Assembly: GCA_903970475.1 (NCBI GenBank)
Contig: CAJCIQ010000104.1
Span: 1 to 64,000, forward strand
Direction: 5' to 3'
DNA: 64,000 bases
Source: Beijerinckiaceae bacterium
GTDB lineage: Bacteria; Bacteroidota; Bacteroidia; Chitinophagales; Chitinophagaceae
Both the position numbers and the translations under genes were made by a program. Shown here piece by piece: positions 1 through 64,000 of this stretch (position 1 is the first letter of the stretch; each line of letters starts with the position of its first letter). Under the pieces are notes generated by a model. That model saw nothing but the letters and a program-made list of their open reading frames with translations. It did not search any database and was not told the DNA's origin.

Positions 1-65
1 AGGAATATTTTCAGCTTACGGTTAACAGGCATAAATAATAATCAAACCTACGTATCTTTCGGGGA

Positions 66-638
66 ATGGAGAAAGTCATATTGGGCATCGATCCTGGAAC
101 CCTGGTCATGGGTTATGGATTGATTGCGGTGGATAATAAGAAAGCACGTTTACTGACTATGGGCGTGCTGAAACTGTCTGCAAAGAAAGACAGCTATGAA
201 AGACTGCACCTGATCCATCAAAAAATCAGCAACCTCGTTAACGAATATAAGCCGGATTCTTTCGCCATAGAAGCCCCCTTCTTTGGGAAAAACGTGCAAA
301 GTATGCTCAAATTGGGAAGAGCCCAGGGTGTAGCCATTGCTGCGGCCATGATGGCTGGTCTCTCCGTGATGGAATATTCACCCAAAACGGTAAAGCAAAC
401 CATTACCGGTAACGGAAATGCGGACAAGGAGCAGGTCTGGAAAATGCTCCAATATATTCTTTCTTTTGAAGGACGTCCAGAGTACCTGGATGCCACAGAC
501 GGAGTGGCGGTTGCTTTGTGCCATCATTATCAGAAGTCTTCCATCGGAGGTACGCTGACTCCCGGCAAAAAAGGCACCAAAAAAACCAAAGACGCCTGGG
601 CCGATTTTCTGACCCAGAACCCAGGACGCGTCGGCTAG
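66..638 (+). CDS. ruvC: Holliday junction endodeoxyribonuclease RuvC
   Basis: Encodes a 190-residue RuvC, the nuclease that cuts Holliday junctions symmetrically after RuvAB branch migration. The four acidic metal-binding residues of the RNase H-like fold are visible: D9 in the GIDPGT motif, E69 in IEAPFF, and D142 and D145 near DATDGVAVALCH. The length is near the family norm, with a short Lys-rich C-terminal extension. A near-consensus -7 element (TATCTTTC, 53-60) lies 5 nt before the ATG, so the mRNA may be almost leaderless. It converges on the HIT gene and their stop codons overlap by 4 nt. The assignment is secure. Confidence 0.95.
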   Translation: MEKVILGIDPGTLVMGYGLIAVDNKKARLLTMGVLKLSAKKDSYERLHLIHQKISNLVNEYKPDSFAIEAPFFGKNVQSMLKLGRAQGVAIAAAMMAGLSVMEYSPKTVKQTITGNGNADKEQVWKMLQYILSFEGRPEYLDATDGVAVALCHHYQKSSIGGTLTPGKKGTKKTKDAWADFLTQNPGRVG

Positions 639-1027
639 GCCAACGCCCCGATAATCTTCCGCTGAATAGCCTCCAATTCCTCAGGCGTAAGCTTGCGTTT
701 ACCCCGTGTGAAATTCAGGTCATCTGCCGAGTTAATGGGCAGCAAATGCAGGTGCGCATGAGGCACCTCCAATCCAACTACGCTTATACCGCACCGGTTG
801 CAATCAAAAGCTTTTTCAATCGCTTTGGCTATGGGCCTGGCAAATAACAAGATCTCCGAAAGAAAGGTTTCAGGTAAATCAAAAAATTGGTCTACCTCTA
901 CTTTGGGCACTACCAATACATGCCCCTCTACCAGGGGGAATATGTCCAGGAAGGCAAAAAATTGGTCATTTTCCGCCACGGCATAACTGGGAATATCCCC
1001 GGCAATAATCTTAGAAAACAGTGTCAT
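635..1027 (-). CDS. HIT family hydrolase
   Basis: A 130-residue histidine triad protein. The signature HxHxH is at H90, H92 and H94 (HAHLHLLP), and the N-terminus (FSKIIAGDIPSY) is typical of the HINT/Fhit-like branch, which hydrolyses nucleoside phosphoramidates or dinucleoside polyphosphates. The physiological substrate cannot be read from the sequence. It starts 9 nt after the greA stop on the same strand, so it is probably co-transcribed with greA. This greA-HIT pairing is common in Bacteroidetes. Confidence 0.93.
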   Translation of the reverse strand: MTLFSKIIAGDIPSYAVAENDQFFAFLDIFPLVEGHVLVVPKVEVDQFFDLPETFLSEILLFARPIAKAIEKAFDCNRCGISVVGLEVPHAHLHLLPINSADDLNFTRGKRKLTPEELEAIQRKIIGALA

Positions 1028-1036
1028 GGTAATGGC

Positions 1037-1510
1037 TCAGATCCCTATTTTTTCAACCTTGAATTTCATTACCCCGTTAGGCGCGTGGATTTCAGCCACG
1101 TCACCCACAACCTTTCCCAATAACCCTTTTCCAATGGGAGATGTTACAGAAATCTTACCCAATTTGAGGTCTGCTTCCTTCTCTGAAACGATCTGGTAAG
1201 TCACCTGCTTTTTGGTAACCGTATTGGTAATCGTCACTTTGGTCAGTATGGATACTTTGGAGGTATCTATAGTATCTGTGTCCACTAACCTGGCATTGGC
1301 AATGGCGTTTTCCAATTCTGCTATTTTGGCTTCATGCAAGCCCTGGGCTTCTTTGGCTGCATCGTATTCTGCGTTTTCCCTGAGATCACCCTTCTCTCTG
1401 GCCTCTGCAATGGCATGGGCAATCTCCGCCCTTCCAGTTGTTTTGAGACGAACCAGTTCTTCTTTCATACTATCCAGGGTTGGCCTGGTCAGGTAATTAA
1501 TACCGCTCAT
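1037..1510 (-). CDS. greA: Transcription elongation factor GreA
   Basis: A 157-residue Gre factor that rescues backtracked RNA polymerase by stimulating transcript cleavage. The N-terminal coiled coil carries the conserved tip GDLRENAEY (residues 41-49), with acidic D42 and E45 that reach the polymerase active site. The C-terminal half is the FKBP-like domain ending near the SPIGKGLLGK motif. A TAGGTTTG promoter element lies at 1537-1544, and an AAGAGGA stretch just before the ATG could act as a ribosome binding site. The HIT gene follows closely. Confidence 0.95.
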   Translation of the reverse strand: MSGINYLTRPTLDSMKEELVRLKTTGRAEIAHAIAEAREKGDLRENAEYDAAKEAQGLHEAKIAELENAIANARLVDTDTIDTSKVSILTKVTITNTVTKKQVTYQIVSEKEADLKLGKISVTSPIGKGLLGKVVGDVAEIHAPNGVMKFKVEKIGI

Positions 1511-1536
1511 AATTCCTCTTTTTTAGCATCAACAAT

Positions 1537-1544
1537 CAAACCTA
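1537..1544 (-). promoter_or_regulatory. Promoter -7 element of greA
   Basis: Reads TAGGTTTG on the minus strand, an exact match to the Bacteroidetes TAnnTTTG consensus. It lies 26 nt before the greA ATG, giving a leader of about 20 nt. Confidence 0.55.
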
Positions 1545-1607
1545 TCCGTTACATGTCTAATGTAACCGTGAGTCCACATGAGAGTAACGGCATGGATGGA
1601 TTTAGTG

Positions 1608-1642
1608 AAAAAAAATACAACGCCACTTTTTAAGTAGCGTTG
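1608..1642 (-). terminator. Intrinsic terminator after the ksgA-dehydrogenase genes
   Basis: A hairpin with arms at 1618-1627 and 1633-1642 (outer six pairs perfect, one G-T wobble on the minus strand) is followed on that strand by eight T residues (A tract at 1608-1615). It sits just downstream of the dehydrogenase stop, so it should end the ksgA-dehydrogenase transcript. Confidence 0.75.
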
Positions 1643-1690
1643 CATGATATCTGCAAATATACCGATATGATTAAAGATACAAAATTCCGC

Positions 1691-2620
1691 CTATTTGTCA
1701 AGCCCTAATTTTTCCAGGATGACTTGGCTCATCTTAAAAAAAGCTTCATGTGTATATCCAGCAATATGAGGGGTTACGATGACATTTGGTTGGGCTGTCA
1801 GCCAGGAAAGCCTTTGGTGTTCATACTCGGAATAGGTGGCTAATTTCTCATTTTCCAGCACATCCAAACCGGCCCCGGCAACTTTACCCTCCTTTAGGGC
1901 TGCCACCAAAGCATCGGTGTCTACGACTTCTCCTCTACAAGTGTTCAGGAAGTAGGGCTTCCTACCCAACGCATCGAATAAAGCCTTCGAAGCCATATGC
2001 CTTGTTTCGGCGGTAAGCGGAACGTGAAAGCTGATCACATCCGCATAGCGGCATACCTGTTCCAGGCTTGCTTCCCTGATATAATCATGGGCAAAGCCGG
2101 CTTTATATTTATCGTATGCCAAGACGGTCACGTCAAAGCCCCGAAGTTTTTTGGCAAATGCACCGCCCGTATGTCCATATCCAATAATGCCCACCGTCTT
2201 CCCATTCAACTCCCAACCCCTGTTGGCTTCCCGTTTCCAGAGGCCCTGTTGTACTTCATGGTGCGCCCATACAATCCTGTTCATTAATGCCAGCAACACT
2301 CCCAGGGCTTGTTCACCGACGGCGTCACAATTTCCTTCCGGACTACTGACGACTGTAATGTTTTTGGAACGGGCATACTCCACATCTATCAATTCCATCC
2401 CTGATCCCAGGCGACCTATCCATTTGAGACGAGAGGCCTTTTCCAACAAAAGACGATCAATGGGAAGCCTGGTTGAAACAACCAACCCTTCTGCTTCCGG
2501 TATGGTTTCAGATAATTCCCGGTAATTAATTTCTGGTTGATAGGCTACTATATATCCTTTCTCTTCTAATTTGCTGCGGAGGATCTCATGACTAGCCGCC
2601 GTAATAATCACTTTTGACAT
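1691..2620 (-). CDS. D-isomer 2-hydroxyacid dehydrogenase (phosphoglycerate dehydrogenase-like)
   Basis: A 309-residue NAD-dependent D-2-hydroxyacid dehydrogenase. The Rossmann motif GxGxxG is at G147-G152 (GYGHTGG). The catalytic set is R229 (TCRGEVVD), E258 and H285 (VTPHIAGYT). It lacks the C-terminal ACT domain of classical SerA, so it is either a short phosphoglycerate dehydrogenase or another member of the superfamily; the substrate is not decided by sequence. It follows ksgA by 9 nt but has its own perfect -7 element overlapping the ksgA stop codon. Confidence 0.88.
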
Positions 2621-2624
2621 ACTG

Positions 2625-2632
2625 CAAATTTA
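2625..2632 (-). promoter_or_regulatory. Promoter -7 element of the dehydrogenase gene, overlapping the ksgA stop codon
   Basis: TAAATTTG on the minus strand, an exact TAnnTTTG match, ends 4 nt before the ATG at 2620. Its first three bases are the TAA stop codon of ksgA. A transcript from here would have no leader. Confidence 0.5.
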
Positions 2633-3382
2633 GGACATCCGGTGCGTAAGCGCAGCAAAGGCCTCCACACTCAACTGTTCAGCCCTTTTATTGAATAGGG
2701 GATCTTCCAATTCCTTTTCTGAAAACAAGCCCCTGACGGCGTTACGAAGCATCTTACGTCTTTGGTTAAAAGCCGCCTTCACCAGCTTACTCAAGTCTTC
2801 CGCACTCCTGAAATTGGGAATATCCCCCCGGGGGACAAGGCGAATAACCGCACTTTTTACCTTTGGTGGGGGATTAAAGGCCTCTTCACTGACTTCAAAA
2901 AGGTATTCTACCTTAAAGTAGGTTTGAACCAGTACACTGAGTATGCCGTAGGTTTTACTCCCTTCCTTTGCGGCTATCCTTTGGGCTACTTCCTTTTGGA
3001 ACATGCCGATCATGACCAGCACTTGATCTTTCCATTCCAATACACGGAAAAGGATTTGGGAAGAAATATTATAGGGGAAGTTGCCGACCATGGTAAAGGG
3101 TACATCGAAAGGGGCGTCCATCTCCAAGACACTCTGGTGAATTATTTTCCCCCTTATTGCCGGGTATTGACTAAGCAAATAATCCACTTTTTCCTGATCC
3201 AGCTCTACTGCCTTAAAGTCCACACCCTTCAAATCCAAGAGGTATTTGGTCAACGCTCCGCCTCCCGGTCCGACCTCCAGCAAGTGATCCAATGGCCCCT
3301 CACCCAGGGCAGCCACTATCCTTTGGCTCACGCTTTCATCCTTCAAAAAATGCTGTCCCAGTGATTTCTTCAGGGTGTACAT
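2630..3382 (-). CDS. ksgA: 16S rRNA dimethyladenosine transferase KsgA/RsmA
   Basis: A 250-residue methyltransferase that dimethylates the two adjacent adenines near the 3' end of 16S rRNA, a late step of small-subunit assembly. The N-terminal motif KSLGQHFLKD, the SAM-binding GPGGGALT loop (about 38-45) and the catalytic NFPY (101-104) are all present, and the length matches the family. It is divergent from pdxA, with a 57-bp shared upstream region. A TACTTTTG element ends 5 nt before the ATG, suggesting a leaderless mRNA. Confidence 0.96.
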   Translation of the reverse strand: MYTLKKSLGQHFLKDESVSQRIVAALGEGPLDHLLEVGPGGGALTKYLLDLKGVDFKAVELDQEKVDYLLSQYPAIRGKIIHQSVLEMDAPFDVPFTMVGNFPYNISSQILFRVLEWKDQVLVMIGMFQKEVAQRIAAKEGSKTYGILSVLVQTYFKVEYLFEVSEEAFNPPPKVKSAVIRLVPRGDIPNFRSAEDLSKLVKAAFNQRRKMLRNAVRGLFSEKELEDPLFNKRAEQLSVEAFAALTHRMS

Positions 3383-3387
3383 GGGCG

Positions 3388-3395
3388 CAAAAGTA
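3388..3395 (-). promoter_or_regulatory. Promoter -7 element of ksgA
   Basis: TACTTTTG on the minus strand (exact TAnnTTTG) is 5 nt from the ksgA ATG. No convincing TTTG -33 element is visible at the usual distance. Confidence 0.5.
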
Positions 3396-3439
3396 AACCA
3401 ATGTGCGGATATGCCTATCTTTACCCCAAATTTACCTGG

Positions 3440-4531
3440 ATGTCCTTAGATATAAAGAAGCCCGTCATTGGCTTAAGTACGGGAGATATAAACGGTATCG
3501 GACTAGAGCTGATCATCAAAGCGCTCAGCGATCCCCGGATGCTGGAACTGTTCACCCCCGTTATTTTCGGATCTGCAAAAGTGCTCAACTTTTATCGTAA
3601 GTCCATCCCGGAACTCAATTTCAACTACCATACCCTTAAGGATATGGGACATGTTAACCCCAAAATGGTCAACCTGATCAATTGTTGGGAAGAGGATATC
3701 AACATCACCCCTGGTCAGTTGACGGAGGTGGGTGGGAAATATGCCATCAAGTCCTTATTCAGTGCTGTGCAGGCCCTCAAAAACCAGGAAATAGATGGGC
3801 TGGTAACAGCGCCCATTCATAAGAGCAACGTTCAATCTGCTGATTTCCCCCATACCGGACATACCCCTTACCTCAAAGCAGCCTTCCAGGCCCAGGAAGT
3901 CCTCATGCTCATGACAGCTCCCAACCTAAGGGTTGGATTGGTCACTGAACATGTGCCCATTAAGGACGTAGCCCAATACATCACCAGGGAAAACCTCACC
4001 GCCAAAATAACCCTCCTGCATGAAGCCCTGAGAAGGGATTTCGGTATTGAAAAACCCAAAATCGCCGTGCTGGGACTCAATCCACATGCTGGAGACGAAG
4101 GGTTGATCGGTAAAGAAGAGGAAACCATTATTAAACCCACTATTAAAGACCTGAAACACCACAATATGCTGGTCTTTGGTCCTTACAGTGCCGATGCCTT
4201 CTTTGCCAGGGGACAATATGAGAAATTCGATGCCGTAATGGCCATGTACCATGACCAGGGGCTGATCCCCTTCAAATACCTGGATACCGATGAGGGCGTA
4301 AATTTCACCGCAGGTCTCAAGGGTGTGCGCACTTCTCCAGACCATGGGACGGCTTTTGATATTGCGGGAAAAAACAAGGGAGATGCATCCTCCCTGATAG
4401 CCGCTATTTTCTCCTGCGTAGATATAGTTCGCCAGCGCTGGGAGTACACAGAAAACCATAAGAATCCGCTGAAAAAGATTTCCGCCCAGGTAGTTGGTAA
4501 CATCGAAGACGAAAGGGGTCAGGAAGAATAG
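3440..4531 (+). CDS. pdxA: 4-hydroxythreonine-4-phosphate dehydrogenase PdxA
   Basis: A 363-residue PdxA that oxidises 4-phosphohydroxy-L-threonine in the DXP-dependent pyridoxal phosphate pathway. Family motifs seen are GLSTGDINGIG at the N-terminus, APIHK, HTGHTPYL with a metal-binding His, NPHAGD, MYHDQGLIPFK, and the closing segment with SPDHGTAFDIAG. I chose the ATG at 3440 because homology begins just after it; the upstream in-frame ATG adds 13 unconserved residues. A near-consensus TATCTTTA (3416-3423) lies 16 nt upstream. It is divergent from ksgA. Confidence 0.94.
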   Translation: MSLDIKKPVIGLSTGDINGIGLELIIKALSDPRMLELFTPVIFGSAKVLNFYRKSIPELNFNYHTLKDMGHVNPKMVNLINCWEEDINITPGQLTEVGGKYAIKSLFSAVQALKNQEIDGLVTAPIHKSNVQSADFPHTGHTPYLKAAFQAQEVLMLMTAPNLRVGLVTEHVPIKDVAQYITRENLTAKITLLHEALRRDFGIEKPKIAVLGLNPHAGDEGLIGKEEETIIKPTIKDLKHHNMLVFGPYSADAFFARGQYEKFDAVMAMYHDQGLIPFKYLDTDEGVNFTAGLKGVRTSPDHGTAFDIAGKNKGDASSLIAAIFSCVDIVRQRWEYTENHKNPLKKISAQVVGNIEDERGQEE

Positions 4532-4552
4532 CTTCGCGGCCCCCAGCCCCCC

Positions 4553-5308
4553 TTATTGAAACACGGAGGCGGGCACCCCCTTATTGATCTTATAGTTGGC
4601 GTAAGTTAATATGACTTTACCTTTGGCGTCAACTGGGGGTTTGGTGGCTGAAGGTTGGTTTTCCGGATCATAATCCAGGGCCAATCCTTTTGGTAAAGAA
4701 AAGCCTGTGGTATTAAATACAAAAACAGCCTTATCCGGTAGCGCGTAAGCTATATATTTCCCATAATCCAGGTCCAGTTCAAAAGTGCCGTTATTGCGGG
4801 TAGTCGTGACGGCTTTACGTATGAGCAAGTTTTTCTCATCTATGGATAAAGTCAACAACACCACGTCTCCACTATTCTGCGTGGGTACCAGTTTCACTAT
4901 CCTTAACACGGTACTCCCCATCGTTTCAGCGCCGGCATCTATAGCTGCATAATCATTTTGGTTCAACACCCCGCTCAGGTTGAGGTTAAGCCCCCCCTTC
5001 GGCAAAATGGATATGCCTCCCTGCTTTATAATCCGCAGGTCATTGGGTTTACGGAAGTATACCTTGACCGCAGTAGGTGGCACTTTCATAAAGGATACAG
5101 CTATATCCATTTGCGCATCCCCCGTATAATCATTGACCTGATCGATTTTGGCTTTCACTTTGGCCAGCAGCGTTTGCACCTCTGTGGGAGGCAGCCCGGC
5201 AAGCACGGTGCGCTGGTCAGCAACCGGCGTGTTCGGATCAGCAACCAAGTGAGCCGCCATTAGTGGTCCCAGGACCAGGAAGGTGAATTTCATCATCATA
5301 ATGAGCAT
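4553..5308 (-). CDS. LolA-like secreted protein (outer membrane lipoprotein carrier superfamily)
   Basis: About 251 residues with an N-terminal signal peptide (MMMKFTFLVLGPLMAAH; the start may be at 5308 or a few codons later, since several ATGs are clustered). The body alternates short beta strands, and phrases such as VKVYFRKPNDLRII resemble the LolA/LppX fold that cradles lipid. It starts 4 nt after the ABC permease stop, so it is translated from the same message. This context suggests a periplasmic partner handling a hydrophobic substrate, but its role is inferred only. Confidence 0.65.
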   Translation of the reverse strand: MLIMMMKFTFLVLGPLMAAHLVADPNTPVADQRTVLAGLPPTEVQTLLAKVKAKIDQVNDYTGDAQMDIAVSFMKVPPTAVKVYFRKPNDLRIIKQGGISILPKGGLNLNLSGVLNQNDYAAIDAGAETMGSTVLRIVKLVPTQNSGDVVLLTLSIDEKNLLIRKAVTTTRNNGTFELDLDYGKYIAYALPDKAVFVFNTTGFSLPKGLALDYDPENQPSATKPPVDAKGKVILTYANYKINKGVPASVFQ

Positions 5309-5312
5309 CTGT

Positions 5313-6152
5313 TTAACTCAGAATATCCTTTTTCTTAAATGCCCACCAGGCAATGGCCACAAACAAAAATATATGACCCAACAATATACAAAGTGAGGTA
5401 TAAATCGCTTTATAAGGAACAGGTGTATAGAAAAACCCTTTCCAACCCAACATATGAGTGGTAAACAAGTATGGTTTGACCTTAGAGAAAAAAGGAATAT
5501 CCATAGTGGAGAGAATAGTAGCCACAATGACGATGGAGACCGTTGTAACGATCGGTCCAATGGCATTTTGCGCAAAAACAGAAAGCAAAAATGCCAGGGA
5601 AGCCACTGTCATCATAGCCACAATGGCAAAGCCAAATGCCGCTGCATATCGCCATAATACATCTGAAGCCTGATGAATGTCCACCTCCCCTCCTCTGAGG
5701 ATCATCAGGTCACCCACCCCAAAAATAAGTATGGAGCCTAGTAAGCCCAGCAACGCCATCCAAAGCAATAAGGAGATCGTATAGACGAGGGTAGCGCCCC
5801 ATTTTGCCGCCAGCAATTCACCTCTGCCAGAAGGCTTGGTCAATAACAGCCTCAAGGTGCCTAATCCAGCTTCTCCAGCTATCATGTCTCCTGCAACCAA
5901 GGCAATCAGCAAGGGGATCTGCATGAGGAAAGTCTGCAAAATGATATAACAGACCAGGTAACCATTGACAATCTTACCGCTGATATCAAAAGATCCCGTC
6001 AACGGCTGCATACCAAAGCGTATATAGGAATCCCCATCCGCATAGAAAGCTAATTGAAACAACCAGACCATCACCGCAATAGCGACAAAGCTGATATAAG
6101 TCCTGGGCTTTCTGAATATCTTCCAGAGTTCAATGCGTAAAAGGGGCCACAT
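5313..6152 (-). CDS. ABC-2 type transporter permease
   Basis: A 279-residue membrane protein with about six hydrophobic segments. The opening MWPLLRIELWKIFRKPRTYI is characteristic of ABC-2 permeases of the NatB/BcrB type, as is GEAGLGTLRLLLTKP in the middle. It overlaps the end of the ATPase gene by 23 nt, so the two are translationally coupled and form one transporter. The substrate is unknown; family members export antibiotics, lipids or ions. Confidence 0.88.
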   Translation of the reverse strand: MWPLLRIELWKIFRKPRTYISFVAIAVMVWLFQLAFYADGDSYIRFGMQPLTGSFDISGKIVNGYLVCYIILQTFLMQIPLLIALVAGDMIAGEAGLGTLRLLLTKPSGRGELLAAKWGATLVYTISLLLWMALLGLLGSILIFGVGDLMILRGGEVDIHQASDVLWRYAAAFGFAIVAMMTVASLAFLLSVFAQNAIGPIVTTVSIVIVATILSTMDIPFFSKVKPYLFTTHMLGWKGFFYTPVPYKAIYTSLCILLGHIFLFVAIAWWAFKKKDILS

Positions 6153-7125
6153 GTTGAGCAGAGGTCGTTAATTGTAAAAAATAATCTTCCAGGGAATGAC
6201 GGGGCTCCAGGCTGATCACCCCAATACCCATTTGCACCAGGGCTTCATTAAACCGGGGAATGTCCTCCTTATTCATTTGAAGCGCTATAGGTCCCGAGTC
6301 TCCGTTTTGCGCACCAGCGTTTCGATCCGGAGCGACAGGCGCCCGGTTTGGCCTGAGTTCACCAGCCTTCAGCGCTTTAGCCCAAATGGAGGCCTCCAAC
6401 ATGCGACGGGCGCCCTCATTATTGGTGCTGTCCAGAAAAACAATGGTCTTAGAAGGATCCAGCAGTGCGCTCATGTCCCCCTCCACCACCTTTGTTCCCT
6501 TATCCATAATCAACATCCGGTTAGCAATGACCTGCATCTCGGCCAGTAAATGAGAAGAGACGATTAATGTTTTGTTCCTATCCCGACTCAGGTGCAAGAT
6601 CAAATGACGGATATCTGCTATCCCCTGAGGATCTAATCCATTGGTGGGTTCGTCCAAAATAATCAAGGCTGGATCGTTGACCAGCGCCACGGCTATCCCC
6701 AGTCTTTGTTTCATCCCCATGGAATATGTGTGCACCTTATCTGTAGCCCTATCTGCGAGTCCTACTAACTCCAATTGTTGCATCAGCTCCTTTCGCTTAA
6801 TCCGGCCTCCACTAAGTCGGGAAAACAGACTTAAGTTTTCCAGCCCGGAGAAGTAAGGATATAATTCCGGATGTTCTATGACGGCACCTACCTGTTGTAA
6901 GATGGCTTTGCGATGAGAAGAAAGGTTCAATCCAAGGAGCTCTATTTCTCCACTCGTAGGATAGACCAGGGATAACAACATCCTTAGGGTGGTTGATTTT
7001 CCAGCCCCATTCTGGCCCAAAAACCCATAAACATCTCCTTCCTCTACAGAAAAAGAAAGTTCGTCCACTGCTTTTAGTGAGCCGAAGGATTTGGTTAGCC
7101 GCCTGACCTGAGCAATGGTTGCCAT
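6130..7125 (-). CDS. ABC transporter ATP-binding protein
   Basis: A 331-residue ATPase of the CcmA/BcrA class. Walker A GQNGAGKST is at 37-45, the signature YSMGMKQR follows, and Walker B LIILDEPTNG is near 154-163 with a switch histidine in SSHLL. About 100 C-terminal residues beyond the core include a Pro/Arg/Asn-rich stretch and may bind the permease. A weak promoter-like TATATTCG (minus strand, 7171-7178) lies in the 67-nt gap after the regulator gene, together with an imperfect hairpin, so the ABC pair may have its own start site. Confidence 0.92.
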   Translation of the reverse strand: MATIAQVRRLTKSFGSLKAVDELSFSVEEGDVYGFLGQNGAGKSTTLRMLLSLVYPTSGEIELLGLNLSSHRKAILQQVGAVIEHPELYPYFSGLENLSLFSRLSGGRIKRKELMQQLELVGLADRATDKVHTYSMGMKQRLGIAVALVNDPALIILDEPTNGLDPQGIADIRHLILHLSRDRNKTLIVSSHLLAEMQVIANRMLIMDKGTKVVEGDMSALLDPSKTIVFLDSTNNEGARRMLEASIWAKALKAGELRPNRAPVAPDRNAGAQNGDSGPIALQMNKEDIPRFNEALVQMGIGVISLEPRHSLEDYFLQLTTSAQHVAPFTH

Positions 7126-7192
7126 AAGAAATGCCCTGTTACCACGTTTTAATATGGCAGCAGGGCAGCACGAATATACGAAAAATGGGGGC

Positions 7193-7483
7193 TCACCTCC
7201 CTGGCAAATAAGTTTGGAGGGCCTTCACATATTCCTCGAAAGCCAGGATTCCCTTGTCGGTGATTTTACAGACTGTTTGAGGGTAATTGTTCTTGAACTG
7301 TTTAATGATATCCACATACCCCACTTCCTTAAGCTTGTTTAACTGTACACTCAGGTTGCCTGCGGAAGCGCCGGTCTTTTCTTTTAAGAAAGTGAACTCG
7401 GCCTCCTGTACACCAATGAGTAATGACATAATAGCCAGTCTCAGTTGAGAATGCAATATGGGATCAAGTTCCTTGAAGTCCAT
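7193..7483 (-). CDS. Winged-helix transcriptional regulator
   Basis: A 96-residue single-domain winged helix resembling the short MarR/ArsR-like regulators (HTH_34 type) found beside ABC-2 transporters. The recognition-helix region reads GASAGNLSVQLNKLKEVGYV, followed by the wing and the phrase TDKGILAFEEYVKAL. No ligand or metal site is evident. Its start codon lies inside the end of the upstream membrane-protein gene (20-nt overlap), so the two are coupled. It probably represses this cluster. Confidence 0.85.
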   Translation of the reverse strand: MDFKELDPILHSQLRLAIMSLLIGVQEAEFTFLKEKTGASAGNLSVQLNKLKEVGYVDIIKQFKNNYPQTVCKITDKGILAFEEYVKALQTYLPGR

Positions 7484-8108
7484 GATCAGGAGTGGGCGTA
7501 TTGCTCTTTTTGTACCGATGTTTGAGAATGTATCCGGGGATAATCCAGGCGATCAGCATGGCCACCGCCAGCAATAATATATTATAGTCGTAGGGAACAA
7601 AGGGGTAGATCACTGCCAGGGTCCAACATCCAACAGCCCCCCAGATCAAGGGTTTGAAGTTGAGCACCTTCCCAGTCGTAAAAGTCGGGATTCCATACAT
7701 GGAAAGGAGGACGGGGCCATTGAATACGAAGTAATTCATTCCCAGTTGGGTATAAATACTTCCTACAATCAATACCATCACCACCAGGGCTATCAGATAG
7801 GACATCCACACTATACCCAGGAAACGGTCCGCATAGGTGGTCACTTTTCGCCTGCCATGCTTCCTGCGAAGGTAGATATAGTTGTAGACCATGGCTACCC
7901 AGGTCAACATCCATACCATGGAAGACCAGGCTGCATGGAATACATGGTCCAGCACGAAGAACCCAACACTGCAAGCAAAGATAAGCCACCCCCAAAACAA
8001 GTAGAGGTGGCCGTCTTCGTTAAACTGGCTTTTGGCCTGCTGAATCATGTCTTCAATGATCTTCAGGCTTTCCGACTGACTTAACTGATCATTTTGCTCC
8101 TTATCCAT
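7464..8108 (-). CDS. Membrane protein of unknown function
   Basis: A 214-residue protein. About 40 N-terminal polar residues (MDKEQNDQLSQSESLKIIEDM) are followed by five or six hydrophobic segments beginning at LYLFWGWLIFACSVGFFVL and ending in a basic tail. I do not recognise a family with certainty. Overlap with the downstream winged-helix gene suggests that the two proteins work together, for example as a membrane sensor controlling the regulator. That is inference. Confidence 0.75.
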   Translation of the reverse strand: MDKEQNDQLSQSESLKIIEDMIQQAKSQFNEDGHLYLFWGWLIFACSVGFFVLDHVFHAAWSSMVWMLTWVAMVYNYIYLRRKHGRRKVTTYADRFLGIVWMSYLIALVVMVLIVGSIYTQLGMNYFVFNGPVLLSMYGIPTFTTGKVLNFKPLIWGAVGCWTLAVIYPFVPYDYNILLLAVAMLIAWIIPGYILKHRYKKSNTPTPDHGLQGT

Positions 8109-8126
8109 AAATAATGATATGCTCCC

Positions 8127-8768
8127 TTAATTACACTGGGAAAGGAAATATTGGGTGGCGCCCTTGCCCCAGCGTGGCGCTATATCCGTTGCAGGTTTAA
8201 AGGTCCCGAACATGGAAAGTGCCTTTTCAAAAATAGGCTTTGCTACTGATTTACCACCACCGAAAGCCTCAGGTGTGTAAAACTTTGCCTGACCCTGAAG
8301 ATAAACCGGACGAGGATTGGTGGAATCCAGTGCTATAGATTTATTGAGGGCCTCTGCACTGGCTGCCCCATACTGCATATACCTGTTCTGGGGATCAACC
8401 ATCATGTGTGCCGTAGCAATCATGGACCTGATCACGTAGGTCTCAGAATTAGGCTTATCCAGGGTTTCAGCCTTAGTAATGAGTTCATCGGCTTTATCGG
8501 CAATCTCATCAGCTTTGCTGTTATCGTTTCCCAGGAATGCGGTCATTACTTTGCAATAAGCGGCATAATAATACGGAAGGGCCAGTGTTTTCTCGGCGTC
8601 CGCAATTCGCTCAAAACGGTTCCCCAAATCCACTACTGAGCTTAAGGAATGCGCCGTATCCAGCAACGCGACGTTTTGTTCCATGACACGCTGATACTTG
8701 GCGCTTTGTGCATAGGTAATGTTGACAGCCAACAGTAGCGTTAGCGAAAAAAACAGTAAATGTTTCAT
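8127..8768 (-). CDS. Secreted alpha-helical (TPR-like) protein
   Basis: A 213-residue protein with a signal peptide ending near NITYAQ. The mature part is almost wholly helical, with TPR-like phrases (ALPYYYAAYCKVMTA; AEALNKSIALDSTNPRPVYLQGQAKFY is split over two helices). It lies 11 nt after the TonB receptor gene and is probably its periplasmic companion. The ligand and catalytic role are unknown, and no active-site motif is visible. Confidence 0.72.
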   Translation of the reverse strand: MKHLLFFSLTLLLAVNITYAQSAKYQRVMEQNVALLDTAHSLSSVVDLGNRFERIADAEKTLALPYYYAAYCKVMTAFLGNDNSKADEIADKADELITKAETLDKPNSETYVIRSMIATAHMMVDPQNRYMQYGAASAEALNKSIALDSTNPRPVYLQGQAKFYTPEAFGGGKSVAKPIFEKALSMFGTFKPATDIAPRWGKGATQYFLSQCN

Positions 8769-8779
8769 GTTTCTGAAGT

Positions 8780-11005
8780 TTATAAGTTATTGTTGATAGC
8801 ATCCTGGGTTCGGTCTACGCCAAAACTGATGAAGCACCCTATGAAGATGAAACGACCTGCGGGTGGTTCCACCGGCTGTTTAATCTCGTTGTTGTAGGAG
8901 TAGTTATAGCTATAGACCTGTTTGAAGTTGAAAATGTTGTTGACAGAGAGCACCCAAACGGTAAAGTGTTTGCTGTTGGGTTTGCTTAAAGTAGGGATAT
9001 AGTTCAAACTAAAGCTGATATTATTGTAGGGTATGGTCCTCCCGCTATCTTGTATATAATAAGCGGGTTTCCCATACTGAGAAAGGTTATAGTAAGGCCT
9101 GCCCGAGGCATAGGAGTAACTCAGGTTAAATCCCGTTTTCCAATCCTGAACAAACTTTTTAAAGACGATGGATAATGTGTTTTTCGCGGCAAAATTGGGT
9201 GTCATTTCATAAGGGAAATTCAAATAGTTCCTTTTGGTATCCAGGTAAGAATAAGAAATCCAGTAATCGATCCCCTTAAATGTCTGCTTATCCCTCCAGA
9301 ACAATTCTACACCTTGTGCATAGCCTGTCCCTATATCGGATGTATCCGGAAATGTCTTGGTCAGATAATCGTACTTTTTATAGAACCCTTCTAACCGAAA
9401 CGTCCTTTTAGTGGTCATGATCTGGTAGTTGGCTATATAATGGGTGGCCTTCTGATAGCCCATATGGGGATAAAAGGACAGGTACCCATCGTCTGGCTTC
9501 TGATAGAATAATCCATAGGCAAGGGAAACCTGCCCAGGCCCCACCTGATAGGCTGCCGACACCCTGGGCGCCACGTCTGACTTCTGCATCAGGGGGGAGT
9601 TTTCAAACCGTATCCCCGGCTTAAGGGCCAACTTATGCGTCACATAAATATCCGCTTCTCCGAATGCAGCCGTGAAGTTATCTGTATACCCGGTATTTAT
9701 CCAGGGAATGGTATCATCGGTGAATTTGCTTTTGTATTCCGAGTGCTGGTATTCTCCACCGAAACGGACAGCACTCAGATCGGGTAATTTATATTCCAGC
9801 ACCGCTTTTCCCTGGGCCAGTTGGGCAGCCGTATGTGCCTGGAAGCTCTTGGAATCATAAGGATATTGGGACATCGTTACGGGTTCGCCGGCGCTATTCT
9901 GTAGTTGATTCTGTACCTTATCGAGGTTATTGGAGTAAGAGCTGGACAGGGTAAGCCTCCATTTGTGCCAGCGTTGCTTCCAGCTTAGGTTTGCATAGTA
10001 ATCCGGGTTCTTTAAGGTGAAGGCATCCTTTAAAGCCAGCGAATCTATATCCGGCCGGCTCAATCCAAACTGTTGGCCGGAATAATAAGCGTAAAATTTC
10101 AATAGCCCACGCTTACCCGTTTTGATCCTGAAGTTTCCCTCCGCGGTATTCACAACTGGTATCTGAAAATAATCGGGATCCTGATGAATGACCTGAAACG
10201 ACGGCCACAGGTTGACATAATTATAATCTACCCCCCAACTGGATTTCTTATCCTTAGCCAGCGAGGTGTATCCCCCGCTTAGTCCTACAGAAGAGACGCC
10301 TATGTTTCCCTCAGATCGTTCAGGAAGATCAGTGGATTCCAGGATGAGCGCGGAGGAAAGCGCCTGTCCATATAGGGCTGAATACCCTCCGGAACTGAAT
10401 ATGGTCCCCTGAAACAAGGAAGGAGAGAACCGGCCCCTGGAAGCGATATCGGTGGTAGAGGTATAGAAATAGTTATTCACCAAGGTCCCATCTATAAATA
10501 CTTTGGTTTCTTCTGCCGTTCCACCCCTGACAAACAAACCCGTCTGTTCCCCTACCTGTTGGGCTCCCGGCAACGTTTTAATGGCCGAAGTAATGTCCCC
10601 ATCGGCCCCGGCCGTGGTATAAATATCCATTGAGCTCAGTACCGTACCCCGTTTTTTATCTCCGGCTTCAAAACTACCGGCGGTAATGAGTACCGCGCCC
10701 AGTTCAGAAGTATTATCCTGTAATACAACATCCTTTCTGATGGACTCAACCCCTATTTTAATGTTGATGTCTTCTTCTTTAAACCCCGTAGCCGTAATCA
10801 CTAAGATTTGGTCCCCCCTTTCGGTGGTCATAAAGGAATAATTACCAGTAGAATCAACGGTACCCCCATCATAACTTCCTTTAATGGTGATACTGGCTCC
10901 GGTAACTGGTTTTTTCTTTTTATTGGTCACCACTCCGGAGATGCTGACCTGTCCAAGGGCAGTGGAGCTGATGAATAGTGTTAACAATAGAAGCAGTCTG
11001 GACAT
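8780..11005 (-). CDS. TonB-dependent outer membrane receptor
   Basis: About 741 residues. A signal peptide (LLLLLTLFISSTALG) is followed by a CarboxypepD-regulatory-like beta domain (VSISGVVTNKKKKPVTGASI), a plug domain (KTLPGAQQVGEQTGLFVRGG) and a 22-strand type barrel ending in aromatic-rich strands. It is shorter than SusC proteins and has no SusD partner, so it is a plain siderophore/cobalamin-type or regulatory receptor rather than a glycan importer. I chose the ATG at 11005 because the signal peptide begins there. It leads a run of seven minus-strand genes ending at 4553. Confidence 0.9.
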   Translation of the reverse strand: MSRLLLLLTLFISSTALGQVSISGVVTNKKKKPVTGASITIKGSYDGGTVDSTGNYSFMTTERGDQILVITATGFKEEDINIKIGVESIRKDVVLQDNTSELGAVLITAGSFEAGDKKRGTVLSSMDIYTTAGADGDITSAIKTLPGAQQVGEQTGLFVRGGTAEETKVFIDGTLVNNYFYTSTTDIASRGRFSPSLFQGTIFSSGGYSALYGQALSSALILESTDLPERSEGNIGVSSVGLSGGYTSLAKDKKSSWGVDYNYVNLWPSFQVIHQDPDYFQIPVVNTAEGNFRIKTGKRGLLKFYAYYSGQQFGLSRPDIDSLALKDAFTLKNPDYYANLSWKQRWHKWRLTLSSSYSNNLDKVQNQLQNSAGEPVTMSQYPYDSKSFQAHTAAQLAQGKAVLEYKLPDLSAVRFGGEYQHSEYKSKFTDDTIPWINTGYTDNFTAAFGEADIYVTHKLALKPGIRFENSPLMQKSDVAPRVSAAYQVGPGQVSLAYGLFYQKPDDGYLSFYPHMGYQKATHYIANYQIMTTKRTFRLEGFYKKYDYLTKTFPDTSDIGTGYAQGVELFWRDKQTFKGIDYWISYSYLDTKRNYLNFPYEMTPNFAAKNTLSIVFKKFVQDWKTGFNLSYSYASGRPYYNLSQYGKPAYYIQDSGRTIPYNNISFSLNYIPTLSKPNSKHFTVWVLSVNNIFNFKQVYSYNYSYNNEIKQPVEPPAGRFIFIGCFISFGVDRTQDAINNNL

Positions 11006-11023
11006 ATGGCTATATTTATTCCT

Positions 11024-11059
11024 CAAACATAAACTAGTTTATTTTATAAACCAAATGTA
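11024..11059 (-). promoter_or_regulatory. Promoter and 14-bp palindrome upstream of the TonB receptor gene
   Basis: Two exact TAnnTTTG matches on the minus strand, TATGTTTG (11024-11031) and TACATTTG (11052-11059), flank a perfect palindrome ATAAACTAGTTTAT (11029-11042). The palindrome overlaps the downstream element and is a candidate repressor site. Its TAAACT half-site resembles those upstream of the susC gene at 33.1 kb. Confidence 0.5.
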
Positions 11060-11102
11060 TTTCGGCCAACCCTCCCCGTTTTCCGGTAAATCGCTTTTTC
11101 GT

Positions 11103-11254
11103 CCGGTCGAAGCGCGTCAACCTGGGGGCAGAGGCGCTTCGACCGGCAGGGCCCTAGGTCCAAAACTAAAGTCGTCTGTGGCGGCTTGCCCGCAGGGCCA
11201 TCATTAGCCGTTTTCCGGGGCTGGCCTAAATTTTCATTAGGCCGCCCCGGAAAA
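11103..11254. repeat. Block-and-hairpin repeat, copy A
   Basis: This stretch holds a perfect 13-bp hairpin (arms 11103-11115 and 11134-11146), then a conserved block with the core GCCCGCAGGGCCATCATTAG (11188-11207), then a second hairpin. The second hairpin has 11+6 perfect pairs (11211-11228 with 11238-11254, one bulged T) and a TAAATTTTCAT-like loop. The block matches two copies at 57.5 kb, but the stem sequences differ between copies. Confidence 0.6.
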
Positions 11255-11287
11255 CAAAACCGCCCAAGGCATTAAGCCCGGGCGGTT
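11255..11287 (-). terminator. Intrinsic terminator of the T9SS cargo gene
   Basis: Arms AACCGCCC (11258-11265) and GGGCGGTT (11280-11287) form an 8-bp stem, and inner GGC/GCC can also pair. On the minus strand it is followed by TTTTGTTTT. It lies 31 nt after the stop of the gene ending at 11319. Confidence 0.75.
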
Positions 11288-11318
11288 ACTAAAAGAGGGT
11301 TAATGATTACAGAGACTC

Positions 11319-14300
11319 TTACTTCTGGATAATCACTTTTTTAATGATCACATTGTCCTGCAGTTGGATACGCAGTATATAAGCTCCATCGGATACAACC
11401 TGGAGACCATTGACGTTAACCGAGTTGGCTCCCCTGGTCAGGGCTTGACCACCGGTCAGGATCGATTGGCCCTGAATGTTGAGCATGGTATACGTCATGG
11501 ATTGTTGTTTATCCGAATTAATAGAAATCGTTAATTGATTAGAAGCTGGATTAGGATACACGATAACCCCTTCTGACAAGGTTAGCGGCATATTGATGGC
11601 CACCAGGCTGCTGGTTTCCGTATTAGCCGTTTTGAACACCAGGATAATGCGATAAGTAGCTGTTTCTGTATGCACCCCACTGAGGTTATCCCCGTAGGTA
11701 TAGGTCGCATCACCAAAGGCCCCGCTCACGGTAACAGAATCAATCCGGCTGAAATTCACCCCGTCTGTAGACCTTTCAACGATAAATCCACTCAGATTTT
11801 CATTGTCCGATACTTCCCAGCTGAGGTTAGCTACCCCGCTGCTATAAGTTCCATTGAAATAAAGCAGATTTGTTGCCAGGCCGCAGACGACATTGACGGT
11901 AGCACCTACGCAAGCCGTGGTATTACAAGTACCTTCCGCCCGCACGAAGTAGGCCGTCGAAGTCGTTGGCTCCACCGTAATCGTTGTACCTGTGCCTATT
12001 GAAGCGCCCGTACCGCATCCTCCCGCATACCAAACCCATTGGGCCCCGTATCCTAAGGAACCCCCACTTTCGGTCAACGTAATGGGCGTTGGCGTACAAC
12101 CTTCCGTAGCGGACACAGGGCTTACGGCAGTGGCGGCTATAGAGCTATTGGATTTCAACTGGAGCAGGAATGCCGGAGAGGTATAGCTACAGGTGGTGCT
12201 TCCCAGATAGCCCTGGTTGGCCACGTTTACTTTATACCAGATGGCATTGGAAGTGTTTACGTTGGGTACCGTAAGGATAGAACTGTCTTCTCCTACAATG
12301 GCGTTCCAGACCCCGCTGCCTGGTACAGAATCATACCATTGGTAAACGACCGTACCTCCCGAGAATACAGATCCATTGGTAATATCAGCCTCCAATATGG
12401 TCGTCTGACCTGCACATCCTGCACTGACACCATCGACCGTAACGACCGGTTGGGCGTTACACAAACCAAAAGTAATATCATCAAGGGCGAAGGAGTTACC
12501 GCATCCGCCACCTCCATTATTTACGATCCGAAGGTATATGGTACCACTGGAAGAAGGCAGTGCCACCCTCATTCCATAAGATTGCCAGGTATGGTTCCAT
12601 ATGTTACCCGTATTGAGTGAGGACAAGACCAGCGGGTTACTGGGGTTAGAGCCGGCATCTACCATTTCAAAGGTGAGGTTAGGCACCTCATATCCCCCTA
12701 CCGCATTACAGAAATTTTCAGCTGTGGTATCGCTGACATTGACGACATAAGCATTAAAAGAATACAATAGGTTGGTACACAATCCACTAACCTTGGTCTG
12801 ATAAACCACAGTCGGTAAGGCATTGGAGGCCACTACAAACATGTCTCCTGATCCTGTCGTATGATCGCCTATGGAAATAAAGTTCGTATCGGCCGTTTTG
12901 GGGTTATTAATAATGGTATAGTCATTACTATTGTTGGTCATGGTACCGGTGGTCGTAATACCGGTGTACCCAGTAGAGTCCGTCGCATATGGCAACGTTT
13001 TGCTCGGTGTTGCACTTCCTGCTCCGAATGTATTGGAATACAATACAGTGGGTAAGGTCGTACAAGGCGTGGAGCTGGCATTGATTTGAACGATAAAAGG
13101 AGTAGGTTGGTCCTCTCCGGGATCATCCGGTTTGTCATTATCGTTTAAGTCGGGGTCACTTCCGTTCGTAGAGGTATCGGTTAATATACCGCCCAGATAA
13201 CCCATTCCATAGACGACAGCCTGGTTATAGTAAACAATACCAGGCGTGACATTGCTGATGGTAGCCGTTACCTGAATGGTAAAATTTGCCTTGGACACTG
13301 GATAATTGGGCAAGGTCCCACCTGTTACCAGTAAACTGTCGTAAGGTGGAACACCTGTATAATTGGGGTTTAAATGAAGTCCATAACTGGCAGGAGGCGC
13401 CGTTCCCGCCCAAGCGATTGAAACGCCTGACAAGTTCGCTGCGGTATTGATCAGGGCAAGGTTATCTAACACCTGCACGTTAGAGGTAGGGTAATTACCA
13501 TAATCCTGAACATATACATCATATACAACAGTGTATTGTCCGGAAGTTCCAGTTGGTGTAAGGGATACCAGGGATTTGGCCGCTCCTATACCGGAGGTCA
13601 GATTGGATTCGTCATTGGAGATAAACTCATCGTTTCCCGAATAAGTAACAGCAGTAGTACCGCCGGTCAACATATTGATTTGATCGTAAGTTGGGGTACA
13701 GGTACTACCAGTACCAATGGACCCAATAAAATAACCACCCCCATAGGCAAGACCCACCAGGTAATTTCCACCACCTGGGGTAACCGTACCAACATAAGTA
13801 CCGGTGATATTGTTAACACTCGAAGTATTATAATTCTGATACGCGATAGCCACCTCATAATTGTTGGCCACGATGAACATACTGCCGCCGGGGGTAAATA
13901 CGAAGTCTCCGTTCACCCCTCCACTTCCAGGAATATAAGAAGTTGGTGCATTGGCGGTAAGAACAATTGGGTCTAAAGGGCCAAGGGAAACCGTACTTCC
14001 AGCAATAGTGATCTGCTGAAGGTACATGGCCATCCCGGGACCAGAATTCACGAAGTCAATACCCCATAAAATGTTGTTGTTATCGAATGTGGGCAGAATA
14101 TATTCTCCTTTAAATTCTGACTGAAACAAAACAGAATTGCCATTAGGGCAAGATCCTATTGGCCAGCTAAACATATAGGTATTATAGGTGGAAGCCCCTC
14201 CAATCGTCGTGTCTACTACAACGAAATAGTATTCGTACTGATTGGCTGGATTATACGCAATGGAGGCATTATTCACCTGTGTTGCGTTCCCGGAGGTCCC

Positions 14301-14567
14301 CCCATCGTCATAGGAGGAAAAGGTAGGTGAACAGGGCGCATTATTGACATTGGTCAACGTATTGGTAAAATAGTTGTACAACATCTGCTGGAAACCATAG
14401 GCATTGGTTCCTGTTTTCCAGGAGGTGCCCCTGGAGCCAGTTTGTAGTGTACAGTTTTCCGTGTACCCCATTCCCAGCACATAAGTGATGGTGGCTGTAG
14501 TGGTAGATTGGGCGCCTACGCGCAAGCAGAGGAAAGCACAGACAATAACTAGTAAATGTCGTTTCAT
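11319..14567 (-). CDS. Secreted protein with T9SS type A C-terminal sorting domain
   Basis: About 1082 residues, starting at the ATG of MKRHLLVIVCAFLCLRVGAQ, a clear signal peptide. The N-terminal two-thirds is a Gly/Thr/Asn-rich beta protein with beta-propeller-like repeats. Then come Ig/PKD-like modules with paired cysteines. The last ~75 residues are a T9SS sorting domain: VIVYPNPASNQLTISI begins it and GAYILRIQLQDN then KKVIIQK ends it. It should be exported across the outer membrane by T9SS and may be surface-bound; no enzymatic motif is visible. The monocistronic transcript ends at the terminator at 11255-11287. Confidence 0.88.
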   Translation of the reverse strand: MKRHLLVIVCAFLCLRVGAQSTTTATITYVLGMGYTENCTLQTGSRGTSWKTGTNAYGFQQMLYNYFTNTLTNVNNAPCSPTFSSYDDGGTSGNATQVNNASIAYNPANQYEYYFVVVDTTIGGASTYNTYMFSWPIGSCPNGNSVLFQSEFKGEYILPTFDNNNILWGIDFVNSGPGMAMYLQQITIAGSTVSLGPLDPIVLTANAPTSYIPGSGGVNGDFVFTPGGSMFIVANNYEVAIAYQNYNTSSVNNITGTYVGTVTPGGGNYLVGLAYGGGYFIGSIGTGSTCTPTYDQINMLTGGTTAVTYSGNDEFISNDESNLTSGIGAAKSLVSLTPTGTSGQYTVVYDVYVQDYGNYPTSNVQVLDNLALINTAANLSGVSIAWAGTAPPASYGLHLNPNYTGVPPYDSLLVTGGTLPNYPVSKANFTIQVTATISNVTPGIVYYNQAVVYGMGYLGGILTDTSTNGSDPDLNDNDKPDDPGEDQPTPFIVQINASSTPCTTLPTVLYSNTFGAGSATPSKTLPYATDSTGYTGITTTGTMTNNSNDYTIINNPKTADTNFISIGDHTTGSGDMFVVASNALPTVVYQTKVSGLCTNLLYSFNAYVVNVSDTTAENFCNAVGGYEVPNLTFEMVDAGSNPSNPLVLSSLNTGNIWNHTWQSYGMRVALPSSSGTIYLRIVNNGGGGCGNSFALDDITFGLCNAQPVVTVDGVSAGCAGQTTILEADITNGSVFSGGTVVYQWYDSVPGSGVWNAIVGEDSSILTVPNVNTSNAIWYKVNVANQGYLGSTTCSYTSPAFLLQLKSNSSIAATAVSPVSATEGCTPTPITLTESGGSLGYGAQWVWYAGGCGTGASIGTGTTITVEPTTSTAYFVRAEGTCNTTACVGATVNVVCGLATNLLYFNGTYSSGVANLSWEVSDNENLSGFIVERSTDGVNFSRIDSVTVSGAFGDATYTYGDNLSGVHTETATYRIILVFKTANTETSSLVAINMPLTLSEGVIVYPNPASNQLTISINSDKQQSMTYTMLNIQGQSILTGGQALTRGANSVNVNGLQVVSDGAYILRIQLQDNVIIKKVIIQK

Positions 14568-14597
14568 AGAGACTGGATTAAACACTTGCAAACACAA

Positions 14598-14944
14598 TGT
14601 TTTCAGGCCATTAGCCTCTTACCGGCAACAGACGGCTCCCTGATAGGTACATAAGGGCATGGGAATTCCTAACCATGAGGCCATAAGGAAAAAACAAGGA
14701 TGTCCAGGTGAATCGGGCGGTTTCCAGTCCCAGTGAAAGCAGAGGATTGCGTAAAATAGTTTTCATAATAATGGATTTAATAGACTTCGTCTTGAACCAA
14801 AAGCCATTCTTACAGGTACGAATTCAATGAATCAGAAGGGAAAGGTACATAATTAATGCGACCCGTGTATACGGGTCGCATTAATTTATTTCGTCATAAA
14901 GTAGTTCTACTCGGCCACAAAGCCAAGAATGAGTACTTATACTA
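14598..14944. other. Intergenic region with one weak small ORF
   Basis: This 347-nt gap separates the T9SS gene from atpA. It holds the atp terminator hairpin (14851-14886). A 51-codon minus-strand ORF at 14611-14766 (begins MKTILRNPLLSLGLETARFT) has no recognised relatives, and I see no promoter for it; it may be chance. I see nothing else. Confidence 0.4.
14851..14886 (-). terminator. Terminator-like hairpin after atpA
   Basis: A perfect 16-bp inverted repeat (14851-14866 with 14871-14886) has a GTAT loop. It lies 58 nt after the atpA stop and is the likely end of the ATP synthase transcript. The U tract after it is weak, so it may act partly as a 3'-end stabiliser. Confidence 0.65.
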
Positions 14945-16522
14945 CTATTTGAACTGAGCGATCAGGTGTTTGGCCAATTCTGTCATTTTAGCCAATCCGT
15001 CTTCGGGAAGCGCACCTTTTTTGAACTGGGTAAGCACATCGGGGTACTTATTTTCCATTTCCAGAAGGAATTGCTCTTCAAACTCTTTTACCTTACGAAC
15101 GGGGAGATCCCTTAGCAAACCATTGGTTCCCAAATAGATAATGGCTACTTGCTTCTCTACAGCAAAGGGCTGAAATTGACCTTGTTTGAGGATTTCCACG
15201 TTACGGGCACCCTTGTCGAGTACCACCTTGGTTGCAGCGTCCAGGTCACCACCGAATTTGGAGAAGGCTTCCATTTCACGATAAAGCGCCTGGTCCAGCT
15301 TCAGGGTACCAGCTACTTTTTTCATGGACTTAATCTGCGCACTACCACCTACACGGCTCACAGATATACCCACGTTAATGGCTGGTCTTACACCCGCGTT
15401 GAACAGGTTGGATTCCAGGAATATCTGTCCATCGGTGATGGAGATCACGTTGGTAGGGATATATGCCGATACGTCGCCGGCTTGTGTTTCAATGATGGGA
15501 AGTGCTGTCAGTGAACCACCACCTTTTACCAGGTGTTTGATGGACTCGGGCAAGTCATTCATACCAGCGGCAATGGTGTCGTTGTTGATGACCTTAGCGG
15601 CACGTTCCAGCAAGCGGCTATGGAGATAAAATACGTCCCCAGGATAAGCTTCACGTCCAGGAGGGCGACGAAGCAGCAGGGATACCTCACGGTAAGCCAC
15701 GGCTTGTTTGGAAAGGTCATCATAGATGATCAAAGCAGGACGACCTGTGTCCCTGAAGAACTCCCCGATGGCAGCTCCGGCAAAAGGCGCATAGAACTGA
15801 AGCGGAGCTGGGTCAGCGGCAGGAGCAGCGACGATGGTTGTATATTCCATGGCGCCATATTCTTCCAGTGTTTTCATTACACCAGCAATGGTGGAAGCTT
15901 TCTGGCCTATGGCTACATAGATACAATATACCGGTTGCCCGGCTTTGAAGAACTCTTTCTGGTTGATAATGGTGTCGATAGCAATAGCCGTCTTACCAGT
16001 TTGACGGTCTCCGATGATCAACTCACGTTGACCGCGCCCTACGGGGATCATGGCGTCAATAGCCTTAATACCCGTTTGCAAGGGTTCCTTTACAGGTTCC
16101 CTGAAGATTACCCCAGGCGCTTTACGCTCCAGCGGCATCTCATACAATTGACCACTAATAGGGCCTTTTCCATCAATGGGTTCACCCAAAGTATTGATAA
16201 CACGGCCCAGTAGCCCTTCTCCCACTTTAATGGAAGCGATTTGTCCGGTCCTGCGCACTTTGCTTCCTTCACGAATACCGGAAGACTCACCCATCAATAC
16301 CACACCTACGTTGTCTTCCTCCAGGTTCAGCGCGATGGCTTTAACCCCATTTTCAAAAGAGATCAACTCCCCGGAACGGACATTACCCAGGCCGTACACG
16401 CGGGCAATACCATCGCCCACCTGCAATACGGTGCCTACTTCTTCCAATTCCGCTCCGACATTGAAGTTGCTCAACTGCTCACGCAGGATCGCAGATATCT
16501 CATCGGGTTTAATGTCTACCAT
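14945..16522 (-). CDS. atpA: ATP synthase F1 subunit alpha
   Basis: A 525-residue F1 alpha subunit, the non-catalytic nucleotide-binding partner of beta in the F1 hexamer. Walker [10 protein letters not shown] is present near residue 170, and the end of the nucleotide domain has the family phrase [16 protein letters not shown]. It is the last gene of the atpB-E-F-H-A run, 25 nt after atpH. No atpG follows, unlike many bacterial atp operons. Confidence 0.97.
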
Positions 16523-16547
16523 GATGTTTATTTTTTAATGCTGTCGA

Positions 16548-17114
16548 TTATTGTTTGAATATTTTGGACACGAATACATTTTGAGTGAACTGACGGCGAA
16601 TATCCGCCAGGTCTCTGGCTACACTCGCGTCCACCATTTTTCCGTCGAATTCCAGGGTAAACCCTCCAATCAAATTTCCATTAACCGCCGCTTCAAATTC
16701 TACCTTATCCAGGGACAGGTCCTTTTGAATCTTCTCTTTGAGAATCGCTTCTACCCCTTCTCCCACTGCAACAGCCGTAGTAAGCTTCACCTTATGGATA
16801 CCTTTGATCGTATTATACTGCTCGGTAAACGCATCGATGATTTCCGGAAATTCAGGTTCCCTACCCTTACGTACCAACAGGCTAAGAAAAGCAGCAGTCA
16901 AAGGTCCCACATGCGTTCCGCCTACCTTTTCCAGGATTTTGAGCTTTTTATCTGGGTTGATCACGGGAGAGACGAGCACCGTCACAAAATCGCGGCTGAC
17001 CCGGCAAACCTGCTGGTAATAAAGCATATCCTGATAGACCTGCTCCAGGCTATTGTTTTCCACGGCAAGATCAATCAGGGCTTTTGCATACCGTCCGGCT
17101 AATCGTACACTCAT
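16548..17114 (-). CDS. atpH: ATP synthase F1 subunit delta
   Basis: A 188-residue delta subunit that joins F1 to the peripheral stalk. The N-terminal helical domain starts RLAGRYAKALIDLAVENN, and the C-terminus has the conserved phrase GGFTLEFDGKMVDASV. It starts 1 nt after the atpF stop, so translation is coupled. Confidence 0.95.
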   Translation of the reverse strand: MSVRLAGRYAKALIDLAVENNSLEQVYQDMLYYQQVCRVSRDFVTVLVSPVINPDKKLKILEKVGGTHVGPLTAAFLSLLVRKGREPEFPEIIDAFTEQYNTIKGIHKVKLTTAVAVGEGVEAILKEKIQKDLSLDKVEFEAAVNGNLIGGFTLEFDGKMVDASVARDLADIRRQFTQNVFVSKIFKQ

Positions 17115-17115
17115 T

Positions 17116-17634
17116 CTAGTTCAGTTTTATATCCTGGGAAAGTTCCTTGATGTAGGTTTCCTGTTCTGCTTTATTGGATAATTCCCTGCGCAACACCTTT
17201 TCAGCCACTTCCAGCACCAGGTTACCTACCTGATTCTTCACCTCAGTGATGGCAGCGTTTTTCTGTTGCTCTATGGCCAGTTGGGCGTCAGCAACGATTT
17301 TGGATGCTTCTGATTTAGCCTTTTCCTTGGCTTCGGCAACGATGCGGTCCCTGGTTTCTTTTGCTTCTTTGAGCATCTGAGACCTTTCTTCCCTGGCTTG
17401 AATCATAAGGGCCTCGTTTTCACTTTTCAGGAGGGCCATTTCAGCCTTCACCTTATCGGCTGTTGCTATGGAATCAGCAATATGCTTTTCCCTCTGTTGA
17501 AGGGTTTCCAGAATGGGCTTCCATGCGAACTTCTTTAAAATAAAGAACACGAACAGGAAAGCAATCAACGTCCACACAAACAACCCTAATCCGGGGGTCA
17601 ACAGTGCTGGTAATTCTAAGAACAAAGGCGACAT
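17116..17634 (-). CDS. atpF: ATP synthase F0 subunit b
   Basis: A 172-residue peripheral-stalk subunit. One N-terminal membrane helix (LGLFVWTLIAFLFVFFILKK) is followed by a long charged coiled coil with many Lys/Glu/Ala heptads, the dimeric stator. Gene order and length fit. Confidence 0.95.
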   Translation of the reverse strand: MSPLFLELPALLTPGLGLFVWTLIAFLFVFFILKKFAWKPILETLQQREKHIADSIATADKVKAEMALLKSENEALMIQAREERSQMLKEAKETRDRIVAEAKEKAKSEASKIVADAQLAIEQQKNAAITEVKNQVGNLVLEVAEKVLRRELSNKAEQETYIKELSQDIKLN

Positions 17635-17721
17635 ATTGATCGATAATTTGTGAAATAAAGGAAAGAGTACTGCACCTCTCGGCCCTGTGCTCTAAGGTGC
17701 AGTAATTCTGTAATGCAGGAA

Positions 17722-18000
<279 letters not shown>

Positions 18001-19112
18001 TTAAATGATAACGGGATCGTCGTGACCGCCGTGTTCATGGTCCCCTTCCTTAGCCTGGCTGATGAATACAGCGGTGAGCATGGTGAAGATAAACGCCTGA
18101 ATGAAAGCCACCAGGATTTCTATCATAGTGATGAAAATAACAAAGGCTACAGATATGGGAGAAAAGCCCCACCCTATATAGGAACTGAGCCCAGAAAATA
18201 TGAAATCAAACAAATGAATGTGACAATTACAATATGCCCCGCAACCATGTTAGCGAAAAGTCGAATACAGAGCGCAGCGGGCTTAACAAAGAGGTTAGAA
18301 ATGATTTCCACGGGGATCAGAATGAGCCTAACCAGAACAGGTACGTTCGGAGGCCAGAAAATATGTTCCCAGTAATGCTTGTTGCTGGAAAAGATAATAA
18401 TGACAAAAGAAACCAGGGCCAGTACCATGGTAACGGCAATATTCCCCGTCACGTTGGCAGAACCGGGAATCAACCCAAAGATGTTGTTTACCAGAATAAA
18501 GAAGAAAATCGTCAACAAGATAGGCATGAACTTGATGGCGTTGGTACCCAGATTAGGTACGGCCACCTCGTCCCTTAGAAAAACAATAACCGGTTCTACA
18601 AAACCCTGGGCCCCGGAAGGCGCCGTCTTAAAACCACCCTGTTTGTATTTTTTAGCGACCGACAGCATCAGCCATACCAGTACGAAAGCTGCCAGCAACA
18701 TCTGAACCACGTTACGGGTTAAGGACAGGTCGTATACCTTAACATCCGTTGCAACACTTCCGCCTTCATTCAGGGGCACGATAACGTGGTCATCGAGTTT
18801 GTATCCCTGGTAAGGTTGTCCTTCTACAATATGACTACCTGAAAAGACGGACAAACCACGCTGAGGAGAATAAAGGATTACCGGTAAGGGCAAAGCAACT
18901 TTGTTTCCTCCTATGCTGAAAAAGTGAAATTCGTAGCCATCTCCGATATGGTGAAGAATGGTATATCCTGCGTCGAAAGGACCGGATTCCCCCTTAGCGG
19001 GAGTGCCCGTGTTTCCTTCCTGCGGACCCCGCGCGTAAGACGTATTACTAAATAATACAATAACTAAGCTGAGAGTCGCTACCAGTAAAGATTTGAAGGT
19101 CTTAGATACCAT
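18001..19112 (-). pseudogene. atpB: ATP synthase F0 subunit a, interrupted by an apparent one-base frameshift
   Basis: Subunit a carries the proton half-channels and the essential arginine. Reading from the ATG at 19112, the protein has a signal-like N-terminus, a Bacteroidetes-type periplasmic domain and membrane helices through [22 protein letters not shown], then drifts out of frame to a stop near 18174. The rest (FIFSGLSS, then [20 protein letters not shown]) continues in the -1 frame to 18001. Adding one A to the A3 tract at 18203-18205 restores an uninterrupted protein of about 370 residues with typical sequence across the join. Because the gene is essential, a sequencing or assembly error is most likely; true mutation or programmed frameshifting are alternatives. 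Confidence 0.85.
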
Positions 19113-19132
19113 ACCCACTGTCAAATTTGGCG

Positions 19133-19140
19133 CAAAGATA
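19133..19140 (-). promoter_or_regulatory. Promoter -7 element of the atp operon
   Basis: TATCTTTG on the minus strand, an exact TAnnTTTG match, lies 20 nt before the atpB ATG at 19112. The predicted leader is about 14 nt. Confidence 0.55.
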
Positions 19141-19183
19141 CGTGTACAGGGACAAAATAGGAAATAAGATGAACCAAAACTTA

Positions 19184-20968
19184 CTATATGGATGCATTTT
19201 CCTTTTGAAATTGCATTTGGTGCAGGCGGGCGTAGTATCCGTTTTTTTCCAGCAGCTCCTCATGGGATCCAATTTCCCGCACAACACCCTTGTCTAAGAC
19301 GATGATTTTATCGGCTTTTCGGATGGTAAATAGCCTATGGGCAATAACGATGGAGGTACGTCCAGCTATCAGGGTATCTATTGCCTTCTGAATCAATGCT
19401 TCAGACTCTGTATCTACGGAAGAGGTGGCTTCATCCAGGATGAGAATGGATGGATCGTACAATAATGCCCTCAAAAAGGACAATAATTGCCTTTGGCCCA
19501 GGCTGAGGGTGCTTCCCCTTTCCATTACGTTATAATCGTAATTACCGGGCAATTGCAGAATGAAGTCATGAACCCCGATGAGCTTTGCTGCGCTGACCAC
19601 CTGCTCTTTGGTAATATCCGGGTTGCGGAGGGTCACGTTTTCAAGGATTGACCCTGAAAATAAGAACACGTCCTGGAGGACGATTCCTATCCTGGACCTA
19701 AGGGCATCCAGACTGTAGTCCTCTATAGCCACATCATCCACCCGGATAACTCCTTTCTGGATGCTGTACAATCGATTTAATAAACTGATGATAGATGTCT
19801 TTCCGCTTCCAGTATGCCCAACAATGGCTATCGTTTGTCCAGGTGTTACCGTGAAGTCGATGTCTTTGAGGACGTATTGTTCATCCACATACGCAAACCA
19901 CACGTGGTCAAACTGAATTTTCCCTTTTATGGATCGCGGAGCATAATCCCCTTCCGCCTTAATGGTATCTGGATTATCCAGCACTTTGAATACCCTTTCG
20001 GAAGCAATCATTCCCATTTGCAATACGTTGAATTTGTCTGCTATAACCCTAAGGGGCCTGAACAGGAGATTCAACATCAGAATAAAGGCGACGATCTGAC
20101 CAGCCAGCCTTTGCTTATCCGGGAACAAGGGATCCAGGGCCTGATGAGCCCCATACCATACCAATAATCCCAGGGATAAGGCCAGAATGATTTCCACTAC
20201 CGGGAAGAAAATAGAATAAGCAAATATGGATTTGATATTTGCATTCCTGTGCTCCTTGTTGATCCGTTTAAACCGGCCAAACTCCCTGTCCTCGGCAGCA
20301 AATGCCTGTACGACCTGCATGCCCGTGATATGTTCCTGAACAAAGGCATTCAATGCAGCTACCGCATTGCGGACCCGGATAAAGGATCGATTGACACTCT
20401 CTTTAAAATAGTAGGTGGCAACAAGCAATATTGGAAAAGGAATCAAACAAACAAAGGTCAGTTTCCAGTTCATCCAGAACATAGATACCAGCACAGCGAT
20501 GATAGAGAGCATGTCTGCGACAATAGGAATCAACCCTTCCGCAAAAATATCATTGATGGTTTCTATATCATTAATGGTCCTGGTAGTCAGGGTGCCAATA
20601 GGCGTAGTATCAAACTGTGAAAGGTTTAAACGCAGTATTTTCTCAAATATGGCGACCCTCAGATCTTTTACAACGTATTGGCCCAACCAGGAAGTCAGGA
20701 AGGTAAAATAAAACCTGAGCAGGGTTTCTACAATGATCAATCCCACCTGCCATTCGGTAATGAAGATCAGCATCTTGATCTTGTCATGCTGAATATAGTC
20801 GTTGACGGTAATTTCAATCAGATAAGGCCTTAACGGGGCGATGATAGCCAGCACGAGGGCCAAAAGAATAGACAGGTAGAAACGCCTGCGATAAGGCGCA
20901 ACGAAGGTAAAAACGCGGGACAGGACACTAAGATCAAAAATCCGCTTCCGAGGCTGCTGACTTTCCAT
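19184..20968 (-). CDS. ABC exporter, fused membrane and ATPase domains (MsbA/multidrug type)
   Basis: About 594 residues, with a six-helix type IV exporter membrane domain in the first ~320 residues and a nucleotide-binding domain after it. Walker A GHTGSGKTS, signature LSLGQRQ and Walker B ILILDEATSSVD are intact, and the H-loop is IAHRL. Conserved NDIETINDIFAEGL in the coupling region matches the YheI/MsbA-like half-exporters that dimerise. Substrate could be lipid A precursor, lipids or drugs. I chose the ATG at 20968, which lies just downstream of a perfect -7 element. Confidence 0.92.
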   Translation of the reverse strand: MESQQPRKRIFDLSVLSRVFTFVAPYRRRFYLSILLALVLAIIAPLRPYLIEITVNDYIQHDKIKMLIFITEWQVGLIIVETLLRFYFTFLTSWLGQYVVKDLRVAIFEKILRLNLSQFDTTPIGTLTTRTINDIETINDIFAEGLIPIVADMLSIIAVLVSMFWMNWKLTFVCLIPFPILLVATYYFKESVNRSFIRVRNAVAALNAFVQEHITGMQVVQAFAAEDREFGRFKRINKEHRNANIKSIFAYSIFFPVVEIILALSLGLLVWYGAHQALDPLFPDKQRLAGQIVAFILMLNLLFRPLRVIADKFNVLQMGMIASERVFKVLDNPDTIKAEGDYAPRSIKGKIQFDHVWFAYVDEQYVLKDIDFTVTPGQTIAIVGHTGSGKTSIISLLNRLYSIQKGVIRVDDVAIEDYSLDALRSRIGIVLQDVFLFSGSILENVTLRNPDITKEQVVSAAKLIGVHDFILQLPGNYDYNVMERGSTLSLGQRQLLSFLRALLYDPSILILDEATSSVDTESEALIQKAIDTLIAGRTSIVIAHRLFTIRKADKIIVLDKGVVREIGSHEELLEKNGYYARLHQMQFQKENASI

Positions 20969-20977
20969 AGCTAAGGG

Positions 20978-20985
20978 CAAAAATA
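20978..20985 (-). promoter_or_regulatory. Promoter -7 element of the ABC exporter gene
   Basis: TATTTTTG on the minus strand (exact TAnnTTTG) is 9 nt before the ATG at 20968, giving a leader of at most a few nucleotides. Confidence 0.5.
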
Positions 20986-21104
20986 CGTCATAATTGTGCG
21001 CGATCGTTCATGCCCTGTATCAAAAACGCACAACCTCCTCAGAAAATCGCCCACATCTATCTGTTTTTCAAACAAATACAACTTGGCACCCCTTATGTTG
21101 CTCA

Positions 21105-23576
21105 ATGTTTATGCTGCATAATTACCTCAGGAGCGCCTGGAGAATGATAAAGGCCAATCAAGTACACAGCACCCTTAATTTGCTGGGACTAACTATAGGC
21201 ATGGCTGCTTGCCTGTTGATCACCCTGTATGTGTACGATGAACATTCCTTTGATCGTTTTTTTCGCGGATCCAGCCATATTTACCAGGTTAACCTGGATG
21301 GAAATTTTGGAGGGCAGGCTTATAAAACATCCGGAACACCCCCACCCGTTGGAGCTGCCCTCAAGGCCAACTTCCCGGATATACTGGATTACACGCGCAC
21401 ACACGCATTGGGGAACGAGGTCGTGAGCAAAGGAACCATCCACTTTATGGAAAAGCGGATTTATGGAGCAGATAGTAATTTTCTGAAAATATTCAATTAT
21501 CCTTTGCTCCTCGGAGATCCTGCCTCCTGCCTTGGATCCATACATTCCATTGTCCTCTCGGAGACCATGGCCAAAAAATATTTTGGGTCTGCTGAGGGAG
21601 CAATGGGCCAGCGCCTGGTCCTGGATGAATTCAATACCCCCTTTGAAGTCAAAGCAGTGCTCAGAGACCCGCCTGAGCAGGCTTCATTTCAATTTGATAT
21701 GCTGGTTTCTATGGCCGATTGCGGAAGCGTACGTCGTTTTAACTGGAGCTGGATCTGGCTCCAAATGAATACCTATGTGGTGCTGAGCAATCAGATTCAT
21801 GATGAAGCTTCCAGGATGCAATTAGAAAGTAAATTTCCTGCCATGGTCAAGGTACAGGCCGCTGGCGCTTTTGAACGAATCGGACAGCCCCTTGATCAAT
21901 TCCTCTCCAAAGGAGGAAAATGGGACTTTTTTCTTCAACCCCTTACCAGGATCCATCTTTATTCAGCAGATATTGGAACGAGCTATACCAACCTGGGTAG
22001 CATTACCTATGTATGGATTTTTGCTATCGTTGGTTTTTTTATCATCCTGCTGGCTTGCGTGAATTTCATGAACCTGTCTACCGCCCTGTCTATACACAGG
22101 GCAAAAGAAGTAGGGGTGCGGAAAGTACTGGGATCAAAAAAAGGGCAATTGACGCTTCAATTCCTGACTGAATCGCTTATGCTCTCTTGTATAGCCATGG
22201 GCTTGGCCATACTTGTCGTAGGTGCGTTAATACCCGCCTTCCATTCCATCACGGCCAGATCATTGACCTTTCCAGATTTATTCAAAGCTCCCTGTTGTCT
22301 TTTATTGTTGGGGCTGCCTTTGCTCACCGGCCTTCTCGCTGGTTGGTATCCGGCCTTATTCCTCACTCGATTCAATCCCAGTACCGTATTGAAAGGTGGG
22401 TCAAGTCAAGGACATTCCTCCGGATCAGTAAGTCTCAGAAATGGGTTGGTGATTTTCCAGTTTGCTACAGCCATTACCCTGATCATCTGCACCCTGGTGG
22501 TATTTGAGCAACTTCAGTTTGAGCAGTCCAAAGACCTGGGCCTTCAAAAAGCGCAGGTACTCGTGCTATCGCACGCAGAAAAAATTCCATATACCGCCAG
22601 GGAAGCCCTCAGGCAACATTTATTGCAAGCCCCTGGCGTTGAATCGGCCACCCTTTCCTCAGACGTGCCCGGGATTAATTACTATGGATTCACCGATTTT
22701 TATGTCCCGTCTCTGGAAGGGAAACCCCTTACCAAAGACCTGACGCTGACCTCCTTCGTTGTTGATCCGTTCTTTATTCCTACCCTCCACATGCAGCTGC
22801 TTCAGGGAAAAAACTTCGATCGCTCTCCCATCGATTCTGTAGGGGTGATTCTCAATGAAACGGCCGTAAAGCAACTTGGGTGGAAAGATCCCATCGGTAA
22901 ACATATTTCCTATCCAGGCAAAGACAATCAAACCTTTGAGGTAATAGGCGTAGTAAAGGATTTCCACGTCCAATCCCTAAAGGACCGGGTGACCCCATTT
23001 GCCTTATTCTCCCCATCCTCGGGCATGTATGACGCCGGCACTTCTTATATTTTACTCTCTTTAGACAAAGGAGATCCAACCAATACCTTGAAGTTGCTTT
23101 CTACCTATTGGAAAGCAGTGGCACCTGCCGTCCCTTTTGAGTACTCCTTCCTGGATCAGGATTTCGACGCCTTGTACAGGTCGGAAACAAGAATGGGAAA
23201 AGTATTCGGCATATTTACAGGCCTATCCATTTTGGTGGCAGCCATCGGCTTATTGGGATTGAGCACTTTCACGGCACAGCGCAGAAGGAAAGAAATAGGG
23301 GTGCGTAAGGTATTAGGCGCCTCTGAAGGAAGCCTCCTTTTGCTGCTGACCGGAAATTTCATGAAACTTATCCTGGTAGCAGCCCTCCTGGCTTTTCCCA
23401 TTGCCGGATGGGTGATGCATGCCTGGTTGCAACATTTCGCTTATAGGATCAATGTCTCCTGGTGGACTTATATGCTTGCAGGATTAACAGCGGCCCTCCT
23501 GGCCTTGGGCACCATCAGCATTCAAACCATACGGGCGGTAAGGGCCAACCCTATTGGAAGCCTTAAAGCAGAATAG
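21105..23576 (+). CDS. MacB/FtsX-type ABC transporter permease
   Basis: About 823 residues. An N-terminal membrane helix (TLNLLGLTIGMAACLLITLY) precedes a MacB periplasmic core domain, then three helices with the FtsX signature (RAKEVGVRKVLGSKKGQL). A second periplasmic domain and FtsX module follow (RRKEIGVRKVLGASEGSLL). This duplicated layout is typical of Bacteroidetes mechanotransmission permeases. No ATPase gene adjoins, so it must use one encoded elsewhere. The start at 21105 places about 15 residues (MFMLHNYLRSAWRMIKAN) before the first helix; the longer upstream reading frame is not family-like. Confidence 0.88.
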   Translation: MFMLHNYLRSAWRMIKANQVHSTLNLLGLTIGMAACLLITLYVYDEHSFDRFFRGSSHIYQVNLDGNFGGQAYKTSGTPPPVGAALKANFPDILDYTRTHALGNEVVSKGTIHFMEKRIYGADSNFLKIFNYPLLLGDPASCLGSIHSIVLSETMAKKYFGSAEGAMGQRLVLDEFNTPFEVKAVLRDPPEQASFQFDMLVSMADCGSVRRFNWSWIWLQMNTYVVLSNQIHDEASRMQLESKFPAMVKVQAAGAFERIGQPLDQFLSKGGKWDFFLQPLTRIHLYSADIGTSYTNLGSITYVWIFAIVGFFIILLACVNFMNLSTALSIHRAKEVGVRKVLGSKKGQLTLQFLTESLMLSCIAMGLAILVVGALIPAFHSITARSLTFPDLFKAPCCLLLLGLPLLTGLLAGWYPALFLTRFNPSTVLKGGSSQGHSSGSVSLRNGLVIFQFATAITLIICTLVVFEQLQFEQSKDLGLQKAQVLVLSHAEKIPYTAREALRQHLLQAPGVESATLSSDVPGINYYGFTDFYVPSLEGKPLTKDLTLTSFVVDPFFIPTLHMQLLQGKNFDRSPIDSVGVILNETAVKQLGWKDPIGKHISYPGKDNQTFEVIGVVKDFHVQSLKDRVTPFALFSPSSGMYDAGTSYILLSLDKGDPTNTLKLLSTYWKAVAPAVPFEYSFLDQDFDALYRSETRMGKVFGIFTGLSILVAAIGLLGLSTFTAQRRRKEIGVRKVLGASEGSLLLLLTGNFMKLILVAALLAFPIAGWVMHAWLQHFAYRINVSWWTYMLAGLTAALLALGTISIQTIRAVRANPIGSLKAE

Positions 23577-23580
23577 CGCA

Positions 23581-25794
23581 TCAGCGGGTGCTTAGTTCGT
23601 CGTCATCTCCACCCATTTGGATTTTGTAGGCTTTGATAAAAAGGGCACCCAGGTTCTTATGGGGTGGGATATAATCACTGAACCGGTCCTGTGCTTGTGC
23701 ATTCCCCTTAAACTCCTTGCCGATGCGGGACCATAGGGGAATCCATTCTATGTCTTTGCCGTTCAGCAGCTCTCCGTTAATTGCTTTAATGATGGGCTCA
23801 TTTACCGTCTGGGTTCCCGTTTGCTTGGAGCTTACGATTTGGGCATCTGGACAAGTTGCCAGCACATCATGCAAATTTTTATACCCTCCGCAAGATCCAA
23901 GAATGACGATTTTAGCAGAAGTCGGAAGACGTTCGATGGTATATTTCACATGGTAACTGTGCCCGCGGTGGATCACTACACTCGGATGGAGGTTGTGGTC
24001 ATCGAGGTAATCACAAAGGTCCGACTGAGCCTTATCGTCTTTGTCTGTTTCATTGTCCAGGGGCAAATTAGCGTAGATCCAGATAGGGTGACCATGTATG
24101 GATTTGATGCTTACCCATTCACTCGTTCTGGTAATCTTCCACTGACTGGAAGGGAACAGCCCCATGAAATCTTCGTAAGACTGTTTCCCATCTTTGTCCC
24201 CGTAGAAAAATACCTGTTCTACAACCATGCCGCTGTCGTCCGTTAAATCCTTATAATGCAGTGTGTAGATAGGGGGGATGCCCAACTGCTGGGTAAGGTC
24301 AACGTGACTGTTGGAATCAGAAGCGGCGAATATGGTTTGCAGCAAATTATAAATGACTACCCCTCTTTTATTCTTCTGGGTTACACACTGATTATAGTTA
24401 TGTTGAACCTGGGTCAGCAAAAACTCCTTCAATGCTGGGTCATTGATACTAGCGTACGAGTCGGCTACATCCACTGCGTCTTCCAGACTATTGCCTGAAG
24501 TACGGTCCAGCCCTCGGACGAAGGCAGACATCAGCAACGCCGAGTTTCTGTCCTGCATGGATTTCAGGAAGTCGCTCAGGGTATTGTAATTGGCGGCCAA
24601 TTTTATGAACTTTTTGAATTTATCCAGGTTAATGGATAAAAGCAAAGAATCCCCTTTGTGGGAAGGAACCTTCTCCATCATTTTTTTATACACATACACA
24701 TAACTGGAAGTAAAGATGTCTTCTTCCCCCAATACAATCAAATAATACAATTCCTGAGCACTTAAGGGTTCCAGGACTTTAAACCGGACCGGATCAGGAG
24801 ATTCATGTAATTCATTGATAGGCGTGATATACCACTCCACCGCCTTTTTCTGGAGCATAGCCGTCAGGTCCTTCATACCGACAGGCGCATCTCCATGTGA
24901 TTGGCGTCCTGCATAGTCTACTTCCGTATTGACCAGCAGCCTGTAATACAATAAATTGGTTGACAAAGCTTTATCTATACCCTCAATGGTTTGTTTACCA
25001 GAGAGTAGGTCGTCCATAAAAGGAAAATAGAGTTGTCCGTTTTTGGATTCACTGAGTTTGGCCAGCAGCTGCACCTTGGGGTCTTGGTTCTTTCTGATCA
25101 GATTTGCTGTTACGGTACCCGTAGCCTGAGCCTGATTATAAACATCCATGGGTCGTTTCACCGCTGCCAGGGAGACCAGGCTATCGGCAAAGGTTTCACC
25201 CGCATAGGGGGCGATATTATTCATAATGGCTTCCGGATGGGCTGTGCAATATTTGAGGAATACCACTTTTTTTGCCTCCGTTACGCCGGGATTATCATAA
25301 AATACGGTATCCAGTATACGCCCTACATCATAAGGCACGGTACGGATTAAACCTTCCATACTAGCGCCTTTCATATCCAGGTCCATCACATCCTGAAATC
25401 CTTTCACCAGTATAGCCGTATGTTCCAGTTGAAATTGCCTGCCTCTCCAATAGACCTGGAAGTCTTGTACCAAGGTCCTCAGGGCTTGCAAATATTTAAC
25501 CTTCTCATTTTGGGTGGGGATCCGGGTATCAGCCTCTATGCGCCATTTAAGCCAATCCACCTTTTGGAATATAGCCTTGGCAGCATCCTCATTCACACTA
25601 GCCAGCTCAGACAAACGAAGAGCAGTATCACGCTTACCATCGAGCATATCGGCCTGCTTCTGTTCCTCGGTGATCCTATCATGGAACAATTGCCTTTCCA
25701 GTGGAATTTGTAATTTGCTGGTATCATTCTGCCCATGTGCATAACCGCAAATTCCCAGTGTTATGAATAATGCTAAAACAGTAAGTCCCTTCAT
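23581..25794 (-). CDS. Secreted protein with possible caspase-like (clan CD) C-terminal region
   Basis: About 737 residues with a signal peptide ending near GYAHGQ. Residues 30-500 are mainly helical without a family I recognise. Toward the C-terminus, a strand ending in VVIHRGHS is followed about 23 residues later by a strand ending in VILGSCGG. His then Cys at the ends of adjacent strands is the arrangement of clan CD peptidases (caspase, gingipain, CHAT). The spacing is shorter than usual and no other catalytic residue is clear, so proteolysis is only a possibility. The codon at 25797 is TTG; the first ATG is 25794. It converges on the permease gene with a 4-nt gap. Confidence 0.6.
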   Translation of the reverse strand: MKGLTVLALFITLGICGYAHGQNDTSKLQIPLERQLFHDRITEEQKQADMLDGKRDTALRLSELASVNEDAAKAIFQKVDWLKWRIEADTRIPTQNEKVKYLQALRTLVQDFQVYWRGRQFQLEHTAILVKGFQDVMDLDMKGASMEGLIRTVPYDVGRILDTVFYDNPGVTEAKKVVFLKYCTAHPEAIMNNIAPYAGETFADSLVSLAAVKRPMDVYNQAQATGTVTANLIRKNQDPKVQLLAKLSESKNGQLYFPFMDDLLSGKQTIEGIDKALSTNLLYYRLLVNTEVDYAGRQSHGDAPVGMKDLTAMLQKKAVEWYITPINELHESPDPVRFKVLEPLSAQELYYLIVLGEEDIFTSSYVYVYKKMMEKVPSHKGDSLLLSINLDKFKKFIKLAANYNTLSDFLKSMQDRNSALLMSAFVRGLDRTSGNSLEDAVDVADSYASINDPALKEFLLTQVQHNYNQCVTQKNKRGVVIYNLLQTIFAASDSNSHVDLTQQLGIPPIYTLHYKDLTDDSGMVVEQVFFYGDKDGKQSYEDFMGLFPSSQWKITRTSEWVSIKSIHGHPIWIYANLPLDNETDKDDKAQSDLCDYLDDHNLHPSVVIHRGHSYHVKYTIERLPTSAKIVILGSCGGYKNLHDVLATCPDAQIVSSKQTGTQTVNEPIIKAINGELLNGKDIEWIPLWSRIGKEFKGNAQAQDRFSDYIPPHKNLGALFIKAYKIQMGGDDDELSTR

Positions 25795-25831
25795 CAACGA
25801 CGGTTTTCGATCTGTGAATCAGTAAGTCAAG

Positions 25832-25839
25832 CAAAAATA
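25832..25839 (-). promoter_or_regulatory. Promoter -7 element of the gene starting at 25794
   Basis: TATTTTTG on the minus strand (exact TAnnTTTG) is 37 nt before the ATG, giving a leader of about 30 nt. Confidence 0.45.
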
Positions 25840-25984
25840 CAACCAATTGCGGAGATGGCCTTTTTAAGCGCCTATCTGGCATATAATTTGCTAATTATCA
25901 AATACTTGCACAGATTAAATCTAGACAATTAATAATAGTACTACCCGTTAACAATTTTATAATATAGGTTTGAAGGGGTCGAAC

Positions 25985-25992
25985 TAATTTTG
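25985..25992 (+). promoter_or_regulatory. Promoter -7 element of the two-component operon
   Basis: TAATTTTG (exact TAnnTTTG) lies 18 nt before the response regulator ATG at 26011. An upstream TTTG (about 25969) is only 12 nt away, too close for a normal -33 element. Confidence 0.5.
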
Positions 25993-26010
25993 CGTTAACA
26001 AAAATGACTG

Positions 26011-26712
26011 ATGGATACTAAGGGAAAGAAGATATTGATCGCAGACGATGAACCGGATATTTTGGAGATCCTGCAGTACAATTTGGCGGGTGAAGGCTAC
26101 CAAGTCATCACGGCCAAGGACGGGGATGAAGCCATTGAGAAAGCTAAGGCATTTCAACCGGAACTCATAGTACTGGACATCATGATGCCCCGTAAAAACG
26201 GCATAGAGGTGTGCAACATTTTACGCATGCAACCGGCCTTTGGGGAAACGCTCATCATTTTCCTGACGGCCCTCAGTGATGAAAAGAACCAAATCCATGG
26301 TCTGGAAACCGGAGCTGATGATTATATCAGCAAGCCCATCAGCCCCAAAGTACTGATCAGCCGGGTCAATGCTTTATTCAGGCGCACCCGCAGGCGTAAT
26401 GGAAATGCGTCCCTGTCCAACCCTGGAAATACCATACAGGTTGGGGATCTGATGATAGACAAGGAAAAATTCCTGGTCAACTACCAGGAAAAGGATATTA
26501 CCCTGGCTAAAAAAGAATTTGAACTACTCGCACTGTTGGCATCACGTCCAGGCAGAGTCTTCCTTCGCAACGAGATCCTGAGCCAGGTTTGGGGCACAGA
26601 CGTCATTGTCGGAGACAGAACCATTGACGTACATATTCGCAAGATCCGCCAGAAGTTGGAAGTGGATTGCATCACTACCGTCAAGGGTGTGGGATACAAG
26701 TTTGAACTATAG
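26011..26712 (+). CDS. OmpR/PhoB-type response regulator
   Basis: A 233-residue DNA-binding response regulator. The receiver domain has the acidic pocket (DDEPD), the phospho-acceptor D56 (LIVLDIMMP), the Thr of FLTAL and the Lys of SKP. The C-terminal winged helix ends in the usual DVHIRKIRQKLE and TVKGVGYKFEL phrases. It is closest in style to PhoB-like regulators of Bacteroidetes. The kinase gene starts 26 nt downstream, so the two form an operon. The regulated genes are not evident. Confidence 0.93.
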   Translation: MDTKGKKILIADDEPDILEILQYNLAGEGYQVITAKDGDEAIEKAKAFQPELIVLDIMMPRKNGIEVCNILRMQPAFGETLIIFLTALSDEKNQIHGLETGADDYISKPISPKVLISRVNALFRRTRRRNGNASLSNPGNTIQVGDLMIDKEKFLVNYQEKDITLAKKEFELLALLASRPGRVFLRNEILSQVWGTDVIVGDRTIDVHIRKIRQKLEVDCITTVKGVGYKFEL

Positions 26713-26738
26713 GCGGTGGACACGGCACCCAACATCAT

Positions 26739-27788
26739 ATGTGGAAGAGAAAAAACATTACCCCCCAGCAAATAGCTCTTTTCAATGCGATCACGATATC
26801 CTTGTTGGTAGGCATTACCCTGCTCATCCTCAGTGAACCCTGGTGGGTGGCCCTTCCTGGATTTCTGATCACCTTCATGGTATCCTATTACCTGGTATTC
26901 TTTTCCTTACAGAATTTCATCTACCGTAAGGTAAAGCTCATATACAAATTCATATACCAGACAAAAGCCTCCAAAAGGGAAGAGTTTTATTACAAAAACA
27001 TCCTGCCCCAAAAAACCATTGAGGAAGTTAGTGAAGACGTAGAAAAATGGGCCCTTCAAAGAAGAGCCGAAATTGAAGTACTGAAGCAGAATGAAAACTA
27101 CCGCAAGGAGTTTCTCCAGAACCTGTCTCATGAGCTCAAGACGCCCATTTTTGCCATTCAGGGATATATTGATACCCTGCTCAACGGGGCTATGAACAAC
27201 CCTGATGTACAGAAGAAATTCCTGGAGAATGCTTCCAAGAATGTGGACCGGCTCGTAAACCTGGTAGACGATCTCGATGAAATATCCAAACTGGAAAGCG
27301 GCCACCAGGAGCTAAACAAAGAAGCTTTTGCCATCCAGGAACTCATCCGCGAAGTATATGATTCCCTCTCCTTGAAAGCCAGCGACAAGCATATCAAGGC
27401 TTCCATCAAAAAGGGTTGCGAAACACCCTTATACGTACTAGCCGATAAGGAAAAGATCCGCCAGGTCCTGATCAACCTGGTTGATAACGGCATCAAGTAC
27501 GGTAAACCTTCTGGTTCCATCATCGCCAGCATTTACGCTACAGACGGCAAACATGCCCTGGTGGAGATCTCCGATGACGGTTTCGGCATAGCCGAAGAAC
27601 ACCTGAACCGCATTTTTGAACGCTTCTACCGAACAGACGCAGCGCGCAGTCGAAAGCAAGGCGGAAGTGGATTAGGGCTGGCCATCTGCAAACACATCAT
27701 CGAAGCCCACGGTCAAGTTATCCACGTGCGCAGTAAACCCGAGGTAGGGAGCACTTTCGGTTTCACCCTCGACACCGCGAAGGGGTAG
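26739..27788 (+). CDS. Sensor histidine kinase (PhoR-like)
   Basis: A 349-residue kinase with two N-terminal membrane helices separated by only a few residues, so there is almost no periplasmic sensor. A linker helix leads to the HisKA dimerisation domain with H131 in LSHELKTPIFAI. The ATPase domain has the N box (LVDNGIKYG), G1 (DDGFGI), F box (FERFYRTD) and G2 (GSGLGLAI). The lack of an external domain suggests it senses membrane state or a partner protein, as for PhoR with Pst/PhoU. Confidence 0.92.
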   Translation: MWKRKNITPQQIALFNAITISLLVGITLLILSEPWWVALPGFLITFMVSYYLVFFSLQNFIYRKVKLIYKFIYQTKASKREEFYYKNILPQKTIEEVSEDVEKWALQRRAEIEVLKQNENYRKEFLQNLSHELKTPIFAIQGYIDTLLNGAMNNPDVQKKFLENASKNVDRLVNLVDDLDEISKLESGHQELNKEAFAIQELIREVYDSLSLKASDKHIKASIKKGCETPLYVLADKEKIRQVLINLVDNGIKYGKPSGSIIASIYATDGKHALVEISDDGFGIAEEHLNRIFERFYRTDAARSRKQGGSGLGLAICKHIIEAHGQVIHVRSKPEVGSTFGFTLDTAKG

Positions 27789-27814
27789 CGCCTACTTTGC
27801 TTCATGTTACGGAG

Positions 27815-27875
27815 AGGGGGCAAATCCAATTTGAATATGTGAAAAAAACATATTCAAATTGGATATGCCTCCTCC
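27815..27875. repeat. Long hairpin H1 (conserved-loop family)
   Basis: Arms of 17 perfect base pairs (27825-27841 with 27849-27865) extend outward by nine more pairs with one mismatch and one wobble. The loop region reads GTGAAAAAAAC. It sits after the histidine kinase stop, in a convergent gap, so it may end or stabilise transcripts. There is no U tract on either side. Confidence 0.75.
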
Positions 27876-27953
27876 ACATTAATAGACCTTAGCAAGATTT
27901 GATTACGCGTCAACGTTATGTGCCACATACATAGCAAAGGGCTGACATAAAAA

Positions 27954-28011
27954 GGTTGGATTATACATTTGAAAGTGTGGAAAAAAACACTTTCAAATGT
28001 ATAATCCAACC
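27954..28011. repeat. Long hairpin H2 (conserved-loop family)
   Basis: A perfect 25-bp inverted repeat (27954-27978 with 27987-28011) with the loop region GTGGAAAAAAAC. Its stem sequence is unrelated to H1, 80 nt away, but the loop is the same. No U tract follows. Confidence 0.78.
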
Positions 28012-28029
28012 AAGATAGGCGCAAGAAGG

Positions 28030-28057
28030 AAGGCGAAACCAAGAATGGTTTCGCCTT
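28030..28057. terminator. Terminator-like hairpin after the susCD-like genes
   Basis: A perfect 12-bp stem (28030-28041 with 28046-28057) has an AGAA loop, and TTTTC follows on the plus strand. It lies 50 nt beyond the SusD-like stop. It is the third hairpin in the 319-nt convergent gap after the kinase gene. Confidence 0.65.
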
Positions 28058-28107
28058 TTCACTTTAATCAATACTTGTTAAGAGAAAAACTCAGTTATCA
28101 GCACTCC

Positions 28108-29736
28108 TTATTTGAGGAGCCACATAGTTTGGTTGAGGTCATCAGCGCTGTACCCTTGATTGGAAAGCGCTTTTTGCCAGTTGGCTGCATTGGCTGTTTC
28201 TTCCACGAGCGGATAAGCCCAGCGGATAGGGATCACACCATTATTTCCAACACCAGAACCACCCTGGAAGGCAGGAACGCCCGTTCTCCTCCAGTTGTAG
28301 TAACCCTCGAAGCCGGAGTTCTCAAAGCAGGCAATATACTTCTGGAGAACGATCTGGTTGATGGCAGTAGTGGTGTTGGATGACAGTTTCACCCCAGCCT
28401 GGTTGTACCAGCTCGTGAAATTGAAGCTAACGGGATACGGTGCAACCTGGGTAACAGAGTTGGCTCCAGGAGGCAGGAAGTAAGCAGTGAACCCAGTCTT
28501 GGTAGTATCGATACCATAGAAGTTCATGGTTTCATTGATACCTTTCTTGTAGACAGTCTCTGCATTTCCTGTAATCCATCCACGCTCTATGGCTTCCGCG
28601 ATGTTGAACAACATTTCCTTATAACCAACAATCACCTGAGGCTCTCCGGTAAAGTTGGAATAATACCTGTTACGGTTAATGAAGCTGTACAATCCGGCAG
28701 AAGCATTTGCATACATATCACCTAATGCTTCTCCAGTGCTCGCGCCTATAAAGTATTTGAACTGAGCAGGCTGGGTTTCCGTTTTAGGTACAATGCCCCA
28801 GGCCGGTTCGCAAGTCACGAATACACGGGGGTCACTGATGTTGGTGAGGGCACTCACGTAGGTAGCGGCCATGTTGTAACGTCCGGCTATAGAACCGAAG
28901 TTCGAAGGGTTAAACGGATAGGTATTGTATGAATTAGTACCTCCGGGGTTGAATACGAATTCCATATCATCTGCCTGAGAGGTAAAGATGGGATATTTGC
29001 CGGGGTTGTTGAAGATATTGGCAAACTGGGCAGGTACCCCCAGGGTAGCGTCCGTTGCTTTATTGCTCAACGCAACCAGTACCCTCAACTTGAAGGAATT
29101 AACGGCTTTTTGCCATTTGGTCAAATCTCCTGCGTATAAATTGTCCTGAGAAGTAGACAGGGAGTTGTCATTGGCAGCGATCAATTGAGCCAGGTGTGTG
29201 TTGGCTGTATCCAGTTGATTCAACACATATAGGAAGACCTGTTCCTGGGAAGTGTAGGTCGGAGTGGGCTGGGAAGTAGACTGTAGCGCTTCCGTTTGAG
29301 GCACATCCCCATACATGGAAGTAAGGTTGTAATAATAAAACGCATCTATGAAACGACCAACAGCCTCGTAAGGGTTAACCGCATTGGCACCTCTTGAAAG
29401 GTTCTCTGTTTCCATTTGGTAAACGTTCTTCATCACCAGATAGGGATCAAAAGAACTGCTACCTGAAGTCCAGGAATAGATATTGTTACCGTAATAGTTA
29501 TAGTTCTGGCAATCGTACTGGTTCCATTGCTGAACCTGGCCCCAGGCTCCGTCTCCACCCAGGGATCCCTGATCGCCCTGACCGGCCAAATCGGCCAACA
29601 CAGTTCCCAGGATCAGCTGGGGAGGTACGCTGGTAGCTGCATTGGGGTTGGTTTCCAAGCTTTCGATCCTCTTATTACAGGAGACCGCCAGCATGGCACC
29701 CATCGCCAAAGTCATCATATATTTTGCTTGTTTCAT
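28108..29736 (-). CDS. SusD/RagB-like outer membrane lipoprotein
   Basis: A 542-residue lipoprotein with a lipobox ending at C20 (AMLAVSC). The early NPNAATSVPPQLILGTVLAD phrase and the overall pattern fit the SusD-like_2 branch, helical TPR-based proteins that cap the SusC channel and deliver ligand. The C-terminal EGYYNWRRTGVPAF phrase is typical. It follows the SusC-like gene by 29 nt. No glycoside hydrolase, peptidase or sulfatase gene is adjacent, so the ligand is undefined. Confidence 0.9.
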   Translation of the reverse strand: MKQAKYMMTLAMGAMLAVSCNKRIESLETNPNAATSVPPQLILGTVLADLAGQGDQGSLGGDGAWGQVQQWNQYDCQNYNYYGNNIYSWTSGSSSFDPYLVMKNVYQMETENLSRGANAVNPYEAVGRFIDAFYYYNLTSMYGDVPQTEALQSTSQPTPTYTSQEQVFLYVLNQLDTANTHLAQLIAANDNSLSTSQDNLYAGDLTKWQKAVNSFKLRVLVALSNKATDATLGVPAQFANIFNNPGKYPIFTSQADDMEFVFNPGGTNSYNTYPFNPSNFGSIAGRYNMAATYVSALTNISDPRVFVTCEPAWGIVPKTETQPAQFKYFIGASTGEALGDMYANASAGLYSFINRNRYYSNFTGEPQVIVGYKEMLFNIAEAIERGWITGNAETVYKKGINETMNFYGIDTTKTGFTAYFLPPGANSVTQVAPYPVSFNFTSWYNQAGVKLSSNTTTAINQIVLQKYIACFENSGFEGYYNWRRTGVPAFQGGSGVGNNGVIPIRWAYPLVEETANAANWQKALSNQGYSADDLNQTMWLLK

Positions 29737-29765
29737 AACTTTTCGAGCTTTTGCTTTCGGTTAAA

Positions 29766-32700
29766 TTAGAAGTTGACAGTCAGGTTGGCTCCAAAGCTGC
29801 GGGTTGTTGGCGTTTGAAGACCAGAACCGCTGTCCTGGGTATATTGGTCTACGTCCAGGTCCTTGTACTTGTTGGGGAAGAAGTACAACAGGTTCCTGCC
29901 CACCAGAGAAATACTGGCGCCCTGAATTTTGTTGATCTTCGTCCAGATAAAGGAAGGCAGATTATAAGTAAAGGTCACTTCCCTCAGTTTCACGTAAGTC
30001 TTGGAGATCATGTTCAGGTCAGGGATAGAAGCTGCGTTGTACACAAAGGGCTGCACCAGGCTCTTGGTAGTATTGGTAGCTTGCTTCAAAGCGCTGAAAT
30101 TGGTAATGTTCCCATTCTGGTCCAGGCTGATGGCTCCGCCTGTCAGGTTCACACCTTCGCCGGTATAAGCAGGTATGTTGGCCTGGTCGGAAGGACGTGC
30201 TACACCAATGGCACCGGAAGCAGCCTCAATATGGCGTCCGGCTTGTAAAGTTTTCAGACGCACATAATCTTCAATTACACCACCCACAAGTCCATCAAAC
30301 TGGAAGTGCAGGGAGAAATTCTTGTAGCTGAACGTGTTTATCAGACCCCATTGCCAGTTGGGATCGGAGTGCCCGTAAATCTTTTGAGCAGAAGAACCCA
30401 GATCAGAATAACGGTCATACACACCGGAGGTAGGATCTATGACCATTTGACCACTTGGGGTCCTTACGAAACCGTTTCCGTATACCACGTCCACACGACT
30501 TCCATTCTTTTCCCAGGGGCTGGGGCTTGAGTAGTTCACCCATACTTTTTTGTAGGTAGAGAAGTTGGCCGCAATGGTCCAGCTAAATCCGTGAGGATTG
30601 GTAAAAGGTTTGCCAGTCAGCACCGCTTCCCAACCATTGTTGGTATAAACGTTACCGTTAGTTTCAAGAGAGGAGTACCCAGTAGCTGAAGAATACTGCT
30701 GATCAACGATACCTGTATTCTTGTAATGGAAATGGGTAACATCCAATCCAATGCGGTTGTTTACGAAGCGGATATCACCACCGAATTCCGTTGCCTTACG
30801 GTCAGAGGTATAGATGGTGGGACTAACCACCTGGTCAGTATACTGGGCACTGCTCTGGCTGCCATAAGTAGGTTGCAGCGTGTAGGTAGATGCAAACTGG
30901 TAATTATTGGGGCCACCATAAGCAGATTGCCATACATATCCATAACCGTTAGCAGCGGGGACGCTGGCCAGATTGGGGGTGAACAGCGGAGAGGTACCAC
31001 CATCCTTACTTTCGGCATAGGACCCCTTCAATTTCAGGAAGGAGATCACCGTAGGAAGTTTCACATAATCGGACACAACGGTTGCCAGGTTGAAGGAGGG
31101 ATAGTAGTAAGTGTTCGTATTAGCGGGCAATGCAGAAGACTTATCCACACGACCAGTGATATTGGCCGTTACATAATCCTTATAACCCAGGTCCACAGAG
31201 TAATATGCGCTCAACACCAGCATTTTGGAGTTGAAACTGGTTCCCTGAACTGGATTGAGGGAGTTCGAGAAAGCATAAACACCAGGTACGCTCAGGTAGT
31301 TGGTGGATTCGAAATTGGACATGAAGTTGAACTCACGGGCAGTACCACCGGCCAAGGCTACCAGGTTCAGGAAGCCAAGCAGGTCATTTTTATGGTAACG
31401 AGCCTGGAAATCTTCGTAGGTATCAATCAAAGAGCGATTGTCTTGCCTATAATCCCCTTGACGCAAGGGTCTTCCATAAGCACCAGCGGAATAAGGCATC
31501 TTCTCCGTGTTGGTCATGTCGTAGGCAGTCAAGCTAGGCCTGAACTGGAAGTCAATGCTGGGGCTCAGTTTATAATTCAGGGATATATAACCATATTCGT
31601 TGTTCTGGTAGTGTCCCCTCAACCATTGTTCAGACATGAACCAGGGATTGTTATAGCGGTAGTATTCTTCGTAATTCTGTTGAATACCCACTTTACCAGG
31701 CTGCCAATAGTTCTTCATGGAGTTGATAGACCAGTCAGCACCACCCCAGATAATGATGTTATAGATAATGCTGTTAGGACCATAATCCACGTCAGGTACG
31801 TTAGGCGTAGATTGACGGCTGTAGTTGATATAACCACTTACCGTAAAATTCTTGGACACCCTATGTGTCAGACTCAAGGTGAAATTGGAATTACTTAATT
31901 GCGTATTAGGCACGATCCCTTTGTTATAGGTATTGCCCACGGACATACGGAAATCGGTCTTTTCCGAAGAAGAACTCAGCGATAAGCTATTGGAATAAAG
32001 TTGTCCGGCCTGGAGGAAGTTCTTCAGGTTGTCCTTACCCCGGGCAATCCAGGGAGTGGGTTGAACGTGACCGGTATAGGTGCTACCGTCAGCAAAAGTC
32101 GTCGTATAGTTCGTACCTGGATTGTAAGCACCATCATACTGAGGCAACATTTGGCCTGTACCGAACTTGGGCCCCCAGATATCGTAATCATAGTCATTGA
32201 TACCAACCCCTACTGCACCATTACCAAAATAGGACTCGGGGCTGGATCCACCACCACCGAAGGCGTATTTACCATTGTCTCCAGGACCATATTCATCCTG
32301 GTACTTAGGCAGGGCAATGAAACCCTTATTGATCTGGGCACTACTGTTAAAGGTAACATTCCAACCCCTTTTGTCCTTAGAGCCTTTTTTGGTGTTGATG
32401 ATGATGGCACCGTTCTTACCCTGGAACCCGTACAACGCAGCGGCGTTAGGTCCTTTCAGGATGGTAAAGGACTCGATGTCGTCAGGGTTGATATTGTACG
32501 TATCAGAACTCAAAGGAACCCCATCAACCACAAACAGGGGACGGTCAATGGAAGCATTCTCACCACGCATGATCACCACAGGAGAGTGGCCGATTTCAGG
32601 CGTAATGTTTACTTCCAGGCCAGCGGCAACTCCTTTCAGGGAGTTAAGGGGATCTGGTTCCCTGGCTTTGGTGAATTGAGCGGCATCCACTGTTTGCAGG

Positions 32701-33068
32701 GCATAACCCAGGGTCCTGGTTTCTTTTTTAATACCAGTAGCCGTTACCACTACCTCATTCAGTACCCTGGAGTTGGTTTCCAGCTTTATAACCAGCAAAT
32801 CGGCGCCAGCGGTCTTTACTTCTTGGCTTATGAAGCCTACCCCAGAGAATACCAAGGTAGTGCCATTCTCAGCATGGATGTGGAAGACCCCATTATCATC
32901 CGTATTCACTCCTTTGGCTTTTCCCTTAATCAAGACGGCAATGCCAGGGAGGGGCTTTCCGTCCAAAGCGGAGAGTACCTTGCCCTCGACCAAGGTTTGT
33001 GCTCTTAATAAAAAAGGTACCAACAGCGAGAAGAGCATCAAGGCTGTCGAACATGCAATTTTTCTCAT
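29766..33068 (-). CDS. SusC/RagA-family TonB-linked outer membrane transporter
   Basis: An 1100-residue transporter. It has a signal peptide, a CarboxypepD-like domain (VEGKVLSALDGKPLPGIAVL), and the SusC-specific plug with LNEVVVTATGIKKETRTLGY, NSLKGVAAGLEV and DDIESFTILKGPNAAALYG. A large 22-strand barrel ends in SFGANLTVNF. It pairs with the SusD-like gene downstream to import an oligomer through TonB energy. A near-consensus -7 element (TACTTTCG) lies at 33106-33113, and candidate operator half-sites surround it. Confidence 0.95.
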   Translation of the reverse strand: MRKIACSTALMLFSLLVPFLLRAQTLVEGKVLSALDGKPLPGIAVLIKGKAKGVNTDDNGVFHIHAENGTTLVFSGVGFISQEVKTAGADLLVIKLETNSRVLNEVVVTATGIKKETRTLGYALQTVDAAQFTKAREPDPLNSLKGVAAGLEVNITPEIGHSPVVIMRGENASIDRPLFVVDGVPLSSDTYNINPDDIESFTILKGPNAAALYGFQGKNGAIIINTKKGSKDKRGWNVTFNSSAQINKGFIALPKYQDEYGPGDNGKYAFGGGGSSPESYFGNGAVGVGINDYDYDIWGPKFGTGQMLPQYDGAYNPGTNYTTTFADGSTYTGHVQPTPWIARGKDNLKNFLQAGQLYSNSLSLSSSSEKTDFRMSVGNTYNKGIVPNTQLSNSNFTLSLTHRVSKNFTVSGYINYSRQSTPNVPDVDYGPNSIIYNIIIWGGADWSINSMKNYWQPGKVGIQQNYEEYYRYNNPWFMSEQWLRGHYQNNEYGYISLNYKLSPSIDFQFRPSLTAYDMTNTEKMPYSAGAYGRPLRQGDYRQDNRSLIDTYEDFQARYHKNDLLGFLNLVALAGGTAREFNFMSNFESTNYLSVPGVYAFSNSLNPVQGTSFNSKMLVLSAYYSVDLGYKDYVTANITGRVDKSSALPANTNTYYYPSFNLATVVSDYVKLPTVISFLKLKGSYAESKDGGTSPLFTPNLASVPAANGYGYVWQSAYGGPNNYQFASTYTLQPTYGSQSSAQYTDQVVSPTIYTSDRKATEFGGDIRFVNNRIGLDVTHFHYKNTGIVDQQYSSATGYSSLETNGNVYTNNGWEAVLTGKPFTNPHGFSWTIAANFSTYKKVWVNYSSPSPWEKNGSRVDVVYGNGFVRTPSGQMVIDPTSGVYDRYSDLGSSAQKIYGHSDPNWQWGLINTFSYKNFSLHFQFDGLVGGVIEDYVRLKTLQAGRHIEAASGAIGVARPSDQANIPAYTGEGVNLTGGAISLDQNGNITNFSALKQATNTTKSLVQPFVYNAASIPDLNMISKTYVKLREVTFTYNLPSFIWTKINKIQGASISLVGRNLLYFFPNKYKDLDVDQYTQDSGSGLQTPTTRSFGANLTVNF

Positions 33069-33105
33069 AATAAATGTAGTTTATGACAGTAGGAACTTTA
33101 CGCCG

Positions 33106-33113
33106 CGAAAGTA
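33106..33113 (-). promoter_or_regulatory. Promoter -7 element of the susCD-like operon
   Basis: TACTTTCG on the minus strand, one mismatch to TAnnTTTG, is 37 nt before the ATG at 33068. The predicted leader is about 30 nt. Confidence 0.4.
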
Positions 33114-33129
33114 AAATGGATAGTTAAAC

Positions 33130-33325
33130 TAAACTTTAAGTTTAGGTTAGGTAAACTTTAAATAATCATTAACACATACTTGGAATAGGTAAATAGCTGG
33201 GCATTAAGGAGAAAGAAGGGAACTTTTCCTATGAAGGACGGATGGGGAGATAAAGTTAATGGACTAAACCTACCAAGTCAAAAAAGCAGCTTTAAGGAAA
33301 GATTAAGTTTAGATGAGGTAAACTT
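33130..33325. promoter_or_regulatory. Clustered TAAACTT half-sites upstream of the susC-like gene
   Basis: Five copies of TAAACTT or its complement occur at 33130-33136, 33138-33144, 33152-33158, 33305-33311 and 33319-33325. Two are arranged as AAGTTTA-N7-TAAACTT within a 26-nt direct repeat with only a few differences (33138-33163 and 33305-33330). The proximal cluster falls at the -33 region of the susC promoter. This looks like an operator with a second upstream site. Confidence 0.55.
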
Positions 33326-33427
33326 TAATTTAGTATCAGAACGCAAGTTTGGCACAATTTTAAATGAACGTTCAATTAAAAAAGGGGCGCTACCTAAAAT
33401 GGGTCCTGACTAAAATGAGCCTTGGCT

Positions 33428-33491
33428 AAAAAGGGTGGTGCCTGTTTTAAAATGTGGAAAAAACCATCTTAAAACAGACACCACCCTTTTT
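33428..33491. repeat. Long hairpin H3 (conserved-loop family) with T tracts on both sides
   Basis: Arms 33428-33454 and 33465-33491 pair over 27 positions with two A-C mismatches that become G-U wobbles on the minus strand. The loop region is GTGGAAAAAAC. T runs close the hairpin on both strands, so it could act as a bidirectional terminator. The flanking 33164-33600 stretch otherwise shows only chance ORFs. Confidence 0.7.
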
Positions 33492-33607
33492 ATTCTCTCC
33501 ATCCCCGCTAAGTCCCGGCAATTATTTCACTGAAAAAAAGCCTCGGCATGCATAATTAATTCCACACCGTAAAGGCGCGAAGGCTCGGCGCCAGAAAAAA
33601 TTTGCAC

Positions 33608-33637
33608 AAAAAAAAGAGCCCCGTAGAAACGGAGCTC
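33608..33637 (-). terminator. Strong intrinsic terminator on the minus strand
   Basis: A nine-pair stem on the minus strand (GAGCTCCGT with ACGGGGCTC, one wobble) and TTCT loop are followed by eight T residues (A tract 33608-33615). No annotated minus-strand gene lies upstream before 34302, so it marks the end of an otherwise unrecognised transcript. Confidence 0.8.
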
Positions 33638-33676
33638 GTGAGACATGAGAAAATCTAACGTATGAGTCGTTTATTA

Positions 33677-33748
33677 TTATTTGAGGATGGTAAAGTACGC
33701 TGTATCTGAGTTCTGCGGTACAAAACTGCCCTCAAAATATAAAGGCAT
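33677..33748 (-). CDS. Possible 23-residue small protein
   Basis: An ATG at 33748 opens a 23-codon frame beginning MPLYFEGSFVPQ and ending YFTILK, closed by three in-frame TAA stops in a row. It lies centrally in the candidate transcript at 33608-33796, about 48 nt from the predicted 5' end. There is no clear ribosome binding site, which is normal for Bacteroidetes. The same bases contribute to predicted RNA pairing, so coding and structural roles compete as explanations. Confidence 0.35.
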   Translation of the reverse strand: MPLYFEGSFVPQNSDTAYFTILK

Positions 33749-33801
33749 TCTTAAGAGAACATGATGTTATTGTTATAACACAAAAAAATCGGGTTCAGGG
33801 G

Positions 33802-33809
33802 CAAAGTTA
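33802..33809 (-). promoter_or_regulatory. Promoter -7 element of the candidate small transcript
   Basis: TAACTTTG on the minus strand is an exact TAnnTTTG match. A TTTCG about 16 nt further upstream may serve as a degenerate -33 element. Confidence 0.55.
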
Positions 33810-33829
33810 GAGAACCTAAATAAAACGAA

Positions 33830-34277
33830 ATGCTAATTTCCCCGGGTTATCTGCTTTTTTTAGCTTTTTTATGCAAATTCCCATTCACCACCTTCTATTG
33901 CCTCTCTTCCTCAAAATCTGCCATATATTTTATGAATTTCCCTCCCAGGGTACATTAATTTTTCTTAATATACCACAGCCCCCCTTACGGCACACCATAG
34001 CCGCATTTCAGCCTGTTAAAAGGACCGCAACCAGGCTTTCGGGAGCTGTAGACATACCGCTCCGTAAGAATACGGTGCGGGCATGAGGATACTTGCTTAA
34101 GGAAAACTATGAACGATTGTTATAATCATCATCAATGGTGGTGGATATCGGATTAATAACCCGGAGAAAACCGGTTGGAAGGAGATATATACAAATAAAT
34201 TGAACATTTATTACCTCAGTTTGAACACAGAATTAAATAATTGTAAAAGAATCTGGAGGGGGCCTCCCAATAAAAGC
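33830..34277. other. Gene-free stretch before the DUF47 gene
   Basis: An AT-rich region with only short chance ORFs (for example 33871-34086 on the plus strand, which lacks any recognisable motif). I see no hairpin with a U tract and no repeat here. Confidence 0.4.
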
Positions 34278-34285
34278 TATTTTTG
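34278..34285 (+). promoter_or_regulatory. Promoter -7 element of the phosphate transport operon
   Basis: TATTTTTG (exact TAnnTTTG) lies 17 nt before the ATG at 34303. Confidence 0.5.
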
Positions 34286-34302
34286 CGCAAAATTTGCACG
34301 GT

Positions 34303-34950
34303 ATGGGGTTGAACTCTTTTGCAAAAATATTCATGCCTAAGGACAAGGTTTTCTATAATCTGTTTGAGGAAGTGGCGCACAATGTGCAAAAGATGGGGGA
34401 AAAGCTGGTGAGTGTAGTCAATGAGCCCGATTTTGATGTCAGGGATAGTATGATCCGCGACCTGGAAGACATGGAACACGTCAATGATGAGTTCACCCAC
34501 AGGATCTTTACCGAACTAGGAAGAAATTTCATTACGCCCTTTGACAGGGAAGACATCCACTACCTGGCGACGGCCCTGGACGATGTAGCGGATAATATAT
34601 ATGGCTCCGCCAAAAAGATCAATTTCTATAGGGTAGATCCCAGTGATCCAGGTATTAAGAAGCTGGCCGGCCTTATTGAACAAGGGTGTGGAGAGCTAAA
34701 AAATGCCGTTCTGGAACTACGCAACATGAAGAACCTCCGCAAAATCACCGATGCTTTAGTCCGTATCAACAGCCTGGAAAACCAGGCGGACGATGTATAC
34801 GATACCAGCATTCAGCGCTTATTTGCCACAGAGAATGACGCCAAAGAAGTCATTAAAAAAAGAGATATCTTCCAGGTATTGGAACTGGCAACCGACAAGT
34901 GTGAAGATGTGGCTAATGTGATTGAATCCATCATCGTCAAATACGCATAG
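34303..34950 (+). CDS. DUF47 family phosphate transport regulator (PhoU-like)
   Basis: A 215-residue all-helical protein with two PhoU-like three-helix bundles; the motif FDREDIHYLATALDDVADNI carries the conserved acidic metal-binding pattern. DUF47 proteins are encoded beside PiT transporters and are thought to regulate them. I start at the ATG at 34303 rather than the in-frame TTG at 34294. The PiT gene begins 7 nt downstream, so this is an operon. Confidence 0.92.
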   Translation: MGLNSFAKIFMPKDKVFYNLFEEVAHNVQKMGEKLVSVVNEPDFDVRDSMIRDLEDMEHVNDEFTHRIFTELGRNFITPFDREDIHYLATALDDVADNIYGSAKKINFYRVDPSDPGIKKLAGLIEQGCGELKNAVLELRNMKNLRKITDALVRINSLENQADDVYDTSIQRLFATENDAKEVIKKRDIFQVLELATDKCEDVANVIESIIVKYA

Positions 34951-34957
34951 ACAGGCA

Positions 34958-35950
34958 ATGACCTTATTGATCATCATTATTGTACTGGCCGTTATATTTG
35001 ATTATATCAACGGTTTCCACGATGCAGCCAACTCTATTGCGACCATAGTTTCCACCAAGGTGTTGACCCCCTTCCAAGCGGTACTATGGGCGGCCTTGTT
35101 CAACTTTATCGCATTCTTCATATTCCGGGAACATAAGGTGGCTAATACCATAGCCAAAACCATATACGAACAATATATAGACCTGCATGTTATTCTTGCA
35201 GGTATTATTGCGGCCATTATATGGAACCTGTTCACCTGGTGGTATGGGATTCCTTCCAGCTCCTCCCATACCTTGATAGGAGGATTCATCGGAGCGGCCT
35301 TGGCAAAAGTAGGCTCCTGGAAAGTGGTCATTATGGCCAACCTGATCAAAACCGTCTCTTTCATCTTCCTTTCTCCCATCATAGGTATGACCCTGGCCTT
35401 CCTGATCACGCTGATTATCGTCTGGACTTCAAGGAAGACCAATCCTTATAAGGCTGACCGTTGGTTCAGGCGCCTTCAGTTATGTTCATCTGCTGCCTTC
35501 AGTTTAGGGCATGGAGGTAACGATGCGCAGAAAGTCATGGGCTTGATCGCTGTTGCCTTGGCCTATCAGAAAGGCGTAAAGTTTAATATAGCCGACATGC
35601 CCACCTGGGTGCCGATTGTATGTTACTCGGCCATAGCGTTAGGCACGATGAGCGGCGGTTGGAAGATTGTAAAAACAATGGGTACCAGGATAACCAAAGT
35701 AACGCCACTGGAAGGGGTTGCGGCTGAAACCGCGGGTGCAGCCACCCTAATCCTCACGGAACAACTGGGCATACCCGTATCAACTACACATACCATCGCA
35801 GGCGCCATCATGGGTGTGGGTGCGACAAAACGATTGAGCGCTGTGCGCTGGGGAGTCACCGTCAATATCCTCTGGGCCTGGATACTCACCATTCCCGTCA
35901 GCGCGCTCCTGGCCTCAGGAATCTATATGATCCTCCGGCTGTTTTTTTAG
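34958..35950 (+). CDS. PiT family inorganic phosphate transporter
   Basis: A 330-residue low-affinity, cation-coupled phosphate permease with about ten membrane helices. Both halves of the inverted duplication carry the GxNDAxx family signature: GFHDAANSIAT near the N-terminus and GHGGNDAQKVMG in the middle. The motifs SSSHTLIGG and VSTTHTIAG also match. The start at 34958 (MTLLIIIIVLAV) gives the usual first helix. It is co-transcribed with the DUF47 gene. Confidence 0.94.
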   Translation: MTLLIIIIVLAVIFDYINGFHDAANSIATIVSTKVLTPFQAVLWAALFNFIAFFIFREHKVANTIAKTIYEQYIDLHVILAGIIAAIIWNLFTWWYGIPSSSSHTLIGGFIGAALAKVGSWKVVIMANLIKTVSFIFLSPIIGMTLAFLITLIIVWTSRKTNPYKADRWFRRLQLCSSAAFSLGHGGNDAQKVMGLIAVALAYQKGVKFNIADMPTWVPIVCYSAIALGTMSGGWKIVKTMGTRITKVTPLEGVAAETAGAATLILTEQLGIPVSTTHTIAGAIMGVGATKRLSAVRWGVTVNILWAWILTIPVSALLASGIYMILRLFF

Positions 35951-35980
35951 TTATATTGCCACCCCAAATAGGAACACGAT

Positions 35981-36844
35981 ATGAAGGGGATTATATTAGC
36001 AGGAGGATCAGGCACAAGACTGCATCCAATCACCTATGCCATTAGCAAGCAGATCATGCCTATCTATGATAAGCCCATGATCTATTATCCATTATCCACG
36101 CTCATGATGGCAGGCATAAAGGAAATCCTGATCATTTCTACTCCTCACGATCTACCCATGTTCAAGAGACTATTAGGGGATGGGAGCCAACTCGGATTAT
36201 CCTTTTCATATGAGGAACAAGCGGTGCCTAATGGATTAGCACAAGCTTTTGTCATAGGAGCATCTTTCATTGGCAAAGACAGTGTGGCGCTGGTTCTGGG
36301 GGATAATATTTTCTATGGGGCAGGATTAGGCAACCTTTTATCTAAGAATACAGACCCGGTCGGCGGTATCGTCTATGCATATCACGTCAGTGACCCCGAA
36401 CGTTACGGAGTGGTTTCCTTCGATGAGCATATGAAGGCCGTATCCATTGAAGAAAAGCCTAAAAGTCCCAAAAGCAATTATGCTGTTCCTGGGCTTTATT
36501 TCTACGACAACGAGGTCGTACAAATAGCGAAGGACCTGAAACCTTCTGCCAGGGGAGAGTATGAAATTACCGATGTCAATAAAGTTTACCTGGAAGCGGG
36601 GAAACTGAAAGTCTCCATTTTAGATAGGGGAACGGCCTGGCTGGATACAGGAACCTTCGATTCCCTCATGCAAGCTTCTCAATTTGTTCAGGTCATTGAG
36701 CAAAGGCAAGGGATTAAAATTGCCTGTATAGAGGAAATAGCCTGGAGAAAAGGCTTCATCCAAACCGAACAGCTCATTCGTATTGCCCAACCCTTATTAA
36801 AGAGCGGTTATGGTCAATACCTCATGCGGCTGATTGAAAAATAA
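35981..36844 (+). CDS. rfbA: Glucose-1-phosphate thymidylyltransferase
   Basis: A 287-residue RmlA that makes dTDP-glucose, the first step to dTDP-rhamnose and other deoxysugars. The nucleotidyltransferase signature [17 protein letters not shown] opens the protein, and [11 protein letters not shown] holds the metal-binding Asp. The length matches RmlA rather than GlmU. The remaining rfbBCD genes are not in the window. galE follows after 17 nt, so sugar nucleotide supply for surface glycans is the common theme. Confidence 0.93.
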
Positions 36845-36861
36845 AATAACTTTACCTGGCT

Positions 36862-37917
36862 ATGCAAAAAATTCTTGTTACCGGCGGATGCGGTTATATC
36901 GGCGCCCATACAATCGTAGACTTATTAGAAAACGGTTATGAGGTAATTTCAATCGATAATAATTCCAGGTCTACTCCCCAATTACTGGCTGGCGTGGAAA
37001 AGATAACCGCTAAAAAAGTAAAAAATTACAAGGTAGACCTTTGCAGCTACGATGATACCGTGGCTGTTTTCCAGGAAAACAGAGATGTTGCAGCCATCAT
37101 CCATTTCGCCGCTTATAAGGCAGTAGGGGAATCCGTATCGGAGCCCTTAATGTACTTTGAAAACAACCTTCAATCTTTGGTGAATCTCCTTAAATGCACC
37201 AAGGAGTTTAATATACCTCACTTTGTTTTTTCCTCCTCCTGCACGGTCTACGGAAATCCAGATCACATACCCGTTACGGAATTAACGCCACAACAACCGG
37301 CAGAATCGCCTTACGGTGCCACCAAACAAATGGGAGAACGCATCATAAACGATTTCGCACATACAGGTTCACTCAAATCCATCTTACTTCGTTACTTTAA
37401 TCCTGTGGGTGCACATCCATCCATAGCCATTGGGGAAGTGCCGCTGGGAAGACCAGCCAACCTGGTTCCGGCCATTACGCAAACGGCTATTGGGAAGCTT
37501 CCTACTATGCAGGTTTACGGAGACGACTATCCCACCAGGGATGGTAGCTGTGTGCGGGATTATATCCATGTTTCCGATATCGCCCATGCCCATACCCTGG
37601 CCGTTAATTACATGCTGGATGGTAAACTGAAGTCTAATGTAGACGTGTTTAACCTGGGCACCGGTAATGGGGTAACCGTTTTGGAAGCCATTAAAGCATT
37701 TGAGGCCGTCAGCGGCGTTAAACTTAACTATTCCATAGGCCCCCGCAGGCCAGGTGATGTTGTTGATATTTATGCCAACAACGATAAAGCAATTAAGGAG
37801 CTGGGCTGGAACATCAAATATAACCTGGACGATATGATGCGAACCGCCTGGGAATGGGAACTTCGCTTACGGGACGACAAAACCCTGCATACCAGCCAGA
37901 ATTTCCAACTCAACTAA
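36862..37917 (+). CDS. galE: UDP-glucose 4-epimerase GalE
   Basis: A 351-residue short-chain dehydrogenase/reductase. GGCGYIGAHT is the NAD-binding loop, and the catalytic SSSCTVYG with YGATK (Tyr and Lys) is present. Conserved RYFNPVGAH and RDGSCVRDYIHVSD segments support GalE specifically over dTDP-glucose dehydratase. It interconverts UDP-glucose and UDP-galactose. Confidence 0.94.
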   Translation: MQKILVTGGCGYIGAHTIVDLLENGYEVISIDNNSRSTPQLLAGVEKITAKKVKNYKVDLCSYDDTVAVFQENRDVAAIIHFAAYKAVGESVSEPLMYFENNLQSLVNLLKCTKEFNIPHFVFSSSCTVYGNPDHIPVTELTPQQPAESPYGATKQMGERIINDFAHTGSLKSILLRYFNPVGAHPSIAIGEVPLGRPANLVPAITQTAIGKLPTMQVYGDDYPTRDGSCVRDYIHVSDIAHAHTLAVNYMLDGKLKSNVDVFNLGTGNGVTVLEAIKAFEAVSGVKLNYSIGPRRPGDVVDIYANNDKAIKELGWNIKYNLDDMMRTAWEWELRLRDDKTLHTSQNFQLN

Positions 37918-37939
37918 GGCCAATGTCACCTGATTGCCT

Positions 37940-37947
37940 TAGGTTTG
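37940..37947 (+). promoter_or_regulatory. Promoter -7 element of the transketolase subunit gene
   Basis: TAGGTTTG (exact TAnnTTTG) lies 29 nt before the ATG at 37977, so this gene may be transcribed separately from galE. Confidence 0.4.
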
Positions 37948-37976
37948 CCCCGCTAATTGCTAAATAATTAAGATTC

Positions 37977-38939
37977 ATGTTAAAGGATATAGTTGTACTC
38001 AACGAAAAAGAAACCCGTGGGGGTTTCGGAGAAGGCATACTTGAAGCAGGCCGTAAAAACCCCAATGTAGTAGCCCTTACTGCTGACTTATTGGGATCCA
38101 TGAAATTACAGGCTTTCATAAAGGAGTTCCCTGAACGCTTTGTTCAGGTCGGCATCGCGGAAGCCAACATGATAGGTATTGCTGCGGGCCTGACCATTGG
38201 AGGTAAAATCCCCTACACGACCACCTTTGCCAATTTTAGTACAGGCAGGGTTTACGATCAAATCCGTCAATCGGTGGCTTATTCAGGGAAAAACGTAAAA
38301 ATTTGTGCTTCCCATGCCGGTTTAACCTTAGGGGAAGACGGTGCAACCCACCAGATCCTGGAGGACATTGGTCTGATGAAAATGTTGCCCGGCATGACCG
38401 TCATCGTTCCCTGCGACTTTAACCAGACCAAAGCAGCCACTATAGCCATATCTGAGTATGAAGGTCCGGTTTATCTTCGCTTTGGCCGCCCCAAATGGCC
38501 CAATTTTACACCTGAGAATCAACCCTTTGAGATCGGTAAAGCGCAATTCCTCTCCGAAGGCAAAGACATTTCCATATTCGCCTGCGGACATATGGTATGG
38601 AAAGCCATTGAAGCCGGTAGAATATTGGAAGAAAAGGGGGTAAGTGTGGAAGTGGTAAACATCCATACCATCAAACCGCTGGATGTTGAAGGCATTCTGA
38701 AATCCATCCAAAAGACAGGTTGTGCCGTTACTGCCGAAGAACATAATATTATAGGAGGCCTGGGGGATAGTGTTGCCCAGGTGGCAGCCCGTCATTTCCC
38801 TATTCCAATAGAATATGTGGGCACAAATGACACTTTTGGGGAAAGTGGAAAGCCAGAGGATCTTTTGGTAAAATATGGGCTGGATACGCCCAATATTTTG
38901 GCCGCAGCCGAAAAAGCTTTGATCAGGAAAAAGCATTAA
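37977..38939 (+). CDS. Transketolase C-terminal subunit
   Basis: A 320-residue protein equal to the pyrimidine-binding plus C-terminal domains of transketolase. Seen are [20 protein letters not shown] with the catalytic Glu, the [14 protein letters not shown] loop, and the C-terminal NIHTIKPLD. It lacks the thiamine diphosphate-binding N-terminal domain, which must be supplied by a separate subunit. That gene is not adjacent, although in many split systems it is directly upstream. Confidence 0.9.
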
Positions 38940-39044
38940 CCAATCCCTTACAGGGTCCAATTAAACTTGTACACCGCCAATCTATCTAAAGGACTCGGAG
39001 ATTTAGGAGATATTGGATATATTGGCAAGGATTAAACCACATGC

Positions 39045-39596
39045 ATGGCTACCATCGCCGATGACAGAGAGTTATTGCTACAATTTAAATCCCCTGCTAG
39101 CAAAGAATCTGCTTTTACGCAGATTATCCGCAAGTATCAGGAAAAATTGTACTGGCATATACGCCGGATAGTAGTTGACCACGACGATGCCAATGATGTT
39201 TTGCAGAACGTCTCCATTAAGGTGTGGAAAAGCCTTGATAACTTCCGGGAAGACAGTCAGCTATATACCTGGCTTTATAGGATCGCCACCAACGAAAGCC
39301 TGACTTTTCTGGATCAACAGAAAAAGAAAGCCAGTGTCTCCTTGAGTGACGTTGAAACAGGGTTAAGTAATAAGCTAAAAGCAGACCGGTATTTTGATGC
39401 TGGAAAACTGGAATGGAAGTTACAATTGGCCATTCAATCATTACCCGACAAGCAGCGCATAGTTTTTAACCTAAGGTATTATGATGAAATGCCTTATGAG
39501 GAGATGAGCCGGGTATTGGAAACCTCCGAAGGCGCATTAAAAGCGAGTTATCATCATGCTGTAAAAAAAATAGAGGAGTTTATGCTAAACCATTAA
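39045..39596 (+). CDS. ECF-type RNA polymerase sigma factor
   Basis: A 183-residue group 4 sigma-70 factor. Region 2 reads DDANDVLQNVSIKVWKSL and TWLYRIATNESL, and region 4 has LPDKQRIVFNLRYYDEMPYEEM with the helix-turn-helix GALKASYHHA. It heads a three-gene plus-strand set with a single-TM anti-sigma-like protein and a small secreted protein. The upstream TATATTGG resembles, but does not match, the housekeeping -7 element. Confidence 0.93.
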   Translation: MATIADDRELLLQFKSPASKESAFTQIIRKYQEKLYWHIRRIVVDHDDANDVLQNVSIKVWKSLDNFREDSQLYTWLYRIATNESLTFLDQQKKKASVSLSDVETGLSNKLKADRYFDAGKLEWKLQLAIQSLPDKQRIVFNLRYYDEMPYEEMSRVLETSEGALKASYHHAVKKIEEFMLNH

Positions 39597-39639
39597 ACTT
39601 TTCTAATGTGAATAGGTCTTAAGTTGGTTATTTGGATAT

Positions 39640-40581
39640 ATGGCACGTAATGTAGAAATAGGAAAAGAGCTGGAGGCGATCTCTAGGGTAGTAGCAGGGT
39701 TACCTGTCGGGCTGCCTTATGCGATTCCTTCCGGTTACTTTCAACAATTCCCTGAGCAAATGCTGGATAGTATCCGCAACTCGGAAGGAAGGTTGGAAGA
39801 AGCCTCTTCTTCATTGCTCCCTGCCCACAAGGAAACGCCCTTTGACATCCCCTCAGGCTATTTCGATGGGTTGGCTGAAAAAATGCTGGCTCATGTATTG
39901 AATGCCGAAAATATAACCGAAGAATCCGAAGCCGATTTACCTGCCTTCCTCCTGGGATTAAAGGAAAAAACAACCTTCAGGACTCCAGAGGGATATTTTG
40001 ACCAGTTGTCCGGCAAGATGTTGGCGTTTGTGAAAGCAGACGCAGAAAGATTTAAGGGCGATCAAACCTGGGCCGAAGAAATCCACAACCTTTCTCCCTT
40101 GCTGGCTTCTATGTCCAGACAGTATCCTGGCGCCATCCCGGAAGGTTACTTTGAATCCCTTTCTCCCATGGCCTGTGTTGAACAGGAAGAAAAGTTAGCG
40201 GAAGAAAAAGTACTGGCTCCGGTAATCTCGCTACAGACTTCCAGAAGGACAACCGTCCGCTCTATGCTTGCTGCAGCCGTTACGTTAGGAACCATATTGA
40301 TGAGCGCTGTTTGGGGTTATCATATTTACGACAGTCATAATGGTCCTTGGTTGGGATCTAATCTAAAAACAACCGCTCAGATTAGTACCGCTTTATCCGG
40401 TGTTTCAGATCAAGCCATTGAGGAATACCTGAAAAACAATAGTGACGTAAGTGAAGCCGATCTGATGGCCAGCGATATTGACCTCCAACAAGTCAACCTG
40501 GAAGATTACCCCGACGGAGGTAAAGCAGCAGAGGCCATGGGCCTTAGTCTTCCCCCCGGTGACCAGTCTCCTTCCCAATAA
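39640..40581 (+). CDS. Single-TM anti-sigma-like protein with four GYF repeats
   Basis: A 313-residue protein with one membrane helix near residues 207-227, a cytoplasmic N-terminal ~205 residues and a short periplasmic tail. The cytoplasmic part holds four copies of a motif (hydrophobic)-P-x-GYF-x-x-hydrophobic, at GYF 32-34, 73-75, 118-120 and 169-171. The first two read IPSGYF and the last two TPEGYF and IPEGYF. Position just after an ECF sigma gene suggests it binds or restrains that factor, although it has no zinc-binding anti-sigma motif. I do not recognise a named family. Confidence 0.72.
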   Translation: MARNVEIGKELEAISRVVAGLPVGLPYAIPSGYFQQFPEQMLDSIRNSEGRLEEASSSLLPAHKETPFDIPSGYFDGLAEKMLAHVLNAENITEESEADLPAFLLGLKEKTTFRTPEGYFDQLSGKMLAFVKADAERFKGDQTWAEEIHNLSPLLASMSRQYPGAIPEGYFESLSPMACVEQEEKLAEEKVLAPVISLQTSRRTTVRSMLAAAVTLGTILMSAVWGYHIYDSHNGPWLGSNLKTTAQISTALSGVSDQAIEEYLKNNSDVSEADLMASDIDLQQVNLEDYPDGGKAAEAMGLSLPPGDQSPSQ

Positions 40582-40647
40582 CTCACCTTGAACTAAAAGT
40601 ACCAAGTTTGATTAAATCTATACCACTACTATAACAGGAGTCCCCCA

Positions 40648-41085
40648 ATGAAGAAACTTCTTCTTATATTATTATTAACAGCGTCTGTACCTTGTGTAGC
40701 CCAGGTTACACAACAGCCGGAACCTGATCCAGTCTTACAGAACGCCAATATCGAGACGCTAAGGGAGATCAAAGTGGTATTCATTTCTCAAAGGTTAAAC
40801 TTAAGCCCAGCAGAAAAAGCGGCTTTCTGGCCCATGTATGATCAATATCAGAAGGACCTTATTGCAGCAAGGAGGGATAATAAAACGGATGAAATCGCAA
40901 GAGAGGAGGCCGTATTAGCGGTCAAGAAAAGATACCAGGACCAATTCAACAGCATACTGGGAAGAAACCGTACCAGGTATTTTTTCGAATCTGAGAAGGA
41001 CTTCACACAAATGCTCATCAAACAGATGAACCATAACAGACTAGGTCCGGCCGCCCGTATGCCCATGCAGCATAAAGGCTATTAA
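40648..41085 (+). CDS. Small secreted protein, ECF-associated sensor-like
   Basis: A 145-residue exported protein (signal peptide LLLILLLTASVPCVA). The mature part is two long helices with an LNLSPAEKAAFWPMYDQYQ motif, similar to the small periplasmic proteins that accompany ECF sigma factors in Bacteroidetes and related in pattern to the Spy/CpxP chaperones. An AGGAG stretch 8 nt before the ATG is an unusually clear ribosome binding site for this window. It ends the sigma operon at the terminator at 41109. Confidence 0.75.
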   Translation: MKKLLLILLLTASVPCVAQVTQQPEPDPVLQNANIETLREIKVVFISQRLNLSPAEKAAFWPMYDQYQKDLIAARRDNKTDEIAREEAVLAVKKRYQDQFNSILGRNRTRYFFESEKDFTQMLIKQMNHNRLGPAARMPMQHKGY

Positions 41086-41108
41086 GTAACATAAAAGACA
41101 TTAAGAGC

Positions 41109-41133
41109 ACCCAGCGTAAGCCTGGGTTTTTTT
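41109..41133 (+). terminator. Intrinsic terminator of the ECF sigma operon
   Basis: A six-pair GC-rich stem (ACCCAG/CTGGGT, 41109-41114 with 41122-41127) is followed by seven T residues. It lies 23 nt after the stop at 41085. Confidence 0.85.
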
Positions 41134-41293
41134 ATAGGTACACCAAAGTCAATTTTGGTAAAAAACGGGTGAATTTATGTTCACTCATTTCACTTTTCAA
41201 AAGGTGCGTCGCTAAAGGCTTACAAATACACTTATTGAGTCTATTTCTGGAACAGAAAGTCCGTAAAATCACTGGTTAATTCCATTAGCAATT

Positions 41294-41326
41294 TTTGGAA
41301 ACTAAATATTTTTTTCCATACATTTG
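41294..41326 (+). promoter_or_regulatory. Complete Bacteroidetes-type promoter for a small RNA
   Basis: TTTG (41294-41297), a 21-nt spacer and TACATTTG (41319-41326) form the fullest -33/-7 match in the window. It faces a terminator about 50 nt downstream, with no ORF between. Confidence 0.65.
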
Positions 41327-41332
41327 CATATA

Positions 41333-41398
41333 GGTGTTTTTCATAGGTTAGCAACGGCCGACTCTTTCTAGGGTTGGCCTATTTTTTTGTCTTTTTTA
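41333..41398 (+). ncRNA. Candidate ~65-nt small RNA
   Basis: It begins about 7 nt after the promoter at 41319-41326 and ends at a hairpin with U tract. The terminal stem is GGCCGAC (41356-41362) with GTTGGCC (41373-41379, one wobble), followed by ATTTTTTTGTCTTTTTT. There is no start codon with a sensible frame. ATAGG near the 5' end could also pair with CCTAT at the 3' side of the stem, giving an alternative fold. The target or function is unknown. Confidence 0.5.
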
Positions 41399-41440
41399 CA
41401 CTTCTAGTATAACTGTTTGTGGGCGCAAGATCCAAGCAGG

Positions 41441-41458
41441 CGAGCTAACGTTAGTTCG
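41441..41458. repeat. 18-nt near-perfect palindrome
   Basis: CGAGCTAACG then TTAGTTCG is fully self-complementary with a single G-T pair. It lies 8 nt beyond the MBL hydrolase stop codon, so it could be part of that gene's 3' end or a protein-binding site. Confidence 0.4.
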
Positions 41459-41466
41459 TAGTGCTG

Positions 41467-42213
41467 TTATAAAGAAATAAACGGAGACTTGACGTCGTGG
41501 TAAAACAACATGGTCCAATGGTTATTAGTTCCTTCCTCCCACCATTGTCTACGAAGCTCCATACACTTCTTCCCGTCATAATCGTACTTGGCGACGAATC
41601 GATTTTTCATCTGGCCAAGCTGTGGCGCATCATCCCCACCAAAAAATACGGTTTCCCCACCTATTCTTATCCAGAATACCTGATGAAAAGGGGTATGACC
41701 ACCGGTAACCTGATATTGAATATGGCGCCCTATTTGGCCCTGGTCTTCGGAAAGGATGACTACCCGGTCCGTGCCCTTCAATGGGTCTAGTTCCTCAGGG
41801 ATATAGGAATAGAGCCCTTTATCGAAGGCATAATCCAATTCCCTGCCTTGTACATAATAAGTAGCTCCGGGAAAGTTCAGGTGGTAGTTGCCGCTATGGG
41901 GATCTTTTGATGCTATTCCCCCGGCATGATCCTTATGGAGGTGGCTCATCATGACTTTTGTCACATCCATAGGATTGATGCCTGCGTCTGTCAAATTCTT
42001 ATGGATCTGCAAGGTTCCATCCGGTAAACGGTACCCTAACCCAGTGTCCAATAAGATGATGTCATCATCCGTTATGACCACAAACGGTTGGATTTCTACT
42101 AAGATGGACCCCTTTGACCGGGACTGCAAATCGTCAGCTTCCAGATTAAATGGAACAAAGCGTTTGGAGTGATCTACGGTAAAAGAGCCTTCAATAAGTG
42201 GGATGACCTTCAT
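41467..42213 (-). CDS. MBL-fold metallo-hydrolase
   Basis: About 248 residues. The metal-binding motif HLHKDHAGG (H91, H93, D95, H96) identifies the metallo-beta-lactamase fold; later His residues near TGGHTPFHQ and the Asp of FFGGDDAP complete the site. It resembles the lactonase/AttM-like subgroup with the HxHxDH motif, but the substrate is undetermined. The start at 42213 (MKVIPLIEGSF) lies just after a perfect -7 element. Confidence 0.88.
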   Translation of the reverse strand: MKVIPLIEGSFTVDHSKRFVPFNLEADDLQSRSKGSILVEIQPFVVITDDDIILLDTGLGYRLPDGTLQIHKNLTDAGINPMDVTKVMMSHLHKDHAGGIASKDPHSGNYHLNFPGATYYVQGRELDYAFDKGLYSYIPEELDPLKGTDRVVILSEDQGQIGRHIQYQVTGGHTPFHQVFWIRIGGETVFFGGDDAPQLGQMKNRFVAKYDYDGKKCMELRRQWWEEGTNNHWTMLFYHDVKSPFISL

Positions 42214-42219
42214 AGGCCA

Positions 42220-42227
42220 CAAAGGTA
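42220..42227 (-). promoter_or_regulatory. Promoter -7 element of the MBL hydrolase gene
   Basis: TACCTTTG on the minus strand (exact TAnnTTTG) ends 6 nt before the ATG, giving a leaderless or nearly leaderless mRNA. It also supports the shorter start. Confidence 0.5.
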
Positions 42228-42248
42228 GCACCTGAGACCCAAATCACA

Positions 42249-43619
42249 CTACCTCAGGATCATGTGCCTGTCTGCATCCAAGCGTATCATGATAAAGATT
42301 AAAATAGTAAATGTCAGCAGGGAGGACCCCCCATAGCTCATTAAAGGCAGCGTAATCCCAATGACAGGAGCCAATCCTATGGTCATGCAAATATTGACAG
42401 CCATGTGGAAGAATATGATGCTGGCTACTCCATAGGCATATACCCTGGAAAAGGCGGATCGTTGTCGTTCAGCTATGGTTACAATATGATACAATAGCAA
42501 AAAATATAGCCCTAATAATACGATGCAACCTGCAAAACCAAAGTCCTCCCCTATCGTACAAAAAATAAAGTCCGTACTTTGTTCGGGCACAAAATCGTAG
42601 CGGGTTTGGGTCCCCTTCAGGTATCCTTTCCCAAACAGACCTCCGGAGCCAATGGCAATTTTAGACTGTTTGACGTTATAGTCCGTGCTCTGAGCTTTTG
42701 CCTTCCTATGTTTAACGTCTTCCTCCGACAGCGTTTGCACCTCCGCTTTTAACCCATGATGGCGCACATAATCCTTTCCTACCAGCGCGTAAATACGCCT
42801 GGCCTGATATTCCTGAAGAACGTTATCAAATACATAAGGTACAGCGAAGACAGATATACCGGAAGCCAATAACCAGGACAGAATGATCATGGATAACAAG
42901 TTCCTGTTGCGCTTGAACTGACGCCTTAATAAGATGATGGCAACAACCGCAATAGCCGTCAGTACTGCCAGCAGTATATATTTATCCAGGAGTAGGGTCA
43001 TAACGGCTAGAACACCCAGTGCAAAGCCTATGATCAAAATGGAAGGAGGGAGTCCTTCTCTGTACATCGGAATAAATAAACAAAAATAGACAAGGGCCAG
43101 CCCAGTTTCATTTTGCATGATGGTAATAAGAGCCGGCAAGACCACAATACTCCCCGCAATCAAATGTGATTTGGGTTGGGTGAAATTGGTTTCCGGCCTG
43201 GATATAAACTTGGCCAGGGCCAGAAGGGTAAATATTTTACAAAATTCAGCAGGCTGCAAATTGAATCCTCCACCCAAACTGATCCAGGAATGGGATCCAT
43301 TCACTTCTTTACCTAAACCAGGAACAAACGTGGCCAACAACAAAACAATCCCCAAGGCATATAAGAGGTTGGCCATGGTAGTAAATATCTTTGAGTCGGT
43401 CAGTAAGATCACTACGCCCAGAATACTATATATACCTAAATAAAAGAGTTGTTTTGAATATTCCTTCTTAATCCCCAATATGCTTTGGACTATATTGTCT
43501 CCCTCCCTGTATTCCACTGCAAAAATGGATAGTATTCCGATCAACGCGATCAGGTAAAACAACCAAATGGACAGGGCGTCTACCCCTTTGGCAATGGAAG
43601 GGTTTTTGGAATTATTCAT
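42249..43619 (-). CDS. rodA: Peptidoglycan polymerase RodA
   Basis: A 456-residue SEDS glycosyltransferase that polymerises lateral-wall glycan strands with PBP2. It has about ten membrane helices; AKGVDALSIWLFYLIALIG opens it, and the C-terminal segment ITLPLMSYGGSSLL is the family signature. It is longer than the E. coli protein because of a charged insertion around QTLSEEDVKHRKAKAQ. It overlaps mrdA by 4 nt and is the last gene of the elongasome operon. Confidence 0.94.
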   Translation of the reverse strand: MNNSKNPSIAKGVDALSIWLFYLIALIGILSIFAVEYREGDNIVQSILGIKKEYSKQLFYLGIYSILGVVILLTDSKIFTTMANLLYALGIVLLLATFVPGLGKEVNGSHSWISLGGGFNLQPAEFCKIFTLLALAKFISRPETNFTQPKSHLIAGSIVVLPALITIMQNETGLALVYFCLFIPMYREGLPPSILIIGFALGVLAVMTLLLDKYILLAVLTAIAVVAIILLRRQFKRNRNLLSMIILSWLLASGISVFAVPYVFDNVLQEYQARRIYALVGKDYVRHHGLKAEVQTLSEEDVKHRKAKAQSTDYNVKQSKIAIGSGGLFGKGYLKGTQTRYDFVPEQSTDFIFCTIGEDFGFAGCIVLLGLYFLLLYHIVTIAERQRSAFSRVYAYGVASIIFFHMAVNICMTIGLAPVIGITLPLMSYGGSSLLTFTILIFIMIRLDADRHMILR

Positions 43620-45994
43620 ACAATGGGGCGAGGCTTATTTTTTTTCTGTTCACTACTGTTAAGTATGGCCTGATTTTGCAGGGGCGCTGAGCTGGTGTCT
43701 TTCTTTTTGTTGCTGCTATCACCCGAGGTAGGTTTTTTGGGGTGCGTCACAGCTCCGGGAACCTTGGTATCAGGCTTTGTGGTCCCCGGCGTCACAGCCC
43801 CGGGAACCTTGGTACCTGGTGTTGTGGCCGCAGGCGTCGCAGCCCCGGGAACCTTTGTATCAGGCTTTGTGGTCCCCGGCGTCACAGCTCCGGGAACCTT
43901 GGTACCGGGTGTTGTGGCCGCAGGCGTCATAGCTCCGTGAACCTTGGTACCGGGTATTGTGGCCGCAGGCGTCGCAGCCCCGGGTGTTGCTTTAGGCGCC
44001 GTTGCCCCAGGCGCCGGTTTGGGAGCCAATTGTCCTTCCTGGTCATCGGGAGATCCCGCCTGATCTTCTTCCGCATCCATTTTCTTTTTTTCAGCAGCGG
44101 CTAGAGCCCGGGCCTTGGCAATGGAATCCCGGGCCAGGTATATCCTGTCCGGGATAAGGTTTAAGTTCATCATCCTTTGCTCCAAAGCTTTGCGGTCATC
44201 ACTGATGGAGTCGTGCAGGTATTTTTCTATCATCAATCCGGCAATTGGAGCGGCAGAATTGCCTCCCCAGCCTGCATTTTCACAAATTACCACGATGGCA
44301 ATTTTTGGATTATCCTTGGGTGCAAAGGCTGAAAACAGGGCATGGTCCTTCTGAACTATTCCCTTATAGGAGTTCTGGGCAGTCCCCGTCTTACCACAAA
44401 TGGCAATTCCAGGAACCTTAGCGTTTTGTCCGGTTCCTTGATTCACCACTCCTTCCATGCCATCGATTACGTGCTCAAAGATATCGGCTGGAATATGGGT
44501 GGTTTCGTGACGGGTTTTAAATTTCCTCAGGGTGGTGTCGTCCCCTGCTATACTGTCCACAATATGAGGAGTATAATAATATCCCTTATTTCCGATCAGG
44601 CACATGGAGTTGGCAATCTGTAAGGGCGTTTCTGTGATTTCTCCCTGACCTATCCCCATGGACACCAGCGTGCAGGAGTTCCAGCGTTTACGGCCAAAGA
44701 CCTTATTGAAATGGGCGGTATCGGGTATATAACCTTCTTTTTCGCCAGGCAGGTCAATGCCGAGTTTATGGCCCAATCCAAATGCGTTCATGTAGGCTTT
44801 CCATTCCATCAAACCACCTTCTACGTCGCCTGGATGCCTGTCGATGATTTTCCTGAAAATGGTAAAGAAGTAGCTGTTACAAGACCAGGTAATGGCGGTA
44901 GTCATGTCACCGGAGTGACCGACCCAATGTTCCGCACACCGTTTGGGAATGCCGCAGTCATTATACCATCCTGCACAATACACGCCGAATGAGGTATTAA
45001 TATCGGCTTGATCCAGGGCAACCATCGCATCCAAAGGTTTGAAGGTGGATCCCGGGGGATACAGGGCCAGGACTGTTCTGTTGTACATGGGTAAGGCCGG
45101 ATCCCTTTGCAATTCCGCATAATGCTTGTTGCGGTCAGGGCCAGTCAGGTAATTGGGATCAAATGTAGGGCTGCTGATTAAGGCCAGAATACCGCCTGTC
45201 TGAGGGTCAATGGCAACGATGCTGCCTACCTTATTAGCCATGAGTTTTTCTCCATATTCCTGGAGAGCCATGTCTATGGTCGTATAAAGATTTTTACCGG
45301 CAATGGCAGCCGTATCAAATTGGCCATTGGCATAGGATCCCTGGGGCCTGTTCAGGTTATCCTTTACCAGGATTTTGATACCTCTTTGTCCCATGAGTTC
45401 CCGCTCATAAGCGGCTTCAAGACCGCTCCTTCCTGCATAGTCCCCGGATTGATACCCGTCACCTTCATGGCGGCGTATGAATGCGGAGTCCACTTCCCCT
45501 ACATAGCCCAGTAACTCAGCCGCCGCATGGTAGGGGTAAGAGCGTACAGGTCTTTCCTGAAGGCTGAAAGCGGGTTGAAATTTGAATATGCTTTCCGATA
45601 TGCGGGCATACATCTCCGGAGAGAGCAAGGATTCGAAAGCCGAAGGGCGGCTGCGGCCATTTTTGACAATAGCATTTAATATCCTTAACCGGAACTCGGC
45701 TGTATCTATTTTTAATATCCTGCACAAGGCTTCGGTATCAATGCCTTTCACCTGGCCAGGGGTAACGACCAGGTCATACATGATGGTATTATCCAGGATG
45801 GCGTTACCTTTTCGGTCAAAAATGATCCCCCTGTTGGGATAAACCACCTGACGAAGGATAGCATTGTCCTGGGCCAGCTTCTGATACTTTCCGGAAATCA
45901 CCTGCAACATGAAAAGCCGGGCGATGATAACGAAGAAAATAGCCGCAAAAATGAAGCGCACTACCGTTTGACGCGACTGGTTAAACACCGACAT
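43616..45994 (-). CDS. mrdA: Penicillin-binding protein 2, with a repetitive Pro/Thr tail
   Basis: A 792-residue transpeptidase that crosslinks lateral wall. An N-terminal membrane helix precedes the dimerisation domain (VYPNRGIIFDRKG). The catalytic motifs are S316xxK319 (PPGSTFK), S371xN373 (SCNSYF) and K535TG (KTGTAQ). The catalytic domain ends near residue 600. A Lys/Ala-rich helix follows, then about 100 residues of Pro/Thr/Gly repeats, absent from typical PBP2, and a basic end. The tail would be periplasmic. It overlaps rodA. Confidence 0.93.
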   Translation of the reverse strand: MSVFNQSRQTVVRFIFAAIFFVIIARLFMLQVISGKYQKLAQDNAILRQVVYPNRGIIFDRKGNAILDNTIMYDLVVTPGQVKGIDTEALCRILKIDTAEFRLRILNAIVKNGRSRPSAFESLLSPEMYARISESIFKFQPAFSLQERPVRSYPYHAAAELLGYVGEVDSAFIRRHEGDGYQSGDYAGRSGLEAAYERELMGQRGIKILVKDNLNRPQGSYANGQFDTAAIAGKNLYTTIDMALQEYGEKLMANKVGSIVAIDPQTGGILALISSPTFDPNYLTGPDRNKHYAELQRDPALPMYNRTVLALYPPGSTFKPLDAMVALDQADINTSFGVYCAGWYNDCGIPKRCAEHWVGHSGDMTTAITWSCNSYFFTIFRKIIDRHPGDVEGGLMEWKAYMNAFGLGHKLGIDLPGEKEGYIPDTAHFNKVFGRKRWNSCTLVSMGIGQGEITETPLQIANSMCLIGNKGYYYTPHIVDSIAGDDTTLRKFKTRHETTHIPADIFEHVIDGMEGVVNQGTGQNAKVPGIAICGKTGTAQNSYKGIVQKDHALFSAFAPKDNPKIAIVVICENAGWGGNSAAPIAGLMIEKYLHDSISDDRKALEQRMMNLNLIPDRIYLARDSIAKARALAAAEKKKMDAEEDQAGSPDDQEGQLAPKPAPGATAPKATPGAATPAATIPGTKVHGAMTPAATTPGTKVPGAVTPGTTKPDTKVPGAATPAATTPGTKVPGAVTPGTTKPDTKVPGAVTHPKKPTSGDSSNKKKDTSSAPLQNQAILNSSEQKKNKPRPIV
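43747..43987. repeat. Tandem 45-bp repeats encoding the PBP2 tail
   Basis: About five consecutive 45-bp half-units alternate in two versions, making a 90-bp higher-order unit. Each encodes variants of TPGTKVPGAVTPGTTKPD and TPAATTPGTKVPGA. The frame is preserved, and copy-number change would alter tail length in 15-residue steps. Confidence 0.8.
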
Positions 45995-46031
45995 TGTTGA
46001 AGGGAATGGATTTTAATTGGCCTACGTAAAG

Positions 46032-46562
46032 TTATGTATTGGTAATAAACTTTTGTTTGCGGGGAAAGAATAATTCCAGGATAGTGATCAAAACCAAGCT
46101 AATAGCGGTAGATACCAGGAGTTTCCCAATAAAATAGACGATACCTCCAAATTGCAACGCCTGTAACAGGAATAGGCAGAAGTGGTGCATCAGCGTCAAT
46201 ACCAATACATAGGTCAGGTATGGAGCAAGGCCCAGGCTCTTGATAGAGGGCTCTTTATAGTTCATTTCCGCTCCTTGCTGGGGGACGAGGATATTAATCA
46301 GGAAAGGCCGGAAATAGGCAATGAGTACACAAGGTGCCGCGTGCAATCCCGGGGTTTTCATGAAGTAGTCCAGGCTTATGCCGCAGGTAAAGCCGGCTAT
46401 CATCAGCAAAAAGCGGTTGGTACCGAAGGGAAGCCATAGAATAAATAGGTAATAGATATACGGCACGACAAAAGCGTGCACGGGGGGGATGGGGTTGAGG
46501 ACAAATACCTGAACCAGGATAAAAAGGATCAACCGACCGATATTTTTGAGCAGGTCACTCAT
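46032..46562 (-). CDS. mreD: Rod shape-determining protein MreD
   Basis: A 176-residue protein with about five membrane helices (for example LLVSTAISLVLITILELFF) and no catalytic motif, as in all MreD. Its start overlaps the end of mreC by 8 nt. The assignment rests on size, topology and position between mreC and mrdA. Confidence 0.88.
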   Translation of the reverse strand: MSDLLKNIGRLILFILVQVFVLNPIPPVHAFVVPYIYYLFILWLPFGTNRFLLMIAGFTCGISLDYFMKTPGLHAAPCVLIAYFRPFLINILVPQQGAEMNYKEPSIKSLGLAPYLTYVLVLTLMHHFCLFLLQALQFGGIVYFIGKLLVSTAISLVLITILELFFPRKQKFITNT

Positions 46563-47433
46563 TGGATATACTCTTATCTCCCAATTTCTTTTTGGTTTCT
46601 GATTCTAATGCTATCTGTTCTGAGCGAAGCGTATTTTCAACGACGTATACATGTTGTAAACGACCAAAACGGGTCGAGGACCTGATCTTCAAGACATAAA
46701 AGTTGGATGCAGGATCGCTCCCAATGGATTCGATCGTCCCAATGGGAATGCCGGCAGGGAATTTATCAGAATAAGTGCTGGTCACCACTGTATCTCCTTT
46801 GACCACCTTAACGCTCTTTGGAATATTCCTCATGGTCAATATATCTACAGCGCTACCATCCCAGATAATGGATCCAGCGTCTTTAGTCTTAGCCAGCATG
46901 CCCGACACCTGATTGAATTTATGCAGCAGGCTCATGACAACGCACACATGTGGGCTGACGTTCACTACGGTACCCACTACCCCTTCCGGGCCAATAACGC
47001 CCATATCCTTATTGATGCTATCCGTAGAACCTTTATCCAGGGTAATATAGTTGTTGGAAGCTAATTGGACGGTGTTGTTGATGACATTGGCCCCCCTCCA
47101 GATGAACTTTCTGAAATGACCCAGGGAGTCTACCGGTATGGAATCCTTAAGGACCAACTGCTCCCCGGAAGTCGTTTGAAAATTCTGGGGCAGCGCTTTT
47201 ATTAACGCCAGGTTCTGGCGGGCCAACCGCTCATTTTCTTCCTTGAGATGGAAGTAGTTTTTAACTTGGGAATATTGACCGTAAAATTTACCTGTAATAT
47301 CTCCGGTTACACCCATCATAAATGCCTCATGGTACTTGTTGTAAGTAAACAACATGGACAGGCTGACGATTTCCAGTATAAGGAACAATAACACATTGAA
47401 ATACCGCCTTATGAACAGGAAAATATTGCGCAC
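46555..47433 (-). CDS. mreC: Rod shape-determining protein MreC
   Basis: A 292-residue bitopic protein. The cytoplasmic stub MRNIFLFIRRY and one membrane helix are followed by a coiled coil (NYFHLKEENERLARQNLALI) and the double beta-barrel domain (GVVGTVVNVSPHVCVVMSLLHK). It links MreB filaments to PBP2 and RodA. It starts 33 nt after mreB. Confidence 0.93.
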   Translation of the reverse strand: MRNIFLFIRRYFNVLLFLILEIVSLSMLFTYNKYHEAFMMGVTGDITGKFYGQYSQVKNYFHLKEENERLARQNLALIKALPQNFQTTSGEQLVLKDSIPVDSLGHFRKFIWRGANVINNTVQLASNNYITLDKGSTDSINKDMGVIGPEGVVGTVVNVSPHVCVVMSLLHKFNQVSGMLAKTKDAGSIIWDGSAVDILTMRNIPKSVKVVKGDTVVTSTYSDKFPAGIPIGTIESIGSDPASNFYVLKIRSSTRFGRLQHVYVVENTLRSEQIALESETKKKLGDKSISNE

Positions 47434-47466
47434 CGGATTTAAGGATTTTAAAGCCTATAATAGGAA

Positions 47467-48492
47467 TCAGCGCATGACGAACGGATAACGCTGATAATTT
47501 CTTAGCGCTATACCGGTTCCTCTTACTACTGATTTGAGCGGATCATCCGCTACATGTACAGGCAATTTGATTTTATTGGCCAGTCGTTTATCCAAACCCC
47601 GCAATAAAGCCCCTCCACCCGTCAGATACAAACCGCGGCGATAAATATCCGCAGCCAGTTCGGGGGGAGTCATTTCCAATGCCTTCAATATGGCCTCTTC
47701 TATTTTGAATACGGATTTGTCCAATGCTTCTGCAATCTCCTGGTAGCTAACCATGATTTGTTTAGGGATACCCGTCACCAGGTCCCTTCCGTTAACGGGG
47801 ATATCATCCGGTGGATTATCCAGGTCTTTGGTAGCGGCCCCTATTTGGATTTTGATCTGCTCGGCTGTGCGCTCTCCAATCAGTAAACTATGGTAACGCC
47901 TGAGGGCTTCCATGATGTCGGCAGTGAACTCGTCACCTGCGATACGGATGGATTGGTCGCATACAATACCAGCCAGTGCAATAACGGTAATGCCGGTGGT
48001 ACCACCTCCGATATCAATGATCATGTTACCTACAGGCTCTTCCACATCAATACCAATACCCAAGGCCGCTGCCATAGGCTCGTGGATCAAGTACACCTCC
48101 TGGGCGCCTGCCTGTTCAGATGAGTCTCTTACTGCCCTTTTCTCCACCTCCGTAATACTGGAAGGAATGCAAATCATCATACGCCATTTAGGAGGGAAAA
48201 GAGGACGTTTGGGATAAATCATTTTAATCAGCTCCCGGATCATCAACTCTGCCGCATTGAAGTCGGCGATTACCCCATCTTTGAGGGGGCGAACCGTCCG
48301 GATGCTTTCATGGGTCTTTTCGTGCATCAATAGCGCCTTCTTACCCACCGCCAGGACATTTTTAGGATTATTCCGGTCCAAAGCAATTATGGAGGGCTCA
48401 TTCACTACCACCTCATCATTATGTATGATCAAGGTATTGGCAGTACCCAGATCAATTGCTATCTCCTGCGTAAAGAAGTTAAAAAGTCCCAT
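47467..48492 (-). CDS. mreB: Rod shape-determining protein MreB
   Basis: A 341-residue bacterial actin that guides cell elongation. Phosphate-binding loops IDLGTANT and DIGGGTTGI, and the adenosine motif TGGGALLRGLD, are intact. It is the first gene of mreB-mreC-mreD-mrdA-rodA. The upstream 240-nt gap to purD holds promoter-like sequences such as TAGGCTTTG on the minus strand (one base too long in spacing), but no exact consensus. Confidence 0.96.
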   Translation of the reverse strand: MGLFNFFTQEIAIDLGTANTLIIHNDEVVVNEPSIIALDRNNPKNVLAVGKKALLMHEKTHESIRTVRPLKDGVIADFNAAELMIRELIKMIYPKRPLFPPKWRMMICIPSSITEVEKRAVRDSSEQAGAQEVYLIHEPMAAALGIGIDVEEPVGNMIIDIGGGTTGITVIALAGIVCDQSIRIAGDEFTADIMEALRRYHSLLIGERTAEQIKIQIGAATKDLDNPPDDIPVNGRDLVTGIPKQIMVSYQEIAEALDKSVFKIEEAILKALEMTPPELAADIYRRGLYLTGGGALLRGLDKRLANKIKLPVHVADDPLKSVVRGTGIALRNYQRYPFVMR

Positions 48493-48732
48493 TGTTATTA
48501 TTTCAGGTTCATTCCTTTAAAGTAGTAATTTCCAGTAGGCCACTCAAAGCCTACGATGTTACACAAATTTTGCATGCAAAATTCAAGTAAATAATCCAAT
48601 TCCACAACTACCCCCCATCATTTAATTTCCAGGCGGGCTAACCAGGGTGTATAACTGCTTTTCATAGGGTCAGACGGTGAGCTTCCGGAATGCAAAATTA
48701 CTGCCAGGAAGTCTTTCCTATAAATATATTAA

Positions 48733-50016
48733 TTATTGGAATTCGTAACCGATATCTGGGCGAAAATATATTCCAGAAAAAAATATTTTTCCCAAACCCG
48801 CTCTGGACGCGGATGCCGCAGCAGGGATAGATTCCCCATAGGCGGTTACAGCCAATACCCTGCCTCCGTTGGTTAGGACTTTACCTTCTTTAAATATGGC
48901 GCCAGCCTGAAAAACCAAAACATTGTCCTCAGTCGCCATAGCCTCCAGACCATTGATTTCTCTACCTTTTGGATAGTCTCCTGGATACCCTTCAGATACC
49001 GCTACGGTAGTTACCGCTGCCCTTTGATCCACTTCAATGCTTACCTCGCTTAGCTTTCCCGTGCTAACGGCCAGGAACAGTTCTACCAGATCGTTTTTCA
49101 ACCTGGGCATGACCACTTCTGTTTCCGGGTCTCCCAGCCTACAGTTGTATTCAATGACATAAGGCTCTCCATTTACCTTGATCAGGCCCAAAAAGACAAA
49201 CCCTTTGTAGGTTAACTGCTCGGCTTGAAGCCCTTTAATGGTGGGCTCTACGATACGAGAAACAACCTTATCCATAAAAGTCTGATCGGCAAAAGGAACG
49301 GGACTTACGGCACCCATACCACCCGTATTTGGTCCGGAATCTCCCACACCGACTCGTTTATAATCCTTTGCTTCCGGTAGGATCTTATAGTTATGTCCGT
49401 CGGTCAAAACGAAAACGGATAATTCAATCCCATCCAGAAACGCTTCGATGACTACCTTTTTCCCTGCATCTCCAAACTTCTGGTCAAGAACCATTTCCTC
49501 CAATACCTGAATGGCTTCTTCGTGGGTAGTGGCAATGACTACACCTTTGCCCGCCGCCAACCCATCAGCTTTTAGCACGATCGGAAGGGGTTGTTGCCAT
49601 AGATAGGCCTTTCCCTCTTCCAGTTGAGCCAATTCGAACTCCCGGTAAGCCGCCGTAGGAATCCCATGTCTTTGCATGAACCCTTTTGCAAATGCCTTAC
49701 TCCCTTCTAACTGAGCGCCGGCAGCCGAAGGCCCGATCACGGGTATATGATTCAAGGCAGCATCTGAGAGAAAAAAGTCGTATACCCCTTTTACCAATGG
49801 CTCCTCGGGCCCAACCACCACCATGTCTACAGGGTGGGTCTGACAGAACGCTTTAATACCCTGAAAATCCGTGGCTTCCAAAGCAATATTCTGCCCCAGT
49901 TCCCTGGTGCCGGCATTTCCAGGTGCAATATATAAGGTGGTGCAAAGCGGGCTTTGGGTCAGTTTCCATGCCAGGGCATGCTCCCTGCCCCCTGAACCCA
50001 ACAAAAGTATGTTCAT
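48733..50016 (-). CDS. purD: Phosphoribosylamine-glycine ligase PurD
   Basis: A 427-residue ATP-grasp enzyme for the second step of purine synthesis. MNILLLGSGGREHALAWKL is the diagnostic N-terminus, which fixes the start at 50016. The ATP-grasp loop AAGKGV and the metal-binding EYNCRLGDPETE are present. It is divergent from the POT transporter gene. Confidence 0.95.
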   Translation of the reverse strand: MNILLLGSGGREHALAWKLTQSPLCTTLYIAPGNAGTRELGQNIALEATDFQGIKAFCQTHPVDMVVVGPEEPLVKGVYDFFLSDAALNHIPVIGPSAAGAQLEGSKAFAKGFMQRHGIPTAAYREFELAQLEEGKAYLWQQPLPIVLKADGLAAGKGVVIATTHEEAIQVLEEMVLDQKFGDAGKKVVIEAFLDGIELSVFVLTDGHNYKILPEAKDYKRVGVGDSGPNTGGMGAVSPVPFADQTFMDKVVSRIVEPTIKGLQAEQLTYKGFVFLGLIKVNGEPYVIEYNCRLGDPETEVVMPRLKNDLVELFLAVSTGKLSEVSIEVDQRAAVTTVAVSEGYPGDYPKGREINGLEAMATEDNVLVFQAGAIFKEGKVLTNGGRVLAVTAYGESIPAAASASRAGLGKIFFSGIYFRPDIGYEFQ

Positions 50017-50085
50017 GGGCGCGAAGATCGTATTTTGTATGTATTTTGCCGCCTTTACCATTAAAGGTCAACCCCAGAGCGCCAT

Positions 50086-51843
50086 ATGAGCCAACTGAAG
50101 CCCACCGGAGGTCACCCCAAAGGACTCTATATTCTTTTCGCCACGGAAATGTGGGAGCGATTCAATTTCTATGGAATGAGGGCTATGCTCATTCTGTTTA
50201 TGACCCACGCCCTGCTTTATGATAAGGTCCTTGCTTCCAATGTTTACGGAAGTTACCTCAGCCTGATATATTTGACCCCACTATTGGGCGGATTTATGGC
50301 TGACAGGTACTGGGGCAACAAAAGGTCCATTCTTTCGGGAGGCCTGGTCATGGCTGCTGGTGAGTTGATGTTATTCGGCTGTGGAACAGTCTATCATTCC
50401 GCGCCTCAGTTAGCTACCCTACTTTTCTTTACCGGTTTGGGGTTAATGATTGCAGGTAATGGCTTCTTTAAGCCCAATATCTCTATTATGGTGGGAGACC
50501 TTTATCCCAAAGGTGACCACCGCAAAGATTCCGCTTACACCCTATTTTATATGGGCATCAATACGGGCGGTATGCTGGGACCCCTGATCTGTGGAATTGC
50601 AGGTGATACCGGCAACCCTGCGGATTACCGCTGGGCCTTCCTGGTAGGCTTTATCGCCATGATCCTCAGCGTGATCACACTCAAGGTATTTCATAACAAA
50701 TATGTTGTAACGCCAGAGAAAAAAGTATTGGGCCTAACACCGGATGGGGTGAAAGGGAAGGTTATCCATCCCTTTTTTGTGATAGGGTGCCTGGTGGCAC
50801 TCACCCTTGCCTCCATAGGCATGTTGTACCTGGACTCTCATAGCAAGGTCTCTTATCTCACATGGATATTGCTGGCCGCCCCCATTTTCATTGCTTATAT
50901 AATATTTTCTGATAAGAGTCTCTCCAGCCTGCAAAAAAGACACGTGGGGGTGATCTTCATTGTTTGCTTCTTCGTCATATTCTTTTGGGCTGCTTTTGAA
51001 CAGGCAGGCGATTCGCTTACCTTTTTTGCCGATGAACAAACCAATAGGACGTTGGATTGGCATATCCCAACTACCTATTTCTATATCGTTTTTGGCTTTG
51101 TCCTGGTTGCTTTAGGATTCTTGTTTAAAAAAGTCAGTAAGAACCTGGGCAGTGATTATGACAAGGCCCTGCGCAATACGGTCTATGGCCTGCTGGCCAT
51201 TTTAACCATCGGGATTATTGGAACAGCAATCTATCTGCTCCAGGCTGGTAAAAGCGAGGTATTCTTAAAAGAAGTCCCCCCCAGCGTATTCCAGTCCCTT
51301 AACTCATTTTTCGTTGTCGCGTTCGCCCCCTTCTTTGCCTGGATGTGGCTGAAGCTGGGAAAATATGAACCTTCCTCTCCCTTTAAAATGGCCATAGGCT
51401 TATTCTTCCTGGCTATGGGATACCTCTGGATCTCATACGGTGTAAAGAATGTCCCCCCTGGTATAAAGGTCTCCATGATATGGCTAACGGGCATGTATGC
51501 CCTGCATACCTTTGGTGAACTCAGTTTGTCTCCCATCGGATTATCGCTGGTAAACCAGCTTGCTCCGATTAAATATGCCTCTCTGCTCATGGCTGTGTGG
51601 TTTATGGCCAATGCCATGGGCAACAAGCTGGCCGGGGTGCTGAGTACCTTGTATCCGGAAAAAGGTAAAACAACCGTGTTCCTGGGTTATCATATGAGCA
51701 ACCTCAATGAGTTTTTCATGCTTTTTGTCTTCATGGCCGGAGCCGCGTCTTTACTGTTGTTCTTTGTTGCCAGAAAAACACAAAAAATGATGGAGCATCC
51801 GGAAAACCCAGCAAAGGTGGCTGTACAACCCGTCGAAGGTTAG
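50086..51843 (+). CDS. POT/PTR family peptide transporter
   Basis: A 585-residue proton-coupled di-/tripeptide importer of the major facilitator superfamily. The ExxER motif in helix 1 (TEMWERFNFYGMR) and the PTR2 signature (GGFMADRYWGNKRSI) are present, and FYMGINTGGMLGPLICG is a second family signature. It has about 14 membrane helices, the bacterial form with two extra helices. No regulator adjoins. Confidence 0.94.
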   Translation: MSQLKPTGGHPKGLYILFATEMWERFNFYGMRAMLILFMTHALLYDKVLASNVYGSYLSLIYLTPLLGGFMADRYWGNKRSILSGGLVMAAGELMLFGCGTVYHSAPQLATLLFFTGLGLMIAGNGFFKPNISIMVGDLYPKGDHRKDSAYTLFYMGINTGGMLGPLICGIAGDTGNPADYRWAFLVGFIAMILSVITLKVFHNKYVVTPEKKVLGLTPDGVKGKVIHPFFVIGCLVALTLASIGMLYLDSHSKVSYLTWILLAAPIFIAYIIFSDKSLSSLQKRHVGVIFIVCFFVIFFWAAFEQAGDSLTFFADEQTNRTLDWHIPTTYFYIVFGFVLVALGFLFKKVSKNLGSDYDKALRNTVYGLLAILTIGIIGTAIYLLQAGKSEVFLKEVPPSVFQSLNSFFVVAFAPFFAWMWLKLGKYEPSSPFKMAIGLFFLAMGYLWISYGVKNVPPGIKVSMIWLTGMYALHTFGELSLSPIGLSLVNQLAPIKYASLLMAVWFMANAMGNKLAGVLSTLYPEKGKTTVFLGYHMSNLNEFFMLFVFMAGAASLLLFFVARKTQKMMEHPENPAKVAVQPVEG

Positions 51844-51956
51844 GGCTTAAAAGCGCTTCTAACCTCTTTTTAATCTCTGATAAAGAAATGATAAACCCCT
51901 GTCTGTTCTGGCAGTGGGAAGACAAGTTGTGTTAACTTAGCCTGTAAAAGGACCCC

Positions 51957-53192
51957 ATGAAGCATATCCTACTTCTTGCCTGCGCCAGCGGGTTGATCCT
52001 ATGCTCCACATCGTCTCAGGCCCGGAGTTTAAACGCTTTTATCCAGGTTTCCGATACGACCAGAAATGATACCCTCAACGACAAACAGCTAAAAGACAGG
52101 GTACTTGGAGAAATACAAACCAGCTTTGATAAAAGGACAAAAGCCATGGACTCCACGGTGACCAACCTGGATGCCAGGGTTGATGCCCTGGATAAATCCA
52201 TTATGGAAACCAAAGACGCTAAAGAAAAAGCAGATAAGCTCCTTTTGCGCGTACAAGCTTTGGAAGACCGTCAGAAAGCCATCGACCAAAATGACCTTTA
52301 TATTTTCCAGGCCAACTACCAGTCTGCCATTGTAAACCTGGTCAGCATGGAAAGGGAAATCAAACCCCTTATCCTGTTTAATTCCACCAAAAGCTTCTTC
52401 GATCTGCTAGCCCAGGCAGGCAATCCCATGACCTATCCTGGCTATAAGGACTTTTATCTGTCCTTTGACAAATACATGCAAAACAACCGGGGAGAAGAAA
52501 CGACCCTGGGAGTTGCCAGTAATGTGTTGGGTTCATTCGGCACCGAAACAGAAGCTGTTCCTGTTACGGGACCCATGACCTTTGCCCTGTTCAGTGGCAT
52601 GTCCTCTTACCTGGGTTCTCTCAGCAACAAGCACAAAGACCTTAGGGAACAAGCCGAGAAAATGATGATGCTGACCATCAAAGTCAGCCAATTTAACTAC
52701 GATCAGGGACTAATCGAAAACGAGTGGGCTTCCATAGAAGCGGAGTTAGACAACCTGCAACGCCTTTATGCCGGAGACCTATCCCAGGTATTGTCCACCC
52801 TCAAGATAGATCCCAAAGAATTCGCTGCTGGTTTTGCAGGTGAAAGCGATGCCGAAAGCCGTTACCAATACCTGACCAAAATGAGGCAAGGCGCAGCCGA
52901 CGTAGCCGCCGCCCAAAAAGAAGCCAACCCCAAAGACTGGAAACAGAAGATCTATTATCAAATGATGGATGTTCAGTCCCTCAAAATGAGGTTCGGACAG
53001 ATCACTTTCCGGATCAGTGAAAACATATCCAGGTACGAAAACCTATTCAACAAATACAAATTGGACCCCCAGATCGGGCCAGAAATAGAAAGCCTTCAAA
53101 CCAAGTTGAATGAGCTCAAAGACACGTTCGACAAGGCCTTCGACCCCCTTGATTATATCAGTTCTACCACAAAGATGTATAAAGTCGGCTAG
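51957..53192 (+). CDS. Secreted coiled-coil protein of unknown function
   Basis: A 411-residue protein with a signal peptide (HILLLACASGLILCSTSSQA) and almost entirely helical mature sequence. Residues 45-120 form a heptad-rich coiled coil (DSTVTNLDARVDALDKSI), and another lies near the C-terminus (IESLQTKLNELKDTFDKAF). I recognise no domain. It stands alone between the peptide transporter and the convergent serS. It may be a periplasmic structural or scaffold protein. Confidence 0.65.
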   Translation: MKHILLLACASGLILCSTSSQARSLNAFIQVSDTTRNDTLNDKQLKDRVLGEIQTSFDKRTKAMDSTVTNLDARVDALDKSIMETKDAKEKADKLLLRVQALEDRQKAIDQNDLYIFQANYQSAIVNLVSMEREIKPLILFNSTKSFFDLLAQAGNPMTYPGYKDFYLSFDKYMQNNRGEETTLGVASNVLGSFGTETEAVPVTGPMTFALFSGMSSYLGSLSNKHKDLREQAEKMMMLTIKVSQFNYDQGLIENEWASIEAELDNLQRLYAGDLSQVLSTLKIDPKEFAAGFAGESDAESRYQYLTKMRQGAADVAAAQKEANPKDWKQKIYYQMMDVQSLKMRFGQITFRISENISRYENLFNKYKLDPQIGPEIESLQTKLNELKDTFDKAFDPLDYISSTTKMYKVG

Positions 53193-53280
53193 TTACCTGG
53201 TTGCAGGCACTAAAAAAACGCGCGTAAAATATACAAAGGGTGATGGGCCTTTACTATCGCTTTTCTACTTTAATTATTAC

Positions 53281-53343
53281 AGGAGGGGCAGTGGCTATTT
53301 TAAAGCGTTTTTCCCACGCCTCAAAATAGCCACTGCCCCTCCT
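53281..53343. repeat. Long hairpin H4 (conserved-loop family)
   Basis: Arms 53281-53308 and 53316-53343 pair at 26 of 28 positions; the two mismatches are G-U wobbles on the minus strand. On that strand the loop region reads GTGGGAAAAAC. It lies between two convergent genes (ends 53192 and 53349), so it could be a bidirectional transcript end. Confidence 0.75.
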
Positions 53344-53348
53344 AAGCT

Positions 53349-54620
53349 TTATTGTATGCTAGCCGCACCGAAATACTGATGAAGTACCTCTGGAAGAGCG
53401 ATAGCATCTGAAGTTTGAAAATTCTCCAACAGGCAAGCCAGGATACGGGGCAAAGCCAAAGAGCTGCCATTCAGGGAATGAAGCAACTGTGTTTTTCCCT
53501 TGGAATCCTTATAGCGGATCTTCATGCGGTTGGTCTGATAGGTTTCAAAGTTGGATACAGAGCTAACTTCCAGCCACTTCTGCTGGGCCGCACTGTACAC
53601 TTCAAAATCGTACGTTAGCGCAGAGGTAAAACTCATATCCCCGCCGCACAAACGGAGAATCCGGTAAGGCAGCTTAAGAGATTGGAGTAACCGCTCCACA
53701 TGTCCCACCATTTCGTCAATCACTTCGTAGCTCTTTTCAGGCTGGACCAGTTGTACGACTTCTACCTTATCGAACTGATGCAGGCGGTTCAGGCCTCTTA
53801 CATCCTTACCATAGCTGCCCGCTTCCCTGCGGAAACAAGGTGTATAGCCGGTCATCTTAACAGGCAGGTCACTTTCCTTCAGCAGTTCGTCCCTGTAGAG
53901 ATTGGTAAGCGGCACTTCCGCCGTTGGAATGAGGTAAAAACCATCTTCGGGTACTACATACATCTGGGCTTCTTTATCAGGCAATTGACCTGTACCATAA
54001 GCAGAAGCCTCGTTGACCATATGGGGCACTTGAAGCTCCTGGTAGCCAGACGCTGTGTTGTAATCCAGGAAATATTGGATCAACGCTCTTTGCAGGCGGG
54101 CTCCCTTATTGATGTATACCGGGAATCCGCTGCCCGTAATTTTGGTCCCCAGTTCAAAATCTATGAGGTTATATTTCTTTGCCAATTCCCAGTGGGGAAG
54201 CGCCCCATCGTGAAGATTGGGTTTGCTTCCTCCTTCCATGACCACTACATTTTCCTCCGGGGTTTTCCCTGGAGGGACTAAGGGAGAGGGGATATTAGGA
54301 ATGCGTACCACTAAAGCAAGGAGTTCCTTTTCAGTCCCAGCCAACTCGTCCTGAATGGGTCCGAGTTTCTCGCTCAACTTAGCTACCTCCTGCTTACGCA
54401 CCTCGGCCTCGTCCTTTTGGCCTTTTGACATCAGTTGTCCTATTTCCTTTGATGCTGCATTAACCGATCCTTTTGTTTCATCGTATTGAAAGGTCAGTTT
54501 CTTGCGGCGATCATCCAGTTCCAGGATCTGATCAATCAATGCTGTATCGGTGAATCCCTTTACAGCCAGCCTTTCCAGGACTTCCGTCCTGTTAGCGCGT
54601 ATATGTGGTACTTGTAACAT
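53349..54620 (-). CDS. serS: Seryl-tRNA synthetase
   Basis: A 423-residue class II synthetase. The N-terminal long coiled-coil arm (about residues 30-100) binds tRNA-Ser. The catalytic core has motif 2 in CFRREAGSYGKDVRGL and motif 3 around NGSSLALPRILACLLE. The length is standard. A perfect -7 element lies 7 nt before the ATG. Confidence 0.97.
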   Translation of the reverse strand: MLQVPHIRANRTEVLERLAVKGFTDTALIDQILELDDRRKKLTFQYDETKGSVNAASKEIGQLMSKGQKDEAEVRKQEVAKLSEKLGPIQDELAGTEKELLALVVRIPNIPSPLVPPGKTPEENVVVMEGGSKPNLHDGALPHWELAKKYNLIDFELGTKITGSGFPVYINKGARLQRALIQYFLDYNTASGYQELQVPHMVNEASAYGTGQLPDKEAQMYVVPEDGFYLIPTAEVPLTNLYRDELLKESDLPVKMTGYTPCFRREAGSYGKDVRGLNRLHQFDKVEVVQLVQPEKSYEVIDEMVGHVERLLQSLKLPYRILRLCGGDMSFTSALTYDFEVYSAAQQKWLEVSSVSNFETYQTNRMKIRYKDSKGKTQLLHSLNGSSLALPRILACLLENFQTSDAIALPEVLHQYFGAASIQ

Positions 54621-54627
54621 AGCAGGG

Positions 54628-54635
54628 CAAATATA
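54628..54635 (-). promoter_or_regulatory. Promoter -7 element of serS
   Basis: TATATTTG on the minus strand (exact TAnnTTTG), 7 nt from the serS ATG, in the 21-nt gap after nadE. serS is therefore probably transcribed from its own start. Confidence 0.5.
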
Positions 54636-54641
54636 AGTATC

Positions 54642-56372
54642 CTAGCCCAGATACCTGGCTACTATGGGAAGTCGGCGACCCACCCCAAATGCTTTGGGAG
54701 AAACTCGGATGATGGGGCAAAATTGCTTACGCTTATACTCAGCGGCATTGACCATTTTGAGGATCCTTGCCACCAGTGCAGGCTCAAAGCCTTGGGCTAT
54801 GATTTCTTCCGGCCCCTGTCTTCTTTCAATATATTGATATAATATGGGGTCCAATATGGGATAATCCGGAAGGCTGTCGGTATCCTTTTGATCTGGTCTC
54901 AACTCAGCAGAAGGGGCCTTTTCTAGTATATTTTGAGGAATGATCTCCTGATGACGGTTGATATACCTGGACAAGGTATAGACCTGTAATTTATACAAAT
55001 CACCCAGAACCCCCAGGCCTCCTGCCATGTCTCCATACAGCGTTCCATAGCCTGTAGATAACTCGCTTTTATTGGAAGTATTTAAGAGGATATATCCAAA
55101 CTTATTGGCTATCGACATGAGTATATTCCCCCTGGACCGGCTTTGCATATTCTCTTCTGCAAGACTGAATGGCAGGTCCCCAAAAATGGGATGCAGGGTA
55201 TGAAGGAAGGCTTCGTAGACCTCCTTAATGGGCACAATATCGTAGGGATTACCCAGCCGTTTGGCCAGCTCTACGGCGTCTGCTACAGAATGCTCCGTGG
55301 AATAAGGAGAGGGCATCAGTACAGCCCTTACATTTTGAGGTCCCAGGGCCTCTGAGGCCAGGGCCAGGGTGAGGGCGCTGTCAATTCCTCCTGAAGAACC
55401 AATAATGGCTTTGGAAAAGCCCATTTTCCGGAAATAATCGCCTATACCCAGCACCAGCGCATCATGAATCCTGTCCGGATGCAGCTCCGGGTGTAACTTT
55501 TCTATATCAGTCCTGGAAAATTCGTTGGATTTCGCCGTGATCATACGCTCTGTAACCCTTGCCAATGCAGCCTCTGAAGCAGCATCCTCATTCACCGCCG
55601 AAGCGGCAAATCCCTTTCCTGTCCATTCCACATAAGCCAGTCCTTCTTCAAAAAAAGGCAATGCCTGGACTACGCTTTGGTCTGCATTCATGACCAGGGA
55701 TCCCCCATCAAATATGATTTCCGTCTGGGCGCCTACCGCATTGCAGTACAACATGGGCAGTTGATACTTGCTGACATTGGCCCTTACCAGGTTAAGCCGC
55801 TCCTCGCCCCGTGCATAGTCAAAAGGTGAGGCCGAAATATTGATCATCATATCCGGCTCCTGGCTGATTAACATATCCATGGGACAGGTCCTGTACAAAG
55901 GATTGTCTCCCAGGCTCCAGATATCCTCACAAATGGTCACCGCCAGCTTATAGCCCTTAAACACCATTACCTCCCAGGCATATCCTGGTTCAAAGTACCG
56001 GTACTCATCAAATACATCATAGTTAGGTAACAAGGTCTTGTGCTGTATGGCCTGGACCTTCTCCTGATAAAGCAGCCATGCCGCATTAAACAGGGGCTTT
56101 CCCTTCTCATCGGGATTACGCACTGGACTGCCCAGCAATACGCCTATATTTTTTGTGTGCTGCGCGATCTGGTCGATAGCGGCATAACAACGATTGATAA
56201 AATCATTAAACTCCAGGAAATCCTGGGGCGGATATCCGCATACGGACAATTCCGTAAAAACGATCAACTCAGCCCCTCTGGTCTCCGCTTCTTTAACCCG
56301 CTCTATCATGCGGCGGGTATTGGACTCAAAGTCTCCTATATGATAGTTCAGTTGGGAAAAGGCGATTTTCAT
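54642..56372 (-). CDS. nadE: Glutamine-dependent NAD+ synthetase
   Basis: A 576-residue two-domain enzyme. The N-terminal nitrilase-type glutaminase has the triad E41, K112 and C148 (VTICEDIW). The C-terminal synthetase has the P-loop SGGIDS (327-332). Ammonia from glutamine is used to amidate deamido-NAD in the last step of NAD synthesis. nadC lies 2.1 kb away on the same strand. A perfect -7 element ends 4 nt before the ATG. Confidence 0.96.
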   Translation of the reverse strand: MKIAFSQLNYHIGDFESNTRRMIERVKEAETRGAELIVFTELSVCGYPPQDFLEFNDFINRCYAAIDQIAQHTKNIGVLLGSPVRNPDEKGKPLFNAAWLLYQEKVQAIQHKTLLPNYDVFDEYRYFEPGYAWEVMVFKGYKLAVTICEDIWSLGDNPLYRTCPMDMLISQEPDMMINISASPFDYARGEERLNLVRANVSKYQLPMLYCNAVGAQTEIIFDGGSLVMNADQSVVQALPFFEEGLAYVEWTGKGFAASAVNEDAASEAALARVTERMITAKSNEFSRTDIEKLHPELHPDRIHDALVLGIGDYFRKMGFSKAIIGSSGGIDSALTLALASEALGPQNVRAVLMPSPYSTEHSVADAVELAKRLGNPYDIVPIKEVYEAFLHTLHPIFGDLPFSLAEENMQSRSRGNILMSIANKFGYILLNTSNKSELSTGYGTLYGDMAGGLGVLGDLYKLQVYTLSRYINRHQEIIPQNILEKAPSAELRPDQKDTDSLPDYPILDPILYQYIERRQGPEEIIAQGFEPALVARILKMVNAAEYKRKQFCPIIRVSPKAFGVGRRLPIVARYLG

Positions 56373-56376
56373 GGCT

Positions 56377-56384
56377 CAAAGGTA
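56377..56384 (-). promoter_or_regulatory. Promoter -7 element of nadE
   Basis: TACCTTTG on the minus strand (exact TAnnTTTG) is only 4 nt from the ATG at 56372, so transcription should begin at or next to the start codon. Confidence 0.5.
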
Positions 56385-56423
56385 CTGCGTTTCCAAATGA
56401 TTGCTTTGTTGTAAGTTGCAAGC

Positions 56424-57455
56424 ATGAAGTCTTATTACCTCATCCTTGGAATAACCATCCTTTCCGGCCTGAGTAGTTGCAACCATTCCGGCACTACCCC
56501 CGATGTGTCGGACATAAAAGTCCACCTACAGATCGAACGGTTTGACCAGGACCTGTTCGCCTTGGATTCAACAAAAGTACCCGAAGAATTACCGAGCCTT
56601 ATACAAAAGTTCCCCAACTTTACGCCCTTGTTTATCCGACAGATTATGAACCTCCAAAGCGCGGCGGATACACCGGCAGTAGTATACGCAGAAATGAGGA
56701 AGTTCCTGGCCCAGAATCAAGTGTTGAAAGATTCCGTCTTCCAGAAGTTCTCCAATTTGGATGGGATTCAAAAAGAACTGGAGAATGACTTTCGTTATGT
56801 GAAGTATTATTATCCCGATTCAAGCATTCCGAAAATCATTACCTATATAGGCAACTTCGGATACCGGGAGATGTTTACCAATGATGGATTGGGCATCAGC
56901 CTGGACTTCTACATGGGAAATACATTTTCCTATTACCAGATCCCGGAAGTATTGGAGGTATTCCCTGCCTACCTCAGCAGAAAATTCTCTCCGGAATACC
57001 TTCCGGTAAATACGATGAATGCCCTTATCGATGATTACTATCCTCCGGATGATGATAATGATACAGCCAGCACAACTTTACTGGAGCAAATCATTGACAG
57101 AGGGAAGCGCCTCTATCTGCTGAACAAGTTTCTGCCCACTACCGCTGATACCCTCAAATTGGGATACACGGGCACACAATACGAATGGTGTAAGGCCAAT
57201 GAAGGTCAGATCTGGAATTTCCTTTTACAACAAAACGTTTTATACAACCATGATCCGGAAATCATAAAAAATTATATGAGCGATGCCCCCACTACCCAAA
57301 ATATGCCTACGTCGGCCCCTGGCAATATCGGATCGTTTGTAGGTTGGCAAATCATCCGGAAGTACATTGCCCGAAAGGGCGATATGGGGCCGCAAAAGTT
57401 AATGGCAGTGCCCCCCAAAGAGTTATTCAACGACGCCCAGTACAACCCCAAATAA
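56424..57455 (+). CDS. gldB: Gliding motility lipoprotein GldB
   Basis: A 343-residue lipoprotein with lipobox cysteine C19 (LSGLSSC). The mature N-terminus VHLQIERFDQDLFALDS and later DYYPPDD and GWQIIRKYI match GldB, a predicted membrane lipoprotein required for gliding and found in many Bacteroidetes, including T9SS-bearing species. Its presence fits the T9SS cargo protein at 11.3-14.6 kb. It is divergent from nadE with a 51-nt gap. Confidence 0.9.
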   Translation: MKSYYLILGITILSGLSSCNHSGTTPDVSDIKVHLQIERFDQDLFALDSTKVPEELPSLIQKFPNFTPLFIRQIMNLQSAADTPAVVYAEMRKFLAQNQVLKDSVFQKFSNLDGIQKELENDFRYVKYYYPDSSIPKIITYIGNFGYREMFTNDGLGISLDFYMGNTFSYYQIPEVLEVFPAYLSRKFSPEYLPVNTMNALIDDYYPPDDDNDTASTTLLEQIIDRGKRLYLLNKFLPTTADTLKLGYTGTQYEWCKANEGQIWNFLLQQNVLYNHDPEIIKNYMSDAPTTQNMPTSAPGNIGSFVGWQIIRKYIARKGDMGPQKLMAVPPKELFNDAQYNPK

Positions 57456-57466
57456 GAAACGCACCC

Positions 57467-57657
57467 AAACAAAAACAGCGCTACAGGCGCTGTGCCCGAA
57501 GGGCCATTCATTAAATGATTTTTGGCGGAAGCCCTAAATTTCAAAATGAGGGCTTTCGCCAAACAAAAACAGCGCCACAGGTGCCGTGCCCGAAGGGCCA
57601 TTATTAGCCGATTGGGGGCTGATGGTTAAATGCATAACAAAGCCATCCGCCCAAAAT
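57467..57657. repeat. Block-and-hairpin repeats, copies B and C
   Basis: A ~42-nt block containing AAACAAAAACAGCGC and GTGCCCGAAGGGCCATT occurs twice, at 57467-57508 and 57561-57602, 94 nt apart. Copy B is followed by a 15-bp hairpin (57521-57535 with 57549-57563, one wobble), copy C by an imperfect hairpin (57611-57625 with 57643-57657). The array fills most of the convergent gldB-apaG gap. The block core is shared with copy A at 11.2 kb. Confidence 0.7.
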
Positions 57658-57663
57658 CCACCA

Positions 57664-58050
57664 TCAATTCATTTTAAAGGGAACCGTCATTTCAAATTCC
57701 GGTATGGACACCTCGAAAGTCTGCCTGGAATGCTGATTTTCCATCAGATAAGTGCCGGACATTTTTCCCATTTCTGTCCTCAGATTGCACCCACTTACAT
57801 ACTGGTACCTTTCTTCAGGCTGAAGACCGGGCTGTACGCCTACCACCCCTTCTCCTTCCACTTCCCTGTAGGTGCCATTGCTGTCGAAGATATGCCAGTG
57901 CCGTCTAAGTAGTTTGATAGGAAAAGCATTATTGTTTTCAATGGTTATCCGGTAGGCAAACATAAACTCTCCCGCCATCGGATTACTATAGTCCGGTTGG
58001 TAAAACGTTTCTACACTGATTTTAACTCCTTCTGATACGGTAGAGACCAT
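57664..58050 (-). CDS. apaG: ApaG family protein
   Basis: A 128-residue fibronectin-III-like beta sandwich. The phrases FAYRITIENNNAFPIKLLRRHW and YVSGCNLRTEMGKMSGTYLM are characteristic. The molecular function of ApaG is not settled; it has been linked to magnesium/cobalt resistance. I start at the ATG at 58050, giving the normal family length, rather than the upstream one that adds 20 unlike residues. Confidence 0.92.
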   Translation of the reverse strand: MVSTVSEGVKISVETFYQPDYSNPMAGEFMFAYRITIENNNAFPIKLLRRHWHIFDSNGTYREVEGEGVVGVQPGLQPEERYQYVSGCNLRTEMGKMSGTYLMENQHSRQTFEVSIPEFEMTVPFKMN

Positions 58051-58155
58051 GATCTCGCTATTTATTCGAATGTACGATAAAACCGGGTAGATCGGACGCC
58101 CAACCGTCATATTGACGAGCCATTCACAATTCCTATTCCCGGTTCAAAAATGCGC

Positions 58156-58503
58156 CTATTTTTTCCGGGACTTTGTATAGCCCTTAGAATGAAGCCATTG
58201 TACTACCTTATCTCTATGGTCTCCTTGGACGATGATCAACCCGTCTTTTACAGATCCTCCTGTTCCACAATGGGTTTTCACTTCTTTGCCCAAAATTTCC
58301 AAGTCTTCGTCTTTCCCTTCGAATCCGTCCACCAATGTAACCGCTTTCCCTGCTCTGGCGCGCGTATCCAACATCACCATCAGTTTTTGTTGGGCCGGGG
58401 GAAGGGTGTTTGATTGAGCACGTGCTTCCTCCCTCATCGCATCGGGATTGGTAGAATAGACGAGCCCGCCAGTTTGAGGCAATTGTTTTTTTCCCATAAT
58501 CAT
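58156..58503 (-). CDS. SUI1/eIF1-like translation factor (YciH type)
   Basis: A 115-residue protein with a SUI1 domain: VKTHCGTGGSVKDGLIIVQGDHRDKV is broken here as CGTGGSVKDGLIIVQG followed by DHRDKVVQWL. It resembles YciH, a homologue of eukaryotic eIF1 that can influence initiation fidelity. Its ATG overlaps the nadC stop (ATGA), so translation is coupled to nadC. Confidence 0.92.
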   Translation of the reverse strand: MIMGKKQLPQTGGLVYSTNPDAMREEARAQSNTLPPAQQKLMVMLDTRARAGKAVTLVDGFEGKDEDLEILGKEVKTHCGTGGSVKDGLIIVQGDHRDKVVQWLHSKGYTKSRKK

Positions 58504-59357
58504 TTCTGGATTTTTGCTTTTAAACTAAGGTCCAGACTCCTGGCCTGATGAATGACGGATCCCACGCTTATAAAGTCCACTCCGGTTGCAGCATATGCCT
58601 GAATATTTTCCAGGTGAATACCACCACTGGCTTCTGTCTCCACCCTACCCTGTATATAGACTACTGCTTCGCTCACCTCTTCTGGCCTAAAGTTATCCAA
58701 CATGATCCTGTCTACTTTTCCAGTACCCAAGGCTATGCGGACATCCTCCATGTTTCGGGTTTCTACCTCGATTTTTAGATCCAATCCCTTGGATTTGTTA
58801 AATTCCCAAGCCAGGTCTACTGCTTTGGCCAAGCCACCACAATAATCAATGTGATTATCTTTAAGCATGATCATATCATAAAGGCCCATCCGGTGATTTA
58901 CGCCACCTCCGATTTTTACCGCCGCTTTTTCCAATAACCTGAAATTAGGGGTGGTTTTCCTGGTGTCCAGCAATCGGGTATGGTATCCTTCCAGTTTTCG
59001 GGTATACTCCCTGGTCAGGGTAGCAATACCACTCATTCTCTGCATACAATTCAAGACCAGGCGCTCTGCCAGTAATATTGTCCGGATATGTCCCTGCACT
59101 TCAAATGCTGTTTCTCCTCCCACAATGGGATCCCCATCGGAAAGGTGAGGCTGAAAAGAAGTATCCTTTTCCAGTCTCTTGAAAATGCGCTGGGCAACAG
59201 CTATGCCTGCCAACACACCCTGGTCTTTTACCTTGAGTATGGCAGCACCCCTGGCATTACTGGGAATACAACATTCAGTAGAAAAATCCCCTGGACCAAT
59301 GTCTTCCTGCAAAGCATGGTCTATCAACTGATCTAGCGGATCAAGGTTATCAGTCAT
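58500..59357 (-). CDS. nadC: Nicotinate-nucleotide pyrophosphorylase (quinolinate phosphoribosyltransferase)
   Basis: A 285-residue NadC that converts quinolinate to nicotinate mononucleotide in de novo NAD synthesis. RLVLNCMQRMSGIATLTR, LDTRKTTPNFRLLEK and MLKDNHID are typical substrate-binding segments, and VRIALGTGKVDRIMLDNF closes the barrel. It has its own perfect -7 element after the DUF4783-like gene. Confidence 0.96.
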   Translation of the reverse strand: MTDNLDPLDQLIDHALQEDIGPGDFSTECCIPSNARGAAILKVKDQGVLAGIAVAQRIFKRLEKDTSFQPHLSDGDPIVGGETAFEVQGHIRTILLAERLVLNCMQRMSGIATLTREYTRKLEGYHTRLLDTRKTTPNFRLLEKAAVKIGGGVNHRMGLYDMIMLKDNHIDYCGGLAKAVDLAWEFNKSKGLDLKIEVETRNMEDVRIALGTGKVDRIMLDNFRPEEVSEAVVYIQGRVETEASGGIHLENIQAYAATGVDFISVGSVIHQARSLDLSLKAKIQK

Positions 59358-59361
59358 AGCG

Positions 59362-59369
59362 CAAATCTA
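59362..59369 (-). promoter_or_regulatory. Promoter -7 element of nadC
   Basis: TAGATTTG on the minus strand (exact TAnnTTTG), 4 nt before the ATG at 59357, predicting a leaderless mRNA. Confidence 0.5.
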
Positions 59370-59375
59370 GGGGAT

Positions 59376-59924
59376 CTATTTCAGACCAATAAGATCGAAT
59401 TCACGGATTAAGGGTTGGTTTCCATCCTTGCGTATATACAGGGAGGCCTTGAATTTGCCATTGGCTGTTTCCAAAGTTCCTTCACAGTAATTGGACGAGC
59501 CGGCAGCATTGTTGAGTAGGGAAAAACGCTTCACGTGATAACTATCAAAGAAATCCTTCAATACCATCTTTGCCTGAATCTTGCTATAAGAGCTACCAGG
59601 TCTGTCTGGTAAGGAAAGGTCAACGTAGCTGTCAAAATATTTAGACAACTCATCCGCATTACCATTGGATAGTGCGGTCAGCACACCATCCAACTTATTA
59701 TCCAGTGTGAGCTCCTGGGCATCCCTGCCTGCAATGGCATTAGCGGTCAGCAAGATCTGAGGCTTATTACTGGAAGCACTATTACCGGTAGATACACATA
59801 CCAGACCGGAGGGTAGCACATTATCCTTCCCCAGGAAAAGCCTACGGCCACCTGCGGCCGTCAGAATCACCAAAACGGCGATCAGGGCCAAAATTAGGAA
59901 GTTACTGGATATTCTAAGGCTCAT
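59376..59924 (-). CDS. DUF4783-like exported protein (NTF2-like)
   Basis: About 182 residues. An N-terminal membrane anchor or signal (SSNFLILALIAVLVILTAAGG) precedes ~100 residues with the pattern LDGVLTALSNGNADELSKYFDS then SKIQAKMVLKDFF, which fits the DUF4783/NTF2-like lipocalin-type fold of Bacteroidetes. The start at 59924 is supported by GGAGGG 5 nt upstream; an in-frame ATG at 59948 is possible. It precedes nadC. Function unknown. Confidence 0.7.
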   Translation of the reverse strand: MSLRISSNFLILALIAVLVILTAAGGRRLFLGKDNVLPSGLVCVSTGNSASSNKPQILLTANAIAGRDAQELTLDNKLDGVLTALSNGNADELSKYFDSYVDLSLPDRPGSSYSKIQAKMVLKDFFDSYHVKRFSLLNNAAGSSNYCEGTLETANGKFKASLYIRKDGNQPLIREFDLIGLK

Positions 59925-59999
59925 AAAATCCCTCCAAAGTTCGCCCATGCATGTGCTAAAAGTGTGCCAGGATTCCCTGGTTTTCCGTAGGTTTACGCC

Positions 60000-61535
60000 A
60001 TGAAAAACCAGAAAGCCATTTTGATGATCATGGATGGATGGGGCTTGGGAAAAGTAGCCTCCTCCGATGCGATCCAACACGCGAAAACACCTTTTGTTTC
60101 CTCATTATACGGAAAGTATCCTCATGCTACCCTGATCACTTGTGGAGAAGACGTAGGCCTTCCGGATGGACAGATGGGCAATTCAGAGGTTGGACATCTC
60201 AATCTGGGCGCGGGTCGTATCGTATATCAGGAGCTCCAGCGCATTAACGTAGCTATCCGGGATGGGTCATTTGCAGCCAATCCTACCCTGCTGGAAGCCA
60301 TAAAATATGCTAAAACCAATAATAACCCCCTTCACCTTATCGGCCTGGTAAGCGACGGAGGGGTGCATTCCCATATTAACCACCTCAAAGCATTAACAAC
60401 TGTTTGTAAAAATGAGGGTGTAACTCAAGTTTTTATCCACGCGTTCACGGATGGTAGGGATACTGATCCAAAAGGAGGCCTGGGATATCTTACTGACCTC
60501 CAGGAGCATTTACACAAAACCACAGGCAAGATTGCTACCATTACCGGTCGTTATTATGCCATGGACAGCGACAAGCGCTGGGAAAGGGTAAAACTGGCCT
60601 ACGACGCCATGGTAAAAGGCATTGGCACTTATACCACCCATCCGATCGAGGCCATCCGGGAAGCTTATGCAGCCGGGGTGTCCGATGAGTTCATCAAGCC
60701 AATTGTGGTCACGGAGGCAGGCGAACCCCTTACCCATATCAAGGATGGGGATGCCGTCATCTCCTTCAATTTCCGCACAGACAGGCCCAGGGAAATTACG
60801 CAGGCATTAACCCAACAGGCATTCCCTGAACAAGACATGCAGCCCCTTTCGCTTCATTATACCACCATGACCGATTACGACAAGACTTATAAAAATGTCC
60901 ACGTCGTATTTGCCAATGATGATTTAAAGAATACGTTGGGAGAGGTGATTGCGGGCGCCGGAAAGAGGCAGATCCGCATAGCCGAAACGGAAAAATATCC
61001 TCACGTTACCTTTTTCTTCAGTGGTACCCGTGAAGCCGAATTCCCTCAGGAAAAGAGGATCATCGTCCCCTCCCCAAAAGTGGCCACTTACGACCTAAAG
61101 CCGGAAATGAGTGCAGCCGAGGTGACCTCCTCCATTGTCCAGGAAATCGAAGCAGAATCAGCCGATTTTATTTGCCTCAATTTTGCAAACGTGGACATGG
61201 TTGGCCACACGGGCATTTGGGAAGCAGCCATAAAAGCGGTAGAAACGGTTGATTCCTGCGTAGAAAAAGTCGTTACTGCGGCCCTGGCTCACGATTATAC
61301 CATATTTCTAACCGCAGACCATGGTAATGCGGATTATATGGTCAATGAAGATGGAAGCCCCAATACGGCTCATACCCTGAACCTGGTACCGCTTTTCCTG
61401 ATTCAATCCCATGCCCAACCAGGTCTGGTACTCCATAATGGCAAGCTTGGAGACATAGCCCCCACTATCTTGAAAGTAATGGGTCTTCCCATACCTGCGG
61501 AAATGACCGGGAACGTACTTATTTCCGAGAAATAA
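60000..61535 (+). CDS. gpmI: 2,3-bisphosphoglycerate-independent phosphoglycerate mutase
   Basis: A 511-residue alkaline-phosphatase-superfamily mutase of glycolysis. D12 (MIMDGWGLG) and the catalytic S62 (GQMGNSEVGHLNLG) are in place, and ADHGNADYM supplies metal ligands near the C-terminus. The length is typical. A near-consensus TAGGTTTA (59988-59995) ends 4 nt before the ATG. It is divergent from the DUF4783-like gene. Confidence 0.97.
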   Translation: MKNQKAILMIMDGWGLGKVASSDAIQHAKTPFVSSLYGKYPHATLITCGEDVGLPDGQMGNSEVGHLNLGAGRIVYQELQRINVAIRDGSFAANPTLLEAIKYAKTNNNPLHLIGLVSDGGVHSHINHLKALTTVCKNEGVTQVFIHAFTDGRDTDPKGGLGYLTDLQEHLHKTTGKIATITGRYYAMDSDKRWERVKLAYDAMVKGIGTYTTHPIEAIREAYAAGVSDEFIKPIVVTEAGEPLTHIKDGDAVISFNFRTDRPREITQALTQQAFPEQDMQPLSLHYTTMTDYDKTYKNVHVVFANDDLKNTLGEVIAGAGKRQIRIAETEKYPHVTFFFSGTREAEFPQEKRIIVPSPKVATYDLKPEMSAAEVTSSIVQEIEAESADFICLNFANVDMVGHTGIWEAAIKAVETVDSCVEKVVTAALAHDYTIFLTADHGNADYMVNEDGSPNTAHTLNLVPLFLIQSHAQPGLVLHNGKLGDIAPTILKVMGLPIPAEMTGNVLISEK

Positions 61536-61616
61536 GTTTTTTTACGGAAAATCAGGGTTGGCGCAGCATATGATTCACAGAATTTGTCTATATTTCTGGT
61601 AATTAAACCCAGCTGC

Positions 61617-62210
61617 ATGACAGAGGATGATCTCTTGCATGGATGCTTGCATAAAGATGCAGCAGCTCAGCAGGAATTTTATAGCCGATACAGCCCAAAA
61701 ATGCTGTCGGTTTGTTACCGTTTTGCCAAAAACAGGGAGGATGCTGAGGACATGTTGCAGGAAGGGTTCATCCGGATTTTTTCGCAAATTCATCAGTTTC
61801 AACATAAGGGAGCCCTGGAAGGGTGGATCAGAAAGATCATAGTGCATACGTGCATCAACATGCTCAAGAAAAACAAAAAATTCAATGAGAATGTGGATAT
61901 TGACCATGCACAGCATTTATTGATCCGGGAAGAAGCCGTTCCAGCCATCATCCAGGCAAAACAGGTTATAGAATGTATACGCATGCTTCCCCTGGGTTAT
62001 AGGACTGTGCTCAACCTTTTTGCTATTGAAGGGTATAACCATAAGGAAATAGCAGGAATGTTGGACATAGAGGAATCTACCAGCCGGTCTCAATATACCA
62101 GGGCAAAGGCCATGTTGGAAGATATTCTCATCAGGAAAAGGATTTTGTTTTCTCCTCCGGAGAAGACCGACAAAACGTTCACGACTGCTCATCAGATAGA
62201 CCATCAATGA
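61617..62210 (+). CDS. ECF-type RNA polymerase sigma factor
   Basis: A 197-residue group 4 sigma factor. Region 2 has YRFAKNREDAEDMLQEGFIRIF, here in two parts, and GWIRKIIVHTCINMLKKNKK; region 4 has LPLGYRTVLNLFAIEGYNHKEIAGMLDIEE. I start at 61617 because the upstream in-frame codons are not family-like. A TATATTTC near-consensus lies at 61589-61596. The following barrel protein gene starts 43 nt downstream and is its probable partner. Confidence 0.92.
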   Translation: MTEDDLLHGCLHKDAAAQQEFYSRYSPKMLSVCYRFAKNREDAEDMLQEGFIRIFSQIHQFQHKGALEGWIRKIIVHTCINMLKKNKKFNENVDIDHAQHLLIREEAVPAIIQAKQVIECIRMLPLGYRTVLNLFAIEGYNHKEIAGMLDIEESTSRSQYTRAKAMLEDILIRKRILFSPPEKTDKTFTTAHQIDHQ

Positions 62211-62253
62211 TTTAACCCGGCTTCTTCACCAACAATGAACATCCAATTGTAAA

Positions 62254-63663
62254 ATGGAAAAGGATTTCCCAAAAGGTCATTTTGAAGAACTGCTTAGAGA
62301 AAAAACAGGTGAGTACAAAATGTACCCAACGGAAAGGGTATGGAATAGCATCTATCATCGTTTACACACACGCCGCAAATGGCATTTCATAGGAGGAGGC
62401 ACTTTTGCTTTATTAATACTTGCAGGTCTGTTTGTGCTGGTGCAGGATAATGACCACGCCCCCTCTAAAACATATATCAAACCCAAATCCGTTACCTACT
62501 GGAAGCGGCCGGCGACAAGGAACACCAGCTCTACCCTGGCCGCTGTTCAAAATACCATCAGGAATGGTTCCACCCCTTCCGCCCCTTTCAACTTAGGGGA
62601 TACTTACCTTTCTTCAGCAGGAACAGGTTTACAAGCACCTGTTGCAGGATGGGGATCTTACCTTCCCGCTCCACACAATTTACTCGCAGCTTCCAATTAC
62701 AATTCCAAGGATATTGCTGCCTCTAAGGCGGCCACTACAGACGATATCGAATCAACTACTTCCAGCGCTGATGTGACGGCTTCGAAGTTGACGGCAGCTG
62801 ATGCTTCGAACCAGAGCCTCTCTATGCTGAAAATAACGGATAGCGGTCCTCAACTGGGAGGGATGCAAAAAGAAAGCTTCCTCAACCATACAGCCCTGGC
62901 CTCCGGCATGAAAAAAACAGCTCCGCTCCCCTCTCGCTACAGTTGGCTGTTCCATTTGGAGCCCTCTGTCAGCTTCAGGGCCCTAAAAACCAAAACGGCT
63001 GTGACCCAGAATGGGCTGCTCGTATACAATAACAATGGTTATAGCATCAATAGCCTGGTGGATCAAAGGCCTTCTGTTGGCTTTGAATTGGGAACCGATG
63101 TATTATACGCCTTGACCAGTAAACTAAGTTTGAAAGCTGGAATACAGTTTAATTACAGCCGTTACTCAGCCAAAGCCGTCACCGCCCCCAGTCGGATGGT
63201 CAATATACCGCTAGGTGGTAGTGCCGGTCTACCCGCCACCACGGCTACTACCTCTACGACTTATGAGAATGGTAATGGTCAGCCGGATGCTGCTGCTACC
63301 TGGATCCCCAATCAAAGGGTAGAATTATCCCTGCCTGTTGGTGCAGAATATCAACTGGCTAAAGGCAGTAACTTCACCTGGAACGTAGCTTCTACCATTC
63401 AACCGACCTATATCCTTAATTCCAAGGCGTATTTACTTTCTTCCGATTATAAGGCCTATGCCCAGGATCCTAATTTGCTCAGACGCTGGAATGCTGACTT
63501 AGGCCTGGAAACTTTCCTACGCTTCCAGAAGGGTGATGTACAAATCCAAATTGGACCCCAGTTCCGCTATCAGCTTCTTCCCAGCTTCATTAGCAGCTAT
63601 AATATCATCGAACACCTCTACGATGTAGGATTCAAGATTGGTATCACCAGAACTTTCCGCTAA
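62254..63663 (+). CDS. Sigma-linked single-TM protein with predicted outer membrane beta-barrel-like domain
   Basis: A 469-residue protein. The first ~42 residues are charged (FEELLREKTGEYKMYPTERV, then WNSIYHRLH), a pattern seen in proteins encoded after ECF sigma genes in Bacteroidetes. One membrane helix (about 43-62) follows. A long Ser/Thr/Ala-rich linker leads to a C-terminal ~240-residue region with alternating strands like small outer membrane barrels (YALTSKLSLKAGIQFNYSRY; FKIGITRTFR at the end). A cytoplasmic head joined to a barrel-like domain would span or bridge both membranes. Confidence 0.75.
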   Translation: MEKDFPKGHFEELLREKTGEYKMYPTERVWNSIYHRLHTRRKWHFIGGGTFALLILAGLFVLVQDNDHAPSKTYIKPKSVTYWKRPATRNTSSTLAAVQNTIRNGSTPSAPFNLGDTYLSSAGTGLQAPVAGWGSYLPAPHNLLAASNYNSKDIAASKAATTDDIESTTSSADVTASKLTAADASNQSLSMLKITDSGPQLGGMQKESFLNHTALASGMKKTAPLPSRYSWLFHLEPSVSFRALKTKTAVTQNGLLVYNNNGYSINSLVDQRPSVGFELGTDVLYALTSKLSLKAGIQFNYSRYSAKAVTAPSRMVNIPLGGSAGLPATTATTSTTYENGNGQPDAAATWIPNQRVELSLPVGAEYQLAKGSNFTWNVASTIQPTYILNSKAYLLSSDYKAYAQDPNLLRRWNADLGLETFLRFQKGDVQIQIGPQFRYQLLPSFISSYNIIEHLYDVGFKIGITRTFR

Positions 63664-63671
63664 TTGTATCT

Positions 63672-63679
63672 TACCTTTG
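63672..63679 (+). promoter_or_regulatory. Promoter -7 element of the terminal lipoprotein gene
   Basis: TACCTTTG (exact TAnnTTTG) ends 4 nt before the ATG at 63684 and begins 8 nt after the barrel-protein stop. Confidence 0.45.
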
Positions 63680-63683
63680 CCAG

Positions 63684-64000
63684 ATGAATATCCGCGTAGG
63701 CAGATTCACCCAGCTGGCCCTTGGGTTGTTGTGCATGGTTATGGCTATTGCCTGTAGTCAACATTCCGGAAAGAGCGGTTTTGCTGGTAAGGACGCCTTT
63801 TCATATCCCTTTATACAACAGTTCCTCTCCCATCAGATTGACAGTTTAGATGCCAGTGGCCAATCCCTTACCTATGTGGATACCCACCACGGGAAACAAG
63901 ATTCATCTATGGCAAAAGCTTCCACCGTAAGGAATCTTTTAGGGTCCTTCCTTCAGGCATCTGAAGCCACGCAGGATTGGGCGCCCGAAGCCTACAGGAA
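63684..64000 (+). CDS. Lipoprotein of unknown function, cut by the window end
   Basis: The visible 105 codons begin MNIRVGRFTQLALGLLCMVM and carry a lipobox with C24 (AIACS). The mature part starts SQHSGKSGFAGKDAF and contains polar helical segments (FIQQFLSHQIDSLDASG). The frame is open to the last base of the window. I do not recognise the family from this fragment. Position after the sigma/barrel pair suggests membership in the same regulatory unit, though a separate promoter is likely. Confidence 0.7.
   Translation, partial: MNIRVGRFTQLALGLLCMVMAIACSQHSGKSGFAGKDAFSYPFIQQFLSHQIDSLDASGQSLTYVDTHHGKQDSSMAKASTVRNLLGSFLQASEATQDWAPEAYR

Follow-up and report, generated by a model that had tools for sequence, protein, structure and literature searches.

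The window, by which we mean the whole 64-kb stretch of DNA analyzed here, contains a gap of ~1.2 kb between the start of a susC-like gene (33068, minus strand) and the start of a PhoU-like gene (34294, plus strand). The first-pass annotation had described this gap as a gene desert in which a perfect TAnnTTTG element and a strong terminator face each other about 190 nt apart with no gene between them, and the sequence bore out each of these points: TAACTTTG was read on the minus strand at 33809-33802, and a nine-pair stem followed by a run of eight T residues ended on the same strand at 33608 (Table 1). TAnnTTTG is the promoter element of the housekeeping sigma factor of Bacteroidota. The terminator stem, GAGCTCCGU/ACGGGGCUC (33637-33616), has eight Watson-Crick pairs and one U.G pair closed by a UUCU loop, with the T8 run at 33615-33608. 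Among the 57 TAnnTTTG sites in the window, two (33809 minus and 41319 plus) were followed on the same strand, at a distance of 40-260 nt, by a terminator-like hairpin, whereas no such promoter-terminator pair occurred in five shuffled windows, indicating that the pairing is not due to chance. The 195-nt stretch also folded more stably than its shuffled versions (z = -3.2). Judged from these signals, the best reading is that the window carries a free-standing gene, and a shorter 3′ form of ~60-90 nt may arise from it through processing or an internal start. The susC-like gene downstream matched Pfam CarboxypepD_reg_2 and Plug as well as TIGR04056 (428 bits).

Table 1. Features of the window and exact start-codon matches of the seed
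Feature	Position or locus	Strand	Basis or remark
Promoter TAACTTTG	33802..33809	-	Perfect TAnnTTTG; expected transcription start ~33795
Predicted RNA, ~188 nt	33608..33795	-	Promoter and terminator positions; fold z -3.2
Terminator hairpin, 9 pairs, UUCU loop, T8	33608..33637	-	Covariation in 39 homologues
Family A 3′ module, seed and terminator	33605..33664	-	Model R1 match, 75.6 bits
Seed UUUUCUCAUGUCU; reverse complement AGACAUGAGAAAA (start codon of M-R-K proteins)	33641..33653	-	Genomic counts, alignment
Second module, TATCCTCATGCCC then CCGUA-UUCU-UACGG hairpin	34056..34115	-	Same gap; without a clear T run
Second sRNA-like unit, TACATTTG, GUGUUUUUCAUAGGUUAGC, UUCU-loop terminator	41319..41388	+	Promoter-terminator pair
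susC-like gene, start ATGAGAAAAATTGC, possible target	29766..33068	-	Downstream of the unit
Class Y exact starts, orthologous SusC genes	L114, L117		
Class Y exact starts, exported proteins	L118, L130		
Class Y exact start, lipoprotein-like protein	L126		
Class Y exact start, small glycine-rich peptide	L128		

We compared the unit with its counterpart in the congener, the one other genome of the genus in our collection. The congener unit occupies the same place, between PhoU/PiT and a susC-like gene, and is 70% identical; its promoter, TACCTTAG, has one mismatch to TAnnTTTG. Conservation between the two species is highest in the last 50 nt (92% identity), which comprise ACTCATACGTTAGATTTTCTCATGTCT followed by the hairpin CCGTTTCTACGG. 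The first-pass annotation had also pointed to a 23-codon ORF ending in consecutive TAA stops and to an internal TTTGAGG/CCTCAAA complementarity, and had proposed a structured RNA, a small-protein mRNA or a dual-function RNA. The ORF exists (33748-33677; MPLYFEGSFVPQNSDTAYFTILK*, followed by further TAA codons), but the frame is not kept in the congener, where it ends after five codons (MPLND*); it is therefore extremely improbable, despite the ATG and the consecutive stops, that the product is this 23-codon protein, with or without an additional RNA function. The internal complementarity is likewise present in the window, but neither half is kept in the congener. Because the single congener keeps neither the ORF nor this pairing, readings based on a small protein or a folded body fail, whereas the non-coding nature of the unit is well supported by its 3′ module. 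With the 3′ end 92% identical, the ORF and the pairing lost and the promoter mismatched, selection appears to act on the 3′ end: on the sequence evidence the layout is genuine, but the central part of the unit is not what has been maintained by selection. Thus, the original observation was confirmed and its interpretation partly supported. In 80 other genomes, the syntenic PhoU locus contained no recognizable copy of either module, indicating that the position is genus-specific. Named relatives of the PhoU protein, together with the family label given by the search tool, are the basis on which the genus is placed in Chitinophagaceae.

6S RNA had been considered because of the length and internal complementarity of the unit, 6S-Flavo (RF01685) being another Bacteroidota non-coding RNA. 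It was rejected, as the unit matched neither 6S-Flavo nor any other Rfam family and the internal pairing was not conserved; RF01685 had no match in the genome, although control genomes were likewise without one, so that this does not show its absence. In scans against Rfam 15, none of the regions scored above a gathering threshold, and the window locus had no meaningful match at E<=10. A suhB/mmgR match was rejected (20.3 bits against a cut-off of 41), as were miRNA matches that proved to be chance hits on a long, near-perfect inverted repeat with ~28-bp arms (AAAAAGGGTGGTGYCTGTTTTAA...) lying between the sRNA and susC (33425-33494). Also upstream of susC, at 33120-33320, are repeated TTAAAGTTTACCTAACCTAAACTTAA-type palindromes, partly conserved in the congener (26/30); from their sequence, they look like operator sites.

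The covariance search for homologues that the first-pass annotation had proposed was carried out with a model, R1, of the seed and hairpin built from four sequences including the window copy, and it showed that many genera have the 3′ module, with its hairpin covarying and its seed constant. R1 matched in 134/195 Chitinophagaceae genomes, although some matches are copies of a second family (family B, see below); we call the homologues of the window module family A. In 39 aligned matches, 99.4% of cells formed standard pairs and all nine hairpin pairs showed compensatory changes on both sides, with 124 compensatory cells against 38 in shuffles and a covariation score of 0.999 against 0.23 when shuffled and <=0.22 when slid. 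TTTTCTCATGT was kept in most of these copies, a constancy that is partly by construction because the matches were picked by a model that itself contains the seed. Many matches begin 8-40 nt past a stop codon. The host genes of these 3′ UTR copies, named by inspection of protein ends rather than by family searches, encode TonB-receptor-like proteins ending in ...DEQNRV, a gltD-like protein, ISXO2-like transposases and small secreted proteins. Three matches (L366, L371 and L377) look free-standing, each with a perfect TAnnTTTG ~50-60 nt upstream.

Counts of the seed within the genus are independent of R1. The 13-mer TTTTCTCATGTCT, which lies directly 5′ of the UUCU-loop terminator in the conserved 3′ end, occurs nine times in the window genome and 10 times in the congener, whereas the same pattern read backwards has no copy in either; across 242 further family genomes the mean is ~0.19 copies per genome, about the same as for the reversed control. 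In class X copies, which are either free-standing (at the window locus and in its orthologue) or carried in the 3′ UTR of a protein-coding gene, the motif lies just 5′ of a GC hairpin whose loop is UUCU or UUCC and which is followed by a T run; several seed copies in the genus carry the hairpin. Orthologous 3′ UTR copies behind ssb, a gltD-like gene and two secreted-protein genes retain the seed as their flanks diverge. In class Y copies, AGACATGAGAAAA lies on the start codon of M-R-K proteins: the reverse complement ACATGAGAAAA is a start-codon context and coincides exactly with five gene starts in the congener and one in the window genome, while a rough expectation from the share of ATGAGAAAA starts is ~0.25 exact M-R-K starts per genome. 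Duplex energies with the exact AGACATGAGAAAA targets were -20 to -25 kcal/mol. The window seed has few exact targets, and these are not the same in the two species; exact AGACATGAGAAAA also occurs at a SusC-like start (L139) of another genus. A few copies (L121, L122/L127, L124, L129 and L131) fit neither class clearly. The reversed copy at L131 and variant copies at L174/L179 adjoin the ends of glnA-like and gltD-like genes, a hint of a link to nitrogen assimilation.

These contexts bear on two alternative explanations. The amplified 13-mer might be a DNA element, either a protein site or the end of a mobile element, that spread near gene ends, as its occurrence in both orientations and mixed contexts and the several copies 3′ of an ISXO2-like transposase gene (L122/L127, L362, L372, L378) might suggest. 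However, the 13-mer beside UUCY hairpins is always 5′ on the same strand, its reverse-complement copies sit exactly on start codons and the hairpin arms covary as RNA, making this explanation very improbable. Alternatively, the unit could be a mere transcription terminator with a conserved termination aid that ends a non-functional or read-through transcript. The terminator is indeed the strongest structural signal, many copies lie in 3′ UTRs and the unit body is poorly conserved, but the hairpin is preceded, 190 nt upstream and with no intervening gene, by a perfect promoter; the element is missing from most other terminator-like hairpins in the window; and intrinsic terminators do not feature an exact 11-13 nt element amplified in one genus. 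We regard this explanation as quite unlikely.

Two further elements of this type were found in the window. The module at 34056..34115 is 58/60 identical in the congener, whose copy matched R1 at 21.7 bits; by sequence it is a probable tandem paralogue. In the unit at 41319..41388, GUGUUUUUCAUAGGUUAGC is antisense to an M-K-K start (anti-M-K-K seed UUUUUCAUAGGUU), and a nearly identical seed occurs elsewhere in the window genome (L194, on G000:C143).

Family B is a multicopy, sRNA-like sister family of about 78 nt in which a TAnnTTTG or sigma-54-like promoter is followed by AAGCAGTCAATTTTCTCATAAGCAGTTAGTTTTGGT and a hairpin of the same kind as in family A (e.g. G000:C124:6771-6848; L298, L299, L300-L327). 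Its covariance model, R2, matched in 143/195 Chitinophagaceae genomes with up to 10 copies per genome, while a class-wide search outside the family gave marginal hits in only 4 of ~286 genomes; no Rfam match was found at E<=1. A stretch of ~35 nt is near-invariant and the hairpin covaries. The UUUUCUCAU core is common to family B and the window seed, and R2 aligned with the window module end to end, if weakly (E=0.0065 in 104 kb). A sigma-54-like promoter (TGGCAY-N5-TTTGC or similar) lies upstream of 17/34 family B copies (e.g. L304, L315, L317 and L323), against a background of 0.4%; in the window genus, some copies use TAnnTTTG instead.

We then compared 80 SusC start regions from the window genome and the congener, which have ~50 SusC genes each, with 69 non-SusC starts; the SusC start codons were chosen by signal-peptide score, so that some may be wrong, and the control set consisted of mechanical ORF starts. 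ATGAGAA was present at 19/80 SusC starts versus 1/69 other starts, GATTGC at 22/80 versus 1/69 and TGCTTG at 15/80 versus 0/69. Family B shows complementarity to these motifs, as does another sRNA-like locus, L190 (GCAAGCAATCG). The mean duplex energy of family B was -22.3 kcal/mol with SusC starts and -13.3 kcal/mol with other starts (P=1.4e-14), compared with -12.8 +/- 0.9 kcal/mol for a shuffled family B sRNA; against 16 SusC-like starts from other genera, the signal was weak (P=0.011). With the same start sets, the window seed showed no preference for the SusC class (-9.27 vs -9.18 kcal/mol, P=0.58), although two orthologous SusC starts match it exactly over 13 nt. The first-pass annotation had noted that the unit lies upstream of a susCD-like operon on the same strand, and a link to this operon does exist, though not a straightforward one: the neighboring susC pairs moderately with the window copy (-12.9 kcal/mol), whereas its duplex with family B reaches -25.2 kcal/mol. 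The start-region code (CGATTGC, ACTGCTTG, CAAAACTA and ATGAGAAAA) is shared by numerous distinct SusC genes and in some cases lies within the coding sequence.

The complementarity of family B to SusC starts suggests a mechanism for the window module. Its functional part would be the 3′ module, in which a single-stranded seed, UUUUCUCAUGU(CU), precedes a UUCY-loop intrinsic terminator. The seed core TTTCTCAT is predicted to be mostly unpaired, and its GUCU end, for which weak pairing with AGAU just upstream is predicted, only partly so. The seed would act as an antisense copy of the start-codon context AC-AUG-AGA-AAA, and its pairing would occlude the landing site of the ribosome and repress translation; the 3′ UTR relatives could be released from their host mRNAs or act within them. 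As the most constant stretch is antisense to start codons, the module is probably a brake on nutrient-uptake and other surface proteins. We infer from the computed features that the RNA is made, that its seed pairs in the cell with repression as the effect, and which genes the window copy may target.

The seed might instead be the site of an RNA-binding protein, such as an RRM protein, that stabilizes or processes 3′ ends, with the match to AUG contexts a shared motif or secondary. Seven RRM_1 proteins in the window genome (L161-L167) are candidate partners, RbpB binds single-stranded regions of FopS in Bacteroides (PMC11697453), the element often lies directly past stop codons in 3′ UTRs, and the near-invariance of 35 nt in family B exceeds what a short seed would need. 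On the other hand, the seed is antisense to start codons rather than a copy of them, the whole conserved stretch of family B is complementary to SusC start regions, and paralogues with changed seeds (TTCTTCATGTCT, TTTTTCATAGG and CCTCATGCC) are still antisense to AUG contexts. We therefore consider a protein site unlikely. Antisense pairing has experimental precedents in Bacteroides, where start-codon pairing by FopS represses SusC mRNAs (PMC11697453) and the GibS seed pairs over start codons to repress its targets (PMC7366714).

Taking these points together, it is reasonably likely that the window unit is a FopS-like sRNA of a 3′-module type that would block start codons, its targets being predicted from complementarity. 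As in FopS of Bacteroides thetaiotaomicron (PMC11697453), we found multicopy paralogues, a canonical sigma-ABfr promoter (TAACTTTG), a single-stranded seed with an intrinsic terminator, predicted pairing near start codons, intergenic and 3′UTR-derived members and RRM proteins in the genome. However, SusC mRNAs are the main targets of FopS, whereas those predicted for the window family do not span the SusC class; FopS is 65-70 nt long in all, compared with ~190 nt predicted for the window RNA, and its host belongs to a distant lineage of the phylum. FopS also has its seed at the 5′ end, while that of the window unit lies at the 3′ end, directly before the terminator, and for this reason we did not file the unit as a FopS member. 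GibS (PMC7366714) also has a long unstructured seed over start codons but, unlike the window unit, has been described as a single sRNA that carries two seeds, R1 and R2, and has other targets; Rfam matched nothing at the window locus. Rfp18 of Flavobacterium psychrophilum (PMC9723704) is likewise a conserved Bacteroidota sRNA acting on exported proteins; in contrast to the window unit, it pairs through a stem-loop region, affects metalloproteases and is described as conserved within its genus rather than as a family of copies. The layout of family B is much closer to that of FopS than is the layout of the window unit, and family B is probably more important than the window unit itself.

To our knowledge, sRNA control of nutrient-uptake loci is understood in detail only in gut Bacteroides. 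Here, computation gives good support to an RNA family that extends across a family of environmental bacteria, from soil and water, and is absent from Rfam. Tentatively, we envisage that Chitinophagaceae may possess a layered network of anti-start-codon RNAs, formed by families A and B and unrepresented in Rfam. If so, the near-invariant family B would read a common start-region code of most SusC genes, and family A, both 3′UTR-borne and free-standing, would be aimed at AC-AUG-AGA-AAA starts, such that ssb, gltD-like, TonB receptor-like and transposase genes would emit or display their own start-codon blockers. The 3′ module would represent a compact case of start-codon antisense elements in ordinary 3′ UTRs, and, because SusC starts share a code, the idea of a global translational brake on glycan uptake can be tested directly.
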